Made by a program: the position numbers and the translations under genes. This document shows positions 1 to 64,000 of a stretch of DNA of 64,000 nt, one piece after another. This DNA is from Acidilutibacter cellobiosedens. Lineage in GTDB: Bacteria > Bacillota > Clostridia > Tissierellales > Acidilutibacteraceae. Positions within the stretch are counted from its first letter, which is position 1. Each line of letters begins with the position of its first letter. Under the pieces are notes generated by a model. It had not been told where the DNA came from and searched no databases. It saw nothing but the letters and a program-made list of their open reading frames with translations. Location of the stretch: assembly GCF_004103715.1 (NCBI RefSeq), contig NZ_CP035282.1, forward strand, positions 3,062,501 to 3,126,500. Reading direction: 5' to 3'.

Positions 1-262
1 CCAGCTAATGGGACGCGAGGTCATCTCACACCGATATTCTTTAACTTACTCTGCATGCGCAGTGTAAGTATCATAGGGTATTAATCCCGGTTTCCCGAGG
101 CTATCCCCTTGTGCGAGGCAGATTCCTCACGCGTTACTCACCCGTCCGCCGCTAAGGAATACGTATTCTTCCCGAAGGCTTCCTAAGTATTCCTTCGCTC
201 GACTTGCATGTGTTAAGCACGCCGCCAGCGTTCGTCCTGAGCCAGGATCAAACTCTCAATTT
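1..262 (-). rRNA. 16S ribosomal RNA, 5' end (partial)
   Basis: The reverse complement carries the near-universal 16S 5' segment (AGAGTTTGATCCTGGCTCAG) followed by the GGACGAACGCTGGCGGCGTG helix and the conserved CTTAACACATGCAAGTCGAG region, so this is the start of a 16S gene running leftwards off the window. The mature 5' end is placed at about 262 by comparison with the usual AAATTG start. Only the first 260 or so bases are present. A strong vegetative promoter lies 120 bases upstream. Confidence 0.97.
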
Positions 263-357
263 AAAGTTTGCCTTTGCTCTTATCAAACACTAACTTCTTT
301 TTTATAACTTATTTTTTACTCAAATTTATTCCCACTGTTTAATTTTCTTGGTTCAGC

Positions 358-374
358 GTTGACTTACCGTCAAC
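358..374 (-). other. Inverted repeat at the predicted 5' end of the pre-rRNA leader
   Basis: GTTGAC, five bases, GTCAAC form a perfect 6-bp dyad immediately downstream of the predicted rRNA transcription start. It could be a leader hairpin used in rRNA maturation or a DNA-binding site; the sequence alone does not decide. Confidence 0.4.
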
Positions 375-381
375 TCTTAAT

Positions 382-410
382 ACTATAACAGCTTTCTTTT
401 GATATGTCAA
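382..410 (-). promoter_or_regulatory. Sigma-A promoter of the rRNA operon
   Basis: On the minus strand TTGACA (405-410) is followed after exactly 17 bases by TATAGT (382-387), a near-perfect vegetative promoter placed between the uracil-DNA glycosylase stop and the 16S gene. Transcription should begin near 375. Confidence 0.85.
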
Positions 411-454
411 TATCTTTTTTGTGATTTTTTATATTTTTTTCTACAAATTTTACT

Positions 455-1054
455 CTAAATATTCACTCCCATTTCAGATAATATTCCCTTCAATATATGT
501 AGATCTTTTAGATATGTATCTTTTAAATCCCTTTTATATAAAATCGCAGCAGGATGATACAGAGGAAAAACTTTATAAGGCTTTCTATCGATTTCGGCTT
601 GTAACATTTCGCCATGTACATCTCCAATTTTTACATCATTTTGAAATATTCCTTTCAAAGGGGTATTCCCGAGAGTAACCAATACCTCTGGATCAATAAT
701 ACATATCTCCGCAAACAAAAAATCCACAAATTTTTCGATTTCTTTTTCTGTAGGAGGTCTATTTATTAATTTCCCGGTTTTAGCACTTTCTTTCGTTGGT
801 CTGTATTTAACGATATTAGTTATATATACTTTTTCTCTTTTTATTTCCAATGTCGTTAGAAATTCATTTAAATATTTTCCTGCTTGCCCCACAAACGGTT
901 TTCTTTGCTCAACCTCTTTTGCTCCTGGAGCTTCTCCTATAAGAATTATAGGACTATCTACGTTCCCATTTCCTAACACTATGTCTTTATCCTTATAAGC
1001 ATTAAGTATTTTATTATTTAGTTTCAACAATTCTTCATTCTTCAATAACTTCAT
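455..1054 (-). CDS. Uracil-DNA glycosylase-like protein without Fe-S cysteines
   Basis: This 199-residue protein belongs to the uracil-DNA glycosylase superfamily (family 4/5-like), enzymes that excise uracil from DNA. Visible motifs are GEAPG at residues 40-44, FVGQAGKYL at 54-62, the NIVKYRP segment at 80-86 and the catalytic-loop motif YHPAA at 166-170. It is the downstream member of a tandem pair and overlaps its neighbour by 20 bases, so the two are translated from one message. Unlike the neighbour it lacks the four cysteines that bind the 4Fe-4S cluster: the usual KCRP is KYRP and only Cys118 remains. The ATG has AAGG directly against it, so initiation probably relies on coupling. Activity on uracil is inferred. 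Confidence 0.85.
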   Translation of the reverse strand: MKLLKNEELLKLNNKILNAYKDKDIVLGNGNVDSPIILIGEAPGAKEVEQRKPFVGQAGKYLNEFLTTLEIKREKVYITNIVKYRPTKESAKTGKLINRPPTEKEIEKFVDFLFAEICIIDPEVLVTLGNTPLKGIFQNDVKIGDVHGEMLQAEIDRKPYKVFPLYHPAAILYKRDLKDTYLKDLHILKGILSEMGVNI

Positions 1055-1622
1055 CCTTTCTCGGAGTTAAAATCACTTCCTTATATTTATCTCTTATTTT
1101 CTTAAAATCTTCCCAAGAATCTTTTTTCTTATTTTCGTCTCTTAAAAGAGCTGCCGGATGATAAGTAGGCATAATATAAAAGCTTCCTCTCTGAATCCAT
1201 TTTCCTCTATCAGCAGTAATCTTAAAATCCGGACTGATAATATTTCTTGCGGCTATAGCTCCAAGGCAAACTATTATATCAGGATTTATTATTTTAACTT
1301 GCCATCTTAAATATTCAATGCATATGACACTTTCCTCTTCATAAGGATTTCTGTTATTCGGAGGTCTGCATTTAACTATATTTGCTATATAAACATCTTC
1401 TCTCTTCAAACCGATTGCTTCTATCATCTTATCTAAAAGTTGCCCTGCTTTCCCTACAAAGGGCCTTCCCTGCTGATCTTCATTATATCCGGGTCCTTCT
1501 CCAATAAACATCAATCTTGCTTTTTTATTCCCTTCTCCAAATACTACATTAGTCCTTCCCTGGCTTAAATCACATCTGTGACATTTAGAAACTATATATT
1601 CAAGTTCCTCTAAAGTATACAT
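1035..1622 (-). CDS. Family 4 uracil-DNA glycosylase (Fe-S)
   Basis: A 195-residue base-excision-repair enzyme that removes uracil arising from cytosine deamination. Diagnostic features are the N-terminal CxxC (Cys14, Cys17) plus Cys85 and Cys101, the four ligands of the 4Fe-4S cluster of family 4 glycosylases, GEGPG at 41-45, the NIVKCRPPNNRNP segment, and YHPAA at 154-158. The ATG at 1622 is preceded by a GGGGG ribosome-binding site. It heads a two-gene unit with the cluster-less paralogue at 455-1054, just upstream of the rRNA operon. Length is normal for the family. Confidence 0.93.
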   Translation of the reverse strand: MYTLEELEYIVSKCHRCDLSQGRTNVVFGEGNKKARLMFIGEGPGYNEDQQGRPFVGKAGQLLDKMIEAIGLKREDVYIANIVKCRPPNNRNPYEEESVICIEYLRWQVKIINPDIIVCLGAIAARNIISPDFKITADRGKWIQRGSFYIMPTYHPAALLRDENKKKDSWEDFKKIRDKYKEVILTPRKDEVIEE

Positions 1623-1970
1623 TTTAATTCCCCCGAACTATATCTTAAACTACATATATTTTATCACAATTTGGTTTGTAAAATAAAATTATATTTGCTT
1701 TAGAATTTATTATTAAATTCATAATTTTATCTACATCTCAAATTTACACCTTTAAGTTTATGAAATCTTTTCTGAATTATCCGAGTAAATTTAAATTTAG
1801 TTCTTCTGTTCCGTTACAATTTAAAATCATGTCCTTACTGTGATTGATATATTTAATTTTCTACTGTAAATATAAACAGCGGCTTTGAAATTCTAAATAA
1901 AAGAGCACTGCAAATATTTTAAAGACTAAAATATTTGCGGTACTCTTAATCGAATACTAAAAATATATCG
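1623..1970. other. Non-coding interval between lysS and the glycosylase pair
   Basis: This 348-bp AT-rich gap holds the lysS terminator at its right end (1893-1947). The rest shows no gene, RNA family or repeat that I recognise; the promoter of the glycosylase pair should lie at about 1640-1720 but no convincing -35/-10 pair stands out. Confidence 0.6.
1893..1947 (-). terminator. Rho-independent terminator of the greA-lysS unit
   Basis: The minus strand forms a 20-bp stem (arms at 1928-1947 and 1901-1920, two G-U type pairs) with a short loop, followed by a T-rich stretch (TTTATTT). It begins 24 bases after the lysS stop. Confidence 0.85.
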
Positions 1971-3449
1971 TTATTCCTCCAAAGGTTTCATTGTCGGGAA
2001 TAATAAAACATCTCTGATACTTGGCTGATTTGTAAGCAATATTACCAGTCGATCTACTCCTATCCCAAGGCCTCCTGTAGGTGGAAGTCCTACTTCTATG
2101 GCATTAACAAAATCCGTATCCATCATATGAGCTTCCTCATCTCCCAGTTCTCTTTGTTTTAATTGATCAACAAATCTTTGTTTTTGATCTATGGGATCAT
2201 TAAGCTCACTAAAAGCATTGGCGATTTCCCAAGTATTGATAAATGCTTCAAACCTCTCAGTTTTTCTTGGATCATTAGGATTCTTTTTAGCAAGAGGAGA
2301 AACTTCAACGGGATGACCCGTGATAAAAATTGGTTGAACCAAATTCTTCTCACAGAAAGCTTCAAAAAATTCATTGATTACATGTCCTCTCGTCATTCCG
2401 GATTTTATTTCTAATCCTTTTTCTTTAGCTATTTCTATAGCCTCTTTGTCAGTATTTATTTTACTAAAATCTACACCAGAAAATTCTTTTATAGCTTCTT
2501 CCATATCCATTCTCTTCCAAGGAGGAGTTAAATCTATATCTATACCTTGATAATTAATCTTAGTAGTTCCTAATGATTCCTCTGCCACATAGGCTACTAT
2601 TCCTTCCGTTATCCTCATCATTTCTTCATAATCCACATAGGCTTGATAAAGCTCAATGTTTGTAAACTCAGGATTATGTTTATAGTCCATACCTTCATTT
2701 CTAAACATTCTTCCCATTTCATATACTTTCTCAAAACCGCCGACTATAAGCCTTTTCAAATATAATTCATTGGCAATCCTTAAATACATGTCTATGTCCA
2801 AAGTATTATGGTGAGTAATAAAAGGTTTTGCATTTGCTCCCCCAGCTATTGTACCAAGTATGGGAGTTTCAACTTCTAAAAAACCTCTTTCATCAAGATA
2901 CTTTCTTATATTCTTTAAAATTTTAGTTCTAAGAATAAATGTATCTCTTACTTCAGGATTTACTATTAAGTCCACATATCTTTGTCTGTATCTCAAATCC
3001 ATATCTTTAAGCCCATGAAACTTTTCCGGAAGTATCTGAATGGATTTTGAAAGAAGAACAATTTTTTCGGCTCTAATTGATATTTCCTCTGTATTCGTTT
3101 TAAACACCTTTCCTACGACCCCTATTATATCTCCAATGTCATACTGCTTTATCCAACCATATTCTTCTTCTCCTATAGAATTCATCTTCGCTAATATTTG
3201 AATTTTATCTTCACTATCCTGTAAGTCAAAAAATATTATTTTCCCATGGCCTCTTTTGGACATAATCCTCCCTGCCACAGATACTTCTTTTTCTTCCAAT
3301 TCATCAAAATTCTCTTTTATTTCTGTGCTATGATGAGTATAGTCGAATTTTTCAATAATAAAGGGATTCCTTCCTGCTTCTACTAACTGTTTTAGTTTCT
3401 CTCTCCTTAGTTTAAGTATTTCATTAATTTTTTCTTCAGTTCCTGGCAT
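1971..3449 (-). CDS. lysS: Lysyl-tRNA synthetase, class II
   Basis: This 492-residue enzyme charges tRNA-Lys with lysine using ATP. It has the N-terminal anticodon-binding OB fold (residues about 55-150) and the class II catalytic domain: motif 1 around [10 protein letters not shown], motif 2 around [15 protein letters not shown], and motif 3 in the C-terminal [13 protein letters not shown]. The ATG follows AGAGGAGG with good spacing. It lies 13 bases downstream of greA and shares its promoter, with a strong terminator behind it. The lysS-next-to-rRNA arrangement resembles Bacillus subtilis. Confidence 0.98.
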
Positions 3450-3462
3450 TTCCGTTCCTCCT

Positions 3463-3939
3463 CTACTTGTTAATTTTCAGAATTTCATATTTTATAATTC
3501 CATCTGGTACATGTACTTCAACAATATCCCCTATTTTACCTCCTATTAACGATTTCCCCACGGGAGATTCATTTGAAATTTTGCCTACATAAGGATCTAC
3601 CTCTGCTGAACCAACTATAGTATACTCTATTTCTTCATCATACTCCAAATCTTTAAGAAGCACTTTAGAGCCAATCGTTACCACATCTGTTTTAATATCA
3701 TCATCATCAATTACTTTAGCATTCCTAAGCATATTCTCCAATTTTACTATTCTTTCTTCCAATTGAGCCTGTTCATTCTTTGCTTCGTCATACTCGGAAT
3801 TTTCACTTATATCTCCAAATGCCAAGGCTTGTTTTATTCTCTCAGCAACTTCTTTTCTTCTGACTGTTTTTAAAGTTTCCAGTTCCTCCTCCAACTTTTT
3901 TAAACCATCAACCGTAATAAAAACATTTTTATCAGCCAT
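3463..3939 (-). CDS. greA: Transcription elongation factor GreA
   Basis: GreA rescues backtracked RNA polymerase by stimulating cleavage of the transcript. The protein shows the N-terminal coiled coil (about residues 1-75) with the acidic tip segment [13 protein letters not shown] and the C-terminal FKBP-like domain ending in the usual [21 protein letters not shown] region. I place the start at the ATG at 3939 (MADKNVF, 158 residues, the standard family length) because AAAGGAGAGG sits just upstream; the longer frame from 3975 would start inside the leader. A consensus sigma-A promoter lies about 80 bases upstream and lysS follows after 13 bases. Confidence 0.97.
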
Positions 3940-4015
3940 CTGTACCTCTCCTTTTCTTATAATAACACATCTCATTTATCTATTTGTTAGAATATTGATT
4001 TCATTATATGGTGAC

Positions 4016-4044
4016 ATTATAATTTAGCTTTTCTTTATTGTCAA
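4016..4044 (-). promoter_or_regulatory. Consensus sigma-A promoter for greA-lysS
   Basis: On the minus strand TTGACA (4039-4044), a 17-base spacer and TATAAT (4016-4021) match the vegetative consensus at all twelve positions. It lies just before the end of the upstream hypothetical gene (stop at 4049), so greA-lysS is transcribed independently of the dusB side. Confidence 0.9.
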
Positions 4045-4048
4045 GTAC

Positions 4049-4999
4049 TTACAATTTTATTTTATTGCTCCTATGAATAATAACAAACTCTTCTATTGTA
4101 TATTCCCTTCCATTTGCCAATATCCCCAGAAAATCTTTATAATCATGTTGTTCAAGTAATTCATATTTATTAGAAAATATTTTCTCCTCGGGAGCAAAGT
4201 ACTCATTTATTTTTATTTTACCTTTCGTCGAAAATAAAAAATCTTCAATGGGCACTATTGTTTTCTCTTTAATTTGAGTCAACAATATTTTATTTCTGCT
4301 TAAATCAAATACCACAGACTTTTTTCTTAATTTATTTGGGTCAATGATATTTTTTTCTTTAAAATTAATTATTATCGAATAATTGGACAATATTTTATCA
4401 ACATTCTGAGAATAAAATATCGATAAACCAGTTTTTTCTAACGTATTAGAAGTCAATTCATCAATATAACCCCTTTTTTCATCTGTAACAGTTAAAAATC
4501 CTATTCCTTTGGAAAGATTTTCTACTAATAAATAAAATGACGGATCATCTTCTCCAATAATCAATATTTCTTTTCTTCTCAGATCCTCTTTCATTTCTTG
4601 AAAAATCTCATTTAACACGTGAGGAAGAAATTCTGCCATTACCATCTTTCCATCTGCTACAGAAAAACTTGTTTCTCTTTCAATTTTCAGTATATCTTCA
4701 TTGTCAAAAATATAGGAACTATCAAATACAATATTCTTAAAATCCCTTTCTTCGATATTATTTATGCTGTGAATTATTTCATCAATAAATTTATCTTTTT
4801 CCTTCGGCATAAGAGGTGATATTCCAAAGCTCTTTCCTATAATATTTTCCTTAATGTCAACAATATCCATTATTATTTTAGAGCCGAAAACTTTCATTAT
4901 TTTGTCAGGACAATATTTAAATATTCCTTTTTTTAAGTATCTTCTATAATCTTCCTCCCCTATAACATATAAAAAGTCAAAACATATATATCCCCCCAA
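4049..4999 (-). CDS. Hypothetical protein, possible Rossmann-like region
   Basis: A protein of about 316 residues that I do not recognise. The middle contains IIGEDDPSFYLLVENLSKG followed by alternating hydrophobic strands and helices, which could be a degenerate nucleotide-binding (Rossmann-like) fold; there is no clear catalytic motif, signal peptide or membrane segment. It follows dusB by 24 bases and precedes greA, so it probably belongs to the dusB unit. The start is uncertain: the first usable codon is TTG at 4999, which has no Shine-Dalgarno sequence before it, while a run of six G lies just after it. The next in-frame ATG is at about residue 36. Confidence 0.75.
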   Translation of the reverse strand: MGGYICFDFLYVIGEEDYRRYLKKGIFKYCPDKIMKVFGSKIIMDIVDIKENIIGKSFGISPLMPKEKDKFIDEIIHSINNIEERDFKNIVFDSSYIFDNEDILKIERETSFSVADGKMVMAEFLPHVLNEIFQEMKEDLRRKEILIIGEDDPSFYLLVENLSKGIGFLTVTDEKRGYIDELTSNTLEKTGLSIFYSQNVDKILSNYSIIINFKEKNIIDPNKLRKKSVVFDLSRNKILLTQIKEKTIVPIEDFLFSTKGKIKINEYFAPEEKIFSNKYELLEQHDYKDFLGILANGREYTIEEFVIIHRSNKIKL

Positions 5000-5023
5000 A
5001 TTTTTATTATATGAACATATATA

Positions 5024-6010
5024 TTACCCACTTCTCAAATTATGCCGAAGTTCTCTTAAATATTCTAATAATAATTCTTCTATCTCATTTTTATCATTCA
5101 TTTGATTGATATGATTTTTAATCACCGCCGAATTTCTCATACCTTTTATATACCAGCTTAGATGTTTCCTCATTTCTTTAATTCCTCTTTTTTCTCCTTT
5201 AATAGAACAAATGAGTTCCATATGTCTTATGGCAGTATGAATTATCTCTTCTTCTGTAGGCAAAAAATCTTCTTTACCTTGAATTAGCCTTAGAACTCGT
5301 TTAAATATCCAGGGATTTCCTCTGGCACTTCTTCCTATCATAACTCCGTCACAGCCGGTATAGCGAAACATTTCAACAGCATCTTTCGGTTCGTAAATAT
5401 CTCCGTTTCCTATAACCGGTATTTTAACCGTTTTTTTAACTTCCCTAATAATATCCCAATCGGCTTCTCCAGAATAAAACATATCTCTGGTTCTTCCATG
5501 AATAGTTATCCCTTGAGCACCTGACTCTTCTATTATTTTAGCTACTTTCAATGCATTTATATTTTCTTTGTCCCATCCTTTTCTTATTTTAACCGTAACA
5601 GGCTTTTCCGCAACTTTAACTACATTGCTTACTATCTTTCCTATTAAATCAATATCCTTAAGTAATGCACTTCCATCTCCATTTTTCACCACCTTAGGGG
5701 CGGGGCAACCCATATTTATATCTATTACATCTATGTCGTTTCTCTTATTTATATGGTCTGATACTACTTCAGCCATAATATCCGGATCAGACCCAAATAT
5801 TTGAACTCCAACAGGTCTTTCTCCATTTTCTATACTCATAATATCGTAAGTCTTTTTATCTTTATAATAAAGGCCTTTTGAACTTACCATTTCAGTATAT
5901 ACAAGGCCGGCACCCATTTCTCTGCATATAATCCTAAATGAACTATCAGTTACTCCTGCCATAGGAGCAAGAAATATATTATTTTTAACATCAACACTGC
6001 CAATTCTCAT
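5024..6010 (-). CDS. dusB: tRNA-dihydrouridine synthase (DusB-type)
   Basis: This 328-residue FMN enzyme reduces uridines to dihydrouridine in tRNA using NADPH. The TIM-barrel signature begins with NIFLAPMAGVTDSSFR; the catalytic cysteine is Cys102 in INMGCPAPKVVKNGDGSALL; later FMN-binding segments are KIRKGW, ITIHGRTR and VIGNGDI. The ATG at 6010 has GGAGTGG upstream. It lies behind coaX, separated by a hairpin that overlaps the coaX stop, and 24 bases before the hypothetical gene. Its place beside coaX and lysS matches the Firmicutes backbone. Confidence 0.96.
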   Translation of the reverse strand: MRIGSVDVKNNIFLAPMAGVTDSSFRIICREMGAGLVYTEMVSSKGLYYKDKKTYDIMSIENGERPVGVQIFGSDPDIMAEVVSDHINKRNDIDVIDINMGCPAPKVVKNGDGSALLKDIDLIGKIVSNVVKVAEKPVTVKIRKGWDKENINALKVAKIIEESGAQGITIHGRTRDMFYSGEADWDIIREVKKTVKIPVIGNGDIYEPKDAVEMFRYTGCDGVMIGRSARGNPWIFKRVLRLIQGKEDFLPTEEEIIHTAIRHMELICSIKGEKRGIKEMRKHLSWYIKGMRNSAVIKNHINQMNDKNEIEELLLEYLRELRHNLRSG

Positions 6011-6030
6011 CTTTCCACTCCTTAGAATTT

Positions 6031-6057
6031 AAAAATAAGTAGCCTTAAAGGCTACTT
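6031..6057 (-). terminator. Hairpin terminator overlapping the coaX stop codon
   Basis: A 9-bp perfect stem (arms 6049-6057 and 6037-6045, 3-base loop) is followed on the minus strand by ATTTTTAAATT. The coaX stop codon lies inside it. The T-run is modest, so read-through into dusB is likely. Confidence 0.6.
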
Positions 6058-6833
6058 GAATTTTTATTTCTTTTGTATATTATCTTTAACCCCTCCAAAG
6101 TCAGGAGTTTATCTATCCTGTTAATATACTTGCTTTCACTCGCCAAAAGAGAAGCAAATCCTCCAGTCGCTACTATATTTTTAACTTTCCCTTCAGGTTT
6201 CAACTCATTTATCATTTTTTCTATAATATAATCAACCAGCCCTCTGTACCCATATACCAATCCGGCCTGTATACTGCTTACAGTATTTTTACATATTACT
6301 CTTTCAGGTTCCACCAACTCAACTTTAGGTAGTTTTGCCGTTCTCATAAATAATGCTTCACTGGAGATTTTAATACCGGGAGCTATAGCTCCTCCCAGAT
6401 AATCCCCATTTTTGGATATGGCACAAAAAGTTATTGCGGTTCCAAAATCAACTATAATCAAAGGCCCGCCATACTTTTCATATCCGGCTACCGCATTAAC
6501 TATTCTGTCGGCACCCACCTCTTTAGGATTGTCATATTTTATATTCATTCCGGTTTTTACGCCTGGCCCTATTATCAAAGGATCATGTCCAATATACCTC
6601 TTAATAGTAGCATCTAAAGTATACATTAAAGTAGGTACTACTGAAGAAATTATAACATCTTCCACATCCTTAAAACATAAATTGTGATAACTAAATATCT
6701 GTTTTAGTAAAAGACCGTATTCGTCAGAAGTTTTGTCCTTATCCGTAGCTATTCGCCAATCATAAAGTAATCTATCTCCATCATATACTCCCAACACAAT
6801 ATTTGTATTTCCTACATCTATAACCAATAACAA
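6045..6833 (-). CDS. coaX: Type III pantothenate kinase
   Basis: CoaX phosphorylates pantothenate, the first committed step of coenzyme A synthesis. The 262-residue protein has the ASKHA-fold signatures: [14 protein letters not shown] from Asp6 for phosphate binding, GADRIVNA at 107-114, the catalytic-site Asp129 in VDFGTAITF, and GGAIAPGI. The start is TTG at 6833, chosen because AGGAGGG lies eight bases upstream and the protein then begins at the expected residue. It follows the ECF transporter gene by 13 bases, so a transporter and a kinase for the same vitamin are probably co-expressed. Confidence 0.96.
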
Positions 6834-6846
6834 TGTTATTACCCTC

Positions 6847-7602
6847 CTATAAACTACCCTTTTTATTAAGGGAAGCTATTACGCTTGTAGTTATTATTAT
6901 TGCGACAATTATTTCCGGTATTCCGTTAGCCACTCCAATTCCGACTATAGCTTTTCCTATAGCCGTTGAGCTAATTCCTGCTTTTTGCACGAATTCCTCT
7001 CCATAAATCCAATATATCCCTGACATAACTCCAACGGTATTGGTTAATGTTCCTACTGCAGCAGCCATAACTAACTCTATTCCATTTCTTTTTAAATGTT
7101 TATGAGAATAGTAACCCATAAACAAAGTTAATAAAATAAGTACTATATTGAATACTAATATCCAATCACTCTTTGAATTCTTTATACCGTTAGTAAAAGA
7201 TACTATAAGATATATCAGAATTATACTCCATAAGAAATACAATACTCTCCGTGAAGCCTTTTCTCCTAATTTCTTAAATCCGATATAAGTATAATAAGAA
7301 GTGATTCCTATAAGAATTCTTGGCAGAACCGATATAATTGGATTCAAAAATACAAAAGAAACAGGCGTAGGATTTGCTATAGCTTGAAATATACTGAATA
7401 AGCCAAATATCAACCCTACTAATCCTCCAACTATAGGTCCTTCGGTTATAGCCCCTATTATAACAGGTATGTGCATAATTGTAGCTCTTGTAACACCTAT
7501 AGGTATAAATCCCAGGGGGGTAAGACCAAGAACCGCAGAAATCGCCCCCAATACTCCTGTAATTACTATCTTTCTCGCAGTAAAGCCCTTAATTTTTGAC
7601 AT
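6847..7602 (-). CDS. ECF transporter S component, probably for pantothenate
   Basis: A 251-residue membrane protein, the substrate-binding (S) subunit of an energy-coupling-factor vitamin importer. The N-terminal region with [11 protein letters not shown] and [17 protein letters not shown] is typical of the PanT/HmpT-like S components, with a run of about six to seven hydrophobic helices. It is longer than the usual 170-200 residues, with an added helix-plus-loop near residues 115-160. It immediately precedes coaX, which argues for pantothenate as substrate; that assignment is from context. The ATG has ACGGAGGATG upstream. Confidence 0.85.
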
Positions 7603-7742
7603 AAATCATCCTCCGTTCTAGTTCATTATTTAGATACCAGACGATATTCCATATAAATCGAAAACAGTCCAGCTCACAATGGATGCCAGCTATAGCATTC
7701 TTTTAAAGATATTTTAATACCAATTTCGAAAAAATTCAATGA

Positions 7743-8729
7743 CTATTTCATAAAATCTATATTGCCCTCACCATTTATGTCTTTATAGGACGGAATGTCT
7801 TCATATCCTTCAGCAGATAATACTCCGTTAGTTATCGCTCTTGAAACTGTTTCGCTTGCCAAAGTACCCATTAAATTTATATCTCCTTTAACTTCTCCTG
7901 TTCCCATAACAAATACGGTATCTCCGTCATATGTAGTATTAATGGGATTTATCGATCTGGCAAGACCGTTTTGAGCCATCTGAGCTATTTTATTACCTTC
8001 CGCTTTCGTAATTTTTCCATTAGTGGCTACGACCCCTATAGTCGTATTGCCCATGGGAAAACCTGTTGTTTTTTCTTTTTCTTTCATCAATTCATAGGAA
8101 TTCATCAACTTTTTATTTTTTCTGTCAAATATTCCTGCTAGTATATGATTATTGTTATAATCGTATACATCCCCATAGCTGTTCACCACTACCAACGCTC
8201 CTACCCATAAATTTCCTACATTCATACTGGCACTGCCCAATCCAGATTTCATAGAATTTTCAGGCCCCAATATCTTTCCCACAGTAGCACCGGTTCCACA
8301 GCCTATATTTCCTTGCCTTCTTTCTTCACTACTGGAATTTTTTGCTGCTTCGTAACCCATATGAAAATCAGGTCTTATTTTATAATCTCCTAAATTCAAA
8401 TCAAATATTACTGCACCACAAACTATAGGGACTTTGGTAACTCCTACATCAAAACCCGAACCCATTTCTTCCAGATATTTCATCACTCCTCCTGCTGCAT
8501 CCAAGCCAAAAGCACTTCCCCCCGAAAGGACAACTCCATGAATTTTGTCAACTAATTTTTCAGCTTTAAGCAAATCCGTTTCCCTTGTTCCAGGCGCAGA
8601 GCCTCTCACGTCTACTCCCCCGGTAGCACCCCTCTTGCATAATACAACGGTGCACCCTGTCATTCCTTTATCAGAACTAAAGTGTCCCACTTCTATTCCG
8701 GGAATATCCGTTATATATCCTTTATACAT
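7743..8729 (-). CDS. P1 family peptidase (DmpA/S58 aminopeptidase)
   Basis: A 328-residue member of the self-processing DmpA/BapA family, N-terminal nucleophile aminopeptidases acting on small or beta-amino-acid peptides. The start (TDIPGIEVGHFSS) and the GGVDVRGSAPGTRETDLL segment are signatures, as is VLSGGSAFGLDAAGGV. Autocleavage is expected between Asn228 and Thr229 in MGNTTIGVVATN, making Thr229 the N-terminal nucleophile of the small chain. There is no signal peptide, so it is cytoplasmic. It stands alone between the Na+ decarboxylase operon and the ECF-coaX pair, behind a copy of the dispersed repeat. Substrate unknown. Confidence 0.92.
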   Translation of the reverse strand: MYKGYITDIPGIEVGHFSSDKGMTGCTVVLCKRGATGGVDVRGSAPGTRETDLLKAEKLVDKIHGVVLSGGSAFGLDAAGGVMKYLEEMGSGFDVGVTKVPIVCGAVIFDLNLGDYKIRPDFHMGYEAAKNSSSEERRQGNIGCGTGATVGKILGPENSMKSGLGSASMNVGNLWVGALVVVNSYGDVYDYNNNHILAGIFDRKNKKLMNSYELMKEKEKTTGFPMGNTTIGVVATNGKITKAEGNKIAQMAQNGLARSINPINTTYDGDTVFVMGTGEVKGDINLMGTLASETVSRAITNGVLSAEGYEDIPSYKDINGEGNIDFMK

Positions 8730-8768
8730 AAAATCACCCTCTTTATTATTTTCTAAAATAAAATATTG

Positions 8769-8875
8769 AAAAGGCTTCTATCATGATATTAATATATTTA
8801 AAGAAGCCTTTTTTGAAACTCATTATATGAAAAGTATGAATTAAGGAAAATATGACTTTCCTATAGGTTATAAAT
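8769..8875 (+). repeat. Dispersed intergenic repeat, copy A
   Basis: Intact member of a repeat family found six times in this window. On the plus strand it reads: GGCTTC arm, TATTAATA-containing loop, GAAGCC arm plus T-run, TGAAACTCATT, an AT-rich middle with GAAAAGT...ACTTTCC pairing, and the tail CCTATAGGTTATAA. It sits between the 3' end of mmdB and the peptidase gene. Confidence 0.75.
8770..8814 (-). terminator. Terminator downstream of the Na+ decarboxylase operon (within repeat A)
   Basis: AAAAGGCTTC and GAAGCCTTTT form a stem around a 24-base loop. On the minus strand it is the first hairpin after the mmdB stop and is followed by TTTTCAATATTTT; the T-run on the opposite strand is stronger. 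Confidence 0.6.
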
Positions 8876-8906
8876 AAGTAAAATCAATGAAATTCTTATA
8901 CTAATT

Positions 8907-10088
8907 TTAACTTTTAAAAAACATCAGAAGCAGCCCTGCAGCCACTGCAGAACCAATAACTCCGGCAACATTCGGACCCATTGCATGCATAAGTAAAAAA
9001 TTTCTTGGATTTGCTTCTTGTCCCACTTTCTGAGAAACCCTTGCAGCCATAGGCACTGCCGATACTCCTGCAGAACCAATCAGCGGGTTTACTTTTCCTC
9101 CACTCATTTTATACATTATTTTCCCAAATAACACTCCACCTGCTGTTCCTATGGAAAATGCAATTAGACCAAGCATTATTATCTTAAGTGTTGAAGGAGA
9201 AAGAAACGTTTCTGCATTAGCTGTTGCACCTACCGTTGTTCCTAAAAATATTGTAATTATATTAATTAATTCATTTTGTACTGTCTTAGAAAGTCTGTCT
9301 ACCACACCTGACTCTCTAAGCAAGTTGCCCATCATCAGCATACCAATCAACGATGCTGCTGAGGGAAGGAGTAATGTTACAACTACTGTAACCAATATAG
9401 GAAATATTATCTTTTCTTTTTTAGATACAGGTCTTAACTGCTCCATTACAACTTCACGTTCTTTTTTTGTTGTTAACGCTTTCATAATCGGTGGCTGGAT
9501 AATTGGCACTAATGCCATATACGAATAAGCAGCCACTGCTATAGGGCCTAATAAATGGGGAGCCAATCTGCTTGTTAAGAAAAGTGCCGTAGGCCCGTCT
9601 GCACCTCCTATTATTCCTATACTTGCTGCCTCAGGCCCTGTAAATCCTAAAGTTACAGCTCCCATAAACGTAATAAATATTCCGAGCTGAGCCGCAGCTC
9701 CAAGAAGTATACTGCTCGGAGCTGCGATTAACGGCCCAAAATCTGTCATAGCCCCTATACCGAGAAATATTAAGGGAGGATATATGCCTAACTTAACTCC
9801 TTGATACAAATAATATAAAAGTCCGCCTATTTTCTTTGTTTGGGGAATTAAAGTTCCCGTCGCAGAATCCTTTACTACTTCAATTACCGGTGGATCCATA
9901 AGGCCACTAATGGGAAGATTAGCAAGCAGCATTCCAAAAGCTATTGGTATCAAAAGGAGTGGTTCATATCCTTTTTTTATAGCTAAATAAAGAAGTATAA
10001 ATGAAATAATAAGCATTATTACTTCTTTATATGTAAGAGCTGCAAAGCCTGTACTTTGTAAAAAATCTTTCAATATACTAAATAGCAT
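8907..10088 (-). CDS. mmdB: Methylmalonyl-CoA decarboxylase, Na+-pumping beta subunit
   Basis: A 393-residue polytopic membrane protein of the OadB/GcdB/MmdB family. It decarboxylates carboxybiotin and exports Na+. Recognisable family segments are [39 protein letters not shown], and near the C-terminus [13 protein letters not shown] and [14 protein letters not shown]. It is the last gene of the operon, 24 bases after the biotin carrier. There is no biotin carboxylase in the operon, so the complex should run as a decarboxylase. Substrate assignment to methylmalonyl-CoA is from the neighbouring mutase and epimerase. Confidence 0.94.
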
Positions 10089-10111
10089 TCAATCCACCAC
10101 CTTCTCATATT

Positions 10112-10516
10112 TTATTCTATGCCCACCAATTTATCTTCCGTTTTGACGGTTGCTCCTTTGCTAACATAAATTCCCGTAACTTTTCCGTCTTTGGGAGCCA
10201 CTATTTCATTTTCCATTTTCATTGCCTCTAATATAATTAGTGTCTGACCGGATTTAACAATATCGCCTTCCTTAACATTTATATTTAAAATAGTACCTGG
10301 CATTGGTGCATAAACTACTTCCGTGCCCTTAGCTATCGATATATTTTTCTTATCTTCTTCTGAAGAAACTTCTTTTTCTGTTGGGTTTTGTTTTTGAACC
10401 GAGCTTTCAACTACTTTCTGCTGGATCGGCTGACTTTGATATTGAACTTCATTAGATACCTCTTCTACTTCTACTTCATATTTTTTTCCATTTACGTTTA
10501 TAAGAAATTTTCTCAT
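10112..10516 (-). CDS. mmdC: Biotin carrier (gamma) subunit of the decarboxylase
   Basis: A 134-residue biotinyl protein that shuttles the carboxyl group from the carboxyltransferase to the membrane subunit. The C-terminal half (about 68-134) is a biotinyl domain with the acceptor Lys100 in EAMKMEN and the paired PMPGTI and PKDGKVT hairpins. Residues 25-65 form a Gln/Ser/Glu-rich flexible linker. The ATG follows TAGGAGG. It lies between the delta and beta subunit genes. Confidence 0.95.
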   Translation of the reverse strand: MRKFLINVNGKKYEVEVEEVSNEVQYQSQPIQQKVVESSVQKQNPTEKEVSSEEDKKNISIAKGTEVVYAPMPGTILNINVKEGDIVKSGQTLIILEAMKMENEIVAPKDGKVTGIYVSKGATVKTEDKLVGIE

Positions 10517-10541
10517 TTTTTACCTCCTAAAATTGTTTTAT

Positions 10542-10895
10542 TTATAATCTCTTAAACATTTGCTGTTCTCTTCCTACTCTTGACCATATACATTCATTTG
10601 TGGATATTCTTTTTATACTTTTTATATTCATTTCGGGTATCGATACTCCCAAACTTGCAGCTACTGCTGCAGATATAATTGCTATCAATTCTTCGTTTTC
10701 ATCATCCTTAATATTTTCCATATTGGCCTCCTTAGCTACTAATTTCTGACTTGTTTTCTTCATCTTAGTGCCTTTATTTGTTATAACCTTAGAGCCCTTT
10801 ATTAGGTATGATATTATTAATAAAGATATAAACACAATAGCCATGCTAAATATAGTTATTATTAAGCTATCAGACATTGTTATCTTATCTCCCAC
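10542..10895 (-). CDS. mmdD: OadG/MmdD-like delta subunit of the decarboxylase
   Basis: A 117-residue protein with one N-terminal membrane helix (about residues 8-30), a basic stretch and a C-terminal tail with ISAAVAASLG and ending RRIS..ECIWSRVGREQQMF, as in small OadG-type subunits that anchor the soluble carboxyltransferase to the beta subunit. I use the GTG at 10895, preceded by AGGAAGGTG; an internal ATG seven codons on is also possible. It lies 12 bases after mmdA. Confidence 0.85.
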   Translation of the reverse strand: MGDKITMSDSLIITIFSMAIVFISLLIISYLIKGSKVITNKGTKMKKTSQKLVAKEANMENIKDDENEELIAIISAAVAASLGVSIPEMNIKSIKRISTNECIWSRVGREQQMFKRL

Positions 10896-10907
10896 TATCT
10901 CACCTTC

Positions 10908-12452
10908 CTACAGAGGAATATTTCCATGTTTTTTAGCCGGTCTCTCTTCTCTCTTACTTCGAAGCATATCAAAGGCACTTATAAGTCTTGGTCTGGTAGT
11001 ACTGGGCACTATTACATCGTCTACATACCCTCTTGACGCTGCAATATAAGGATTATTTACAGTGTCTTTATATTCTGCTATTTTTTCCTTCCTGAACTCT
11101 ACAGGATCTTCAGAGCCTTCAATTTCCTTTTTGAATATAATATTTGCTGCACCTTCGGGTCCCATAACTGCTATTTCAGCATTAGGCCATGCAAATACTT
11201 GATCTGCTCCCAAGTCCTTAGAACACATCGCAAGGTAAGCTCCGCCATAGGCCTTTCTTATTATAAGAGTGACCTTAGGTACTGTCGCTTCACTATAAGC
11301 ATAAAGCATTTTGGCTCCATGTCTTATAATCCCTCCATATTCCTGTTCCGTTCCAGGTAAAAATCCCGGTACATCTACGAGATTAAGCAGCGGTATGTTA
11401 AAAGCATCGCATGTCCTAATAAATCTGCCGGCTTTATCAGAAGCATTAACGTCAATACATCCCGCCAAAACTTTAGGCTGGTTTCCAATCACTCCTACGG
11501 TCATCCCGTTGAGTCTTATATATCCTGTAATCATATTCTGAGCATAATAGGGCTGAACTTCAAAAAATTCTCCTTTATCTGCTAATATATTTATTATTTC
11601 CTTCATATCATAGGATTTATTTGGATTTTCAGGTATTATTTCGTTAAGTCTCTCTTCAACCCTATTTATATTATCATCAGCTTCAATAATAGGAGGCTCT
11701 TCAAGATTATTTGATGGAAGATAACTCAGCAATCTTTTTATCCTTTGAATGCAGTCTTCCTCATTTGAATCTATAAAATGAGCAACTCCACTGATTTTAT
11801 TATGAGTCACAGCTCCTCCCAACTCTTCCTGAGATACTTCTTCTCCGGTAACCGATTTTATCACCTGAGGTCCGGTAATAAACATCATTCCCGTATTTTC
11901 AACCATAAATATAAAATCCGTCAGTGCCGGTGAATAAACAGCACCTCCCGCACATGGCCCCACAATTACAGAAATTTGGGGAACTACACCTGAAGCCAAT
12001 GTGTTTCTATAAAAAATATTTCCATATCCCGATAGAGCATCTACTCCTTCCTGTATCCTTGCTCCTCCGGAATCATTAAATCCTACTATAGGTGCACCCA
12101 TTTTAATTGCCATATCTTGAACCTTGCATATTTTTGCTGCGTGCATCTCTCCAAGAGAACCTCCCAGAACTGTAAAATCCTGAGCATATACAAAAATCAG
12201 TCTTCCATCTACAGTGCCGTATCCTGTCACAACTCCGTCTGCCTCTGCTTCAACTTTTTCCATTTCAAAATTAGTACATCTGTGCTTTACAAAAGCATCT
12301 ATTTCAACAAAGCTGCCTTCATCCAATAAAAGATTTATTCTTTCTCTCGCAGTAAATTTACTGGATTTATGCTGTTTTTCAATACGTTTTTCACCTCCTC
12401 CAAGAGATATTTTATTCTTGGATTCGATTAGTTCCTCGATTTTGTTTTTCAT
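10908..12452 (-). CDS. mmdA: Methylmalonyl-CoA decarboxylase carboxyltransferase (alpha) subunit
   Basis: This 514-residue carboxyltransferase transfers the carboxyl group of (S)-methylmalonyl-CoA to biotin. It has the duplicated crotonase-like acyl-CoA carboxylase beta fold: N-half segments QDFTVLGGSLGEMHAAKI, FNDSGGARIQEGV and GPCAGGAVYSPALTDF, C-half segments LVDVPGFLPGTEQE, RKAYGGAYLAMCSK and AWPNAEIAVMGPEGA. Length is typical. It is preceded by the epimerase gene and followed by the other three decarboxylase subunits, so a decarboxylase role fits better than propionyl-CoA carboxylase. Confidence 0.95.
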   Translation of the reverse strand: MKNKIEELIESKNKISLGGGEKRIEKQHKSSKFTARERINLLLDEGSFVEIDAFVKHRCTNFEMEKVEAEADGVVTGYGTVDGRLIFVYAQDFTVLGGSLGEMHAAKICKVQDMAIKMGAPIVGFNDSGGARIQEGVDALSGYGNIFYRNTLASGVVPQISVIVGPCAGGAVYSPALTDFIFMVENTGMMFITGPQVIKSVTGEEVSQEELGGAVTHNKISGVAHFIDSNEEDCIQRIKRLLSYLPSNNLEEPPIIEADDNINRVEERLNEIIPENPNKSYDMKEIINILADKGEFFEVQPYYAQNMITGYIRLNGMTVGVIGNQPKVLAGCIDVNASDKAGRFIRTCDAFNIPLLNLVDVPGFLPGTEQEYGGIIRHGAKMLYAYSEATVPKVTLIIRKAYGGAYLAMCSKDLGADQVFAWPNAEIAVMGPEGAANIIFKKEIEGSEDPVEFRKEKIAEYKDTVNNPYIAASRGYVDDVIVPSTTRPRLISAFDMLRSKREERPAKKHGNIPL

Positions 12453-12480
12453 TTTTACCCTCCTTCTTCTCTACATAATA

Positions 12481-12882
12481 CTAATTTCTTTCACAAAGTT
12501 CTATCAAAACTCCAAAGGTGCTTTTGGGATGCAAAAAAGCAATTTTTGCTCCTCCTGCACCATAACGAGGCTTTTCATCAATCATCCTTATACCTTTCGA
12601 TTTCATCTCTTCAATAGCTTTATCGATATCATCTACTTTATAAGCTATGTGCTGTATTCCCTCGCCTTTCTTTTCGATAAACTTCGATATAGGGCCATTT
12701 TCCTCTGTAGACTCTAAAAGTTCAATCTCTGTATCTCCAATGGGCAAAAAAGCAACTCTCACTTTCTGTTCTTCTATAACTTCATTGCCTTGAGCCTTTA
12801 TACCCAACACATTTTCATAAAACTTTAAAGTCTCATCTAAATCTTTAACCGCTATTCCTATATGATCTACCTTTTTAATCAC
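12481..12882 (-). CDS. mce: Methylmalonyl-CoA epimerase
   Basis: A 133-residue glyoxalase-fold enzyme that interconverts (R)- and (S)-methylmalonyl-CoA, linking the mutase to the decarboxylase. Metal-binding positions are visible: His7 in VDHIGIAV, the His in GIQHIAYKVDD and the Glu in VLIELCE. The start is GTG at 12882 with GGGAGG upstream. It lies 17 bases after meaB and 28 bases before mmdA. Confidence 0.95.
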   Translation of the reverse strand: MIKKVDHIGIAVKDLDETLKFYENVLGIKAQGNEVIEEQKVRVAFLPIGDTEIELLESTEENGPISKFIEKKGEGIQHIAYKVDDIDKAIEEMKSKGIRMIDEKPRYGAGGAKIAFLHPKSTFGVLIELCERN

Positions 12883-12898
12883 TTTATTTCCTCCCTTC

Positions 12899-13843
12899 TT
12901 ATTTAAGTAATTCTATAATCTTATCCCTTCCAGTATAAGGATCTAAATTTCTTAAGACCACTTTCTCCGCCAATTCCTCTAAAATAGAATTATTTTTAAT
13001 TGTCTTCATAACTGAGCTCATTAGCTCATCTTCCACTAACTTTAATATTTCGAGTTTTGCATTTCTAACCCTTATGTCCTTTAATTTATTGGTACTCTCC
13101 AAATATTTTCTATGTTCTATTATCTTGTCAAGAAGAATATCCATGCCTTCGTTCCTGACCCCCGATACTTTTAATACAAATGGCCTATAATCCTTCTTAT
13201 CGTTTAAATCAAGCATCATTTGAATTTCTAACTCAGTTTTATCGGCTCCATCCAGATCCGATTTGTTTATTGCAAAAATATCTGCTATTTCAACGATTCC
13301 CGCCTTAATAGCCTGTATATCATCTCCCATATTAGGAGCCATTACCATAAGCACCGTATCCGCAAGCTTAACTATATCTATTTCAGACTGGCCAACTCCT
13401 ACAGTTTCAATGAATATATAATCTGTCCCAAATATATCAAGTATCTTTACAGCTCCTTGGGTGGCCTTAGATAATCCTCCTAAAGAACCTCTGGTACCCA
13501 TACTTCTGATAAAAACTTCTTTGTCAAGGGCTAAATCATTCATTCGAATTCTATCACCTAAAATTGCTCCTCCTGTAAAGGGACTTGTAGGATCTATTGC
13601 TATTATCCCCACTTTTTTCTTCCTTTTTCTCAATTCTTTTGTAAGCTTATCGGTGACAGTACTCTTACCGCTTCCGGGAGGGCCTGTAATACCTACAATA
13701 TAAGCCCTGCCAGTATATTTATATAACTTTTTAATCATGTCAAAAATTTCTTTGTCCCCATTTTCAACCATAGTTATAGCTCTTGCACAAGCCCTTTTAT
13801 CTCCCATTATTAATTTATCTTCCAAGTCCAACTTATGCACCAC
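12899..13843 (-). CDS. meaB: Methylmalonyl-CoA mutase-associated GTPase MeaB
   Basis: A 314-residue G3E-family P-loop GTPase that protects and reloads the B12 cofactor of methylmalonyl-CoA mutase. The Walker A motif GPPGSGKST is at 54-62; the family segments IDPTSPFTGGAILGDR, FIRSMGTRGSLGG, ETVGVGQSE and NKSD (base recognition) are all present. The start is GTG at 13843, immediately after the stop of the cobalamin-binding subunit with AGAGGAA upstream, which points to translational coupling. Confidence 0.96.
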   Translation of the reverse strand: MVHKLDLEDKLIMGDKRACARAITMVENGDKEIFDMIKKLYKYTGRAYIVGITGPPGSGKSTVTDKLTKELRKRKKKVGIIAIDPTSPFTGGAILGDRIRMNDLALDKEVFIRSMGTRGSLGGLSKATQGAVKILDIFGTDYIFIETVGVGQSEIDIVKLADTVLMVMAPNMGDDIQAIKAGIVEIADIFAINKSDLDGADKTELEIQMMLDLNDKKDYRPFVLKVSGVRNEGMDILLDKIIEHRKYLESTNKLKDIRVRNAKLEILKLVEDELMSSVMKTIKNNSILEELAEKVVLRNLDPYTGRDKIIELLK

Positions 13844-14245
13844 CTATTTATTCCTCTTTATATGAGTCCTAATATATTCTACTACATCTTTTGTGGAGGT
13901 TCCCGGAGTAAATATCTCCTCTATTCCTTTTTCCTTAAGTCCCGGAATGTCATCTTCGGGAATTACCCCTCCTCCCATTATAAGAACATCTGTCACTCCT
14001 TCTTCTTTTAGAAGATTAACTACCTTGGGAAATAAATAATTATGTGCTCCTGAAAGAATACTCATTGCCACAACATCTACATCTTCCTGTATTGCTGTAG
14101 CAACAATCTGTTCGGGGGTTTGTCTTAAGCCCGTATATATTACTTCCATTCCTGCATCTCTCAAAGCTCTTGCAATAACCTTTGCTCCTCTATCATGCCC
14201 ATCAAGTCCAGGCTTTGCTACCAAAACCCTTATTGGTCTATTCAT
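13844..14245 (-). CDS. mcmA2: Methylmalonyl-CoA mutase, cobalamin-binding subunit
   Basis: A 133-residue B12-binding domain encoded as a separate chain. The signature DGHDRG (His17 is the lower axial cobalt ligand) is followed by the conserved SILSGAH and MGGGVIP segments. It pairs with the large chain 14 bases upstream to form the adenosylcobalamin-dependent mutase that converts succinyl-CoA to (R)-methylmalonyl-CoA. The ATG has GGAGGAAACAG upstream. This split architecture is known from archaea and several anaerobes. Confidence 0.95.
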
Positions 14246-14259
14246 TCTGTTTCCTCCTT

Positions 14260-15939
14260 TTATAATATAACACTTTGCTGATATTCTCCAAATACTTCCC
14301 TCAATACATTACATATTTCTCCAAGAGTCGCATAAGCTTTAACCGCATCCAATATACAAGGCATTAAGTTTTCCTTGCCCTTTGCTTCATCTTTTAATCT
14401 CTTCAATACCCTTTCGACTTCTTCATTATTCCTTGAATTTTTTAATTCCTGTAATTTCTTCTTCTGCAATTTTTCTACCTCAGGATCGACTCTCAATATA
14501 TCTTTATGATGTTTTTCTTCGATTTGGAATTTATTTACTCCCACAACTACTCTTGTATTAGCCTCTATTTCCATTTGATATTTATACGCACTATTCTGAA
14601 TTTCTTTCTGAATAAATCCCTTGGAAATAGCTTTCGGTGCTCCTCCCAGCTCATCAATTTTTCGTATATACTTCATTGCTTCTTCTTCTATTTTATCGGT
14701 TAAGTTTTCAATATAATAGGACCCCGCCAATGGGTCAACAGTCTCCGTAACTCCGCTTTCATAGGCTACAATTTGTTGAGTCCTTAATGCAATTCTTACA
14801 GACTCTTCAGTAGGAAGAGCTAAAGCTTCGTCCCTCGAGTTGGTATGAAGAGATTGAGTCCCTCCAAGAACTGCAGCAAGGGTCTGAATAGTAACTCTGA
14901 TTATATTATTATCCGGTTGCTGAGCCGTCAATGTAGAACCTGCCGTCTGAGTATGAAATTTCAACATCATGGATTTTTCTTTTTTAGCTTTAAATCTTTC
15001 TTTCATTATTCTTGCCCACAATCTTCTTGCCGCTCTGTATTTAGCAACTTCTTCTAAAAAATCATTATGAGCATTAAAGAAAAATGAAAGTCTAGGCGCA
15101 AATTCATCTACATCCAAACCAGCTTTTATTGCCGCCTCAACATATGCTATTCCGTCAGCTAAAGTAAAAGCAACTTCCTGAATTGCCGTAGCCCCTGCTT
15201 CTCTTATATGGTATCCGCTGATACTTATGGTATTCCATTTAGGGACATTTTTTGAACAATATTCAAATATATCCGTTATAAGCCTCATGGACGGTTCCGG
15301 TGGAAATATGTAAGTTCCCCTTGCAATATACTCTTTTAAAATATCATTTTGAATTGTTCCTCTTAATTTACTCTTGGGTACTCCCTGTTTTTCCGCTACT
15401 GCTATATACATCGCAAGCAAAATACTGGCCGGAGCATTTATAGTCATAGATGTGCTTACCTTATCCAACGGAATCCCTTCAAACAGTATTTCCATGTCTT
15501 TCAACGAATCAATAGCAACTCCTACTTTTCCTACCTCTCCTTCACTTAAAGGTGCATCTGAATCATATCCAATTTGAGTAGGAAGATCAAAGGCTACACT
15601 TAAGCCCGTTTGTCCTTGTTCAAGCAAATATTTATATCTCTTATTAGACTCTTCGGCAGTTGCAAATCCTGCATACTGTCTCATAGTCCAAAGTTTTCCT
15701 CTATACATCGTAGGCTGAACTCCTCTTGTAAAAGGATATTGTCCCGGGTATCCCAAATCCCCTTCATAATCTAAATTTTCATTATCCTCAGGAGTATATA
15801 ACCTATTAACTTCAATATTTGAACCTGTACTAAATTCTTCTTTTCTTTCCGGAAATTTTGATAAAGTTTTCATAACCTTATCTTCTTCCCACTTTTTCTT
15901 TGAATCTTTAACGTTTTCAATGGTGTCCTTGTCAAACAT
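14260..15939 (-). CDS. mcmA1: Methylmalonyl-CoA mutase, large catalytic subunit
   Basis: About 559 residues forming the substrate-binding TIM barrel of methylmalonyl-CoA mutase. Family segments include [54 protein letters not shown], and [18 protein letters not shown]. No B12-binding domain is attached; that is the next gene. I start at ATG 15939, eight bases after GAGGAGG; the TTG two codons upstream is too close to it. It is the first gene of the eight-gene mutase-decarboxylase operon. Confidence 0.97.
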
Positions 15940-15990
15940 TATCAAATCCTCCTCATATTAAACAAACAGGTTTTTTAGTATCTTTATTAT

Positions 15991-16021
15991 ATTATACTAC
16001 ATCCTTGGGGAAAATTTGCAA
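15991..16021 (-). promoter_or_regulatory. Candidate promoter of the mutase-decarboxylase operon
   Basis: TTGCAA (16016-16021) and TATAAT (15991-15996) on the minus strand are separated by 19 bases, a little long, about 50 bases upstream of the first gene. No operator or riboswitch is evident here. Confidence 0.5.
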
Positions 16022-16082
16022 CTATTATTTCAAATTATATTAAAAATGAAACAAAAATTGCATATTTTAAAAATCTACTTAT

Positions 16083-16133
16083 AAATAAAAGCACTATCAG
16101 CAATTATTAAAATCTAATAATATCGATAGTGCT
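16083..16133 (-). terminator. Terminator of ftsH
   Basis: Arms AGCACTATC (16090-16098) and GATAGTGCT (16125-16133), with inner pairing of the loop, are followed on the minus strand by TTTATTT. It starts 40 bases after the ftsH stop. Confidence 0.8.
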
Positions 16134-16172
16134 TGTTTTATATCACAGAAATTTCATTCAATGTTTTTTACT

Positions 16173-17978
16173 TTATGCTGCTTCAAAAGCCGCTGTAAAT
16201 TCTTTTTCATCAAGAGTTTCTTTTTCCAATAAAGCCTGAGCTACGGAATGCAATTTATTTATATTGTCTGATAAAAGTTTTTCTGCCGTCTGATATGCTT
16301 TATCAATTAAGCTTCTCATCTCTTTGTCAATCTGAGCAGCTACTTGTTCACTATAATTCCTTGTTCTTCCAAGATCCCTTCCTACAAATATTTCTTCATC
16401 ATCAGTTCCGTAAGTCATCGGCCCAAGATTATCACTCATTCCATAATGAGTGACCATTCTTCTTGCCACTTTAGTTGCTCTTTCTATATCATTTTGGGCT
16501 CCTGTACTGATGTCTTTTAATACTAACGCTTCGGCTACTCTTCCTCCCAAGAGTTGAACAAGTTCACTCTCCATTTGACGTTTAGTCATATAATTTCTTT
16601 CATCTTCCGGAAGATATGCTGTAAATCCTCCTGCCATTCCTCTCGGTATGATAGTTATCATATGAACAGGGTCAGCATCCGGTAAAAGCCTCGCTGTTAC
16701 TGCATGACCTGCTTCATGATAAGCTGTTATCTTCTTTTCCTTTTCACTTATCACCTTGCTTTTCTTTTCGGGTCCTGCCACAACTTTAATGGACGCTTCC
16801 TCGATTATATTTGCTGGAATAGCTTTAAGTCCATGTCTGGCAGTCAAAAGAGCTGCTTCATTGACCAAATTCTCCAAATCTGCCGGGGTAAAACCCACAG
16901 TTCTTTTAGCTATAACTTTTAAGTCCACATCAGGAGCCAATGGCTTATTTTTAGTATGAATTTTCAACACTGCTTCTCTTCCTTTAACATCAGGGACTCC
17001 CACATACACTCGCCTGTCAAATCTACCGGGTCTCAATAATGCTGAGTCTAAGATATCCGGTCTGTTAGTAGCTGCCATGACAATAATCCCTTCGTTCGTT
17101 CCAAACCCATCCATCTCAACAAGAAGTTGATTCAAAGTTTGTTCACGCTCATCATGGCCGCCTCCTAATCCTGCACCTCTTCTTCTTCCTACGGCGTCTA
17201 TTTCATCTATAAAAACTATACATGGAGAGTTTTTCTTTGCCTGTTCGAATAGATCTCTTACACGGCTTGCACCTACACCAACAAACATTTCTACAAAATC
17301 CGAACCGCTTATACTAAAGAAAGGTACTCCAGCCTCTCCTGCCACAGCTCTGCTCAAGTAAGTCTTCCCTGTTCCCGGAGGTCCCACAAGAAGAACGCCT
17401 TTCGGTATTCTTGCTCCAAGTTCAATATATTTTCTCGGGCTTTTTAAGAAATCCACTATCTCCATCAATTCTTCCTTTTCTTCTTCCAGACCAGCTACAT
17501 CGGCAAAAGTAATTTTGGTATTGGGATCGTCCTTTACCATTCTCGCTTTGCTTTTCCCAAAGGACATTACCTTATTTCCTCCCCCTTGGGACTGTTGCAT
17601 AAACACAAACCAGATTATTCCAAATACCAAAACAGTAAATATTGCCGGAAGCATATCAACAAACCAAGGTGTTCCTTGTTCTTCCTCGACATTATATCTG
17701 ACATTCTTATTACCTTCTATATAATCCAAATAAAATTGGTAGCTTACCTCATTTGACGGTAATGTTGTTGTAAATTGCGTATCATCCTTTAATTTTCCAT
17801 TTAAAACATTTCCAACGGATGTAATGCTTTTTACATTCCCTGCTTCCAATTGCTCCTGAAGTTCAGTTACATCCATCTTCTTTACTTGCTCTACTCCCTT
17901 TCCTAACATCTGTACAGCAATAATAATCATGACAAGTATAAGCAAATAAACACTTATACTCCTGAAAAATTTTCTCAA
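16173..17978 (-). CDS. ftsH: ATP-dependent zinc metalloprotease FtsH
   Basis: A 601-residue membrane AAA+ protease that degrades misfolded membrane and regulatory proteins. Two N-terminal membrane helices (about 8-24 and 108-127) flank an extracytoplasmic domain; Walker A GPPGTGKT is at 199-206, Walker [10 protein letters not shown] follows, the SRH carries LRPGRFDR, and the zinc site HEAGH is at 421-425. The start is TTG at 17978, seven bases after GGAGGG. It closes the tilS-hpt-ftsH series conserved in Firmicutes; a partial repeat copy lies between hpt and ftsH. Confidence 0.98.
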
Positions 17979-18072
17979 ACTGAGTCCCTCCTTCTAACTT
18001 TAAGCCAGATTACATTATCAAATTATAGCATGTTTATTTTAATTATACAAATAAATTTATCATTATAAGGTA

Positions 18073-18152
18073 GCTTTTCTTGAAACTCATTTACGGAAAG
18101 TTCTTTTTATCTGTTTTTTATAAGTGAGAACTTTCCTATTCGTTATAAAAGC
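18073..18152 (+). repeat. Dispersed intergenic repeat, copy B (5' part missing)
   Basis: Retains GCTTTTCTTGAAACTCATT, a strong inner stem GGAAAGTTC...GAACTTTCC and the tail CCTATTCGTTATAA, but lacks the first arm and loop of the terminator hairpin. It lies between the hpt stop and the ftsH start. Confidence 0.65.
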
Positions 18153-18166
18153 ATTCTTTGAACATA

Positions 18167-18703
18167 TTAACTATATACTTCTTTTTTTAAAGCTCCTACA
18201 AATGATAAATTCCTATAATTCTCTGAATAATCAAGCCCATATCCTACTACAAATTCATCAGGAATAACAAATCCTCTATACTTTACAGGAACATCAACCT
18301 TTCTTCTTTCTGGTTTATCCAAAAGAGTACATATCTCTACACTTTCAGCTCCCCTTTTCTTTAAATTTTCATATAGATATTTAAGAGTAAGTCCTGTATC
18401 TATTATATCTTCAACAATAATAATATCTTTTCCCTCTACGCTGCAATCCAAATCCTTGTTAATTTTTACCACTCCTGAAGATTTAGAAGAATTTCCATAA
18501 CTGGAAACCGCCATAAAATCCATAGATATAGGAAGATCTATACTTCTTACCAAATCTGACATAAAAATTACTGCTCCTTTAAGTATTCCAATCAATACAA
18601 GATTTTTCCCTTTATATTCTCCAGTTATTTCTTTTCCTAATTCTCCAACTCTTTTTTTTATTTGATCCTCTGTAACAAGTACTTCTTTTATAAAATCTTC
18701 CAT
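18167..18703 (-). CDS. hpt: Hypoxanthine phosphoribosyltransferase
   Basis: A 178-residue purine-salvage enzyme that makes IMP or GMP from hypoxanthine or guanine and PRPP. The PRPP-binding signature IIIVEDIIDTG is clear, as are LIGILKGAVIFMSDL, DFMAVSSYG and LLDKPERRKVDV. I start at ATG 18703 because the preceding TTGAGGGGG is its ribosome-binding site rather than coding. It lies 22 bases after tilS, the usual Firmicutes arrangement. Confidence 0.97.
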   Translation of the reverse strand: MEDFIKEVLVTEDQIKKRVGELGKEITGEYKGKNLVLIGILKGAVIFMSDLVRSIDLPISMDFMAVSSYGNSSKSSGVVKINKDLDCSVEGKDIIIVEDIIDTGLTLKYLYENLKKRGAESVEICTLLDKPERRKVDVPVKYRGFVIPDEFVVGYGLDYSENYRNLSFVGALKKEVYS

Positions 18704-18725
18704 TCTGATCCCCCTCAATTTGCTA

Positions 18726-20111
18726 TTATTTTTTAATACATTTTATGACTAGTACCTTTTTGGTATTGGAAGTAATTTTATATTCTTCATTAGTTCTATA
18801 TCCCACAATCCAGAGAATATTTTTTTCATCTGCAATTATAGGAATCGACTCTCTTAAATTTTTCGGAATTTTTTCATCTATAAAATAATCCTTTAACTTC
18901 TTTGTACCATTCATTCCATAGGGTTTAAACTTATCTCCCGAAATTCTGTTTCTAATAATTAGTTCGCCATATATTTTATCATAATCAAATGATTTAATAT
19001 ACATATTTTTAAAATTTAATTTTACTTTTTCAATAGGAACTGCTTTCATTTCAAAATAGCATTTACATTCAGGCACGTAATTTACTCCATTTTCTCTCAT
19101 TTTATATGAAAAAGATCTAAATTCTTTGTTTTCTCTTTTTTGAATAATAATTTCCCCATAGCTTGTCTTAGCAATCAATCCATTACTTAAATCTATACTT
19201 TTCCCTGTATCTCCTTTATCAAATAGCACCATAATATCACTTATATTCTTTTCCGTGATTCCGTTAATATCGTCAGCAACTTTCATCAAACACAGCTTAA
19301 TTATTCTTTGCTTTATACTCTTATGCTCCTTCAGAAAATCATTTCTATTTAAAATTATACTATTTTTACTTTCGGTCTTCACTATCTTTTTATAAATATT
19401 TGATGAATATTTATCTAAAAAATTACAATCCAAATTAGCAGTTCTGCTTAATCTGCTCAATCCATCCAAAAAATTAGGGTTATATTCTCTTTCAATATAA
19501 GGTATTATTTCCAATCGTATTCTATTTCTCAAATACTTAGGCTCTAAATTAGTTTTGTCGATTCTTACTTCTATATTATTTTTGCTGATATATTCTTCTA
19601 TTTCTTTTCTTGTAACATTTAACAAAGGCCTGATAATATTTCCATTTAAAAATTTCATTCCTTTCAATCCATCAATTCCAGTCCCTCTTATTATTCGCAT
19701 AATAAGCGTTTCGGCTTGATCATTCTTATTATGAGCAACAGCAATTTTACCTCCGCCTATTTCAAAAAGAACTTCATTAAAAAAATCATACCTTAACTTT
19801 CTTCCCGCTTCTTCAGAAGACATTTTATGTTTTCTTGCATATCCATTCATGTCTACTTTTTCAGAATAAAAGGGTATATTCATTTTTTCACATGTAAGCC
19901 TTACAAATTCTTCATCTTCATCTGCATCTTTTCCTCTGACCCCATGATTTACATGGGCAACAAAAATGTTAAAAGGAATTACATCTTGTATTTCCACCAA
20001 TACATGAAGAAGACACATGGAATCCGGTCCTCCCGAAACTCCTACCAGAATATTATCATTTTTTTCAATTAATTTATACTCTCTTATAGTCTTTAATACT
20101 CTTTCTTTCAT
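18726..20111 (-). CDS. tilS: tRNA(Ile)-lysidine synthetase
   Basis: TilS converts the wobble cytidine of the CAU-anticodon tRNA-Ile to lysidine, so that it reads AUA. The PP-loop motif SGGPDS lies near residue 30, followed by AHVNHGVRG and the HNKNDQAET and IRGTGIDGL segments of the N-terminal ATP-pyrophosphatase domain; the C-terminal substrate-binding domain ends with a typical SNTKKVLVIK. The start is ATG at 20111; a GTG three codons upstream has a poorer binding site. The 461-residue length is normal. Next in the unit are hpt and ftsH. Confidence 0.95.
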   Translation of the reverse strand: MKERVLKTIREYKLIEKNDNILVGVSGGPDSMCLLHVLVEIQDVIPFNIFVAHVNHGVRGKDADEDEEFVRLTCEKMNIPFYSEKVDMNGYARKHKMSSEEAGRKLRYDFFNEVLFEIGGGKIAVAHNKNDQAETLIMRIIRGTGIDGLKGMKFLNGNIIRPLLNVTRKEIEEYISKNNIEVRIDKTNLEPKYLRNRIRLEIIPYIEREYNPNFLDGLSRLSRTANLDCNFLDKYSSNIYKKIVKTESKNSIILNRNDFLKEHKSIKQRIIKLCLMKVADDINGITEKNISDIMVLFDKGDTGKSIDLSNGLIAKTSYGEIIIQKRENKEFRSFSYKMRENGVNYVPECKCYFEMKAVPIEKVKLNFKNMYIKSFDYDKIYGELIIRNRISGDKFKPYGMNGTKKLKDYFIDEKIPKNLRESIPIIADEKNILWIVGYRTNEEYKITSNTKKVLVIKCIKK

Positions 20112-20197
20112 AAACCTCACACCTATGTATTTAATTTGGACTTGACTTACACAACTCGTATCATCAGCTAAAATGGAGAAAATTTTCCCTGTAAATG

Positions 20198-21061
20198 CTA
20201 AAATAATTTATATTTAAAACCCAAAAATATACTTAACACAAAAAAAATAATACTTGAAACAAAAACAAACTCTACTCTGTCGAAAGTTAATCTAAACGAA
20301 GTGGATTGATTGTAGTACAATTTTCTAAGATCTTCTTTAAATTTAAAAGAAGAATTATATTTCCCGCTGATTCCTTTAGATAATACATAAATTATATTTT
20401 CATCTCCATTGGTTTTCCTTAAAAGTCCAATAATCTCATCTATATTTGAAATCAAAGGGTTAAATTCCTTCTTTGCTATAAGAGAAATCATAATCATGGA
20501 TATTCCGAAAATCATGGTATGGTCATAGCTTTCAGATAATTTGTTCCATGAAATAATATTATAGGCGGGGGAATATTCTTTTGTAGAATATTCCACACCT
20601 ACAGCTCCTCCGAAATCTATAATGTAAATTTTCCCATTTTCATCAACAATAATATTTTCGGGTTTAAAATCAGTATATTTATATCCTAATGACTTTAGCC
20701 TTTCCATTTTACCGATTATATTATACCCAATTTTAATAATATGTCTAACATTTAATTGGTTTTTTAAACATAATTCTTTTAAATTCCTTCCTTTAATCCA
20801 TTCCATTAAGATAAAATGATATATTTCTCCTTTATAAACAAAATCATCATATTCATATACCCTTGGAATAAATTTCAGTTCCTTAAGATTATCCATAGAA
20901 TTATATTCTCTTGTTATGGATTGAACATCTCTTGATACTTTTAACGCAAATTCCCGACCATTTTTATCCGCTACTTTATATACCCTTCCGAAACCCCCTC
21001 TTCCCAATTCCTTAATAATAGTATACTCATTTTTTCCCCATCTGCCAATTATATTTCTCAT
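20198..21061 (-). CDS. yabT: YabT-like membrane Ser/Thr protein kinase
   Basis: A 287-residue Hanks-type kinase with one C-terminal membrane helix (about 263-285). The glycine loop GRGGFGRV starts near residue 20, the ATP lysine is Lys41, and IIDFGG supplies the metal-binding Asp149. The catalytic loop reads YTDFKPEN: the Asp131-Lys-Asn core is present but the usual HRD is YTD. Its place between the yabS-like gene and tilS is the position of B. subtilis YabT, a forespore kinase that phosphorylates RecA; that role is inferred here. It follows the VWA gene by 10 bases with a weak ribosome-binding site. Confidence 0.85.
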   Translation of the reverse strand: MRNIIGRWGKNEYTIIKELGRGGFGRVYKVADKNGREFALKVSRDVQSITREYNSMDNLKELKFIPRVYEYDDFVYKGEIYHFILMEWIKGRNLKELCLKNQLNVRHIIKIGYNIIGKMERLKSLGYKYTDFKPENIIVDENGKIYIIDFGGAVGVEYSTKEYSPAYNIISWNKLSESYDHTMIFGISMIMISLIAKKEFNPLISNIDEIIGLLRKTNGDENIIYVLSKGISGKYNSSFKFKEDLRKLYYNQSTSFRLTFDRVEFVFVSSIIFFVLSIFLGFKYKLF

Positions 21062-21071
21062 AAAGTTTCAT

Positions 21072-21770
21072 CTACACCGTATATTCAGTAAGAACATCTT
21101 CATCTTTTTCTTTATGGAAAAAATTTATCCCTTCAATTATGGCTGGTCCTGTTGGTGTAGTTCCCCCTGTTTTTATTTGTTTTAAGCTTCCTTCCAAAAT
21201 ATCAATATCATGAGTAAAATCACATAGGACCTGAAAAAAGGATTCTCCTCTTTTAGAAAAAGCACATACCCCTATATATGTTTCTCCTTTTCTTTCATTT
21301 AAAAAGTTTAACAGTTCCAATATGCTCTTTTTGGCAATTTCTATTTTATTATTCATACTTCCGCTTGTATCTAACAATATCATACATTTCAATGAAGCTT
21401 CTTCTTCCAGTTTATCTATAAGTTGTACAATCCTTTTTCTTTCCTTAGGTTGAATTTCCGTCATATCTTTATTAATAATATTTTTTAATTCTTTATTCAC
21501 AGCTTCTTCTATGGTTTTATAAACGGAATTCACAGTAACCTTACTTAAAGTTTGGTATAAACTCTCAATATCTGTAATTTCTCCTATGCCGCCTCCTGCC
21601 TGAGCCGTCATTTCCAATTCTACCAAAGATTTTTCCTTTCTCATATTATCAACTATACCTATAGTACTCACCTTTATCCCTTTTTCACAGGATATTTTCG
21701 CCGCTTCAACAGGACTAATTCCTGTATTTGACTCTCCATCTGTAACTAATATCATCTGATTTATAACCAT
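21072..21770 (-). CDS. yabS: YabS-like von Willebrand factor A domain protein
   Basis: About 232 residues, cytoplasmic, with a VWA domain in its C-terminal half: the MIDAS motif LDTSGSM and the downstream GGTTPTGPAI threonine are intact. The N-terminal half resembles the second half of a VWA fold (QMILVTDGESNTG...VSTIGIVD) without its own DxSxS. The start is ATG at 21770, eight bases after AGGAGG. The gene lies where B. subtilis has yabS, between spoIIE and the yabT kinase, and is probably co-expressed with that kinase. Function unknown; metal-dependent protein binding is inferred. Confidence 0.8.
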   Translation of the reverse strand: MVINQMILVTDGESNTGISPVEAAKISCEKGIKVSTIGIVDNMRKEKSLVELEMTAQAGGGIGEITDIESLYQTLSKVTVNSVYKTIEEAVNKELKNIINKDMTEIQPKERKRIVQLIDKLEEEASLKCMILLDTSGSMNNKIEIAKKSILELLNFLNERKGETYIGVCAFSKRGESFFQVLCDFTHDIDILEGSLKQIKTGGTTPTGPAIIEGINFFHKEKDEDVLTEYTV

Positions 21771-21870
21771 GTTCATTCCTCCTTCTTTTTATAAATAATT
21801 ATTGACAGTTCTTCTTTTTGTATTCAGTATATTAGTTACTTGTCCTAATTATTACTAATAATACGACAGA

Positions 21871-21897
21871 AAAAAATGGAACAGTTTTCACTGTTCC
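21871..21897 (-). terminator. Terminator of the VTC-DUF4956-cotH unit
   Basis: GGAACAGT, a 4-base loop and ACTGTTCC form a perfect 8-bp stem followed on the minus strand by ATTTTTTTC. The cotH stop codon lies inside the stem. Confidence 0.9.
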
Positions 21898-23810
21898 ACT
21901 CTTTTTCTTTTAAATGTCATTACAAAGATAAGGCTAATTACTAAGGATACTGCACTTATTCCGATAATCCATAGGTTTTCATCTATTATTTCCGTATTTT
22001 GAGCAGTAGTATCGGAATTTGTCTTTAATTCTGCTCTATCATCGGGAGGTCGTTGATTTCTGTCGGTATCTCCTCCCTCTCTATTTGAATTTTTCATATT
22101 TTTCATCATTTCTATCTGCTCTTCCGTTAATCCTAAATCTTTTAATTGTTGTATTTGCTCTTCCGTTAATTCACTATCATCTACAGACCCAATAATATCC
22201 TGAGCTTTTTTCATAACATTCATATCAGGCATATTTCCCGGTTGCCGATTTTCTCCTTTCATTCCTCCTTGAGATCCAAGATCGGAAAGATTTATGCCGG
22301 AAGAATCTATAAGTTTGTCCTGATTTTCAGACTGTTCATCCGTTGTTGAAGGTATAGTCCCGTTAAGCTGCCCTTCTATACTTTGAGCTCTGAGTTTTCC
22401 GAACTCTTTCAATGCAGACAGACCTTTTAAATATTCTTCATATGTGTAAAAAGCTGATGCATCATTTTCCACATATTCACTTATTTGACTATCAAGTTTG
22501 TCAATAGTATCTTCAAATTTTCCATTGTTAAAATAGTCATCCAATATATCCTGAATGTATTGATGATATTTATCCTTGTATTCGCCTACTTCTAAAAGTT
22601 TTGCAATCAACGGTCGTTCCGATAACTCAACTCCCGATACTGGTGTATCTATAGGAAAATTTACGGCTGAAGACGCATTTCCCGATTGAAACCCTGCAAA
22701 GGAAAGATTATAATCCCATGGAAGAATGGACAGTTGACCATCTTTTTCATATAAATAATAATTATGTTTCATATTGCTTACATAACTGTCAAGGTTAACA
22801 AGTACTGTGTTAACGGCAAAATATCTAAGTACTTCGTCAACATCAATATATTTTTCAAGATCTGTGCCATCATTCAAATTTTTTAATGCTTTAATAACTC
22901 TTTTATAATCCGATTTTTTGGAATCAAACACGGAATTATCAAAAATATTTGGATAGCTGTCAACATCGTCATCGATATATTTTAAGTCAGAACCTCCTCC
23001 AGAGCCTTCTGCTCCCATTTTCTCTCCAAAATTTCCTTGTTGTGGGTTAAATGGCTGTTGGCCATTCTCACGTTGAATATTTTCTTGGTCCTCATTATTC
23101 TGTTGAGCGTTTCCCTGATCTTCATTATTCGGCTGAACATTTCTTCTCTCCTGATTATCATCTTTATCATTACGCCCCATTTCCATACTTTCCGGCTTAT
23201 AAAGCATACCATAAGTAGGTCCGAAATTTCTATAAGCAAAGGACTCCTCTAAAGCTTCTACCGCTAAGTAAAATCCCCAATCTTCACCGTTTACCTTTAC
23301 ATCTGCGTAAGAATAAAGAGGAGTAGATATTCCCATACTATTCATTAAATCATAGGATAGATATTCTTTCATATAAGTAGAGTCTGAATAAATATTATTT
23401 ATGGTCATCTTGTCAAGGCCAAAACATGACTGATGTTTTACATAATGATCAAATTCAATTTTAAAACTAAATCTGTCTGTAGTGTCATCATTGGCTACCA
23501 TAGATAAACTGGAATTTCCTTTAGGCCTAATCCCTACGGAATAAAAGGTAGTACCATTTATGGTAATATCGCAGGAAATATATTCCTTGTCAGTAGCATT
23601 TTCAAGCATTTCATTCCAATCTTCTTCATCAACATTTATATCCATGGAAATGATATTATCTTTATTAAAAACCTTTGAAGCATATTCAGGTTGCGCGCTT
23701 TCTTTAACTATTCCAAACAATTGAGGATTAAACATAAATACAGTAGTAAATACAACTGCTATAAGTAATGTAAGAGCAATAATTAAATTTATATGTTTAC
23801 TTTTTATCAT
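21888..23810 (-). CDS. CotH-family spore coat kinase-like membrane protein
   Basis: A 640-residue protein with a CotH kinase domain between an N-terminal signal anchor (about 9-30) and a C-terminal membrane helix (about 610-630), so the domain should face outwards. CotH signatures include VGIRPKGNSS, FGLDKMTINN, the WGFYLAVEALEE segment and ILPWDYNLSF. Two low-complexity stretches stand out: an Asn/Gln/Glu-rich segment with the repeat NNEDQ around 215-255, and an Asn/Met/Glu-rich one near 520-590 with LTEEQI repeated. CotH proteins are atypical kinases that phosphorylate coat proteins in Bacillus; here the partners are DUF4956 and VTC proteins, 18 bases upstream. Confidence 0.88.
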   Translation of the reverse strand: MIKSKHINLIIALTLLIAVVFTTVFMFNPQLFGIVKESAQPEYASKVFNKDNIISMDINVDEEDWNEMLENATDKEYISCDITINGTTFYSVGIRPKGNSSLSMVANDDTTDRFSFKIEFDHYVKHQSCFGLDKMTINNIYSDSTYMKEYLSYDLMNSMGISTPLYSYADVKVNGEDWGFYLAVEALEESFAYRNFGPTYGMLYKPESMEMGRNDKDDNQERRNVQPNNEDQGNAQQNNEDQENIQRENGQQPFNPQQGNFGEKMGAEGSGGGSDLKYIDDDVDSYPNIFDNSVFDSKKSDYKRVIKALKNLNDGTDLEKYIDVDEVLRYFAVNTVLVNLDSYVSNMKHNYYLYEKDGQLSILPWDYNLSFAGFQSGNASSAVNFPIDTPVSGVELSERPLIAKLLEVGEYKDKYHQYIQDILDDYFNNGKFEDTIDKLDSQISEYVENDASAFYTYEEYLKGLSALKEFGKLRAQSIEGQLNGTIPSTTDEQSENQDKLIDSSGINLSDLGSQGGMKGENRQPGNMPDMNVMKKAQDIIGSVDDSELTEEQIQQLKDLGLTEEQIEMMKNMKNSNREGGDTDRNQRPPDDRAELKTNSDTTAQNTEIIDENLWIIGISAVSLVISLIFVMTFKRKRVEQ

Positions 23811-23827
23811 ATGCTAAAACACCTACC

Positions 23828-24499
23828 TTAAGACATATATTCTCCATTGTAACTTACCAATACCGCATTTTCCACTCCTTCAATTTTAGCAATATTATTT
23901 ACAAAATCCGTAGTCATGTTTTTTAATCTGACTTCAATTGTAAGTTCAATTCCTTTTGGTGAAACAGTTTTTGATCTAATCATATACTTTTTGACACTTA
24001 ATTCCACAGCATTTTTAACAAGTTGTTCTCCATTATCATCAGCACAATTTATAAGAAGTATGTATGGGTCATCTGTACTCTTTCTGTTTATAAATATTAC
24101 CATAACTATACCAATAAAGATTGAGCCAAACACAGCAAGTGGAATTAACCCTGCGCCAATAACTATTCCAACGGATATTGACCAGAACAAAAATGTTATG
24201 TCGAGAGGTTCTTTGATTGCTGCTCTAAAACGAACGATAGACAGTGCTCCAACCATACCAAGAGAAAGTACTACATTTGAAGTTACTGCCAATATAATAA
24301 ATGTGGTTATAAGAGTCATTGCTATTAGGGAAACCCCGAAGCTTGCAGAATACATTACGCCTATAAAGGTTTTTTTATAAACATAAAATATAAAAAGACC
24401 TAAGACAAATGCAAGTCCTAAAGCAATTACCATATCCAGCGCAGAAAAGGACGATACCTTTTCAAGAAAGCTTGATTTAAAAATATCATTAAATGTCAT
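23828..24499 (-). CDS. DUF4956 membrane protein
   Basis: A 223-residue protein with about four membrane helices in its first 150 residues and a soluble alpha/beta C-terminal domain. The segment GMVGALSIVRFRAAIKEPLD between helices is the family hallmark. It lies between the VTC polymerase gene (20 bases upstream) and cotH, an association I know from other Firmicutes and actinobacteria. Its biochemical role is unknown; a membrane partner for polyphosphate or coat assembly is a guess from context. Confidence 0.85.
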   Translation of the reverse strand: MTFNDIFKSSFLEKVSSFSALDMVIALGLAFVLGLFIFYVYKKTFIGVMYSASFGVSLIAMTLITTFIILAVTSNVVLSLGMVGALSIVRFRAAIKEPLDITFLFWSISVGIVIGAGLIPLAVFGSIFIGIVMVIFINRKSTDDPYILLINCADDNGEQLVKNAVELSVKKYMIRSKTVSPKGIELTIEVRLKNMTTDFVNNIAKIEGVENAVLVSYNGEYMS

Positions 24500-24519
24500 A
24501 ATTCTCCCTCCAAATATTT

Positions 24520-25206
24520 TTAGCCGTAAATTCTACAGACAGCATATTTTGAAAATGATGAACACTGTTTATTTTTTATCTGAATAATATTCCTGATAAT
24601 CTCAGGTAAAAATTCATCAAATTTCACTTCCAATATTACTGTTCCTTCAGAATTCGTAATCATTGTAGGAACATTTTGATTAAACAAGTCCTTAGAATTG
24701 AGGCCGGTTTTCACATTACTATCAATAGTTATCCTTACGTTTCCTGGTTTATAAACAAATGGTTCTCTGATATAGTCCACCAATGTTTTAGGTTTAAGCT
24801 GCTGATAGTACATTTTTGCATAAAGTTCAGTAAGCAACGGTTTGTTTGAGCTTTTAAGCCATTCAATATTTCCGTCAATAATTTCTTCGCATTGTTCTTT
24901 AGTGACACTTACCGATATCTTATTACAAAGACCGTTGGTTTTACTCTTTTTCTCAACTTTAATAAAAGAAAAATCATCGTTATAATAACGGATCCTAAAT
25001 TTTTCCCTGTTATTCACTCCGTATATCTTTTCTCTGAGAGCCTTATCATCAATATTATCAAAGTATAAACTTCTAACTCTGTATTTTCCGTCCATACCAG
25101 CATGTGAATCAGAATCGGCAATTACTTTTAACCTCTGATGCAAGGCAAAGTAATCTGACATGTTTATATAATATTTAAGTTCATGTCTCAGTATTTGATT
25201 CTTCAT
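24520..25206 (-). CDS. VTC-domain polyphosphate polymerase
   Basis: A 228-residue soluble VTC domain, the catalytic tunnel domain that makes polyphosphate from ATP in yeast vacuolar transporter chaperones. Basic tunnel residues are visible in RHELKYYI, YRVRSLYFDN, REKFRIRYYN and VEKKSK; metal and acidic positions follow in VRITIDSNV and ILEVKFDEFLP. No membrane segment is present; the adjacent DUF4956 protein may supply it. I start at ATG 25206, eight bases after GGAGG. It heads a three-gene unit with DUF4956 and cotH and follows a two-component system. Confidence 0.88.
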   Translation of the reverse strand: MKNQILRHELKYYINMSDYFALHQRLKVIADSDSHAGMDGKYRVRSLYFDNIDDKALREKIYGVNNREKFRIRYYNDDFSFIKVEKKSKTNGLCNKISVSVTKEQCEEIIDGNIEWLKSSNKPLLTELYAKMYYQQLKPKTLVDYIREPFVYKPGNVRITIDSNVKTGLNSKDLFNQNVPTMITNSEGTVILEVKFDEFLPEIIRNIIQIKNKQCSSFSKYAVCRIYG

Positions 25207-25326
25207 CCTTATCACCTCCTGTTTTGTTTAATATGACTTTATTATAAATACCTTGTGTGACGAATTCATGAACTCTATATGAATTGTAAACGAATTATTA
25301 ATATATTAACTCTCCCATGGATTATA

Positions 25327-25352
25327 AAAAAATACGGATTCCGAAGAATCCG
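25327..25352 (-). terminator. Terminator of the two-component system
   Basis: CGGATTC and GAATCCG form a 7-bp stem with a 4-base TTCG loop (minus strand), followed by TATTTTTTT. It begins just after the histidine kinase stop and isolates the kinase from the VTC unit. Confidence 0.85.
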
Positions 25353-25365
25353 CAGATAATTTACA

Positions 25366-26832
25366 TTATTCTATTTTTATAGTACTTAGTTCAAACCAAA
25401 ATGTACTTCCTTGGCCCTCTTTACTTATTACTCCATATTCAAGATCGTGCATATCAAGAATCATTTTAACAATGGAAAGCCCCAAACCTGTGCCAATTGA
25501 AGCCCGTTTATGAGTCTTATCTACTTTATAGTATCTATCCCAAATAAGCGGCAGATTCTCTTCCGATATACCCTCTCCTGTATCTATAACCTCAATTCTC
25601 ACATGGCCCTTCATTAATTTCTGACGGACTTCCACAAACTTATCTTTGCCAGTATAAGTAATAGCATTATTAATTAAATTATAAATAACCTGTACAATTT
25701 TTATTTCGTCTGCATTTACATAAACGTCGTCATCATAGATGAATTCGATCCTATACCCATCTTGCTCTGTAAGTTTTGTATACCTTTTTAATACTTCCCT
25801 TATAGTTTCAGTAATATTAAAATCTCTTTTATCCAATTCCTGAATACCGGATTGAAGTTTTGAAATATCCAACATATCATTTACAAGATCCGTAAGTCTT
25901 TTTGCTTCATCAATAATAATCTGAACATTTTCAGGCGTATTTTCTCCGGGGATATCGCGGATTACTTCTCCATATCCGGTAATCATGGTAAGAGGTGTTC
26001 TAAGATCATGAGAAACATTTGCAATCAATTCTCTTCTAAGGCTTTCAACCTTGGAAAGCTCTTTTGCAGCATAATTTAACGTACTATTTAATTCTGAAAT
26101 TTCAAGATATCCTTTCCCTTCAAATTTGATATCATAATTCCCCTTTCCAAGTTCTTTGGCCGAGTCATTTATTTTAATAATCGGTTGTGATATTTTCCTT
26201 GAAATAAAAAATGCCAGAAAAACAGACAATATAATTAAAATTACAGTAATGTATATAAGTTGAACTCTTAATGTTTCCACAGTGGCATTTACAGGAGAAA
26301 TAGTAGAATTTAGCATAACCATCAATGGAAGTCCATCATTTCTTTTTACAATAGTGCCATAGATTATGCTTTGAGTTATATTATTGGGAGGAGGATACCT
26401 CCCAATAATATTTCTGTTTATGTCTTCCCTATCCTTCGAAATATTCTGTGGTAAAAGTTCAAATGTTGTTCCGCCTTTATCCTGAGCTTGTTTAAAAAAA
26501 TGATATATTTCACTGTATGGCATCTTACGAATTATACAATCAAACATTACATAAGAGGAATATAGACTTCTTCCTTCCTCGTCTATTACCCTTATACATA
26601 TGTCATTTTCCTGGGATATACTCTTGATAATGGTTCCTATGTCCTCATCGTCTATGTTTTTCGAGATAATCTCAGCAGAATTCTCAATATTTTTTATTTT
26701 TATATGTTTATAGAAACTGTCTAAGAATACAATTTGGAACAGCCATAAGAGTATAATAATGAAAGAAATAAGTCCTGCTAAATAAGAAAATATTTTCCAT
26801 TTAATGCTAAAACCATTAAAATTAAGTTTCAA
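25366..26832 (-). CDS. Membrane sensor histidine kinase
   Basis: About 488 residues: membrane helix (about 15-35), an extracytoplasmic sensor region of roughly 150 residues, a second helix near 190-210, HAMP, and a HisKA plus HATPase core. The phosphorylated histidine is in NVSHDLRTPL, the N box is NLINNAITY, and ATP-lid motifs are DTGEGI and GTGLGLSI. I place the start at TTG 26832, seven bases after a GAGGGGTGGGG site inside the end of the regulator gene, so the two coding regions overlap by 11 bases. Signal unknown; its location suggests it controls the adjacent VTC-DUF4956-cotH genes. Confidence 0.9.
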   Translation of the reverse strand: MKLNFNGFSIKWKIFSYLAGLISFIIILLWLFQIVFLDSFYKHIKIKNIENSAEIISKNIDDEDIGTIIKSISQENDICIRVIDEEGRSLYSSYVMFDCIIRKMPYSEIYHFFKQAQDKGGTTFELLPQNISKDREDINRNIIGRYPPPNNITQSIIYGTIVKRNDGLPLMVMLNSTISPVNATVETLRVQLIYITVILIILSVFLAFFISRKISQPIIKINDSAKELGKGNYDIKFEGKGYLEISELNSTLNYAAKELSKVESLRRELIANVSHDLRTPLTMITGYGEVIRDIPGENTPENVQIIIDEAKRLTDLVNDMLDISKLQSGIQELDKRDFNITETIREVLKRYTKLTEQDGYRIEFIYDDDVYVNADEIKIVQVIYNLINNAITYTGKDKFVEVRQKLMKGHVRIEVIDTGEGISEENLPLIWDRYYKVDKTHKRASIGTGLGLSIVKMILDMHDLEYGVISKEGQGSTFWFELSTIKIE

Positions 26833-27496
26833 ATCGATACCCCACCCCTCTAAGCGTAACAATATATTTGCCATAACGTTCAAGGCTTTTACGGAGAAGT
26901 TTTATATGGGTATCTAAAGTTCTGTCATCTCCAAAAAAATCGTACCCCCATACATCGGTAATAATTTTCTTCCTCGTCAATGCAATTCCTCTATTTTTAA
27001 CAAGATAAAAAAACAAATCATATTCCTTTGGAGACATATTAATCCTTTTATTATCTATATAAACAATTCTGCCTGTAAAATCTACGGTAAGCCCTTCAAA
27101 ACTTATTATTTCCTTTTTTATTTCTTCATTGCTTGGACTGCTGCGCTTAATTATAGCATTTACCCTCATCATCAATTCTTTTGGAGAAAAAGGTTTTACC
27201 ACATAATCATCTATACCCAATTCAAATCCATGTATTTTATCATATTCTTCTCCTCGAGCAGAAAGCATGATTACAGGAATTGTCTTATATTTTCGTATCT
27301 CCCTACAGGTAGAAAACCCGTCTAATTCAGGCATCATAATATCAAGGATAATAATATCAAAATCCTGATTTTTACAAATACTTATAGCTTCCATGCCATC
27401 CTTCGCTTCCACGACTTCATGACCTTCAAAAACCGCATATTTTTTTATTAATGCTCTTATCTTCTCTTCATCATCAACTACAAGAATTTTATACAT
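26822..27496 (-). CDS. OmpR-family response regulator
   Basis: A 224-residue regulator with a receiver domain (Asp52 as phosphoacceptor in IIILDIMMP, Lys101 in VVKPFSP) and a C-terminal winged helix with the typical DVWGYDFFGDDRTLDTHIKLLRKSL. It is the first gene of a kinase pair. It lies 107 bases after the spoIIE stop, with its own likely promoter there (a TATAAT near 27536 on the minus strand without a clear -35). Targets unknown; the divergent-looking repeats upstream of the VTC gene are candidate sites. Confidence 0.92.
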   Translation of the reverse strand: MYKILVVDDEEKIRALIKKYAVFEGHEVVEAKDGMEAISICKNQDFDIIILDIMMPELDGFSTCREIRKYKTIPVIMLSARGEEYDKIHGFELGIDDYVVKPFSPKELMMRVNAIIKRSSPSNEEIKKEIISFEGLTVDFTGRIVYIDNKRINMSPKEYDLFFYLVKNRGIALTRKKIITDVWGYDFFGDDRTLDTHIKLLRKSLERYGKYIVTLRGVGYRFET

Positions 27497-27603
27497 ATAT
27501 CAATACCTCGCCTTCCATCAGGTTCATATTCTCATTATATAATATTTCCTGTATTTTATGTGATGGCTGAGTGAAGGTTTTTTGAATTATATCTAAATTT
27601 ATC

Positions 27604-29943
27604 TCACCTATTCTTCCATATTTTAGTTACCAATACGGTTGTGTCATCTTTTATATAGTCTTTATATTTTCTTTTCGCCTCCTCTATAATTTCTTTAGAT
27701 ATGGTTTGAGGATTAATACTTTTAATATTCTTAATCACCTCCATCATCCATTCTTCCTTGTCAATTACTTCTTCATTTGAATCCAATACTCCATCCGACA
27801 TCATTATGATAAAATCTCCGTCTTCAAGATATTCCTCGCAAACTTGAAAGTCTACGTCCTTCAGCATTCCTACAGGTAAAGACTGAGAATTTATCATTTT
27901 TACTCCATTTTTCTTTTTTATAAAAGTGGGAGCTGCTCCTGTTTTGATTGTCTGAAGTTTTCCGTTAAATAAATCAATAGCGGAAATATCCAAAGTAACA
28001 AATGTTTCTTCATTGCCTTTAAGAAACAACATGGAATTAATAGTGCTTAAAACCATTTCTTTATTAAATCCTGCTTCTAAACATTTTTCCAGCATAGATA
28101 TAGCTGTATTGCTTTCTGAATTTGCTTTTTGCCCTGCCCCCATACCATCACTTAATGCTATATAATAGTTATCTTTACTTTCCATATAGGTAAAAGTATC
28201 TCCCGAGATATGGTTCCCCTCTTTATAAATTGTTGAAAAGCTGGTCATAGCACTTATCTTCTTTGCCTGAGTGAATTTATAAATTTGATTCTTTTTCTTC
28301 GATTCGCTCAAATTAAATTCTCCGCTTAATTCTATTTTCAATATATCTGAAAGAATTTCTTTGATGGAATTCTCCATATTTTCGTTTTCACAAGTATTTT
28401 TTACCTCGACAAAGATTTCTAATTTCCTTTTACTTGATTCCAACACATTTACATTGGAAACATTTATCTTATTATTTTTTAATTCGGTATATATTATTTC
28501 TTCCAAATCCCTATTAAAAACTATGGGAGCATTAATGTCTTCAACTAACTCCTTCATTATTTCTGAAATCTCCTTGAACTGTTCCGACACAAGCTTTCTG
28601 TTTTCTGATACTCTTTTCTTCCAAGTATAATTTATCTTATGAATATCATAATATTTATATATGTTTTCAATCATGTCTTCTACTTTCACACATCTTTTCC
28701 TAAAAAGCTCCGGTAAGTTCTCTTCCCTTATCTCTTCCTCCGTTTCAATCTTTTCTATAAGATTAAACATAGAATAATAAGTAGTATAAAAATCCTCTCC
28801 CCAGCAAAATTTATTTAGTGAACATTTATTACATACGGTATTGGCTATTCCATCAATAAGATCATACATATCTTCCGAATTCCCGTCTGTTTCTTTTTCC
28901 GCAGCATGGACAAAGACCTCTCCCATCTCGGAAAAAACGTTGGAGATTCTTTCAATTCTGTTTGAAACGATACCCTGTATCCTTTTCCCCATGTTTTCAT
29001 CTTTTTTTAATTCTCTAGGGTTCTTTAAAAAATCGGAAAAAAACTTTTCTATTCTGGATGAGAAGATTAAAAATAAAATTGCCCCTATTCCTATTTCCTT
29101 TAAATTCAATAAACTTGAATTAAACCCGCTGATATAAAAGTTCATGATACTGTTTCCCATTAAAAACCCCAGTATTGCTCCAGTCTTTCCCAGGTCCTTA
29201 AATACTCCCGACATAAGGCCTGAAAGTCCAAATATAGATATTAAAAATGGCATATTTGTTTCTGGCAAATAAGATATCATTCCAACAGCTATTCCCATTG
29301 CTCCACCGAGAGAAGCGCCATAAATATATCCAAAAGATATTACAGTAAATATGCTTATTATATTTTTAACTGAGATACCTAAAACGCCTGCATTTTTTAC
29401 CCCTGACAACGCTAAAGCAAGAGTAATGAATGTACATATAGTTTTCTCGTTTGTAATAATATCGAAATTGTTATTTTCTATTACGGTACTGAAGAAAAAT
29501 ATATAGGTCATCGTAAACACTACTATTCCTTCAAAAAAAACAATTAAAAAATCATATATATAGTAATGCCTGAATATTATTAAAAACAATATTCTTGTAA
29601 AAAGAAACACCAAAGAAGAAAGAAAAGACATCTTGATATAAGAAATTTTTCTTTTTCTTTTCAATATTTCATAAAAAAAATAAATTCCTATCATTGAAAA
29701 AATATAAACAAAACCTTTAATCCCATGAAAAGACAATAACCCTAATGATATAATCAATAAAAGACCTATGGAATTATTATTTAAAAGATAACTGGAAAAA
29801 AATGAAACACCAAAAGGAGTAAGTTCTCCAAGTATCACCCCTCTGGATAAAAAGAATCCTAATATACCAATAAAAACAGCCTCTTTATTAAATTGAAATT
29901 GATCTGCTATTCTTCTCCTCTTTGAAGAAATCATATCTATCAT
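27604..29943 (-). CDS. spoIIE: Stage II sporulation protein E
   Basis: SpoIIE is the septum-located PP2C phosphatase that dephosphorylates SpoIIAA and so activates sigma-F in the forespore. The N-terminal third contains about ten membrane helices, a central regulatory region follows, and the PPM domain at the C-terminus has SGDTFT, ALSDGMGAG and IMMSDGVLD carrying the metal-binding aspartates. I prefer the ATG at 29943 (779 residues), nine bases after AAAGGG; earlier GTG and ATG codons lack room for that site. It keeps its Bacillus position after yabR, but is separated from the yabS-like gene by the two-component and VTC genes. Confidence 0.96.
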   Translation of the reverse strand: MIDMISSKRRRIADQFQFNKEAVFIGILGFFLSRGVILGELTPFGVSFFSSYLLNNNSIGLLLIISLGLLSFHGIKGFVYIFSMIGIYFFYEILKRKRKISYIKMSFLSSLVFLFTRILFLIIFRHYYIYDFLIVFFEGIVVFTMTYIFFFSTVIENNNFDIITNEKTICTFITLALALSGVKNAGVLGISVKNIISIFTVISFGYIYGASLGGAMGIAVGMISYLPETNMPFLISIFGLSGLMSGVFKDLGKTGAILGFLMGNSIMNFYISGFNSSLLNLKEIGIGAILFLIFSSRIEKFFSDFLKNPRELKKDENMGKRIQGIVSNRIERISNVFSEMGEVFVHAAEKETDGNSEDMYDLIDGIANTVCNKCSLNKFCWGEDFYTTYYSMFNLIEKIETEEEIREENLPELFRKRCVKVEDMIENIYKYYDIHKINYTWKKRVSENRKLVSEQFKEISEIMKELVEDINAPIVFNRDLEEIIYTELKNNKINVSNVNVLESSKRKLEIFVEVKNTCENENMENSIKEILSDILKIELSGEFNLSESKKKNQIYKFTQAKKISAMTSFSTIYKEGNHISGDTFTYMESKDNYYIALSDGMGAGQKANSESNTAISMLEKCLEAGFNKEMVLSTINSMLFLKGNEETFVTLDISAIDLFNGKLQTIKTGAAPTFIKKKNGVKMINSQSLPVGMLKDVDFQVCEEYLEDGDFIIMMSDGVLDSNEEVIDKEEWMMEVIKNIKSINPQTISKEIIEEAKRKYKDYIKDDTTVLVTKIWKNR

Positions 29944-29975
29944 TGTTTTCATCCCTTTCACTTATTTTTGTATAT

Positions 29976-30008
29976 ACTTTATCAAGTATCAAGGGAAAAA
30001 GTTGTCAA
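29976..30008 (-). promoter_or_regulatory. Candidate Spo0A-type spoIIE promoter with 21-bp spacer
   Basis: TTGACA (30003-30008) is followed after 21 bases by TAAAGT (29976-29981) on the minus strand, the unusual spacing described for the Spo0A-activated spoIIE promoter of B. subtilis. The -35 region on the other strand reads TTGTCAAT, six of eight matches to a 0A box. Confidence 0.5.
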
Positions 30009-30199
30009 TACTGGTAATCTGAAAAATAAAATATTTAGACATAAATTCGGAGTAATTATTATATTTTTCCTTTATTTTTTTAATGTAAAGTTCTATTTCT
30101 TAACTTGCAGTATGTGTATATTATTAACTCTAAAGTTAACATACCAAATTTTTATATGTAATGTATAATATTGTTTATTAACCCAACTTTAACAGAAAT

Positions 30200-30295
30200 A
30201 AAAAAAGGCCTCTACTAAAGAAGCCTTTCTTGAAGCCCATTTAAGGTCAAGTATAAAGTAAGAAAAATTAGGACTTTCCTATGGATTATAAAAAA
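30200..30295 (+). repeat. Dispersed intergenic repeat, copy C
   Basis: Has the GGCCTC/GAAGCC hairpin arms with a shortened loop lacking ATTAATA, then TTGAAGCCCATT and the tail CCTATGGATTATAA; CCAT and ATGG can pair. It abuts copy D in the same orientation. Confidence 0.7.
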
Positions 30296-30399
30296 GGCTT
30301 TCATTAAAGTATTAACACCTTAAGGAAACCCTTTTTGAAACTCATTTAATGGAAAATGCACATTAAGGAAATCATAATTTTCCTCTGAATTATAAAAAA
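30289..30399 (+). repeat. Dispersed intergenic repeat, copy D
   Basis: Complete copy in tandem with copy C: GGCTTT arm, TATTAACA loop, GAAACCC arm with T-run, TGAAACTCATT, inner stem GGAAAAT...ATTTTCC and tail CCTCTGAATTATAA. Confidence 0.72.
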
Positions 30400-30417
30400 A
30401 CCGGATTAATCCGGTTT
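30394..30417 (-). terminator. Terminator of the yabR-like S1 gene
   Basis: AAACCGGATT and AATCCGGTTT form a perfect palindrome followed by a further TTTT on the minus strand, eight bases after the stop codon. Confidence 0.85.
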
Positions 30418-30424
30418 ATGAATC

Positions 30425-30841
30425 TTATGAATCCACTGTGCTTTTGCTTTTCTTTTGACCAAGTCCCCTTCTATTTTCCCTTGACTTGAGTTGATCTTGC
30501 CTTTCATTACTTTCTTTTAAAAATTTTGAAAGCTTATCTTCGAAAGTTAAAAGTTTTTGTTTTTCATCAGTTTTTCCCCAATCTATTTCAACAGGCATAT
30601 TAGTTTTAGGTTTGGCTTGTCTGATAGAAAGGCTTATTTTCCCTTCTTTAGAGATAGAAAGAACCTTCACCTTCACCTTTTGATCCTTTTTCAGATAATC
30701 GCTAACCTTTTGAACATAATGATCTGAGATTTCTGAAATATGAACTAACCCAGTCTTTCCCTCAGCCAATTGTATAAATGCTCCAAAATTTGTTATTCCG
30801 GTAATAGTGCCGTCAACTACCTCTCCTACAGTTACAGGCAT
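30425..30841 (-). CDS. yabR: S1 RNA-binding domain protein (YabR-like)
   Basis: A 138-residue protein with one S1 OB-fold domain at residues 1-72 (VGEVVDGTITGITNFGAFIQL and GLVHISEIS) and a charged C-terminal tail of about 65 residues. It lies between divIC and spoIIE, the exact position of B. subtilis yabR, a general-stress-like RNA-binding protein related to the polynucleotide phosphorylase S1 domain. It probably binds RNA; no further function can be read. Confidence 0.9.
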   Translation of the reverse strand: MPVTVGEVVDGTITGITNFGAFIQLAEGKTGLVHISEISDHYVQKVSDYLKKDQKVKVKVLSISKEGKISLSIRQAKPKTNMPVEIDWGKTDEKQKLLTFEDKLSKFLKESNERQDQLKSRENRRGLGQKKSKSTVDS

Positions 30842-30919
30842 ATATAAAATACTCCTCCTTATAAAATTTTTTCTCTCTTAAGTATATATTAAAAATTTGT
30901 TTATGTCAATTTAATCCGT

Positions 30920-31228
30920 TTATTTTCTTCCTTTGAGAAAGGCATTATTACTCTTATTAAGGTCAACGTACATGATCTCCCTTGGCTTTACCATATTCAA
31001 ATCTTCCCTTGCAGTTTTTTCTACAAATTCTAAGGTATTACTTTGATCAATTTCTTTATCTATTTCATTAATTTGTTTTTTAATTTCTTTTACTTCCTGC
31101 ACCTTTTGAGCCTTTTCTTGGGATAAGTTTTTAAACATCTTTTGCTGACTAATAATAGCACTGCCAATATATAAAGCAAAGAATAAAATAAATAAATGCC
31201 TAATTTTAATTCTCTTGTTTTTCTTCAT
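30920..31228 (-). CDS. divIC: Septum formation initiator family protein (DivIC/FtsB-like)
   Basis: A 102-residue protein with a short basic cytoplasmic N-terminus, one membrane helix (about 11-27), and an extracytoplasmic coiled coil (about 33-65) followed by the FVEKTAREDLNMVKPREIMYV segment typical of DivIC/FtsB, division-complex proteins that work with FtsL and DivIB. Gene order yabP-yabQ-divIC-yabR matches Bacillus. Confidence 0.9.
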   Translation of the reverse strand: MKKNKRIKIRHLFILFFALYIGSAIISQQKMFKNLSQEKAQKVQEVKEIKKQINEIDKEIDQSNTLEFVEKTAREDLNMVKPREIMYVDLNKSNNAFLKGRK

Positions 31229-31277
31229 AAGATCACCACCTTAATATAGAATATTCTACACCAATTTTAAAAATCCT

Positions 31278-31754
31278 CTATTTCTTTTTTGATATTATAT
31301 CTTTATATTTTCCAACATCTTTTATCATTCTGTTAAAAATATGTCTTATATTTTTTACTTTCTTTGTTCTTAGTTTCAATTTTCTTTTTAAAATTATAAC
31401 GGGATAAAAAATTATTGAAAAAACTTTTTTAAATCCTTTTATTAAAGACCCAAAAATAAAAAATAGTATTTTAAATACAACTTTTTCAAGTATTTTTAAA
31501 TACAACAATATTCCTATAAAGAATCCCAAAAATACATATCCTCTTAATTCTCCCCAATTACTTTTTAATAATATATTAAATATTACTAAGGCGGCTATAA
31601 TCCAAAAGAATAAGTCTTCAATATAAGTTGCGAATTTCTTCGGTTTCAAAAAATATCTAATAACCTTATATAAATCATATATAAGTCCTATCATCAATCC
31701 GCCATAAACAGTACTCAAAAATATATACCCCTGTATTTTAAGAGAACTATCCAT
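31278..31754 (-). CDS. yabQ: Spore cortex biosynthesis protein YabQ
   Basis: About 158 residues with four hydrophobic helices in the first 120 positions and a very basic C-terminus. The start-proximal QGYIFLSTVYGGLMIGLIYDLYKVIRYF is characteristic of YabQ, a mother-cell membrane protein needed for cortex formation. I start at ATG 31754 (MDSSLKIQG) because GGAGTGG lies just upstream; an ATG at 31775 overlapping the yabP stop is an alternative. It is coupled to yabP. Confidence 0.88.
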   Translation of the reverse strand: MDSSLKIQGYIFLSTVYGGLMIGLIYDLYKVIRYFLKPKKFATYIEDLFFWIIAALVIFNILLKSNWGELRGYVFLGFFIGILLYLKILEKVVFKILFFIFGSLIKGFKKVFSIIFYPVIILKRKLKLRTKKVKNIRHIFNRMIKDVGKYKDIISKKK

Positions 31755-31771
31755 ACTTACCACTCCAAAAA

Positions 31772-32053
31772 TCATTTAAACATCTTCCCAAATAAGCTGT
31801 TTTTACCTATGTTATCCTTGTTAGAATAAGTAATACTATTAATTGTCCCTTCTATGTTTAAATTCCCCTTTTCTAAGTTTAAATTGCTTATATTCAGCTC
31901 ATTTCCTTTTATAACTATTCCTCCTTTAATTGAATTCAATATAATGGTATTATCATTAAAGCTCTCCACTTGCTCTATCCCGGTAATAGTAAGATTACCT
32001 CTATTTTCAAGAATTATGTTTTGAGTTGTAAAAGTCGTTTTATTTTCACCCAT
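31772..32053 (-). CDS. yabP: Sporulation protein YabP
   Basis: A 93-residue YabP/YqfC-type sporulation protein, mostly beta-strand. The TTQNIILENRGNLTITGIEQVESFND segment is typical. YabP acts in the mother cell with YabQ, whose gene overlaps its 3' end. It follows rqcP after a strong terminator, so it should have its own sporulation (sigma-E) promoter, which I could not identify in the 69-base gap. Confidence 0.92.
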   Translation of the reverse strand: MGENKTTFTTQNIILENRGNLTITGIEQVESFNDNTIILNSIKGGIVIKGNELNISNLNLEKGNLNIEGTINSITYSNKDNIGKNSLFGKMFK

Positions 32054-32091
32054 AGGCCTATCCCCCTTATCATATTCTATTAAATATTATG

Positions 32092-32120
32092 AAAAAAAAA
32101 AGGCTTTTATTACAAAAGCC
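32092..32120 (-). terminator. Terminator of rqcP
   Basis: GGCTTTT and AAAAGCC arms with a 5-base loop, followed on the minus strand by about ten T. It starts at the rqcP stop and separates it from yabP. Confidence 0.9.
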
Positions 32121-32122
32121 CT

Positions 32123-32362
32123 TTACAATACTTTAAATACTTCCTTAGAATTATCCCTGCTCACATTATTCTGTACACTTAATACTTCTATCTTCATGAT
32201 ACCCTGACCAAATTTAATTTCAACTATGTCTCCTACTTCAACTTCATCCCCCGGTTTTGCTATTTTTCCATTAATAATGACTCTTCCTTGATCACATGAT
32301 TCCTTAGCTACAGTCCTTCTTTTTATTATTCTTGAATTTTTTAAAAACTTATCGATTCTCAT
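32123..32362 (-). CDS. rqcP: S4-domain RNA-binding protein RqcP (YabO/HslR)
   Basis: A 79-residue protein made of one S4 RNA-binding domain (MRIDKFLKNSRIIKRRTVAKE...GRVIINGKIAKPGDEVEVGD). RqcP helps RqcH add alanine tails to peptides stuck on 50S subunits during ribosome quality control. It lies between HU and yabP as yabO does in Bacillus. Confidence 0.93.
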   Translation of the reverse strand: MRIDKFLKNSRIIKRRTVAKESCDQGRVIINGKIAKPGDEVEVGDIVEIKFGQGIMKIEVLSVQNNVSRDNSKEVFKVL

Positions 32363-32381
32363 GAAATCCCCTCCATAAAAA

Positions 32382-32402
32382 AATCAGGTCAAAGACCTGA
32401 TT
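32382..32402 (-). terminator. Terminator of the HU gene
   Basis: AATCAGGTC, a 3-base loop and GACCTGATT, then TTTTT on the minus strand, four bases beyond the HU stop. Confidence 0.9.
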
Positions 32403-32406
32403 TTTC

Positions 32407-32685
32407 TTACTTATTCACTATTTCTTTTAATGCCTTGCCAGCTTTAAACACTGGAGCTTTTGAGGCTGGAATTTGAATAACTTCTTCAGGATTCCTTGGA
32501 TTCCTTCCTTCTCTGGCTTTTCTTTCTCTTACTTCAAAAGTTCCAAAACCAACTAATTGAACCTTATCTCCTTTTGCCAGAGCTTCCTCCACTACCTTCA
32601 TAAATGCATTTAAAGCATTCTCTGTGTCCTTCTTTGTCAAATTACTTTTTTCAGCTATGCTGGAAACTAATTCAGCTTTGTTCAT
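32407..32685 (-). CDS. hup: HU-family DNA-binding protein
   Basis: A 92-residue nucleoid protein of the HU/IHF family. It begins MNKAELVSSIAEKSNLTKKD, has GFGTFEVRERKAREGRNPRNPEE with the conserved proline in the DNA-bending arm, and ends VFKAGKALKEIVN. The ATG follows AAGGAGG. It lies between mazG and rqcP and has its own terminator, consistent with high expression. Confidence 0.97.
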   Translation of the reverse strand: MNKAELVSSIAEKSNLTKKDTENALNAFMKVVEEALAKGDKVQLVGFGTFEVRERKAREGRNPRNPEEVIQIPASKAPVFKAGKALKEIVNK

Positions 32686-32767
32686 AAATTTATTCCTCCT
32701 TACTAATTGTTTAAATCAGTTTATATCTTTATTTCTATGCTAATCTTGAAAATCCTTCTTTTAAACA

Positions 32768-34258
32768 CTAATTTTTATCAAATCGTTTATTTTTATGTAT
32801 CTTTGATAGATTCCATAGTTCATCCATTTCTTCTAAAGTCATTTCTTTTAAATCCTTGTTTCTTTGGTTACTTAAATTTTCCATTTCCTCAAACCTGTTA
32901 ATAAACTTATTTATACTTTTGTTAAGAATTACTTCCGGATTGATATTAAAAAATCTACAAACGTTTACTACCGAAAATAATAAATCTCCCAGTTCTTCTT
33001 CTAATCTATCCATATCACCACCTTTAAAATTATTTAAGATTTCAAGTACTTCTAAATATTCCTCCTTAATCTTTGAAACAGCTCCATCTACATTATTCCA
33101 ATCAAAACCTACTTCCTTAGCCCTTTCTTGCACCTTATAACTTCTCATAAGGGAAGGAAGGGGAGGAATACTTTTTAGTCTCTCTGTGTAACTTACAATA
33201 TTTTGAGCTTTAAATTTTATATCATTCCAATTATATACTACTTCCTCAGAATTTTCTACTTTTTTTTCTTCAAAAACGTGAGGATGTCTATCTATAAGTT
33301 TATTACATATTTTTGTGGTAACATCCCATATATTAAAATTTCCATCTTCACTTCCTATCTGACTGTGAAAAATGACCTGAAGAATCAAATCCCCCAACTC
33401 TTCAACTAAATTATCAATATCTCCCTGATCTATTGCATCTACTACCTCATAAGCCTCTTCAATAGCACATTCTCTTATCGATAAATGGGTCTGCTCTCTA
33501 TCCCAGGGACAGCCGTCTTCTCCTCTTAACCTTTCTACCAAACTAAGGAGATCATTAAAATCATATAATTTTTTATTTATTTTATCCACCTTAGGAATAT
33601 ATATACTTGTAAGATAGCTTATTTCCTTTATTCTGTCAAGCCCATAAATAGGTATTTTAAATATTTTTTCTTTTCCCTCAATTCCTGCAGCATTTATTAC
33701 ATATATTTCAAATTCATCGCCATATATTTCTGATAAAATAATCTTTACTTCCGATGCTATTCTGCTATTGTATACTTGTGTTATAATCATATCCGTATTT
33801 ATATCGACATAATAAGGCTTTAAGTTTATACCGTTTATTAATTTTAATCCATCTATAGGGTCACGATTTACTGCAATAAGTATAGGATCGATGAAACTCA
33901 TTCCTGGGATTATTTCCAACTCCACTCTTTTTTGTTTCTCCATCTCCAAAAGAATCTCGACACTTTTTTCCGCCACAATAGGATTCCCTGGAACAAAATA
34001 ATTTATTATATTAAATTCCTTAGATTTTTCTATTAGATCCTTAGCTATGAATTCATAAATATCTTCAAATTTATCCTTTTTTTCATATACGTAATCATAA
34101 GTCTCATAGGAAATATTTTTCCCCTTAATATAGTCTATAATAGGATGTTTCTCAGTCCTTAAATAATTTTTGTCTCCACTGTTAAGCCTTTCAACAACTT
34201 TTAAAGTTAAGCTTCCTACATCTCCAGGTCCTAACCCTAATACATATATCTTCCCCAT
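32768..34258 (-). CDS. mazG: MazG nucleotide pyrophosphohydrolase with methylase-like N-terminus (YabN)
   Basis: A 496-residue fusion. Residues 1-220 are a tetrapyrrole (SAM-dependent) methylase-like domain, starting IYVLGLGPGDVGSLTLKV; residues about 235-490 are two MazG repeats with DGCPWDREQTHLSIRE and the metal-binding motifs EEAYEVVDAI, EELGDLILQVIFH and EELGDLLFSVVNV. MazG hydrolyses non-canonical and canonical NTPs. The fusion and position match YabN of B. subtilis. It lies 31 bases after the spoVB gene. Confidence 0.95.
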   Translation of the reverse strand: MGKIYVLGLGPGDVGSLTLKVVERLNSGDKNYLRTEKHPIIDYIKGKNISYETYDYVYEKKDKFEDIYEFIAKDLIEKSKEFNIINYFVPGNPIVAEKSVEILLEMEKQKRVELEIIPGMSFIDPILIAVNRDPIDGLKLINGINLKPYYVDINTDMIITQVYNSRIASEVKIILSEIYGDEFEIYVINAAGIEGKEKIFKIPIYGLDRIKEISYLTSIYIPKVDKINKKLYDFNDLLSLVERLRGEDGCPWDREQTHLSIRECAIEEAYEVVDAIDQGDIDNLVEELGDLILQVIFHSQIGSEDGNFNIWDVTTKICNKLIDRHPHVFEEKKVENSEEVVYNWNDIKFKAQNIVSYTERLKSIPPLPSLMRSYKVQERAKEVGFDWNNVDGAVSKIKEEYLEVLEILNNFKGGDMDRLEEELGDLLFSVVNVCRFFNINPEVILNKSINKFINRFEEMENLSNQRNKDLKEMTLEEMDELWNLSKIHKNKRFDKN

Positions 34259-34289
34259 ATTATCTTCTCCTTATTTTATCATAATATTA

Positions 34290-35903
34290 TTATTTAAGTA
34301 ACTTTAATTTATAAAGGATTCCTGCAATTTTGTCTCCTTTGGGAAGAATTTTAAAATCCTCATTGGTAATGGCTCCTGTAATTATTAAAAGTATAAAATA
34401 AACAATCACTCCTATAAATATTCCTATTAAAGTAGAAATTTTACCTCCTAATATTCCCTCAAAAAGTCTATATCCTAAGAAAGCCGCTACTGCCATTCCT
34501 AAGGAAGACAAAAAAGGTTTAATAAATACTTCTTTCATATTAAATTTAACCTTCGAATATCTTTTTACTGCAGATAAATCCAACATTCCGGCAATAAAAT
34601 AAGCTACTACTGTACTAATGGCAGCACCCTTCACATTTATCCAAGAAATTCCCGTTAATATATAAGTGAGAAAAGTTTTAACAACAGCACCTAAAAAAAG
34701 ATTTTTTACGGGAACAAAGGGCCTTCCCATACCTTGAAGCATTGCCGTTAAGGACTGTACCATGGTTAAAAATATTACTCCAAATGAAAGAAGTTGAAGT
34801 ATCTCTCCGGTATTATTCAATGATTCAATATCATTCTTAAAATATAAAAGTTTAATAATCGGTTTCCCAAGGACAAATAAGCCAAAAGCACAGGGAAGTC
34901 CTATAAGCAAAGTAATTCTTAATCCCGAGGATGTAATACTTTTAACTTCGCTGTAGTTTCTCTTTGTATAAGCTTCCGATATAGATGGCACAAGGCTTAT
35001 AGCTAAAGCCATAGAAAACACTTGAGGTAAATTAATCAATGTTTGAGCAAGACCTTTAAGTTGTCCGTAAAGATTATTTGATTCAAATTCAGAAAATCCT
35101 ATACTTTGAAGACGTCTTAAAACTATTGCCGCATCTATAGTATCCATTATTGGGGCAATGGAAGCCCCTATTGTTATAGGTATGGCTATAATAAGTAAAT
35201 TTTTTATGATTCTGCTTACCGATTCTTCCTTAGCATTTAAAGAACTTCTTATCTCCTTATTCATCTTTTTTCTATTTAGAAAATAAATCCATACTATGGA
35301 AAGGGTTCCCGCTATAGCTCCTATAGAGCCACCAAAAGAGGCTCCTCCTGCTGCTATAGGTATCCCTTTATCCAAGAGGTAATATGTAAGAAAAAGTCCG
35401 ACAATTACCCTAAAAAGCTGCTCTGATATTTGAGATAAAGCTGTGGGTTTCATGTTTTGAGTCCCTTGAAAATATCCCCTGAAGGCAGACATTATAGGAA
35501 CAAAAAAAAGTGCCGGCACAAGAGCGATTAATGCGTAATATGCATTTTTATTTCCAAGATGCTCTACTATTGACTCCGCATTTAACAAAACAAGCATGCT
35601 TGAAAGTATTCCGCATATAAATAATCCTAACAAAGCAATTTTAAATATTTTATATGCTCCCTTAAAATCTCTTAAAGCTCTTTTTTCAGATACTAATTTC
35701 GCAATCGCTACAGGAAATCCTGATGTAGAAACAGTAAGTATCAAAACATACAGGGGATAAGCTGTTTGATAGTAACCCATACCTTCTGTCTTAATTATAT
35801 TACTTATAGGAAGTCTATAAACAGCACCTAAGAGTTTAACAATCATTCCGGCAACTCCTAAAATCGCTGCTCCTTTTAAAAATTTTTCTTTACTCATATT
35901 CAT
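34290..35903 (-). CDS. Polysaccharide biosynthesis/flippase protein (SpoVB/YabM family)
   Basis: A 537-residue MATE/MVF-type membrane transporter with about 14 helices. The N-terminus KFLKGAAILGVAGMIVKLLGAVYRLP and PLYVLILTVSTSGFPVAIAKLVSE are typical of SpoVB/YtgP/YabM lipid II or polysaccharide flippases. It lies downstream of spoVT, where B. subtilis has yabM. A lipid-linked precursor as substrate is inferred from the family. The ATG follows GGAGGATTA. Confidence 0.93.
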   Translation of the reverse strand: MNMSKEKFLKGAAILGVAGMIVKLLGAVYRLPISNIIKTEGMGYYQTAYPLYVLILTVSTSGFPVAIAKLVSEKRALRDFKGAYKIFKIALLGLFICGILSSMLVLLNAESIVEHLGNKNAYYALIALVPALFFVPIMSAFRGYFQGTQNMKPTALSQISEQLFRVIVGLFLTYYLLDKGIPIAAGGASFGGSIGAIAGTLSIVWIYFLNRKKMNKEIRSSLNAKEESVSRIIKNLLIIAIPITIGASIAPIMDTIDAAIVLRRLQSIGFSEFESNNLYGQLKGLAQTLINLPQVFSMALAISLVPSISEAYTKRNYSEVKSITSSGLRITLLIGLPCAFGLFVLGKPIIKLLYFKNDIESLNNTGEILQLLSFGVIFLTMVQSLTAMLQGMGRPFVPVKNLFLGAVVKTFLTYILTGISWINVKGAAISTVVAYFIAGMLDLSAVKRYSKVKFNMKEVFIKPFLSSLGMAVAAFLGYRLFEGILGGKISTLIGIFIGVIVYFILLIITGAITNEDFKILPKGDKIAGILYKLKLLK

Positions 35904-35996
35904 TAATCCTCCTGCTAAATGCTTATTTAAACGTTTTAATAAATTCTATTATATCAGAAATATACTTTATATCAAACAAATTTATGACAAATTAAT

Positions 35997-36023
35997 ATAG
36001 CCTGCATTTTATAAGCAGGCTAT
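35997..36023 (-). terminator. Terminator of spoVT
   Basis: ATAGCCTGC and GCAGGCTAT form a 9-bp stem with a 9-base loop; the tail ATTAATTT on the minus strand is weak. Confidence 0.65.
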
Positions 36024-36024
36024 A

Positions 36025-36576
36025 TTAATTCTCCATTTGTTTGGAAAGAAACCCAGCAGCGGTTTCTGCCAATTTTATTTCTACTTCTCCCATATTAGCA
36101 TTCGGTTCTTTAGAAAAGAAAATTACAGTACCTATAGGATCTCCCTGCATAACAATGGGAGCTATTACTTGAGCAGTATATCTATCTGCATTTTCATCTT
36201 CATAGAAAAGTTTAACAGGTCTATTGCCTTCATCTGTCGTATAAGTTTTTCTTCCTTCCATTATTTTCTCGAGATCAGGACTTACTCTTTTATCCAAGAA
36301 TTCCTTTTTTGAACCTCCGGAAATTGCTATTATAGTATCTCTGTCTGTAATCACACATACATTATTATTAACTTCATACAAAGATTCACAATATTCTGTA
36401 GCAAATTCATTCAACTCTCCAATAGGAGAATATTTTTTAAGTATTACCTCTCCTTCTCTATCAGTAAATATCTCTAAGGGATCTCCTTCTCTTATTCTTA
36501 GAGTTCTTCTGATTTCTTTAGGAATAACAACCCTACCCAGATCGTCGATTCTTCTTACTATTCCAGTAGCTTTCAT
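36025..36576 (-). CDS. spoVT: Stage V sporulation protein T
   Basis: A 183-residue transcription factor controlling forespore sigma-G genes. Residues 1-52 form the AbrB-like swapped-hairpin DNA-binding domain (GIVRRIDDLGRVVIPKEIRRTLRI...GDPLEIF), and the rest is the GAF-like regulatory domain with CVITDRDTIIAISGG. The ATG follows GGAGGG. It lies alone between the prsA-like gene and spoVB. Confidence 0.97.
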   Translation of the reverse strand: MKATGIVRRIDDLGRVVIPKEIRRTLRIREGDPLEIFTDREGEVILKKYSPIGELNEFATEYCESLYEVNNNVCVITDRDTIIAISGGSKKEFLDKRVSPDLEKIMEGRKTYTTDEGNRPVKLFYEDENADRYTAQVIAPIVMQGDPIGTVIFFSKEPNANMGEVEIKLAETAAGFLSKQMEN

Positions 36577-36725
36577 TTTTTCCCTCCTTTGAAGTATAAT
36601 ATAAACTTATGTATGCTTATTATTTTACTATCAGAGGTATTTTATACATGTATAGTAAAGTTAAGTTAAAGTATTACTTTAAATTGGATAAAAAATGGTT
36701 ATATATAGTAAATGTAACTTCACTT

Positions 36726-36781
36726 AAATAGGTTCAAAAAAGGCTTCCCAGCGTATTAATTCTCTGACGGAAGCCTTTTTT
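36726..36781 (-). repeat. Fragment related to the dispersed repeat (copy G) and terminator of the PrsA-like gene
   Basis: Read on the minus strand: GGCTTCC arm, loop with AATTAATA, GGAAGCC arm, TTTTTT and TGAACCTATTTAAGTG. This matches the first half of the repeat; the CCTATAGG tail is absent. It sits right after the lipoprotein gene and should terminate it. Confidence 0.6.
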
Positions 36782-36795
36782 GCTCTCTTATGAAA

Positions 36796-37767
36796 TTATT
36801 TCTTTTCTTCATTATTATTAGTCTTAGTACTCGTAGCGGTATCTAAATATATTTTTACATCCGCTTCATCTCTTAGTTTAGTCAAGTATTCATTATATTT
36901 CTTCTCTTTTAAGCTGGCAATGACGTCTTCTTTTAATTTATCATATTGATCAACTTTATCATCAACTTTTATAATATGAAATCCATAATCCGTTTTGACA
37001 ATTCCGCTTACTTCCCCGACTTTAAGAGCAAATGCTGCATTATCAAATTCTTCAACCATCTGACCTTTTGTAAAGTAACCTAAATCTCCGCCCTTAGCAG
37101 CTGATACTTTATCGATGGACAATTCATAAGCTAAATCATTAAATTTTTCTCCCTTTTTCAATCTTTCCTCAACTTTTTTAGCTTCATCTTCGGTTTTGAG
37201 TAATATATGACTTGCTCTTATCTTTATAAAAGAATCCTTATTTTCTTCAAAGTATTTCTTTGCATCTTCATTACTAATTTTAAGATTATTTATATAATCA
37301 TCTTTATATTTTTGAATAAGAAGTTCTTTTTTTATATTGTCCTTAAAATACTCTTCAGTCATATCATTATCCTTTAAGAATTGAGTATATTTTTCCTCTC
37401 CTCCCAGTTCTTCCTTATAGCTATTAATCTGATCTGTTATGTCCTTCTCAGAAACAGCTATTTTCTTTTCATTTGCCCTTCCGACTATTAGCTTTTCTGA
37501 AATTAATAAGTCTAAAGTTTTCTCTTTTAATACTTCTTCAAAAGTCTTGTCTCCACTCACTACTGTAGACATAATATCTGAACCGTATTGTGATTCATAG
37601 GCTTTTTTATACATATTAAAATTTTTGTTAAACTCTTCTTTAGAAATATTATCTCCATCTACTGTTGCAACGGAATTTTTATTTAGCTTCTCACAACCTG
37701 CAAAGCTTGCCAAAATCATAATCACTGCCAAAAAAATTATCAATATTCTTCTTTTCATATTTACCAA
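36796..37767 (-). CDS. prsA: Foldase lipoprotein, PrsA/SurA-type peptidyl-prolyl isomerase
   Basis: About 323 residues. A basic start and hydrophobic stretch end in the lipobox ASFAGC, so the mature protein is lipid-anchored outside the membrane. The N-terminal SurA-like chaperone region is followed by a parvulin domain (IRASHILLKTEDEAKKVEERLKKG... GGDLGYFTKGQM...GYHIIKV-like GFHIIKV) and a Lys/Asn/Thr-rich tail. It assists folding of exported proteins. The start is probably TTG at 37767, nine bases after GAAAGG; ATG 37758 is an alternative. It follows mfd by 36 bases. Confidence 0.92.
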   Translation of the reverse strand: MVNMKRRILIIFLAVIMILASFAGCEKLNKNSVATVDGDNISKEEFNKNFNMYKKAYESQYGSDIMSTVVSGDKTFEEVLKEKTLDLLISEKLIVGRANEKKIAVSEKDITDQINSYKEELGGEEKYTQFLKDNDMTEEYFKDNIKKELLIQKYKDDYINNLKISNEDAKKYFEENKDSFIKIRASHILLKTEDEAKKVEERLKKGEKFNDLAYELSIDKVSAAKGGDLGYFTKGQMVEEFDNAAFALKVGEVSGIVKTDYGFHIIKVDDKVDQYDKLKEDVIASLKEKKYNEYLTKLRDEADVKIYLDTATSTKTNNNEEKK

Positions 37768-37803
37768 TGAAAACATCCTTTCTTATTAGAGTGGCTAACA
37801 TTA

Positions 37804-40800
37804 TTATATATCATTTACCTTAAATATAAAACAACTAATTTTTTCAATAAGTTCTTTAAGTTCTTTAATAACATCTTTTTTTATCCTAAATTTAAATATA
37901 GGTTTATCAGACAGATCAAATGAAATCTTCATTCCATATTCTACTGAAAGATAGTGTATGAGTTCCGGAGTTATATACTTAATTGAATCAAATTCCAAAC
38001 TAATAATATCATTCTTTTGAAAAATAACGGATACCAAACATTTGCTGGCAATATTCTTTATATAAGAAATATCTATTAAATTTTTTACCTCTTGGGGAAT
38101 ATCTCCAAACCTGTCTATCAATTCATCAACCAAGTCATTATAATCCTCATTGGAAACAGTCCTTGCAATCTTTTTATAGATTTCTATTTTCTGTTCTTCA
38201 TCCGGAATATACTCTTTTGAAATATATCCGTTTATATTTAATTCAATAGTGGTTTCGACAGCATCTTCTACTTTTTCTCCTTTTAATTTTTTAATAGCTC
38301 CATTTAAAAACTTCACATACAAATCATATCCTATGGCTTCAATATGTCCATGTTGTTCTACCCCTAAAAGATTTCCCGCTCCTCTTATTTCCAAATCTCT
38401 CATTGCAATTTTAAAACCAGAACCAAATTCAGTGAATTCCTTTATGGCCCTCAGTCTTTTCTCCGCCACTTCGCTTAAAACCTTGTCTTTTTCATAGGTA
38501 AAGTAAGCAAAAGCAACTCTATTTGTTCTTCCAACTCTGCCTCTTAACTGATAAAGTTGAGAAAGTCCCATTTTGTCAGAGTCTTGAACAATTATAGTAT
38601 TTACATTAGGGATATCAAGACCTGTTTCAATAATAGTAGTACACAAAAGTACATCATATTCTCCATCAATAAAACTTAGCATTACCTTCTCCAGTTCTCT
38701 TTCTGACATTTGACCATGTCCTACTATTATTCTTGCTTCTGGAACAAGTTCCTTAAGCTTTTTGGCCACCTTATGGATTGTTTCAACCCTGTTATAAACG
38801 TAATAAACCTGTCCATTTCTATTTATTTCCTTTATGATAGCATCTCTTATAATTTGTTCATTAAATTCCACCACATAAGTTTGAACAGGATATCTTTCTT
38901 CCGGAGGTTCATCCAAAACACTCATATCTCTTATTCCTATTAATGACATATGAAGAGTCCTTGGAATGGGCGTAGCGGTAAGAGTCAAAACATCCGCATT
39001 TTCTTTCAATCTCTTAAGTTTTTCCTTATGTTTGACTCCAAATCTTTGTTCCTCATCTATAATTATAAGCCCTAAATCATAGAATTTTACATCCTGTGAA
39101 AGAAGCCTGTGGGTACCTATTACCATATCTACAATTCCCTTTTTTAAATCAACAATTACCTTATGCTGTGCCCCAAGAGTTTTAAACCTGCTGAGCATTT
39201 CTACCCTAATAGGAAAACCAGCGAATCTTTCCTGAATAGTATTATAATGTTGCTGAGCCAATATAGTTGTTGGAACAAGAAAAGCCACCTGTTTTCCGTC
39301 CATAATTGCCTTAAACGCTGCCCTTATGGCTACCTCTGTTTTCCCATATCCTACATCTCCGCATAAAAGTCTATCCATAGGTTTGGGCTTTTCCATATCC
39401 TTTTTTATTTCATTTATGCTTCTTAGCTGAGCTTCTGTTTCTTCATAAGGAAACATCTCTTCGAACTGGCCTTGCCAAACATTATCCTTACTAAATTCAA
39501 ACCCTTTTGATGTCTCTCTCTTTGCGTATAATTCAAGAAGATCTTTAGCCATGTCCTCTATTGATTTCTTTGCTTTATTCTTTGTTTTCGTCCAATCTGA
39601 ATTGCTGAGCCTACTAATTTTGGGTTTTGCTTCATCGGAACCAATATATTTTTGAATTAAATTCATCTGATCAACAGGTACATAAAGCTTGTCATTACCT
39701 GCATATTTAATGGTAAAATAATCCTTCTTTATTCCCTGAACATTAAGTTGTTCGATGCCTATATATTGACCTATTCCATGATTTTCATGAACTACATAAT
39801 CTCCAACATTAAGGTTTAAAAATGATACAATTTCCTGTTTATCTTTTTTTACAATTTTTCTGCTTTTTTTCTTTTTAACTTTAAAAATTTCATTATCGCT
39901 AATAAATACTTGTTTAATAAATGGATATTCAAATCCTCCGTTTACAGTACCTGCCAATATAAAAACCTGTCCGGATTTAATATCTCTGTTTTTATCTTTA
40001 ACAAAGGAACACTCCAATCCCTTTTCACGAAGAATTTTTTCTAATTTTATACCTCTTTCCTCAGTTCCTGAAAATATTATAACCTTATATCCCCTGTATT
40101 TATAATGATTTAATTCTTCTATCAAAAAATTCATATTATTATGAAATGACTGCATTCCTTTTGTAGTAAAATTAATAGATACTTTAGGATTAAACTTTGA
40201 ATCATCATTTAACAATGACATAGTGATAATGGTTATTTTCTCTTCGACTTTCTTAATTATTTCATCATACCTATATAGTATTTTTTCATGGTTTGGAAGT
40301 AATTCTCCACTCTCATATATGTTTGAGAATTTAAACACAAATTGTTCCTTCAACTCATTTGCTTTTTCTTCAATTCTCTGAAATTCATGAAGAACTATTA
40401 AACTATCTTGAGAAAAATAGTCAACTAAACTTGATACATATTCTCCCGGAATATATGGAATTATTAAATCTGAATTGGCAATAGACAAGTTTCCTTCAAC
40501 AGCATCAATATATTTTAAAAATTTTTTATTAAGCTTTTCCGATTTATCTTTTATCCTTTTGTTTTTACTTACCTTAGATAAATCTCTTTCTATTCCTTCT
40601 ATAATTTTACTTTTATATTCGTCAAGAATAAGTATTTCCTTTGCAGGAGGTATAAAAGCAGAGTCTAATTTGTTCATAGACCTTTGATCGGAAATATTAA
40701 AATTTCTTATAGAATCGATCTCATCATCAAATAATTCTATCCTTATTGGAAATTGTTCTCCTGGAGAAAAGAAATCTATTATTCCTCCTCTAACGCTGAA

Positions 40801-41322
40801 TTGACCTTTTCCCTCTACCATATTTACTCGTTCATAACCTTTAATAGTTAAATCTTCCACAAATTTTTTTAAATTTAGCTTCTCATCATATCTTATTTTA
40901 GTAGAAAGTTTTTTAAATATTTCCGCATTCATGACTTTTGAAAGAATCGCTTCTATACAAGTCACAACTACTATCTTCTCACCCTTTATTAACCTTGTCA
41001 TAACTTTTAATCTTTCATGAACAGTTTCAAGGCTCAAGGCATCTACATCATAGAAAAATATTTCTTTTGACGGAAAAATTTCCACATGACTATTTGCAAA
41101 ATTTTTTAAATCTTCAAATATACTTTTCGCCTTTAACTCGTCTTTAGTAACAATTAATATTTGTTTTTTGCTATGTTTGTTTATTCCATAAAAAAAATGC
41201 CCCAGGTTATCATCATTTAACCCATGTATAGAAATGGGACTACTTCCCATTTTTATTTCTTCCAAAAGCTTTTTGTAAGACGGCATGTTTTTTAATGAAT
41301 CTATGAACATGTCTCCACTCAT
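37804..41322 (-). CDS. mfd: Transcription-repair coupling factor Mfd
   Basis: A translocase of about 1172 residues that removes stalled RNA polymerase and recruits UvrA. It has the N-terminal UvrB-like module, the RNA polymerase interaction domain (GDYVVHENHGIGQYIGIE), the superfamily 2 helicase core with Walker A CGDVGYGKTEVA, IIDEEQRFGVKHKEKLK and TLTATPIPRTLHMSL, and the C-terminal TRCF domain. I start at ATG 41322 (MSGDMF), eight bases after AAGGAG. It lies between pth and the prsA-like gene, as in Bacillus. Confidence 0.97.
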   Translation of the reverse strand: MSGDMFIDSLKNMPSYKKLLEEIKMGSSPISIHGLNDDNLGHFFYGINKHSKKQILIVTKDELKAKSIFEDLKNFANSHVEIFPSKEIFFYDVDALSLETVHERLKVMTRLIKGEKIVVVTCIEAILSKVMNAEIFKKLSTKIRYDEKLNLKKFVEDLTIKGYERVNMVEGKGQFSVRGGIIDFFSPGEQFPIRIELFDDEIDSIRNFNISDQRSMNKLDSAFIPPAKEILILDEYKSKIIEGIERDLSKVSKNKRIKDKSEKLNKKFLKYIDAVEGNLSIANSDLIIPYIPGEYVSSLVDYFSQDSLIVLHEFQRIEEKANELKEQFVFKFSNIYESGELLPNHEKILYRYDEIIKKVEEKITIITMSLLNDDSKFNPKVSINFTTKGMQSFHNNMNFLIEELNHYKYRGYKVIIFSGTEERGIKLEKILREKGLECSFVKDKNRDIKSGQVFILAGTVNGGFEYPFIKQVFISDNEIFKVKKKKSRKIVKKDKQEIVSFLNLNVGDYVVHENHGIGQYIGIEQLNVQGIKKDYFTIKYAGNDKLYVPVDQMNLIQKYIGSDEAKPKISRLSNSDWTKTKNKAKKSIEDMAKDLLELYAKRETSKGFEFSKDNVWQGQFEEMFPYEETEAQLRSINEIKKDMEKPKPMDRLLCGDVGYGKTEVAIRAAFKAIMDGKQVAFLVPTTILAQQHYNTIQERFAGFPIRVEMLSRFKTLGAQHKVIVDLKKGIVDMVIGTHRLLSQDVKFYDLGLIIIDEEQRFGVKHKEKLKRLKENADVLTLTATPIPRTLHMSLIGIRDMSVLDEPPEERYPVQTYVVEFNEQIIRDAIIKEINRNGQVYYVYNRVETIHKVAKKLKELVPEARIIVGHGQMSERELEKVMLSFIDGEYDVLLCTTIIETGLDIPNVNTIIVQDSDKMGLSQLYQLRGRVGRTNRVAFAYFTYEKDKVLSEVAEKRLRAIKEFTEFGSGFKIAMRDLEIRGAGNLLGVEQHGHIEAIGYDLYVKFLNGAIKKLKGEKVEDAVETTIELNINGYISKEYIPDEEQKIEIYKKIARTVSNEDYNDLVDELIDRFGDIPQEVKNLIDISYIKNIASKCLVSVIFQKNDIISLEFDSIKYITPELIHYLSVEYGMKISFDLSDKPIFKFRIKKDVIKELKELIEKISCFIFKVNDI

Positions 41323-41357
41323 CAAATCAACTCCTTGCAAAAGTCCTAAGCCCAGGT

Positions 41358-41942
41358 TTAATCCTGAGCTTTTATATCTTTTTTCATATTAATTTCATTC
41401 ATTGCTTTATTCACATCATATTTAACAATCAACTCTGCTGCTCGTGCAGCCTTTTTTATAGCTTCTTCAATAATTGTCCTGTCTTCTTGTGAAAACCTGC
41501 TTAATACAAAGTCTGCCAAATCCATGTCTTCCTTAGCTTTCCCTATCCCTACTTTTATTCTTGGAAAATCATCTCTTTGAAGCTGGTAAACTATGGACTT
41601 CAGCCCATTATGAGTTCCTCCGCTTCCTTTTGCCCTAACTCTTACTGCTCCAAAATCTATATCCACATCGTCTACTATTACTATTATATTTTCTATAGGC
41701 ATCTTGTAGAAGTTGTACAAATCCAATACTGCCATGCCACTATTATTCATATATGTTTGAGGTTTAACCAATAAAATTTTTTTATCATCAATATTTCCTT
41801 CACCATATATGGATTTAAATTTTCCTTTATTTAATTTTATATTATATTTAGATGATATAAGTTCTACAGTATCAAATCCTATATTATGTCTTGTATTCAT
41901 ATATTCTCTTCCGGGATTGCCGAGACCTATTATCGCATACAA
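41358..41942 (-). CDS. pth: Peptidyl-tRNA hydrolase
   Basis: A 194-residue enzyme that frees tRNA from prematurely released peptidyl-tRNA. It begins MYAIIGLGNPGREYMNTRHNIGFD, where the catalytic His is in TRHNIG, and contains KPQTYMNNSG and VDDVDIDFG. It follows prs by 16 bases. A small hairpin overlaps the stop codon but lacks a T-run, so mfd is probably co-transcribed. Confidence 0.97.
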   Translation of the reverse strand: MYAIIGLGNPGREYMNTRHNIGFDTVELISSKYNIKLNKGKFKSIYGEGNIDDKKILLVKPQTYMNNSGMAVLDLYNFYKMPIENIIVIVDDVDIDFGAVRVRAKGSGGTHNGLKSIVYQLQRDDFPRIKVGIGKAKEDMDLADFVLSRFSQEDRTIIEEAIKKAARAAELIVKYDVNKAMNEINMKKDIKAQD

Positions 41943-41958
41943 ATAGACCAGCTCCTAA

Positions 41959-42906
41959 CTACTTAAAAAGCTCACTTACAGATTCATTTGTATATATCCG
42001 TCTTATCGCCTTCGCAAATAAGGACGCAACCGACACTACCTCAATTTTATCTATTTTTTTCTCAGGCGTAAGAGGTACGGTATCTGTAATGACAAATTTT
42101 TCTATTTCAGATTCAGCAATTCTTTCTACGGCAGGACCGGAAAGAATAGGATGAGTGCCACAGGCATATATCTTCAAAGCCCCAAAATTTTTAAGTACTT
42201 TAGCTGCTTTTGAAATAGTACCTGCTGTATCTATTATATCATCTATTATTATTACGTCTTTTCCTTCAATATCTCCTATAACGTTCATTACTTCTGACAC
42301 ATTAGCTTTAGGTCTCCTCTTTTCTATTATAGCTATAGGCAGATCCAAAAGATTGGCGAAGTTTCTTGCTCTCGTAACTCCTCCCAAATCTGGAGAAACA
42401 ACGACAGTTTCTCTTGTCACTATATTTTTAAAATAATCGGCAAGTATCGGTACCCCAACAAGATGATCTACGGGAATATCAAAATATCCTTGAATTTGCC
42501 CGGCATGAAGATCCATAGTCAATATTCGATCTGCTCCGGCCTTTGTTAAAATATCCGCGATTAATTTTGCTGTTATTGGCTCTCTTGCTTTAGTCTTTCT
42601 ATCCTGTCTTGCATATCCGTAATAAGGTATAACCGCATTTATTCTTCCTGCAGAAGCCCTTTTGAAACCATCGAGCAAAATCAAAGCTTCCATCAAATTA
42701 TCATTTACGGGAGGACAAGTAGGTTGTATTAAAAATACGTCATAGCCTCTTACTGTTTCGTTAATGCTAACCGAAATCTCACCATCGCTAAATCTTCCCA
42801 CTTCACAATCAGACAACGGAACCTCCAATTCCGCACAAATCTTTTCCGCCAGTTCTTTGTTTGCATTTCCGGAAAAAATCTTCATTTCCTTTCCACTTAA
42901 GTTCAT
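41959..42906 (-). CDS. prs: Ribose-phosphate pyrophosphokinase
   Basis: A 315-residue class I PRPP synthase, making PRPP from ribose 5-phosphate and ATP for purine, pyrimidine, histidine and NAD synthesis. Signatures: [14 protein letters not shown] at the start, [18 protein letters not shown], the flexible loop [11 protein letters not shown], and the PRPP loop DDIIDTAGT. It follows glmU by 17 bases, the universal Firmicutes pair. Confidence 0.98.
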
Positions 42907-42923
42907 TTTAATTTTCCCCCCAA

Positions 42924-44312
42924 TTATTTATTATCTTTTACAAATCCTTTTTTAATAACCCAATCCTTTTTATTAACCTGTCTTGCTCTTGCTATAGATA
43001 AATCATACTCATTCACAGCATCGGTAATAGTTGACCCTGCCGCAATATATCCCCACTTCTCGACTTTAACAGGAGCTACTAAATTAGAATTACTTCCTAT
43101 AAAAGCATTGTCCCCTACTAAAGTTCTCTGCTTTATTTTCCCGTTATAATTCACAAATACTACTCCACATCCCACATTTACTTTTTTGCCCACTGTTGCA
43201 TCGCCTATATATGATAAATGGCTGGCTTTAGAATAATCTCCTATTGTGGAATTCTTCACTTCCACAAAATCTCCTATCTTCACATTTTTGCCTATATGAC
43301 TATTAGGTCTTAAGTAAGCATAGGGCCCAATTGTAGAATTATTACCAACAGTACTTTCTATAATAGTAGAACTTTGAATTTCAACTTCGTCTTCTATCTT
43401 GCTGTCCACTATTCTGGAATCATGACCAATTATACAATTTTCACCGATTTCGGTATTCCCTTCAAGAAATGTTCCCGGATAAATCATTGTATCTTCTCCA
43501 ATTTTAACCCCACTTTCTATGTAAGTATTGCCTGGATTTATTATTATTACTCCCTGCTCCATTAATTTTTCATTTACTCTTTTTCTCATTATCATATCTG
43601 CCTGTGCCAATTGCACCTTAGAATTAACTCCAAATATCTCCGTATTATCCTGAGCTCTATAAACTCCCACTCTCAAATTTTCTCTTTTAAGGATCTCTAT
43701 TACATCAGTAATATAGTATTCACCTTGAGCATTATCTCTATGGATTTTATCTAAACTCTCCCTTAAGGCCTTTCCATTGAAACAATACATTCCCGAATTT
43801 ATTTCTTTAATTTTTTTCTCTTCTTCATCTGCATCTTTTTCCTCTACTATCTTTAACAGCTCACCTTTTTCATCATATAATATTCTTCCATATCCTGTAG
43901 GATTTTCGAAAAATGCCGTAAGAACCGTTCCTTGATTTTCTTTTTCAATATGATATTTAACCAAATCCTTTAAGGTGTCCCCTTTGATTAGAGGAGTATC
44001 TCCGTATAATATGACAACATAATCATCATCTTTTATATAGTCCTTTCCTTGCATCACTGCAAACCCTGTCCCATATGGTACGTTTTCCCCCACAGGTTGC
44101 TCTTTAAATATTACCGTCTCATCTTTAACACTTTCTACTAAGTCCTTGCTTCCATTACTTATAATTATAACATTTTTATTAATTCCTGCAGCCTCCGAAG
44201 CCTTAATTACATATGATAATAAGGGCTTCCCGCACATTTTGTGAAGTACCTTTGGTATCTTAGATTTCATCCTTTTTCCTTCGCCTGCCGCAAGTATTAT
44301 TGAGATTATCAT
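42924..44312 (-). CDS. glmU: Bifunctional GlmU (UDP-GlcNAc pyrophosphorylase and acetyltransferase)
   Basis: A 462-residue enzyme making UDP-N-acetylglucosamine for peptidoglycan. The N-terminal uridyltransferase domain has [18 protein letters not shown]; the C-terminal half is a left-handed beta-helix with hexapeptide repeats and the acetyltransferase segment [15 protein letters not shown] start at ATG 44312, seven bases after GAGGTG, which puts the nucleotide-binding motif at the expected place; the open frame runs 19 codons further upstream. It lies between spoVG and prs. Confidence 0.97.
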
Positions 44313-44425
44313 TATACACACCTCTACCTTTCGTATTTTCCCACTCAATAATATTTTATACAATTTCAATTATAAGTCCATACTTATTTTTTATTTCTTT
44401 GCTATTGTAAATTTTGGAAAAGTAA

Positions 44426-44447
44426 AAAGGACCACTTTTGGTCCTTT
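44426..44447 (-). terminator. Terminator of spoVG
   Basis: AAAGGACC and GGTCCTTT form an 8-bp stem with a 6-base loop, then TTTAC on the minus strand, directly after the spoVG stop. Confidence 0.75.
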
Positions 44448-44449
44448 AA

Positions 44450-44713
44450 CTACTCCTCTGATATACTTTTCTCATACTCTTCAAATATAGCTTCTTGAAT
44501 CTTTGCTCTGGTTTCCGGATTAATCGGATGTGCTATATCTCTGAACTCCCCATCGGCCATTTTTCTGCTGGGCATCGCAATAAATAATCCATTTTGTCCT
44601 TCGATTATTTTTATATCATGAACAACAAATTCATTATCAAATGTAACGGAAACTATGGCCTTCATCTTACCTTCATCAGCAACTTTTCTAACCCTTACGT
44701 CAGTTACCTTCAA
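44450..44713 (-). CDS. spoVG: Septation/sporulation regulator SpoVG
   Basis: An 87-residue nucleic-acid-binding protein that affects septation and gene expression at the onset of sporulation. It begins [10 protein letters not shown] and contains the hallmark [24 protein letters not shown]. The start is TTG at 44713 behind AAGGTGGTG. A sigma-H promoter lies about 50 bases upstream and a terminator follows, so it can be expressed alone. Confidence 0.97.
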
Positions 44714-44761
44714 TACCTTTCACCACCTTCCCGGAGATGCAATGTTTATTAAATATTTTTT

Positions 44762-44790
44762 ATATTCTCTAAATTTTGCAAAAATCCTTC
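44762..44790 (-). promoter_or_regulatory. Sigma-H promoter of spoVG
   Basis: On the minus strand GAAGGATTT (44782-44790), 11 bases, AGAGAATAT (44762-44770) fits the B. subtilis sigma-H consensus (RnAGGAwww, n11-12, RnnGAATww) at every defined position. spoVG is the classic sigma-H gene in Bacillus. Confidence 0.85.
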
Positions 44791-44807
44791 TTCTTTTTTA
44801 AATAATA

Positions 44808-45644
44808 TTAATTTTTCTTAATATGATTTAAATATTCAAAATTGGAAATTAAATCAATCTTCCTGTTCTCCTCATCTACATCCTTCAAAATCATCAATGA
44901 AGTATAATTATTTACAAGTTTCTTTTCAGGACTCATGGTCGAAATCAGAACTCCAGTACCCGCTACTTCTACATTAAATTCCTCCATCATCTCATATATT
45001 CCCCTAACCGTACCTCCCCCTTTCATAAAATCATCAATGATTAAAACTTTTGACATTTCCCTTAAAGCTTTTCTGGAAAGAGACATTGTCTGGATTATTT
45101 TGGTAGAACCGGATATATAATTTATGTTAACTGTGGAACCTTCAGTCACTTTAATATTTTTTCTGATTATAACCAATGGAACATTCAGTATCTCGGCCGT
45201 CATCAATGCTATAGGTATACCTTTAGTTTCTATAGTCACCACATAATCAATTCCCTTATCCATAAATTCATTGGCAAATATAATCCCCAGCTCTTTCACA
45301 ATATGAGGTGAATACAAAATATCCAGCATATATATAAATCCACCGGAAATAATTCTGTTAGGTTCGGACAAATCCTTACATAACTGTTCCAAAAAATACT
45401 TGGTCTTCTCCTTCTGAACTTTCGGTGCAAATTTGACTCCTCCACCTGAACCGGTAATAGTTTCGATTGTTCCTATCTCAATCTTCTCTACCAATTCTTT
45501 TATTATTGATATGTCTCCGCTGATACTTGATTTTTTTACATCAAATAGTTCACAAAAATATCTATAAGAAAATACATAATTAGGTTTAGTAGTCAATATG
45601 TACATTATTCCTGCAACTCTTTCGTTTCTCTTTAATTTTTTCAT
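44808..45644 (-). CDS. purR: Purine operon repressor PurR
   Basis: A 278-residue Bacillus-type PurR: an N-terminal winged helix (about 1-73, NERVAGIMYILTTKPNYVFSYRYFCELF) and a phosphoribosyltransferase-like domain with the PRPP loop VLIIDDFMKGGGTVRG. It represses purine genes and is relieved by PRPP. It lies upstream of spoVG, as in Bacillus, and is divergent from murC. The yabJ gene that sits between purR and spoVG in Bacillus is absent. Confidence 0.96.
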   Translation of the reverse strand: MKKLKRNERVAGIMYILTTKPNYVFSYRYFCELFDVKKSSISGDISIIKELVEKIEIGTIETITGSGGGVKFAPKVQKEKTKYFLEQLCKDLSEPNRIISGGFIYMLDILYSPHIVKELGIIFANEFMDKGIDYVVTIETKGIPIALMTAEILNVPLVIIRKNIKVTEGSTVNINYISGSTKIIQTMSLSRKALREMSKVLIIDDFMKGGGTVRGIYEMMEEFNVEVAGTGVLISTMSPEKKLVNNYTSLMILKDVDEENRKIDLISNFEYLNHIKKN

Positions 45645-45868
45645 ATAATCACCTTAATTTTAAACTTTTGTATTTAATTAATTTTATCCTTTTTCATACA
45701 AAAATTCAACACATTAAATAGTATTCCTTTTTATATTTTTAAAAATATGATATAATCTATCAATGATATGAGTTGCAAAGGAAAAATTTTTGAATAGAAT
45801 GATAATAATACGTTCTTTGGTAATAATAGATATATAATGAAAAAAACATTGTATTAGGAGGTAGATTT

Positions 45869-47269
45869 ATGTTTTCTTTTGATATAAAAGAACACAGATT
45901 CAATCATGTACATTTTATAGGAATCGGAGGCATAAGCATGAGCGGATTAGCCGAAATTCTTCTTATGGAAGGTTATAAAGTTTCGGGTTCTGATATGAAA
46001 AATTCTTTAATACTTAATAAGTTAAAAACTCAGGGAGCAGATATCTTTCTCGGACACAGGGCTGAAAATATCAACAATGCCAATTTGGTGATATATACGG
46101 ATGCCATATCAAAGGATAATCCAGAACTTTTAGAATCAAAAAAAAGAGCTATACCAACTATAGACAGAGGTAACTTTTTAGGAATGATTATGAAAAACTA
46201 TAAACATTCCATTGCCGTTTCGGGAACTCACGGAAAGACTACTACTACCAGCATGCTGTCCACCATATTTAAAAATTCTACTTTAGATCCCACCATACTT
46301 TTAGGTGGTGAGTTAGATGATATCGGAGGAAATGTTTTGATGGGCGGTAAAGATCTTTTGCTTACTGAAGCCTGTGAATATAAGGGAAATATTCTTAAAT
46401 ATCGACCCACCATGGCAATTATATTAAATATGGAAGAAGATCATTTGGATTATTTCAGAAATATTGATCATATCGTAAACACATTTTCGGAATATGCGGC
46501 AAATATCAAAAAAGACGGCTATTTAATTATAAACTTAGATGACAAACATTCAAAAAAGGTAATAAATACTTCTCATTGTAATATAATAACCTTCGGTATT
46601 AATAACCAGAGTGATTATGTTGCCGAAAATATTTCCTATGCTCAGGACGGATATCCTAAGTTTATCTTAAATGTTAAAGGTAAAAAACATTATACTGTGG
46701 AATTAAACGTTATGGGAGTACACAATATATACAATGCTTTAGCAAGTATCGCCGCTGCTTCCATCTGCAATGTACCTATGGAAGATATAATTCATTCCAT
46801 TAAAGAATACAGAGGAACCCATAGAAGGTTGGAAACAAAGGGGTATTCTAATAATATTAAAATTGTAGATGACTATGCTCATCATCCTACAGAGATTAAA
46901 GCATCTTTAGCTGCATTAAAAAGAACTAAACCTAAAAACTTATGGTGTATATTTCAACCTCATACATATTCAAGAACAAAGCTTCTTTTAAATGAGTTCT
47001 CTGAATCTTTCTATGATGCTGATAAAATTATAATAACAGATATATATGCTGCAAGAGAAAAGGATACGGGAATCATTCACGCAAAAGATCTTGTGGCTTT
47101 ATTGCAAAAAAAAGGAGTCGATGCTATTTATATGAGTTCTTTCGAATCAATTAAAAATTATCTTCTTGAAAATGCAGTTCCGGAAGATTTAATAGTGACA
47201 ATGGGAGCAGGAAACATATATCAAATAGGGGATATGCTATTAGAGGAAAACAGGAAAAAAGCAATTTAA
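45869..47269 (+). CDS. murC: UDP-N-acetylmuramate--L-alanine ligase
   Basis: A 466-residue Mur ligase adding L-Ala to UDP-MurNAc. It has the N-terminal Rossmann motif GIGGISMSGLAEIL, the ATP-binding loop SGTHGKTTTT, EACEYKGNILKYRP and VDDYAHHPTEIKA. The ATG follows TTAGGAGG. It is one of the few plus-strand genes, divergent from purR and convergent with the LCP gene, with which it shares a two-way terminator. Confidence 0.97.
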   Translation: MFSFDIKEHRFNHVHFIGIGGISMSGLAEILLMEGYKVSGSDMKNSLILNKLKTQGADIFLGHRAENINNANLVIYTDAISKDNPELLESKKRAIPTIDRGNFLGMIMKNYKHSIAVSGTHGKTTTTSMLSTIFKNSTLDPTILLGGELDDIGGNVLMGGKDLLLTEACEYKGNILKYRPTMAIILNMEEDHLDYFRNIDHIVNTFSEYAANIKKDGYLIINLDDKHSKKVINTSHCNIITFGINNQSDYVAENISYAQDGYPKFILNVKGKKHYTVELNVMGVHNIYNALASIAAASICNVPMEDIIHSIKEYRGTHRRLETKGYSNNIKIVDDYAHHPTEIKASLAALKRTKPKNLWCIFQPHTYSRTKLLLNEFSESFYDADKIIITDIYAAREKDTGIIHAKDLVALLQKKGVDAIYMSSFESIKNYLLENAVPEDLIVTMGAGNIYQIGDMLLEENRKKAI

Positions 47270-47280
47270 AAATTTTGTGT

Positions 47281-47320
47281 AACAAAAGAAGCTTTTATTT
47301 ACTAAAAGCTTCTTTTGTTA
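47281..47320. terminator. Bidirectional terminator between murC and the LCP gene
   Basis: AACAAAAGAAGCTTTTA and its inverted copy form a 17-bp stem with T-rich flanks on both strands. The LCP stop codon lies inside it. Confidence 0.9.
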
Positions 47321-48314
47321 CACCATATATTTTTTCCAACATTTCTTTTGTAGCTTCTTCATCTTGAATAAAATATGAAAGAGTTTTACCGTTTACTTCT
47401 TTATAATCTCCCGTTCCAGCCAAGGTATTAAAAGTAAAATCTTCCGTTTTCATTTTAAAAACGATTTTGCCTATTGTAACAGCTTCCTTTAAAGGAATAT
47501 CAGTTTTTACATAATCAAAACATGCTTTGATTACAAATGGAAGTTTATAACTTAAGGATTTATTTATAAATGATTTCATAAATTCTTGTTGAGCTTTTAT
47601 TCTGCCTATATCTCCATTTTTATAGCCTGATTTTCCTCCGTTTCCCTTTCTGTATCTTAAAAATTGAATCGCCTTTTTCCCATCTAAAATTTGTTTTCCT
47701 TGTGATATATTTATGTTTAGAGGTGGCTCTGCAGTCGGGTCCTTATACTTCATCGGAAATGGAACTGTTACTTCTACGCCACCTACAGAATCTACTATCT
47801 TTTCCACTCCGGCATAATCAACCATTATATAATAATCGACCGGTATTCCGGCAAGAACGTATTCCACTGCCTTTTTAACTCCGTCAGTACCGTGCTGTCC
47901 ATATACGCAATTGATTTTTCTTTCCTCCGCTTTATCATATCCTTTTCTATGAAGATAAGTATCTCTCGGTATAGAAATTAAGTCCACATTATTTTGTTCC
48001 GGATCAATTGAAATAAATACTATAGTATCTGATCTTACATCCTCCATCCCCAATAATATTATATTTATTCTATCACTGTTTTTAACTCCTATTTCTAAAG
48101 AGTTGATATTCTCTTTCTGAACATTTTCTTCATTTTCATTTTCTGCTTCCCGGTTTTTTTTATTATCATTTTCATCTTGCTTACGATCAATAATATTTTT
48201 CTCTCCAATTTTTGTATTAATCCCCTTTTCCTGAATACTAACATATGATCCAAAAAGAAACGCCAACAAAAAACAACTCAGAGAAAGAAAAAAAATTTTT
48301 AAAAAATCTTTCAT
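47295..48314 (-). CDS. LytR-CpsA-Psr (LCP) family protein
   Basis: About 339 residues: an N-terminal signal anchor (about 4-25), a charged Asn/Glu/Lys linker (30-70) and the LCP domain with NIILLGMED, SDTIVFISIDP, LISIPRDTYL, KINCVYGQHG and FLRYRKGNGG (the RYR phosphate-binding arginines). LCP enzymes transfer polyisoprenyl-linked glycopolymers to peptidoglycan outside the cell. I start at ATG 48314 (MKDFLKIFF), seven bases after GGGTG, which gives a clean signal anchor. A copy of the dispersed repeat lies about 100 bases upstream. Confidence 0.92.
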   Translation of the reverse strand: MKDFLKIFFLSLSCFLLAFLFGSYVSIQEKGINTKIGEKNIIDRKQDENDNKKNREAENENEENVQKENINSLEIGVKNSDRINIILLGMEDVRSDTIVFISIDPEQNNVDLISIPRDTYLHRKGYDKAEERKINCVYGQHGTDGVKKAVEYVLAGIPVDYYIMVDYAGVEKIVDSVGGVEVTVPFPMKYKDPTAEPPLNINISQGKQILDGKKAIQFLRYRKGNGGKSGYKNGDIGRIKAQQEFMKSFINKSLSYKLPFVIKACFDYVKTDIPLKEAVTIGKIVFKMKTEDFTFNTLAGTGDYKEVNGKTLSYFIQDEEATKEMLEKIYGVTKEAFSK

Positions 48315-48410
48315 ATATGTCACCCTATCCCAATAATTTACCTCACCCAACATAAAAAACTTATATGAAAGACCCATTTAAACTTAACTTTACATGGAAA
48401 AAGCAAATTT

Positions 48411-48516
48411 TTTATAACCCATAGGAAAATTCCATTTTTATTAATTTAGGTTTTTTGTAATGGGTTTCAAAAAGGTTTCCTAAATTTATTAATATTTTTA
48501 TTAAAGCCTTTTTTAT
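48411..48516 (-). repeat. Dispersed intergenic repeat, copy E
   Basis: Complete copy on the minus strand: GGCTTT arm, TATTAATAAA loop, GAAACC arm with T-run, TGAAACCCATTA, AT-rich middle, ATTTTCC and tail CCTATGGGTTATAAAAAA. AACCCAT and ATGGGTT are perfectly complementary (7 bp). It lies between hbd and the LCP gene. Confidence 0.75.
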
Positions 48517-48569
48517 AATAATAGTCTGCACTCAGTTCAATTGTTTTAATCAAACCTTTTTATTTGTAT

Positions 48570-48620
48570 AAATGCAAAAAATTCCTTAGCTTTAAAAGCT
48601 GAGGAATTTTTTGCATTTAT
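48570..48620 (-). terminator. Long hairpin terminator of the crt-hbd unit
   Basis: About 23 bp of near-perfect stem (AAATGCAAAAAATTCCTTAGCT and its complement, one G-T pair) with a 4-base loop lies 13 bases after the hbd stop. The symmetrical A/T runs allow termination in both directions. Confidence 0.8.
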
Positions 48621-48632
48621 TGTTTATATTAA

Positions 48633-49487
48633 TTATTTTGTGTAGTCAAAGAAACCTTTACCGGTTTTTCTTCCCAACAATCCACCTCTTACCATCTTTC
48701 TCAAAAGAGGATGAGCCCTGTACTTGCTGTCTTCAAACTCATTATACAGCACATCCATGATCGCCAAACAAACATCCAATCCTATTAAATCTCCTAATGC
48801 CAAAGGTCCTATAGGATGATTTGCACCGAGTTTCATAGCTTCATCTATATCTTCGGCACTGGCAACTCCGTCGGCCAATATTCCTATGGCTTCATTTATC
48901 ATAGGAATAAGTATCCTATTAACAACAAATCCCGGGGCTTCTTCTACTTCTACGGGAGTTTTCCCAAGCTTTCCTGCGAATTCAAATACTTCATCTCTTG
49001 TTGCTGACGAGGTTGAAATTCCTTTTATTACTTCAACAAGTTTCATAACCGGTACAGGATTAAAGAAATGCATTCCTATAACTTTATCAGGTCTTTTTGT
49101 AGCACTTGCAATGTCGGTTATAGACAAAGATGAAGTGTTTGTAGCAAGTATTGCTTCTTTCTTACATACTTCATCGAGTACCTTAAAAGTATCTTTTTTA
49201 AGAGACATATCTTCAGAGAGTGCTTCGATTACAAGATCGCAATCCTTTAAATCTTCATACTTCGTTATAATATCTATTTTCCCCAATATTTTATTTTTAT
49301 CTTCTTCTGATAATTTTCCTTTTTGAACTTTCCTATTCAAATTTTTATCAACTATTTTTAAACTTCCTCTTGGTGAGTTGGTATCAATATTTCTTACCCA
49401 CACCATCACATCATAATCATTTTCAGCTAATACTTGAATAATTCCGGAAGCCATAGTACCTCTTCCTAAAACTCCTACTCTTTTCAT
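48633..49487 (-). CDS. hbd: 3-hydroxybutyryl-CoA dehydrogenase
   Basis: A 284-residue dehydrogenase interconverting 3-hydroxybutyryl-CoA and acetoacetyl-CoA in butyrate-type fermentation or beta-oxidation. The catalytic region is typical: [39 protein letters not shown]. The nucleotide loop is unusual: GRGTMASG instead of GAGTMGSG, and the usual Asp after strand 2 is replaced in the WVRN segment. Those changes may favour NADP(H). It follows crt by 17 bases. Confidence 0.95.
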
Positions 49488-49504
49488 AAAAACACCTCCA
49501 AAAT

Positions 49505-50284
49505 TTATCTTAATTTATAGTTTGGCTTACGTTTTTCTAAAAACGCTTCCATTCCTTCTTTTTGATCTTCTGTAGAAAAACAAATCCCAAATAGGTCTTT
49601 TTCTATAGCTATTCCAGTTTCAATATCCGTTTCTATTCCTCTGTTGATGGAAGTTTTTGCTAATCTGACTGCTATCTGTCCATTGGAATCAATTTTTTTT
49701 GCCAAGGAAATAACTTCATCCATTAATGATTCAAGAGGAACGACTTTATTTACCAATCCGATTTCATATGCTTCCTGAGCATTAATCATATTTGCCGTGT
49801 ATATAATCTCTTTAGCTTTTCCTAACCCTACTAATCTTGCAAGTCTTTGAGTCCCAGAAAATCCCGGTATAATTCCCAATCCTACTTCAGGCTGCCCAAA
49901 TTTAGCTTTATCGGAAGCAATCCTTATATCACAAGACATAGATAACTCACAGCCTCCTCCTAAAGCAAACCCATTTACTGCCGCGATAACAGGCTTTTCC
50001 AGCAATTCTATTTTTCTAAATACTTTGGATCCAGTTTTGGCAAATTCTCTGGCTCTTGCCGTATCCATGTCCTTCATTTCGGCAATATCTGCTCCTGCCA
50101 CAAAAGCTCTTCCCTCACCTGTTATAATAATAATATGTACTTCATTATCTTCTTCAATTAAATCTATGGCTCTATCCAATTCTTTTAATAACTCTGTGTT
50201 CAAAGCATTCAGAGCTTTCGGCCTATTAATAGACAATATCCCAATATTATCCGATTTTTTAAATAATAAATTATTAAAATTCAT
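49505..50284 (-). CDS. crt: Enoyl-CoA hydratase/crotonase family protein
   Basis: A 259-residue crotonase, hydrating short-chain enoyl-CoA such as crotonyl-CoA. The oxyanion-hole segments [15 protein letters not shown] and [14 protein letters not shown] and the second catalytic Glu in [18 protein letters not shown] are intact. I start at ATG 50284, five bases after a run of seven G. It is the first gene of a two-gene unit with hbd; thiolase and acyl-CoA dehydrogenase genes are not nearby. An inverted repeat overlaps the predicted transcription start. Confidence 0.95.
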
Positions 50285-50303
50285 ATAATCCCCCCCAACA
50301 CAA

Positions 50304-50354
50304 TATAAACATTCTGTTTGTTTATATTTTATCAAATAACAAATAATAAATCAA
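50304..50354 (-). promoter_or_regulatory. Candidate promoter and operator of crt-hbd
   Basis: On the minus strand TTGATT (50349-50354), 17 bases, TAAAAT (50326-50331). Immediately downstream, TATAAACA, 7 bases, TGTTTATA (50304-50326) is a perfect 8-bp dyad over the expected start site, a typical repressor position. The regulator is not recognisable. Confidence 0.5.
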
Positions 50355-50680
50355 TATTATTCTGATAAAAAACTCAAATTAAATTGTTAATTTATATTCA
50401 AATTCATAAAATATTATTATATATTATGTTTCCCCATTACCCTTTTTTATAACTATATTACTATTCTTGCGGAAATTACCTTGAAGTTTATATTATAATT
50501 AAAATTATAAATTGATTTAGCATTAATTATAAAAATTGTAATTATTTTATTTACTAAATTTGGCAATTTTTTATCAAAAAATTATCAATTTATAGCAACA
50601 CAAACTTTATTTTATAATGTAGCGTTAAAAAAATTTTTTTGGGTAATACATCTAATAATTAATACTAAAGGGGTGGTTCA
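50355..50680. other. AT-rich non-coding interval between crt and the nitroreductase gene
   Basis: About 325 bp of very AT-rich DNA between divergent genes. I see only short AT palindromes and a TATAAT near 50613-50618 that could serve the nitroreductase gene, without a good -35. No gene or RNA family is recognised. Confidence 0.5.
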
Positions 50681-51313
50681 ATGCTGGATTTTATTATAAG
50701 AAGACATAGTATAAGAAAGTTCAAAGATGAAAATATTCCCGATAAAGATTTAATTGAGATAATTAAAGCCGCAACTTTGGCTCCTTCAGGCAAGAATTCT
50801 CAAAATTGGCATTTCATTGTGATTAAAAATAGAAATAAACTAAATGAAATAGCAGATATAGTTAAAAATAAAGAATTAAAATTATCGCAATACATTAAAG
50901 ACGGAATCGAAAAAAATAAATTTATATCGTCTATAGATAATCATATATTCTTTAAAGATGCGCCGATAACAGTATTTGTATATGCCGGCCCTTACCCTGA
51001 CAACAGGAAAAAAATCCTTAAAAATGCTAAAGTGGCAAAAGAAGAAATTGAGGAATACATAAATGTAGAGCCCAGAATTCAAAATATAGGTGCAGCTATG
51101 GAAAATTTACTTCTTGCAGCAGCTAATCTGGGATATGGAGGATGTTGGATGACAGGACCTATGTTGGCTAAAAAGGAAATAGAAGAATATATTGGGTTTC
51201 ATAAAGACGGCTATAGCTTGGTATGTATGGCTCCTTTAGGAGTTCCTTCAGAAAATGAAATAATAAGTTCTACAAGAAAACCAATAGAAGAAATATTAAC
51301 AATAATAGACTAA
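50681..51313 (+). CDS. Nitroreductase family protein
   Basis: A 210-residue FMN-dependent NAD(P)H oxidoreductase. Family segments: IIRRHSIRKFKDENIPDKDL at the start, LAPSGKNSQNWHFIVIKN, and IGAAMENLLLAAANLGYGGCWMTGP. The physiological substrate cannot be told. The ATG follows AAGGGGTGG. It stands alone on the plus strand and converges with pgi. Confidence 0.92.
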   Translation: MLDFIIRRHSIRKFKDENIPDKDLIEIIKAATLAPSGKNSQNWHFIVIKNRNKLNEIADIVKNKELKLSQYIKDGIEKNKFISSIDNHIFFKDAPITVFVYAGPYPDNRKKILKNAKVAKEEIEEYINVEPRIQNIGAAMENLLLAAANLGYGGCWMTGPMLAKKEIEEYIGFHKDGYSLVCMAPLGVPSENEIISSTRKPIEEILTIID

Positions 51314-51330
51314 TCAATTGATTAGTCTAT
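51305..51330. terminator. Bidirectional terminator between the nitroreductase gene and pgi
   Basis: ATAGACTAATC, AATT, GATTAGTCTAT form a perfect 11-bp stem; T-runs follow on the plus strand (TTTTC) and less clearly on the minus strand. It overlaps the nitroreductase stop. Confidence 0.8.
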
Positions 51331-52613
51331 TTTCTCAACAATTCAAACATATTCTTTTTATATTTTTCAACGCCGGGCTGGTCAAAAGGATTAACTCCTA
51401 AAAGGTATCCGCTTACCGCACAGGATTTTTGAAAAAAATACATAAGTTTTCCTAAAAAATACTCGTCAATTTTGGGCATATTAATGATTAAATTTGGTAC
51501 TCCGCCGTCTACATGGGCCTTAAGAGTTCCTTCAAAAGCTTTTTTATTTACAAAATCCATACTTTTCCCAGCCAAAAAGTTTAAGTTATCTAAGTCTTTC
51601 TCATCCTTCCGGATAACTATATCCTCTCTCGGGCTAATTACATTCAAAACAGTTTCAAACATATTTCTTCTCCCATCCTGAACCAATTGGCCCATTGAAT
51701 GTAGATCAGTTGTCAGGCTCAAAGAAGAAGGATATATACCTCTTCCGTCTTTTCCTTCGCTTTCTCCAAATAATTGTTTCCACCACTCTTGAAGATAAAA
51801 CAGCCTTGGTTCATAAGAAACCAATATCTCTATTTCTTTTCCCTTCCTATATAAAATATTTCTGATAGCTCCATATATATAGGAAATATTTTCTTTTATT
51901 ATATCCGAGGAATATTCCATTACTCCTGATTGAGCTCCTTCCATTAACTTATCAATATCTATTCCGGCTACCGCTATAGGAAAAATTCCTACAGGAGTAA
52001 ATACCGAATATCTGCCTCCGATATCGTTAGGAATAGTAAATCTGTTATACCCTTCCTCCTCAGCTATTTGGCTAAGAACACCTTTTTCTTTGTCCGTAGT
52101 TATATATATTCTCTCCTTAGAATTCTTCCTTCCGTATTTTCTTTCCATATATTCCTTAAATATTCTGAAAGCAATAGCCGGTTCTAAAGTAGTTCCTGAC
52201 TTGGATATAACGTTGATAGATATATCTTTTCCTTCCAATACATCCATTAATTCCTTTAAATAAGTGCCACTAATGTTATTGCCTACAAAATATATCTCAA
52301 TATTATTTTTCTTTACTACCATATTATCATAAAAGGAATGGCTTATACTCTCTACCACTGCTCTTGAGCCTAAATATGATCCCCCTATTCCGATAACTAT
52401 AAAGGCTTCCGAATTGCTTCTCACCTTTTCCGCTGACTCCTTAATCATCTCAAATTCTTTTCTGTCATACTCGTTAGGATAATTCAACCATCCTACATTT
52501 TGATCCTTGCCTTCATATAATATACGATGAACTGTTTTCAACTGAGGTTCTAATCTTAATATTTCCTCATCAGAAACAAATCCATTGGCATAATCTAAAA
52601 TAATATCTTTCAT
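51327..52613 (-). CDS. pgi: Glucose-6-phosphate isomerase
   Basis: A 428-residue bacterial-type (short) Pgi, interconverting glucose 6-phosphate and fructose 6-phosphate. Signatures are [14 protein letters not shown], the sugar-phosphate site [35 protein letters not shown] and the C-terminal [14 protein letters not shown]. The ATG follows AGGAGGATAT. It lies 21 bases after the PAS-phosphatase gene and is probably co-transcribed with it. Confidence 0.96.
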
Positions 52614-52634
52614 AATATATCCTCCTATTAATGA

Positions 52635-53759
52635 TCACTTTTCTACCTTCATTAACACCAATGCAAAATCATCTTTTTGATCTCCATACATATACGAATT
52701 AGCTTTGTTTTCTATGTTTTTTATAGGGCTTTCGGGAGCCTCTTTAACTGCTTCTATTATTCTTTTCTCTCCGAATTCTTCTTTATTTTTATTTCTTACT
52801 TCTAATATTCCATCTGTATAAAAAAGTATTCTATCTCCATTTTTCAGTTGAACCATATTCTCATTATAATGTATTTCATCAAATAAGTAAGAAATTGGAT
52901 ATCCTTTCATCTTCAGCAATTCCACATTATTATCATCAAATAATATGGGAATACAATTATGTCCGCCATTTGCGTATTTAAATGTATCGGTAGAACAATT
53001 AAAGATGCCATAGAATATTGTAAGATATTTTTCATCATCTAAGTTTAAATCTATAAATCTTTTATGAAGTTCCGTTAAGGTTTTAGAAGGACTGAGTATA
53101 TCATCTTTTATTGCTCTCATGGTCTGTCTTATAAACATGGTCATCATTGACGCGGTAATCCCGTGGCCAGCCACATCACTTATATATATGCCTATATTGT
53201 CCTTGTCTATATAAAAAACATCAAACATATCTCCGCTGAGCATTTCACATGGCTTGTATAAATAGTTGATTTTAATATTATTATAGGAGCCCTTTCTGGG
53301 AAGAATTTTTTCTTGAAGAATCTTTGCAAATGTAATATCTTTGTTGAGTTTTTTAGTCTTTTCCCTCAACTCCTTCTCTAATTTTCTTTCTCTTGTGACA
53401 TCCCTAAACACTTCCACCGCGGCATATATGTTACCATCGGAATCTGATACAGGTGAACTCTTAACAGAAAAAATACGATCTCCGACATTTTCTTCTTTTT
53501 GTATAATTTCCCCTGTTGCGATACTTCTTTCAGTAATGCAAAAACTACAGGGCCTAATTTTACCAAGAGCTTCATAACATTTTTTCCCTACAATTTCTGT
53601 TCCCAGAGCACCTTTCATGGTCTTATTTGCATATATAATTGTCCCATTTCTGTCTATAACTCTGACCCAGTCCGCCATTCCCTCAAGAACGTGATAATTA
53701 AGCATATTGAAATTTTTTATTTGGTCTTCAAAATAACTAACTTTGTTCTTTTCCAACAT
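52635..53759 (-). CDS. PAS domain PP2C-type (SpoIIE/RsbU-like) serine phosphatase
   Basis: About 374 residues, soluble. A PAS domain (about 22-125) starts DWVRVIDRNGTIIYANKTM and carries CSFC in its core, a pattern seen in PAS domains that may bind metal or respond to redox. A short coiled coil (125-145) leads into a PPM phosphatase domain with LSGDMFDVFYID, ISDVAGHGITASM and LFYTDGILEVRN. Such proteins usually dephosphorylate an anti-anti-sigma factor; no such partner lies nearby. I start at ATG 53759 behind GGGTGATAG. Confidence 0.9.
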   Translation of the reverse strand: MLEKNKVSYFEDQIKNFNMLNYHVLEGMADWVRVIDRNGTIIYANKTMKGALGTEIVGKKCYEALGKIRPCSFCITERSIATGEIIQKEENVGDRIFSVKSSPVSDSDGNIYAAVEVFRDVTRERKLEKELREKTKKLNKDITFAKILQEKILPRKGSYNNIKINYLYKPCEMLSGDMFDVFYIDKDNIGIYISDVAGHGITASMMTMFIRQTMRAIKDDILSPSKTLTELHKRFIDLNLDDEKYLTIFYGIFNCSTDTFKYANGGHNCIPILFDDNNVELLKMKGYPISYLFDEIHYNENMVQLKNGDRILFYTDGILEVRNKNKEEFGEKRIIEAVKEAPESPIKNIENKANSYMYGDQKDDFALVLMKVEK

Positions 53760-53840
53760 AGCTATCACCCATATTTTAGAAATTTTTTTGCTCGCCTTCA
53801 TAATAACACACTATACAATAAAATACAAAACAATTTAATA

Positions 53841-54071
53841 TTAATCTTGAGTGTTCTGTAAAATATCATGATAAATATTGATTATCTCTTCCCTATATAT
53901 CTCATCTGCATCTATAGAACCCCATCCTAATTGATTCTGAAATATGCCATCATAAACCTGATCATGATAACTCCTTAAAACATGAGGAATATTTTTTTCT
54001 GACAATATTTCATCCAGTAACATGGCTTCAACTTCATTGTTAAGAATCAAAATCTTTTTTATTTTTCCCAT
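53841..54071 (-). CDS. Small conserved-type protein, DUF2007-like
   Basis: A 76-residue protein (MGKIKKILILNN start) whose pattern, a strand, then NEVEAMLLDEILSEKNIPHVLRS, then a second strand region, resembles the DUF2007 putative signal-transducing fold. The assignment is tentative. The ATG at 54071 follows AAGGAGA by seven bases; the frame open further upstream has no start signal. It lies between a hypothetical membrane protein and the PAS phosphatase, possibly in one transcript with the latter. Confidence 0.7.
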   Translation of the reverse strand: MGKIKKILILNNEVEAMLLDEILSEKNIPHVLRSYHDQVYDGIFQNQLGWGSIDADEIYREEIINIYHDILQNTQD

Positions 54072-54091
54072 TAAACTATCTCCTTTTAAAA

Positions 54092-54121
54092 AAGCATTCA
54101 CCTCAATTGAAATGAATGCTT
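54092..54121 (-). terminator. Terminator of the hypothetical membrane protein gene
   Basis: AAGCATTCA and TGAATGCTT form a 9-bp stem with a 12-base loop, followed by TTTTT on the minus strand, about 10 bases after the stop at 54131. Confidence 0.85.
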
Positions 54122-54130
54122 TAATTCACC

Positions 54131-54940
54131 TTACTTTATAGAAGAATTATAGATTACATTTAAATAATCGGGATTAAATATATCCTTTTTTACAAATCCC
54201 TTTTCTTTATTGTCATATTTAAAATCAGACAACTTAAATGTAGCAGAGCCCGTCTGAAGGGTAGCTATATGATAATCATCTTTAGATGTAAACACCCAAA
54301 ATTCCAATGCTCCCAATTGTATATAATCATCAAATAAAACAAATTCTCCATCTTCATCTTTTATAATGAGAAACCATTTCTGACCATCATCCCATGCTAT
54401 TTCTCCATTATCATACCTTTGAGCTGTAGTATACATCTCTATACTTTCATCTTCTCCGTCTCTATCCAGATCAACTTTTTTACTGTCTAAGAGAGTCAAA
54501 TCGGAAGTATCAAGTTTGTCTCCGGAAAGATGTACATATTCTAATTTTTCTTCCTGTTCAGTCTTTTCATTTTCCTCTTTCAATGCTTTATCATATATCG
54601 TTTCTCTCAGAGATTCATTTAATTGAGCTTTAATTAAAGTCTTATTCTTTGAATCATCTTGAGAATAAGTCATATAATAATATTTATCCTTCTTCAAACC
54701 ATCCCATAGCTTTTTATTTTTTACATAGATCGTAATTTCTTTTAACTCACTTTCTTTATCTTCTCCCAATATTTGAAGGATAATTGAATGACTATCACCC
54801 TCCTCATCTTTGCTTAAAAGAAGTCCCGAAGTAATAAAAGTATTACTATTAATATTATTGGAGGATTGAAAAATATAAAAAACAACTATTACTATTGCCA
54901 AAATCAGTATACCCACTATATTTTTAATCTTATTATTCAT
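54131..54940 (-). CDS. Hypothetical membrane-anchored protein
   Basis: A 269-residue protein I do not recognise. One N-terminal membrane helix (about 8-24) is followed by an extracytoplasmic region: a beta-rich part with ITIYVKNKKLWDGLKKDKYY, a Glu/Lys-rich linker (about 118-134), and a C-terminal half with VDLDRDGEDESIEMY, a DxDxDG calcium-loop pattern typical of VCBS/FG-GAP-like domains. The ATG follows AAGGAAGGGTGAG. A complete copy of the dispersed repeat lies directly upstream, ending about 20 bases before the start codon. Confidence 0.8.
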   Translation of the reverse strand: MNNKIKNIVGILILAIVIVVFYIFQSSNNINSNTFITSGLLLSKDEEGDSHSIILQILGEDKESELKEITIYVKNKKLWDGLKKDKYYYMTYSQDDSKNKTLIKAQLNESLRETIYDKALKEENEKTEQEEKLEYVHLSGDKLDTSDLTLLDSKKVDLDRDGEDESIEMYTTAQRYDNGEIAWDDGQKWFLIIKDEDGEFVLFDDYIQLGALEFWVFTSKDDYHIATLQTGSATFKLSDFKYDNKEKGFVKKDIFNPDYLNVIYNSSIK

Positions 54941-54960
54941 TCTCTCACCCTTCCTTAATT

Positions 54961-55061
54961 TTATAGCCTATAGGAAAGTTCCATTTTTCTCAATATAATT
55001 TGAAATAAGTTTCAAAAAGGCTTCTCTGATTTATTAATGCTTCTATAGAAGTCTTTTTTAT
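54961..55061 (-). repeat. Dispersed intergenic repeat, copy F
   Basis: On the minus strand: GACTTC arm, CATTAATAAA loop, GAAGCC arm with T-run, TGAAACTTATT, AT-rich middle, AACTTTCC and tail CCTATAGGCTATAAAA. Unlike the other copies it lies between divergent genes, directly upstream of the hypothetical gene, so it is not simply a 3'-end terminator. Confidence 0.75.
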
Positions 55062-55249
55062 ATATTATCATGTCTTGTATACAATTTCAACCTATAAATT
55101 TAAAAACCTCACTTACTATTTAATTATATCATAAATCTAATTATAATTTTTTTATTAGCAATTATTGCTTTATATTATTTCATTTTTTGTCGATTTAATG
55201 TACAATAGATATTGTATTGTAAAATTATTATATTTAAGGGGGGTTTATT
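55062..55249. other. Leader region of the chemoreceptor gene
   Basis: AT-rich 188 bp between repeat F and the chemoreceptor start. TACAAT (55201-55206) on the plus strand may be a -10 box with a weak TTTCAT -35; no sigma-D motility promoter is evident. AAGGGGGG serves as ribosome-binding site. Confidence 0.4.
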
Positions 55250-56560
55250 ATGGAAAGCAAAACTACAAAGGAAAACACAAAAAATAAAGATAACAATCTA
55301 TCTAAAATTAAAATAGGACTTATAACACATTTAGTAATTAACTTACTTATAAGTACCTTAATATCAAATGGATTATACGTCTTATTAGCAGAACATATGA
55401 ATGTTAGTCCTAATTTTATAATGTTAATTTTTTCATTTGTAAACATAATTATTTTCTTATTAATAACCTATTTCTCAATTAGCCGTTGGCTTGTAAAGTT
55501 CTTCAAAGCTATCGAACCGGTTATTGAAGAAATCTCTAGAGGCAACTTAAACGAAATAAGTTTATTCAACGGTAAAAATAAATTCAGTGGAATCACGGAT
55601 TCATTAAGCAAGGCTAATTCAAATATAAAAAATATGATTACAGGAATAACACAGAATTCTGAGGTATTATCTAAAAACGCCAAAGATCTGTCTGATATTG
55701 TCGAAGATACTACTCAGGCAGTGGAACAAATCGCTTCCAGTGTTAACGATATAGCCTCCGGTTCAGAAGATACATCAAAAAATATTACTGAATTAAGCGA
55801 AGCCATATCCAATCTTACTACTCTTTCACAAAATACAGAAAAAAATACTCAATTGGCTACGGACCTTTCAGCTTCCATGGCCAAATCAGCAGAAAAAGGT
55901 AGCAAAGATATGGAAAAGATAATCGATAAGGTAAGTTTAATTGATTCTTCTACCAAAAATACTTCAGGAATAATCGAAAATCTTAATGAACAAATTAAAA
56001 ACATTGAAAATATAGTAGTAATCATAAACCAAATAGCAGAACAAACGAATCTTCTTGCATTAAATGCGGCAATTGAAGCAGCAAGAGCAGGAGAATCAGG
56101 AAAGGGATTTGCTGTAGTGGCAGATGAAATAAGAAAACTTGCCGACGAAACCCATACATATTCAGATGAGATATCCAAAATTACAAATTCCGTTACAGGA
56201 AGCAGTAAAAGTGCTGTAGACAGCATTGAAAAGGTAAGCGGAATAGTTAATGAAAGTGTAGAAGTCGCTGATTTAACTAAAGCTTCTTTTGAAGAATTGG
56301 TGGAAAAATTCGATAAGATCAATCTTTCAATAGTCGAAATTGCGGAAGCTTCTAAAGAGGTAAGAAATAATAGCGAATATATCCTTGAAAGAGCTACGGA
56401 AATATCCGCTATATCAGAAGAAACTACTGCAGCATCTCAAACCAGTTCGGAAGCAATAGATAAAAATCTTGCAGCCATGGAGGAAATCACCTCTTCCATT
56501 GAAAGCTTATCGGAAATTGCAGATAAACTAAATAAAATGGTAGAAAAATTTAATGTATAA
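55250..56560 (+). CDS. Methyl-accepting chemotaxis protein without an external sensor domain
   Basis: A 436-residue chemoreceptor. Two membrane helices (about 25-47 and 58-78) are separated by only about ten residues, so there is no extracytoplasmic ligand domain; a HAMP-like region and a long coiled-coil signalling domain follow. The hairpin tip is [37 protein letters not shown]. It may sense a membrane or cytoplasmic signal. No other chemotaxis gene is in the window. Its last 11 bases overlap the end of the convergent adenosyltransferase gene. Confidence 0.94.
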
Positions 56561-57083
56561 AATCTACTTTTATTTCTTCTTCTTCAAAATATCTTGCTAT
56601 GGAATAGAGTAAATCAGATAATCTGTTTAAATATTTCACAACATTTGAATCTATTTCAGCATTTTTTTGAAGAGAAATTGTTCTTCTTTCGGCTCTTCTG
56701 GCAACTGTTCTTGATACATGAAAATATGAAGATGCTTGTCCGGCCCCAGGTAATACAAAACCTGTGGGCTTTTTTACCTTTGCCATATACTTATCTATAT
56801 TTTTTTCAAGATAGTCTATATCCTCATCTTTTATTCTATGAGGAACCTTTGTTTGATCTTCTGTGGCAAGATTGGCTGCAACAATAAAAAGTTTATTCTG
56901 AATATGATTTATTAATTCATATGTATCCTTATCGTCTTTTATATAATTTTTAGCAAGACCCAAAAATGATACCAGCTCATCTACAGTGCCATAACTTTCA
57001 ACTCTTATATCATCTTTTGATACTCTCTTATTGTCAAAAAGACTTGTCTGCCCTTTATCCCCGGTTTTCGTGTATATCTTCAC
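56550..57083 (-). CDS. Cob(I)alamin adenosyltransferase, PduO type
   Basis: A 177-residue enzyme that transfers the adenosyl group of ATP to cob(I)alamin, making adenosylcobalamin, the cofactor of the methylmalonyl-CoA mutase encoded at 13.8-15.9 kb. Signatures are [15 protein letters not shown] at the start, [24 protein letters not shown] and [14 protein letters not shown] start at GTG 57083, eight bases after GGAGG, which yields the usual family N-terminus. It follows the methyltransferase gene by 19 bases and converges with the chemoreceptor. Confidence 0.95.
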
Positions 57084-57102
57084 AAATAATTCCTCCTTCA
57101 TT

Positions 57103-58242
57103 TTAATTTCTCTTTTTTGGTCTTGGACCATAAAACTGATAATAATTCACTTTAATTTTTCCATTAAATAATTTTCTTCTCCTATCAGCTCTCCTTCCGT
57201 ATATTTTTTCAAACTCCTCGTTAGATGTAAGAAAATAAAGAGACCATGTATCCAAAAAACTGAAAACTTCACCCATTTTTCTGTATAAATCCTCTACTTT
57301 TTCTTTCTCTCCCATTCTCTCTCCATAGGGAGGATTTGATATGATAACTCCGTATTTTTTCTTGGAGCTTAGTTGCAATGCATCCTTTGTTTCATAGGTA
57401 ATACAGTCGTCCACTCCCATCTCATACGTATTCTCTCTTGCAATTTTAACAGCTTCTTTATCAATATCATACCCAAAAATTTTCAGTTCTCTCTCCTGTA
57501 TAATAGATTTCCTTGCAAAAATCTTTTCTTCTTTCCAATATTCTTCTTTTATTTTTTGCCAATCTTCTGCCGCAAAACTTCTCTGTATTCCCGGAGCGAT
57601 ATTTTTCCCTATCATAGCAGCTTCAATGGGAATAGTGCCGGAACCGCAAAATGGATCAATAAGTATTCTCTCCGGACTCCAATAACTTAGTTGAATCATA
57701 GCCGCAGCAATTGTTTCCTTTACAGGTGCATTGACATGCATTTTTCTGTATCCTCTCATATGAAGGGCTTCCCCTGAAGTATCAATGGATAGAGTTGCCA
57801 CATCTTTTAAAATCGAAACCAATATTGTAAATTTAGCTCCTGTTTCTTTAAACCATTCAGTTTTATATTTTGTTTTTAATTTTTCTACAACTGCTTTTTT
57901 AACTATGGCTTGGCAATCTGAAATGCTGAATAGCTTAGAATCCACGGATTTTCCGTTTACGGTAAACTCCCCGTCTTCATCTATCCATTCTTCCCAAGGA
58001 AGTGCTTTAGTTTTTTCGAACAATTCATCAAAGGTTAAAGCCTTAAATTCCCCCATTTTTAAGAATACCCTATCGGCAGTTCTAAGCCAGATATTTGTCT
58101 TTGCAATATCTTTTTCTTCACCTTTAAATGTTACCTTTCCATTTTCAACTTTTAAATCCGTATATCCTAATTTTAAAAGCTCCCTTTTAACTAATGATTC
58201 CAAACCAAAAGTCGAGGTCGCAATAAGTTCTATTTGTCCCAT
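57103..58242 (-). CDS. THUMP-domain RNA methyltransferase (RlmL/YpsC-like)
   Basis: A 379-residue class I methyltransferase. The N-terminal THUMP region (about 40-150) precedes a RlmL-type catalytic domain with LIDPFCGSGTIPIEAAM for SAM binding and IISNPPYGERM as the N6/N2-type catalytic motif. It resembles YpsC-like enzymes thought to make m2G or related modification in 23S rRNA. I start at ATG 58242, with GGGAGG five bases upstream. The adenosyltransferase gene follows. Confidence 0.93.
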   Translation of the reverse strand: MGQIELIATSTFGLESLVKRELLKLGYTDLKVENGKVTFKGEEKDIAKTNIWLRTADRVFLKMGEFKALTFDELFEKTKALPWEEWIDEDGEFTVNGKSVDSKLFSISDCQAIVKKAVVEKLKTKYKTEWFKETGAKFTILVSILKDVATLSIDTSGEALHMRGYRKMHVNAPVKETIAAAMIQLSYWSPERILIDPFCGSGTIPIEAAMIGKNIAPGIQRSFAAEDWQKIKEEYWKEEKIFARKSIIQERELKIFGYDIDKEAVKIARENTYEMGVDDCITYETKDALQLSSKKKYGVIISNPPYGERMGEKEKVEDLYRKMGEVFSFLDTWSLYFLTSNEEFEKIYGRRADRRRKLFNGKIKVNYYQFYGPRPKKRN

Positions 58243-58404
58243 TTTATCCTCCCAATAATTAATTACCTTAATATTATACACCAAAACTAAATTAAATACT
58301 TTTTAAATGAGTACTTTTTAAAATCCTTGGGTATATAATGTTATAGGTTAAATTCTATATGACGAATATAGAAAACAAAAAACAATAGGGAGGGTCTTTA
58401 ATAT

Positions 58405-58779
58405 ATGAAAAATATAGGAGAAACAATTCAAAGCGGAGATTGGAAGGGTGAAAAACATGTGCCTGTAATTCATGCCCCTGAAAAAGTTAAAAAAGGAGAA
58501 GCATTTGAAATAAAAGCAATAGTAGGAGAAAAAATACCTCACCCGAATACTTTGGAACATCACATTTGTTGGATAAAAATATTCTTTCAGCCTAAAGATG
58601 CAAAATTCCCAATAGAAATCGGAAATTCTGAATTCAGTGCTCACGGAGAAAGCGAAATATACAATGAGCCTTCCGTTTCTCTGACTACAAAAATTGATAA
58701 ATCCGGTACAATTCATGCGTTAAGCTATTGTAATATTCACGGTCTATGGGAAAATAGCATAGAAATTTCCGTAGAATAG
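58405..58779 (+). CDS. Class II superoxide reductase-like (neelaredoxin/desulfoferrodoxin) protein
   Basis: A 124-residue single-iron superoxide reductase, reducing superoxide to peroxide without making O2, typical of anaerobes. The Fe site ligands are visible: His in GEKHVPVI, the His residues in PHPNTLEHHICWI and the Cys and His in YCNIHGLWENS. The Glu before KHVP is the usual sixth ligand. There is no N-terminal Dx Cys4 centre, so it is neelaredoxin-like. The ATG follows AGGGAGGG. It is divergent from the methyltransferase gene and ends in a terminator. Confidence 0.94.
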   Translation: MKNIGETIQSGDWKGEKHVPVIHAPEKVKKGEAFEIKAIVGEKIPHPNTLEHHICWIKIFFQPKDAKFPIEIGNSEFSAHGESEIYNEPSVSLTTKIDKSGTIHALSYCNIHGLWENSIEISVE

Positions 58780-58788
58780 TGAGGTAAA

Positions 58789-58824
58789 AGATGAGGCTGT
58801 TAAAAAGAAGCTTCATCTTTTTTT
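58789..58824 (+). terminator. Terminator of the superoxide reductase gene
   Basis: AGATGAGGCT and AGCTTCATCT pair (one G-T pair) around a short loop and are followed by TTTTTTTAT, about 10 bases after the stop. Confidence 0.85.
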
Positions 58825-58854
58825 ATAATAATCTATCTCCTTGTTCTGGTATCC

Positions 58855-58883
58855 TTGACTAAAAGTTATTTATATTATATATT
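58855..58883 (+). promoter_or_regulatory. Sigma-A promoter upstream of the cobalamin riboswitch
   Basis: TTGACT (58855-58860), 17 bases, TATATT (58878-58883). Transcription would start near 58890, just before the riboswitch P1 stem. Confidence 0.75.
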
Positions 58884-58907
58884 TTAATTGTAGTTAAATT
58901 TAATATT

Positions 58908-59070
58908 TAGGTAAAGGTACAAAGATTTATATTTCTTTGTTTAAAAGGGAAACAAGTAAAAGTCTTGTACGGTCCCGCCACTGTGAAGGTGAGAATTTTA
59001 AAATATGCCACTGAGAAATTGGGAAGGCTTAAAATTCTATGAACCTAAGTCAGGATACCTGCCTTTGCTA
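58908..59070 (+). ncRNA. Cobalamin (B12) riboswitch
   Basis: The B12 box AAGTCAGGATACCTGCC (59046-59062) is preceded by the other conserved blocks of the family: AAAAGGGAAAC, GGTCCCGCCACTGT, TGCCACTG and GGGAAGG. P1 forms between TAGGTAAAGG (58908-58917) and CCTTTGCTA (59062-59070). Binding of adenosylcobalamin or another B12 form normally turns off the downstream gene. It precedes a CoA-transferase, not a B12 synthesis or import gene. Confidence 0.93.
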
Positions 59071-59102
59071 ATGCACTAAAAACTCTACGGTAGATAGGGA
59101 GT

Positions 59103-59188
59103 GTTTCAGAATAGAATTATTATGTAAATACATAATGTTATTTTGCTTGTCACAGTTCCTGAAACCGCCGAGTTCAGGAACTTTTTTA
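59103..59188 (+). promoter_or_regulatory. Riboswitch expression platform: antiterminator and terminator
   Basis: AGTTCCTGAA...TTCAGGAACT followed by TTTTTTATT is an intrinsic terminator (59155-59188). GTTTCAG (59103-59109) is perfectly complementary to CTGAAAC (59159-59165) in the terminator's 5' arm, giving a mutually exclusive antiterminator. An open frame starting at 59143 runs through this hairpin and should not be taken as the true gene start. Confidence 0.85.
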
Positions 59189-59217
59189 TTGCCCAAAATC
59201 ATGAGGAGGTTAAAAGA

Positions 59218-60780
59218 GTGATAGAAGATAGAATAAAAGATATTGAGCTAAGAAAAAAAATAACTACAGCTGAAAACGCTGCACTATTTATTAAAAATGG
59301 TATGACAATTGCTACAAGTGGCTTTACTCCTTCAGGATATCCAAAAGCTACACCATTAGCACTTAGTAAAAGAATTAAAAACAATAACGAAAATATAAAA
59401 ATTACATTAATTACAGGAGCTTCCGTCGGAGATGAATTGGACGGTGAATTAGCCAGAAATAATATTACAAAAAAAAGAATTCCCTATCAAACAAATGATA
59501 GCTGTAGAAAAGCTATAAACAATGGAGACATTCAATTTTGTGATGTTCATTTAAGCCTATTGCCTCAATACATTAATTATAATTATTTGGAAGATATAGA
59601 TATCGGAATCGTAGAAGCATCTGAAATTACCGAAAACGGATGTATGATACCAACTACCTCTGTAGGTATAACACCAACTATAGTAAAAAAAGCTAAAAAA
59701 TTAATAATAGAAATAAATACAAGTCAACCAATAGATCTAAGAGGAATACACGACATATATACTTTACCAAATCCCCCAAAAAGAACGCCTATACCTATAC
59801 TAAACTGCAAAGATAGAATCGGTACAAATTATATCCAAATAGATAAAAATAAGATAATCGCCATAGTTTTCACGGATATAAGAGATGATGTTAAAAAATT
59901 AGCAGAACCAAATAAAGACAGTAATTTAATGGCGGAAATTTTTTTGGAATTTTTAGACCATGAAATCAAAGCAGGCAGAATTCCAAGAAAATTATTGCCC
60001 TTTCAATCCGGGGTTGGTTCAGTATCAAATTCAATACTAAATGGATTCTCTCGTTCAAAGTATGATAAGCTTCAATTTTATTCAGAGGTAATACAGGATT
60101 CAATGTTGGACTTAATAGATATAGGAAAAGTACAAATAGCGTCCGGAACTGCTATTTCCCCTTCTCCGGAAGGATTAAATAAATTTTATGATGATATTAA
60201 AAGATATAAATCGAAGATAATATTAAGACCACAAGAGATTAGCAATAACCCGGAAATAATCCGAAGACTCGGGGTCATAGCAATGAATACGGCAATAGAA
60301 GTAGATATATACGGTAATGTAAATTCCTCTAATATAATGGGTGGAAATCTCATGAATGGGATAGGAGGCTCAGGGGATTTTGCCAGAAATGCCTATCTAT
60401 CAGTATTCTTTACAAAGTCCACAGCTAAAAATGAAACTATTTCCACCGTAGTACCTCTTGTATCTCATGTCGATCACACCGAACATGATGTCAACATAAT
60501 TATTACTGAGCAAGGAATAGCGGATTTGAGAGGTTTAAGTCCAAAGGAAAGAGCTATAAGCATAATAAACAATTGTGCTAATCCTATTTATAAGGATTTA
60601 CTTTCGGATTATTTGAAAGAAGCTATGAAGAGTAAAAAGAACATACCTATATTACTAAATAGGGCTTTTAAATGTTTTGAATCATTAGAAAAAACCGACA
60701 CGATGAAAAGAGGCAACATAGTTTATTATGCAAATTTAATAAATAGAAAGGGTGATGACTATGAAGAAAAAAGCAAATGA
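59218..60780 (+). CDS. Acetyl-CoA hydrolase/CoA-transferase family protein (succinate or propionate CoA-transferase type)
   Basis: A 520-residue class I CoA-transferase of the Cat1/AarC type, moving CoA between acyl donors such as succinyl-, acetyl- or propionyl-CoA. The glutamate that forms the glutamyl-CoA intermediate is in FYSEVIQD; the CoA-binding GIGGSGDFARNAY and the C-terminal TEQGIADLRGLSP are family hallmarks. I start at GTG 59218 behind AGGAGG, because the open frame upstream crosses the riboswitch terminator. Together with the mutase and decarboxylase it could activate succinate with propionyl-CoA. Substrates are inferred. A YitT gene overlaps its 3' end. Confidence 0.92.
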   Translation: MIEDRIKDIELRKKITTAENAALFIKNGMTIATSGFTPSGYPKATPLALSKRIKNNNENIKITLITGASVGDELDGELARNNITKKRIPYQTNDSCRKAINNGDIQFCDVHLSLLPQYINYNYLEDIDIGIVEASEITENGCMIPTTSVGITPTIVKKAKKLIIEINTSQPIDLRGIHDIYTLPNPPKRTPIPILNCKDRIGTNYIQIDKNKIIAIVFTDIRDDVKKLAEPNKDSNLMAEIFLEFLDHEIKAGRIPRKLLPFQSGVGSVSNSILNGFSRSKYDKLQFYSEVIQDSMLDLIDIGKVQIASGTAISPSPEGLNKFYDDIKRYKSKIILRPQEISNNPEIIRRLGVIAMNTAIEVDIYGNVNSSNIMGGNLMNGIGGSGDFARNAYLSVFFTKSTAKNETISTVVPLVSHVDHTEHDVNIIITEQGIADLRGLSPKERAISIINNCANPIYKDLLSDYLKEAMKSKKNIPILLNRAFKCFESLEKTDTMKRGNIVYYANLINRKGDDYEEKSK

Positions 60781-61615
60781 ATATATAAAAATTACCGTTG
60801 GAATGTCACTGGTAGCAATCGGTCTATACTTTTTTTTAATGCCAAAAAATCTATCTGTAGGCGGGGCTAATGGTTTAGCTATTGTTATAAATCATTTTAT
60901 CCCGAATTTATCAATCGGACTTCTTATGATAATTATAAATATTTTTCTATTTGCAATTGGCTTTATCTTTATCGGAACTAATTTCGGTTTTAAAACCATA
61001 TATGCAAGTTTTGGGGTCTCGGTTTTGGTATTATTATTTGAAAAAATTTTTCCCATGAAAAAACCATTAGCAAATGATATACTGATACAGCTTATTTTGG
61101 GTGTTATAATATCTGCAATAGGCATGGGCATAGTATTCAATCAAAATGCCTCAACAGGCGGAACAGATATTATAGCCAAAATATTAAATAGGTTCTGGGG
61201 TATAGATTTAGGTCGGGGTGTGCTCATTTCCGATCTTTCAATAACATTGGCAGCTGGCTTCGCCTATGGACTGCAAATTGGCCTGTATTCGTTATTAGGT
61301 GTGTTGCTAAATGGTTTAGTAATAGATGCAGCCATTGAAAGTATGAATATCCGTAAACAAGTTGTTATAGTAAGCAACTACAGCGAGGTAATAAACGATT
61401 ATATAATAAAAAGTTTAGGGAAGGGTGCCACTTTGTATGAAGCTAAAGGAGGATTCACCGGAAGCGATAAAGAGGTTCTTGTAACTATATTAAGCAGAAA
61501 AGATTTTGTATTATTAAAAAATCTCATAAATAGTATAGATAAAAATGCCTTTATAATAGTTCACAATGTTCATGAAGTAATAGGAGAAGGATTTAAGGAC
61601 ATTGAAAATTTTTAA
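60761..61615 (+). CDS. YitT family membrane protein
   Basis: About 284 residues: five to six membrane helices in the first 200 residues, with GLYFFLMPKNLSVGGANGLAIV and NQNASTGGTDIIAKIL, the YitT signature, and a C-terminal soluble DUF2179 domain (about 200-280, GKGATLYEAKGGFTGSDKEVL). Function is unknown in general. I start at ATG 60761, eight bases after AAAGGG; ATG 60755 and GTG 60752 are also in frame. It overlaps the CoA-transferase by 20 bases, so it is under the same cobalamin riboswitch. Confidence 0.9.
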   Translation: MKKKANEYIKITVGMSLVAIGLYFFLMPKNLSVGGANGLAIVINHFIPNLSIGLLMIIINIFLFAIGFIFIGTNFGFKTIYASFGVSVLVLLFEKIFPMKKPLANDILIQLILGVIISAIGMGIVFNQNASTGGTDIIAKILNRFWGIDLGRGVLISDLSITLAAGFAYGLQIGLYSLLGVLLNGLVIDAAIESMNIRKQVVIVSNYSEVINDYIIKSLGKGATLYEAKGGFTGSDKEVLVTILSRKDFVLLKNLINSIDKNAFIIVHNVHEVIGEGFKDIENF

Positions 61616-61618
61616 CCC

Positions 61619-61647
61619 TTGACAAATACAATATCATTTATTATTAT
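61619..61647 (+). promoter_or_regulatory. Sigma-A promoter of tyrS
   Basis: TTGACA (61619-61624), 17 bases, TATTAT (61642-61647), four bases after the YitT stop codon. Confidence 0.8.
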
Positions 61648-61654
61648 ATAATAA

Positions 61655-61883
61655 ATATAAGTTGAACTGTGATGGATAAAGTAGCTCTTTATAATTAAAT
61701 AACAGAAAATAGGTGTCGATGAGAATCCTATAAATTATAAAGATGTGAATTACGCTCCTGAGTTATAATGAGAAATCATTACGGTTACTATCCGTTAAAA
61801 TAGTCAAAGGCATATTTTTATATGCAATTAAGGTGGTACCACGGGTTTTTCTCGTCCTTTACGGATGAGAAAAACCTTTTTTA
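61655..61883 (+). ncRNA. T-box leader of tyrS
   Basis: A tRNA-sensing leader: AATTAAGGTGGTACCACGGG (from 61826) contains the conserved T-box, and it is followed by a terminator with 15-bp arms (61844-61876) and a TTTTTT run. A candidate specifier TAC (Tyr) is at 61751-61753 after GTGAAT. Uncharged tRNA-Tyr should bind the leader and allow read-through into tyrS. Confidence 0.93.
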
Positions 61884-61912
61884 ATATATTTCAAAAGAAG
61901 GAGGATTTACAA

Positions 61913-63145
61913 ATGGAAAATAAAAATGTATTTGACATTCTCAGAGAACGAGGATATATAGAACAAGTTACCTATGAAGATGAAATCAGGGATCTTTTAG
62001 GAAAAGAATCCGTTACCTTTTATATTGGAATTGATGCAACCGGTGATAGTTTAACTTTAGGTCATTTTGTTCAGATAATGATAATGAAGCATATGCAAAT
62101 GGCAGGTCATCGTCCTATAATATTGTTAGGAGGAGGAACTACCATGATAGGAGATCCCACAGGAAAAACAGACATGAGAAAGATGCTTAGTAAAGAGACT
62201 ATTGAACATAATGCAAAGAGGTTTAAAGAACAGTTATCAAAATTTATAGATTTTGATAACGGCAAAGCCATTTTTGCAAACAATGCGGATTGGCTGTCAA
62301 ATCTCAATTATATAGAGTTCATAAGGGAAATTGGAGTCCATTTTTCCGTAAACAAAATGCTTACAGCGGAGTGTTATAAACAAAGATTAGAAAGAGGACT
62401 TACTTTCCTTGAATTCAACTATATGATTATGCAATCCTACGACTTCTTGGAGCTATACAGAAGATACAACTGTAAACTGCAAATAGGGGGAAATGATCAA
62501 TGGTCCAATATCCTCGGAGGATATGATTTGGTTAGAAAAATCGAAAACGATGTGGTATATGCTATGACCTCTAAACTTTTAACAAATTCTGAAGGTAAAA
62601 AAATGGGTAAAACAGAATCGGGTACTATTTGGCTTGATTCTGAAAAAACTTCCCCCTATGAATTTTATCAGTATCTGAGAAATATTGATGATAGAGATGT
62701 AAAGAATTGTCTATTGCTTCTTACCCTTGTTCCGATTGAAGAAATAGAAGAGCTTTGTTCTCCGGGAGGGTCAAAAATTAATAAAGCAAAAGAGATTTTA
62801 GCATTTGAAGTAACTAAAATGGTTCACGGGGAATCAGAAGCAATAAAAGCTCAGAAAGCAGCAAAATCATTGTTCGAAGGAAATGGAGAAGGGGGTTCAA
62901 TTCCTACTACCGAAATAAAGAAGGAAGTATTTGAAAAAGGCATAGGTATACTTAACCTTCTCACGGAAATAGGAATTACTAAATCTAACAGTGAAGGAAG
63001 AAGAATTATAGAACAAAGAGGATTATCTATTAATGGAAGGAAGGTTGACAATTTCAATATTATATTAACATTGGATAGTTTTACCGATGGGAAAATAATG
63101 TTGAAAAAGGGGAAAAAAGTTTATCATCAAATCAAATTAATATAA
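61913..63145 (+). CDS. tyrS: Tyrosyl-tRNA synthetase
   Basis: A 410-residue class I synthetase charging tRNA-Tyr. The HIGH-type motif is LTLGHFV, the tyrosine-binding region is [34 protein letters not shown], the KMSKS-type loop is KKMGKTESG, and an S4 RNA-binding domain ends the protein ([19 protein letters not shown]). I start at ATG 61913 behind AGAAGGAGG; the open frame further upstream overlaps the T-box terminator. A strong terminator follows. Confidence 0.97.
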
Positions 63146-63170
63146 TATATATTATCTACCATTTTTATGA

Positions 63171-63206
63171 GTACTCTGTAAATTATTACAGAGTACCTTT
63201 TTTTTA
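63171..63206 (+). terminator. Terminator of tyrS
   Basis: GTACTCTGTA, a 5-base loop and TACAGAGTAC form a perfect 10-bp stem followed by CTTTTTTTT. Confidence 0.93.
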
Positions 63207-63363
63207 CTTTTATATCCATCATTCAGAAATTTATCCATATATTAAGGGTTTAAATTAAAAAAAAACAATGATATACTTTTAAACAATTTAAATAATAAAG
63301 GAAAGGGGTGAACTTGAGGATTTAAAAATTTAAAATTAATTTAAAAATTACAGGAGGCAAATT

Positions 63364-64000
63364 ATGAAAACTAAATTTAAGAAAACTATTTTATCATTGG
63401 CAGCATCAACTTTAGTGCTTTCACCATTTAGCATTGCTCATGCAGGTAGTTCCAACTTAGTTTATTATTTACCAAATGAAAGTTGCCCACAAAAAGGATA
63501 CACTATTCCTGGCTATAACAAGACTTCAAATTCTAACTCTAATTCCAATAATATATCTAATGATCAACTATATGAACAACTCGAAAAGTATATTTCAAAT
63601 TACATCAATGTAACTTCATCCCAAAAACCAAGTTGTGGCATTACAATTCCAAAAACAAATAATAATTCCGGAAACAATAATAGCGGAAATCAGCAAAACA
63701 ATGATGATGAACAAGATAATAACGATGAACAAAACAACGAACAAAATAATAATGACGAACAAGACAATGAACAGAATGGTAATAATGGCGGCAACCAAAA
63801 TGAAAATCCGGGAACCGAAAATCCGGGTGATGAAACACCTGCACCATCTAATTCTGTAGAATCAGAAGTCGTAAGGTTGGTAAATATAGAAAGAGAAAAG
63901 GCAGGATTACAGCCTCTAACTCAAAGTTCAGAGTTATCAAATGTTGCAAGACTCAAATCTCAGGATATGGCAGACAATAATTACTTTAGTCATACTTCCC
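63364..64000 (+). CDS. Secreted CAP-domain (SCP/PR1-like, YkwD-type) protein, 3' end cut off
   Basis: The first 212 residues are visible. A signal peptide (KTKFKKTILSLAASTLVLSP, cleavage likely after AHA near residue 27) is followed by a region with two Cys, a low-complexity linker very rich in Asn, Asp, Glu and Gln (about 98-145) and then GTENPGDETPAPS. From about residue 160 the CAP domain begins: VVRLVNIEREKAGLQPL and KSQDMADNNYFSHTS. In spore-formers such proteins occur on the cell wall or spore coat. The ATG follows ACAGGAGG. The frame is open at the window end. Confidence 0.92.
   Translation, partial: MKTKFKKTILSLAASTLVLSPFSIAHAGSSNLVYYLPNESCPQKGYTIPGYNKTSNSNSNSNNISNDQLYEQLEKYISNYINVTSSQKPSCGITIPKTNNNSGNNNSGNQQNNDDEQDNNDEQNNEQNNNDEQDNEQNGNNGGNQNENPGTENPGDETPAPSNSVESEVVRLVNIEREKAGLQPLTQSSELSNVARLKSQDMADNNYFSHTS

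Follow-up and report, generated by a model that had tools for sequence, protein, structure and literature searches.

Why should a cobalamin riboswitch, of a class that normally silences genes when B12 is plentiful, stand before the gene for a CoA-transferase, when the pathway that this enzyme would feed runs through methylmalonyl-CoA mutase and so itself needs B12? We examined this question for a locus of Acidilutibacter cellobiosedens, within a stretch of 64,000 nucleotides (the window, to which coordinates refer unless otherwise stated), and for related loci of other anaerobes. With a probability of roughly 0.6, the arrangement is an OFF-switched bypass for succinyl-CoA, and perhaps for propionyl-CoA, that comes into play when the mutase lacks B12; a B12 switch that represses is understandable if the cell needs the enzyme at times when the mutase is without its cofactor. 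The window contains the following features:

8907-15945, - strand: cluster for methylmalonyl-CoA mutase, MeaB, epimerase and Na+-pumping decarboxylase (NCBIfam), without a riboswitch
56550-57131, - strand: PduO-type cobalamin adenosyltransferase (TIGR00636, 189.2 bits)
58855-58883, + strand: promoter-like pair TTGACT-17-TATATT (10/12 consensus matches), immediately 5' of the aptamer
58898-59080, + strand: cobalamin riboswitch aptamer (RF00174; cmscan, 112.2 bits, E 2.7e-27)
59083-59102, + strand: predicted P13/L13 hairpin of the expression platform (from folding the aptamer with its leader, and from the terminator conformer)
59081-59174, + strand: predicted antiterminator, strand 59081-59101 pairing with 59156-59174 (minimum-energy fold)
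59154-59190, + strand: predicted intrinsic terminator, hairpin 59154-59182 (-11.9 kcal/mol) and U-tract
59203-59209, + strand: ribosome binding site GAGGAGG, read directly from the sequence
59218-60780, + strand: succinate CoA-transferase, YgfH/ScpC type, GTG start (TIGR03458, NF053853, PF02550, PF13336)
60761-61615, + strand: YitT family membrane protein with DUF2179 (PF02588, 183.7 bits; PF10035, 72.4 bits)

The aptamer was the sole RF00174 match within the window and exceeded the gathering score (31.5) over the full length of the model (positions 1-189 of 189); the riboswitch itself is unremarkable within its family. The terminator stem, AGTTCCTGAA...TTCAGGAACT, is followed directly by TTTTTATT, and an equally stable hairpin arose in none of 60 single-base shuffles of 59064-59192, which bears out an earlier, sequence-only reading that had seen here a clear B12 riboswitch with a terminator. 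A simple terminator scan with a loop limit of 8 omits this hairpin, as its loop is of 9 nucleotides. Promoter-like matches are frequent in the region (19 found versus 15.8 expected), so the pair upstream of the aptamer is weak evidence for a promoter.

Folded together, the aptamer and leader gave P13 (named, like L13, after the published architecture; PMC9600662) plus the terminator. Folded alone, 59080-59192 (-28.1 kcal/mol) paired the P13/L13 strand (59081-59101) with 59156-59174, which is part of the 5' arm and loop of the terminator, and the predicted antiterminator is thus built from the P13 strand. The free fold of 59064-59182 and its terminator conformer came to -30.3 and -28.6 kcal/mol respectively; the window leader has two competing folds of nearly equal energy and, because P13 and the antiterminator both need strand 59081-59101, they are mutually exclusive. 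The 7-base antiterminator proposed earlier does have its complement (59103-59109 with 59159-59165) but is weaker than the longer pairing made by the P13/L13 strand; when forced in 59080-59175 it gave -15.8 kcal/mol, against -28.1 kcal/mol when that stretch was left to fold freely. As ligand binding is signalled through the L5-L13 kissing loop in riboswitches of this class (PMC9600662), and as P13 and the antiterminator compete for one strand, cobamide should favour termination at this leader, an expectation from its anatomy in which the L5-L13 pairing is assumed from the published architecture. On these predicted folds the window leader is an OFF switch in its anatomy, and we found nothing in it pointing to an ON switch.

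The gene under this leader begins with a GTG at 59218, downstream of GAGGAGG, and encodes 520 residues. The protein scored above the cut-offs of TIGR03458 (716.5 bits; cut-off 658.7) and of the ScpC model NF053853 (661.3 bits; cut-off 500), and below that of the butyryl-CoA:acetate enzyme (NF053666, 607.2 of 740); its closest solved structures, aligned over most of its length, were 2g39 and the AarC entries. Its earlier description as a Cat1/AarC-type enzyme was therefore right at the level of the family (YgfH/ScpC), as was the remark that the target is no gene for a B12-independent isozyme, since by its family matches it is a CoA-transferase and not a mutase. From the family scores we predict a succinyl-CoA:acetate (or propionate) activity, and such an enzyme can presumably act only as a bypass, not as an isozyme of a B12 enzyme. 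The open reading frame of YitT starts at 60752 (or at the ATG at 60761), before the transferase gene has ended.

The mutase, described earlier as part of a neighbouring pathway, does lie inside the window, but at 14260-15945 on the opposite (-) strand, some 43 kb from the transferase gene; PF01642 is single-copy in this genome. The genome (G000) is one contig of 3.74 Mb with eight RF00174 sites, from which the chance of a riboswitch standing in the right orientation within 200 nucleotides upstream of a chosen gene is, by simple arithmetic, about 2e-4. Most of the other riboswitches precede genes of B12 synthesis or uptake or genes for large surface proteins, as judged by eye from the translated neighbours; four of these surface proteins carry DUF4430, and no Pfam match was obtained for the gene after the weakest RF00174 site. 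PF02550 occurs in two proteins of the genome, the riboswitch-led transferase and a more distant one at C1:2512347-2513603.

This second CoA-transferase of the same fold is itself the last of a same-strand gene series headed by another cobalamin riboswitch (L012 1318-11033; G000:C1:2512317-2522032); two DUF4430 surface proteins and then two Gate-domain proteins come before it, and it lies about 8 kb downstream of the riboswitch. A crude scan of the stretch between gave only one weak terminator-like match on that strand (2955-2941). Elsewhere in the genome two cobalamin riboswitches lie 1.2 kb from each other (L011; G000:C1:3434000-3447577), and a DUF4430 protein follows each of them; one of these proteins has 2375 residues and SLH domains. 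The window also holds a T-box leader (61660-61862, 101 bits) directly 5' of a 426-residue open reading frame that by eye is tyrosyl-tRNA synthetase-like.

A search for other B12 riboswitches before this enzyme family, as the sequence-only reading had proposed, found the pairing in several unrelated anaerobes. Within the order of the window genome, the enzyme was present in 41 of 249 genomes (E 1e-150 or better), and four of these 41 (G000, G049, G007 and G374) had a cobalamin riboswitch upstream of it; coverage was of whole genomes for 31 relatives, G000 and G374, and of fetched flanks for the other eight, with riboswitch and enzyme positions compared by eye in the 31 relatives. Among the Synergistales, 25 of 149 genomes harboured the enzyme (E 1e-120 or better), ten of them with an upstream riboswitch. 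These ten comprise nine distinct sequences, some of them near copies, as kin were kept in the counts (G100 and G151 are identical, G159 and G132 are 97-99% identical to them, and G115 and G124 are nearly so); and the absence of a riboswitch from some other Synergistales carries little weight because their contigs end soon upstream (about 0.5 kb in G173, 1.1 kb in G113). Two of 80 named loci had the pairing, namely L063, a further Bacillota contig with two cobalamin riboswitches in tandem upstream of the transferase, and L091 from Pyramidobacter (Synergistota); L073 and L161 contain riboswitches that are not upstream of the enzyme. The class of L063 (probably the Negativicutes, to judge from the membership of Veillonella caviae) has the enzyme in 305 of 380 genomes, and one of the 30 loci checked, the L063 contig itself, had the riboswitch.

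On a tree of 97 of the 168 distinct transferase proteins, built with FastTree only and with G112 scored as lacking a riboswitch, the riboswitch label required about six changes (fewest 6; 5 in the group table), at least four of which were forced by well-supported branches. That the riboswitch is a chance neighbour of the enzyme was rejected, as the pairing recurs in separate parts of the tree.

The related leaders mostly carry terminators. A hairpin with a T-tract was found in G049, G007, L091, L166, L167, L168 and L182, and in L174, L169 and the two L063 leaders the tail was weak or the terminator less clear. Of the 14 leaders folded, four (those of the window, L174 and L169, and the first of L063) had a free fold other than the terminator conformer; competition with an antiterminator is thus seen by energy in these four only, because the other ten already fold freely as the terminator. 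Those ten include two other riboswitches of the window genome, and its btuF-like control is among them.

Gene partners vary around the constant element. The order riboswitch, AspT-family transporter, transferase and YitT was found in G049 and G007, and riboswitch, AspT-family transporter and transferase in G122; G112 has a riboswitch, an interrupted AspT-family gene and the transferase. The AspT assignment was by PF06826 in G049 and G122 and by phmmer in G007 and G112. In G112 (L237 1778-4505) the AspT-family gene is split by an opposite-strand open frame of 410 residues. The family of PF06826 includes a succinate exporter (PMC9527358), and at these four loci the AspT/SucE-type gene lies under the riboswitch and immediately before the transferase; the window locus differs in that no transporter gene adjoins it, and a dicarboxylate substrate for the transporters is presumed. 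AspT genes also precede transferases that have no riboswitch, including those of mutase operons, for example in Propionigenium maris. Because of this, and because the transferase reaction is reversible, the transporter may import its substrate; uptake is as likely a role as export at mutase operons of the P. maris type. The L063 contig has, after the transferase and all on the same strand, DMT_YdcZ, cobO and metE. No AspT or YitT match lay beside the enzyme in G374 or in the directly controlled Synergistales copies.

The transferase of G374 is flanked by two further cobalamin-riboswitch-like sites, both on the opposite strand (L181 and L174). One scores 67 bits and leads to a 613-residue protein without a Pfam match; the other scores 27 bits, which is below the cut-off, and is located shortly after a CobO-type gene, facing the transferase gene, which converges on it, with no gene of its own that we could see. 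A riboswitch-less close relative of the enzyme in G056 (L132) sits with genes for a YfcC-type transporter, an ArgE/DapE-type deacylase and ornithine racemase, neighbours that speak for amino-acid catabolism and not for propionate metabolism; the riboswitch-less L131, L133, L134 and L135 have similar neighbours by eye, families having been scanned for L132 only.

A contrast between copies with and without a riboswitch concerns the mutase gene. Among 168 distinct transferases (eleven duplicate rows dropped; many flanks of 1.5 kb), a mutase gene was next, within 1 kb, for none of the 14 riboswitch-bearing copies versus 63 of the 154 others (p 0.001), and in the order of the window genome for 0/4 versus 24/34 (p 0.014), both by Fisher tests that ignore kinship. 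The YgfH/ScpC enzymes in the mutase operons of propionate producers thus belong to the same family (TIGR03458/NF053853) as the window enzyme but differ in that an upstream riboswitch was detected in none of the 63 distinct copies followed by a mutase gene. The mutase itself was present in 61 of 65 genomes checked and also in G000; its presence does not discriminate, because 48 of the 52 genomes without the riboswitch have it as well as all 13 with it.

The main rival, although we consider it unlikely, is a cobamide regulon over the propionate branch, in which low B12 would raise several pathway proteins so as to offset poor loading of the mutase, with no separate bypass. It finds support in Veillonella, where a mutase transcript is reported to have a B12 riboswitch (PMC7160235) and the cobalamin riboswitch leader of V. 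parvula mutA is one of the leaders by which a reporter was repressed (PMC9600662). Because a repressing riboswitch thus stands on the mutase itself, repression by B12 is no proof of a B12-independent role. In both settings a cobalamin riboswitch stands on the succinate-propionate branch; in Veillonella, though, the B12-dependent mutase is the target, and in the window a riboswitch is present before the transferase but absent from the mutase cluster, which counts against a regulon here. Pyramidobacter (L091) is closer to a regulon, as its riboswitch stands between the transferase and a mutase gene that lies some 1.3 kb further upstream on that strand; yet no riboswitch-bearing copy has the mutase gene next, and an extra CoA-transferase would presumably be unable to relieve a mutase that has no cofactor.

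On a Veillonella caviae contig (L220), likewise, what looks by eye like the gene for the mutase small subunit is preceded by a cobalamin riboswitch, and the transferase-mutase operon of the same genome (L061) has no riboswitch nearby.

Clostridium difficile converts succinate to butyrate, and an AspT gene precedes the present enzyme in that species (L065). A different B12-independent sink, in which succinate, taken up or recycled, would pass through succinyl-CoA and 4-hydroxybutyrate to butyrate when propionate formation is blocked, could be imagined for the window genome, and we regard it as improbable. The genome does have one PF03241 protein (a 488-codon open frame), in a cluster that by eye resembles 2-oxoacid oxidoreductase and butyrate genes, and in Tannerella a 4-hydroxybutyryl-CoA dehydratase gene is reported to have a cobalamin riboswitch upstream (PMC7160235); but no succinyl-CoA reductase or 4-hydroxybutyrate dehydrogenase was evident by eye beside the dehydratase (PF03241) of the window genome, and none of the eight riboswitches of the genome is near the PF03241 cluster.

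The sequence-only reading had the riboswitch controlling both the transferase and YitT. The YitT gene does follow the transferase gene in the window, and also in G049 and G007, which belong to another family of the order, and the kept pair might suggest that YitT, as a cobamide- or metal-related membrane protein, is the real target and the transferase a passenger. We consider this most improbable: in L063, in G374 and in the Synergistales loci with a riboswitch (flanks mostly 1.5 kb) no YitT match lay beside the transferase, so YitT is not a constant partner, its standing as main target is unsupported and the transferase is the shared element. An ON switch, by which B12 would turn the transferase on to suit the needs of the B12-dependent propionate branch, would dissolve the apparent paradox and has a distant precedent in a positive cobalamin-riboswitch effect mentioned for Listeria, via antisense RNA (PMC11575231), but we reject it as highly implausible, and with it the earlier suggestion of a switch working the other way, on leader folds in which ligand binding would favour the terminator and given that 38 of 86 cobalamin-riboswitch reporters were repressed, 37 of those 38 having a predicted terminator (PMC9600662).

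The OFF-switched bypass would work as follows. The leader would be a classical transcription-terminating riboswitch for, we infer, an adenosyl-type cobamide. In the bound state the aptamer would hold L13/P13 through the L5-L13 kissing loop, leaving the P13 strand unable to serve as antiterminator; the terminator would form and the CoA-transferase-YitT transcript would stop. When cobamide is scarce the P13 strand would pair with the 5' arm of the terminator and the operon would be read, so that the CoA-transferase, with YitT presumably in some accompanying role, would be made when methylmalonyl-CoA mutase is without its cofactor. The enzyme would move CoA between succinyl-CoA (or propionyl-CoA) and acetate; carbon blocked at the mutase would leave as the free acid, probably succinate, and the thioester would be kept as acetyl-CoA. 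The AspT/SucE-family transporter encoded between switch and enzyme in some relatives would move the dicarboxylate. Such an outcome has a parallel in Xylanibacter, which in the absence of B12 accumulates succinate instead of propionate (PMC11575231).

Between the two possibilities left by the sequence-only reading, an alternative route for times of scarce B12 is thus the one that we favour: the OFF anatomy, the terminators in most related leaders, the metE gene downstream in one relative and the absence of a mutase gene after any riboswitch-bearing copy all point that way, with the response to ligand and the direction of flux as its conditional parts. The pairing in unrelated anaerobes suggests backup handling of succinyl-CoA when the B12-dependent propionate pathway stalls.

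Among the nearest known systems are the cobalamin riboswitches on metE, with which the window leader shares the RF00174 aptamer, a terminator-type OFF platform and a target gene that would be useful when a B12 enzyme is idle; metE itself is downstream of the transferase in L063. Genes for other B12-independent isozymes besides metE are also under cobalamin riboswitches. The window target differs from all of these: it encodes no isozyme of a B12 enzyme but a CoA-transferase, placed where the pathway branches around methylmalonyl-CoA mutase. The classes into which one survey divides the genes of cobalamin regulons are B12 synthesis, transport of B12 or its precursors, cobalt transport and isozymes of B12 enzymes, and its main text contains no words beginning with 'transferase' or 'propionate' (PMC3766115). 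A cobalamin riboswitch has been noted upstream of an unspecified transferase gene in Corynebacterium (PMC7160235). In the portions of the literature searched, which lay mostly outside subscription journals, we found no report of a cobalamin riboswitch before a succinate CoA-transferase; it is this target class and its repeated gain, rather than the riboswitch, that we did not find in print there. None of the four predicted cobalamin riboswitches of Xylanibacter is reported near succinate pathway genes (PMC11575231), so the anaerobes with a transferase riboswitch offer a testable contrast.

We tentatively extend this to the wider family, at somewhat less than even odds: cobalamin riboswitches may several independent times have become a branch-point switch, which would turn on a succinyl-CoA outlet (the CoA-transferase, joined in certain lineages by a dicarboxylate transporter of its own) whenever the B12-dependent mutase is disabled, so that these anaerobes would change over from propionate to succinate as end product through gene regulation as well as through lost enzyme activity. 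With CoA-transferases as a recurring target, the cobalamin regulon would gain a further class, one in which B12 status sets the fermentation product via an RNA switch.
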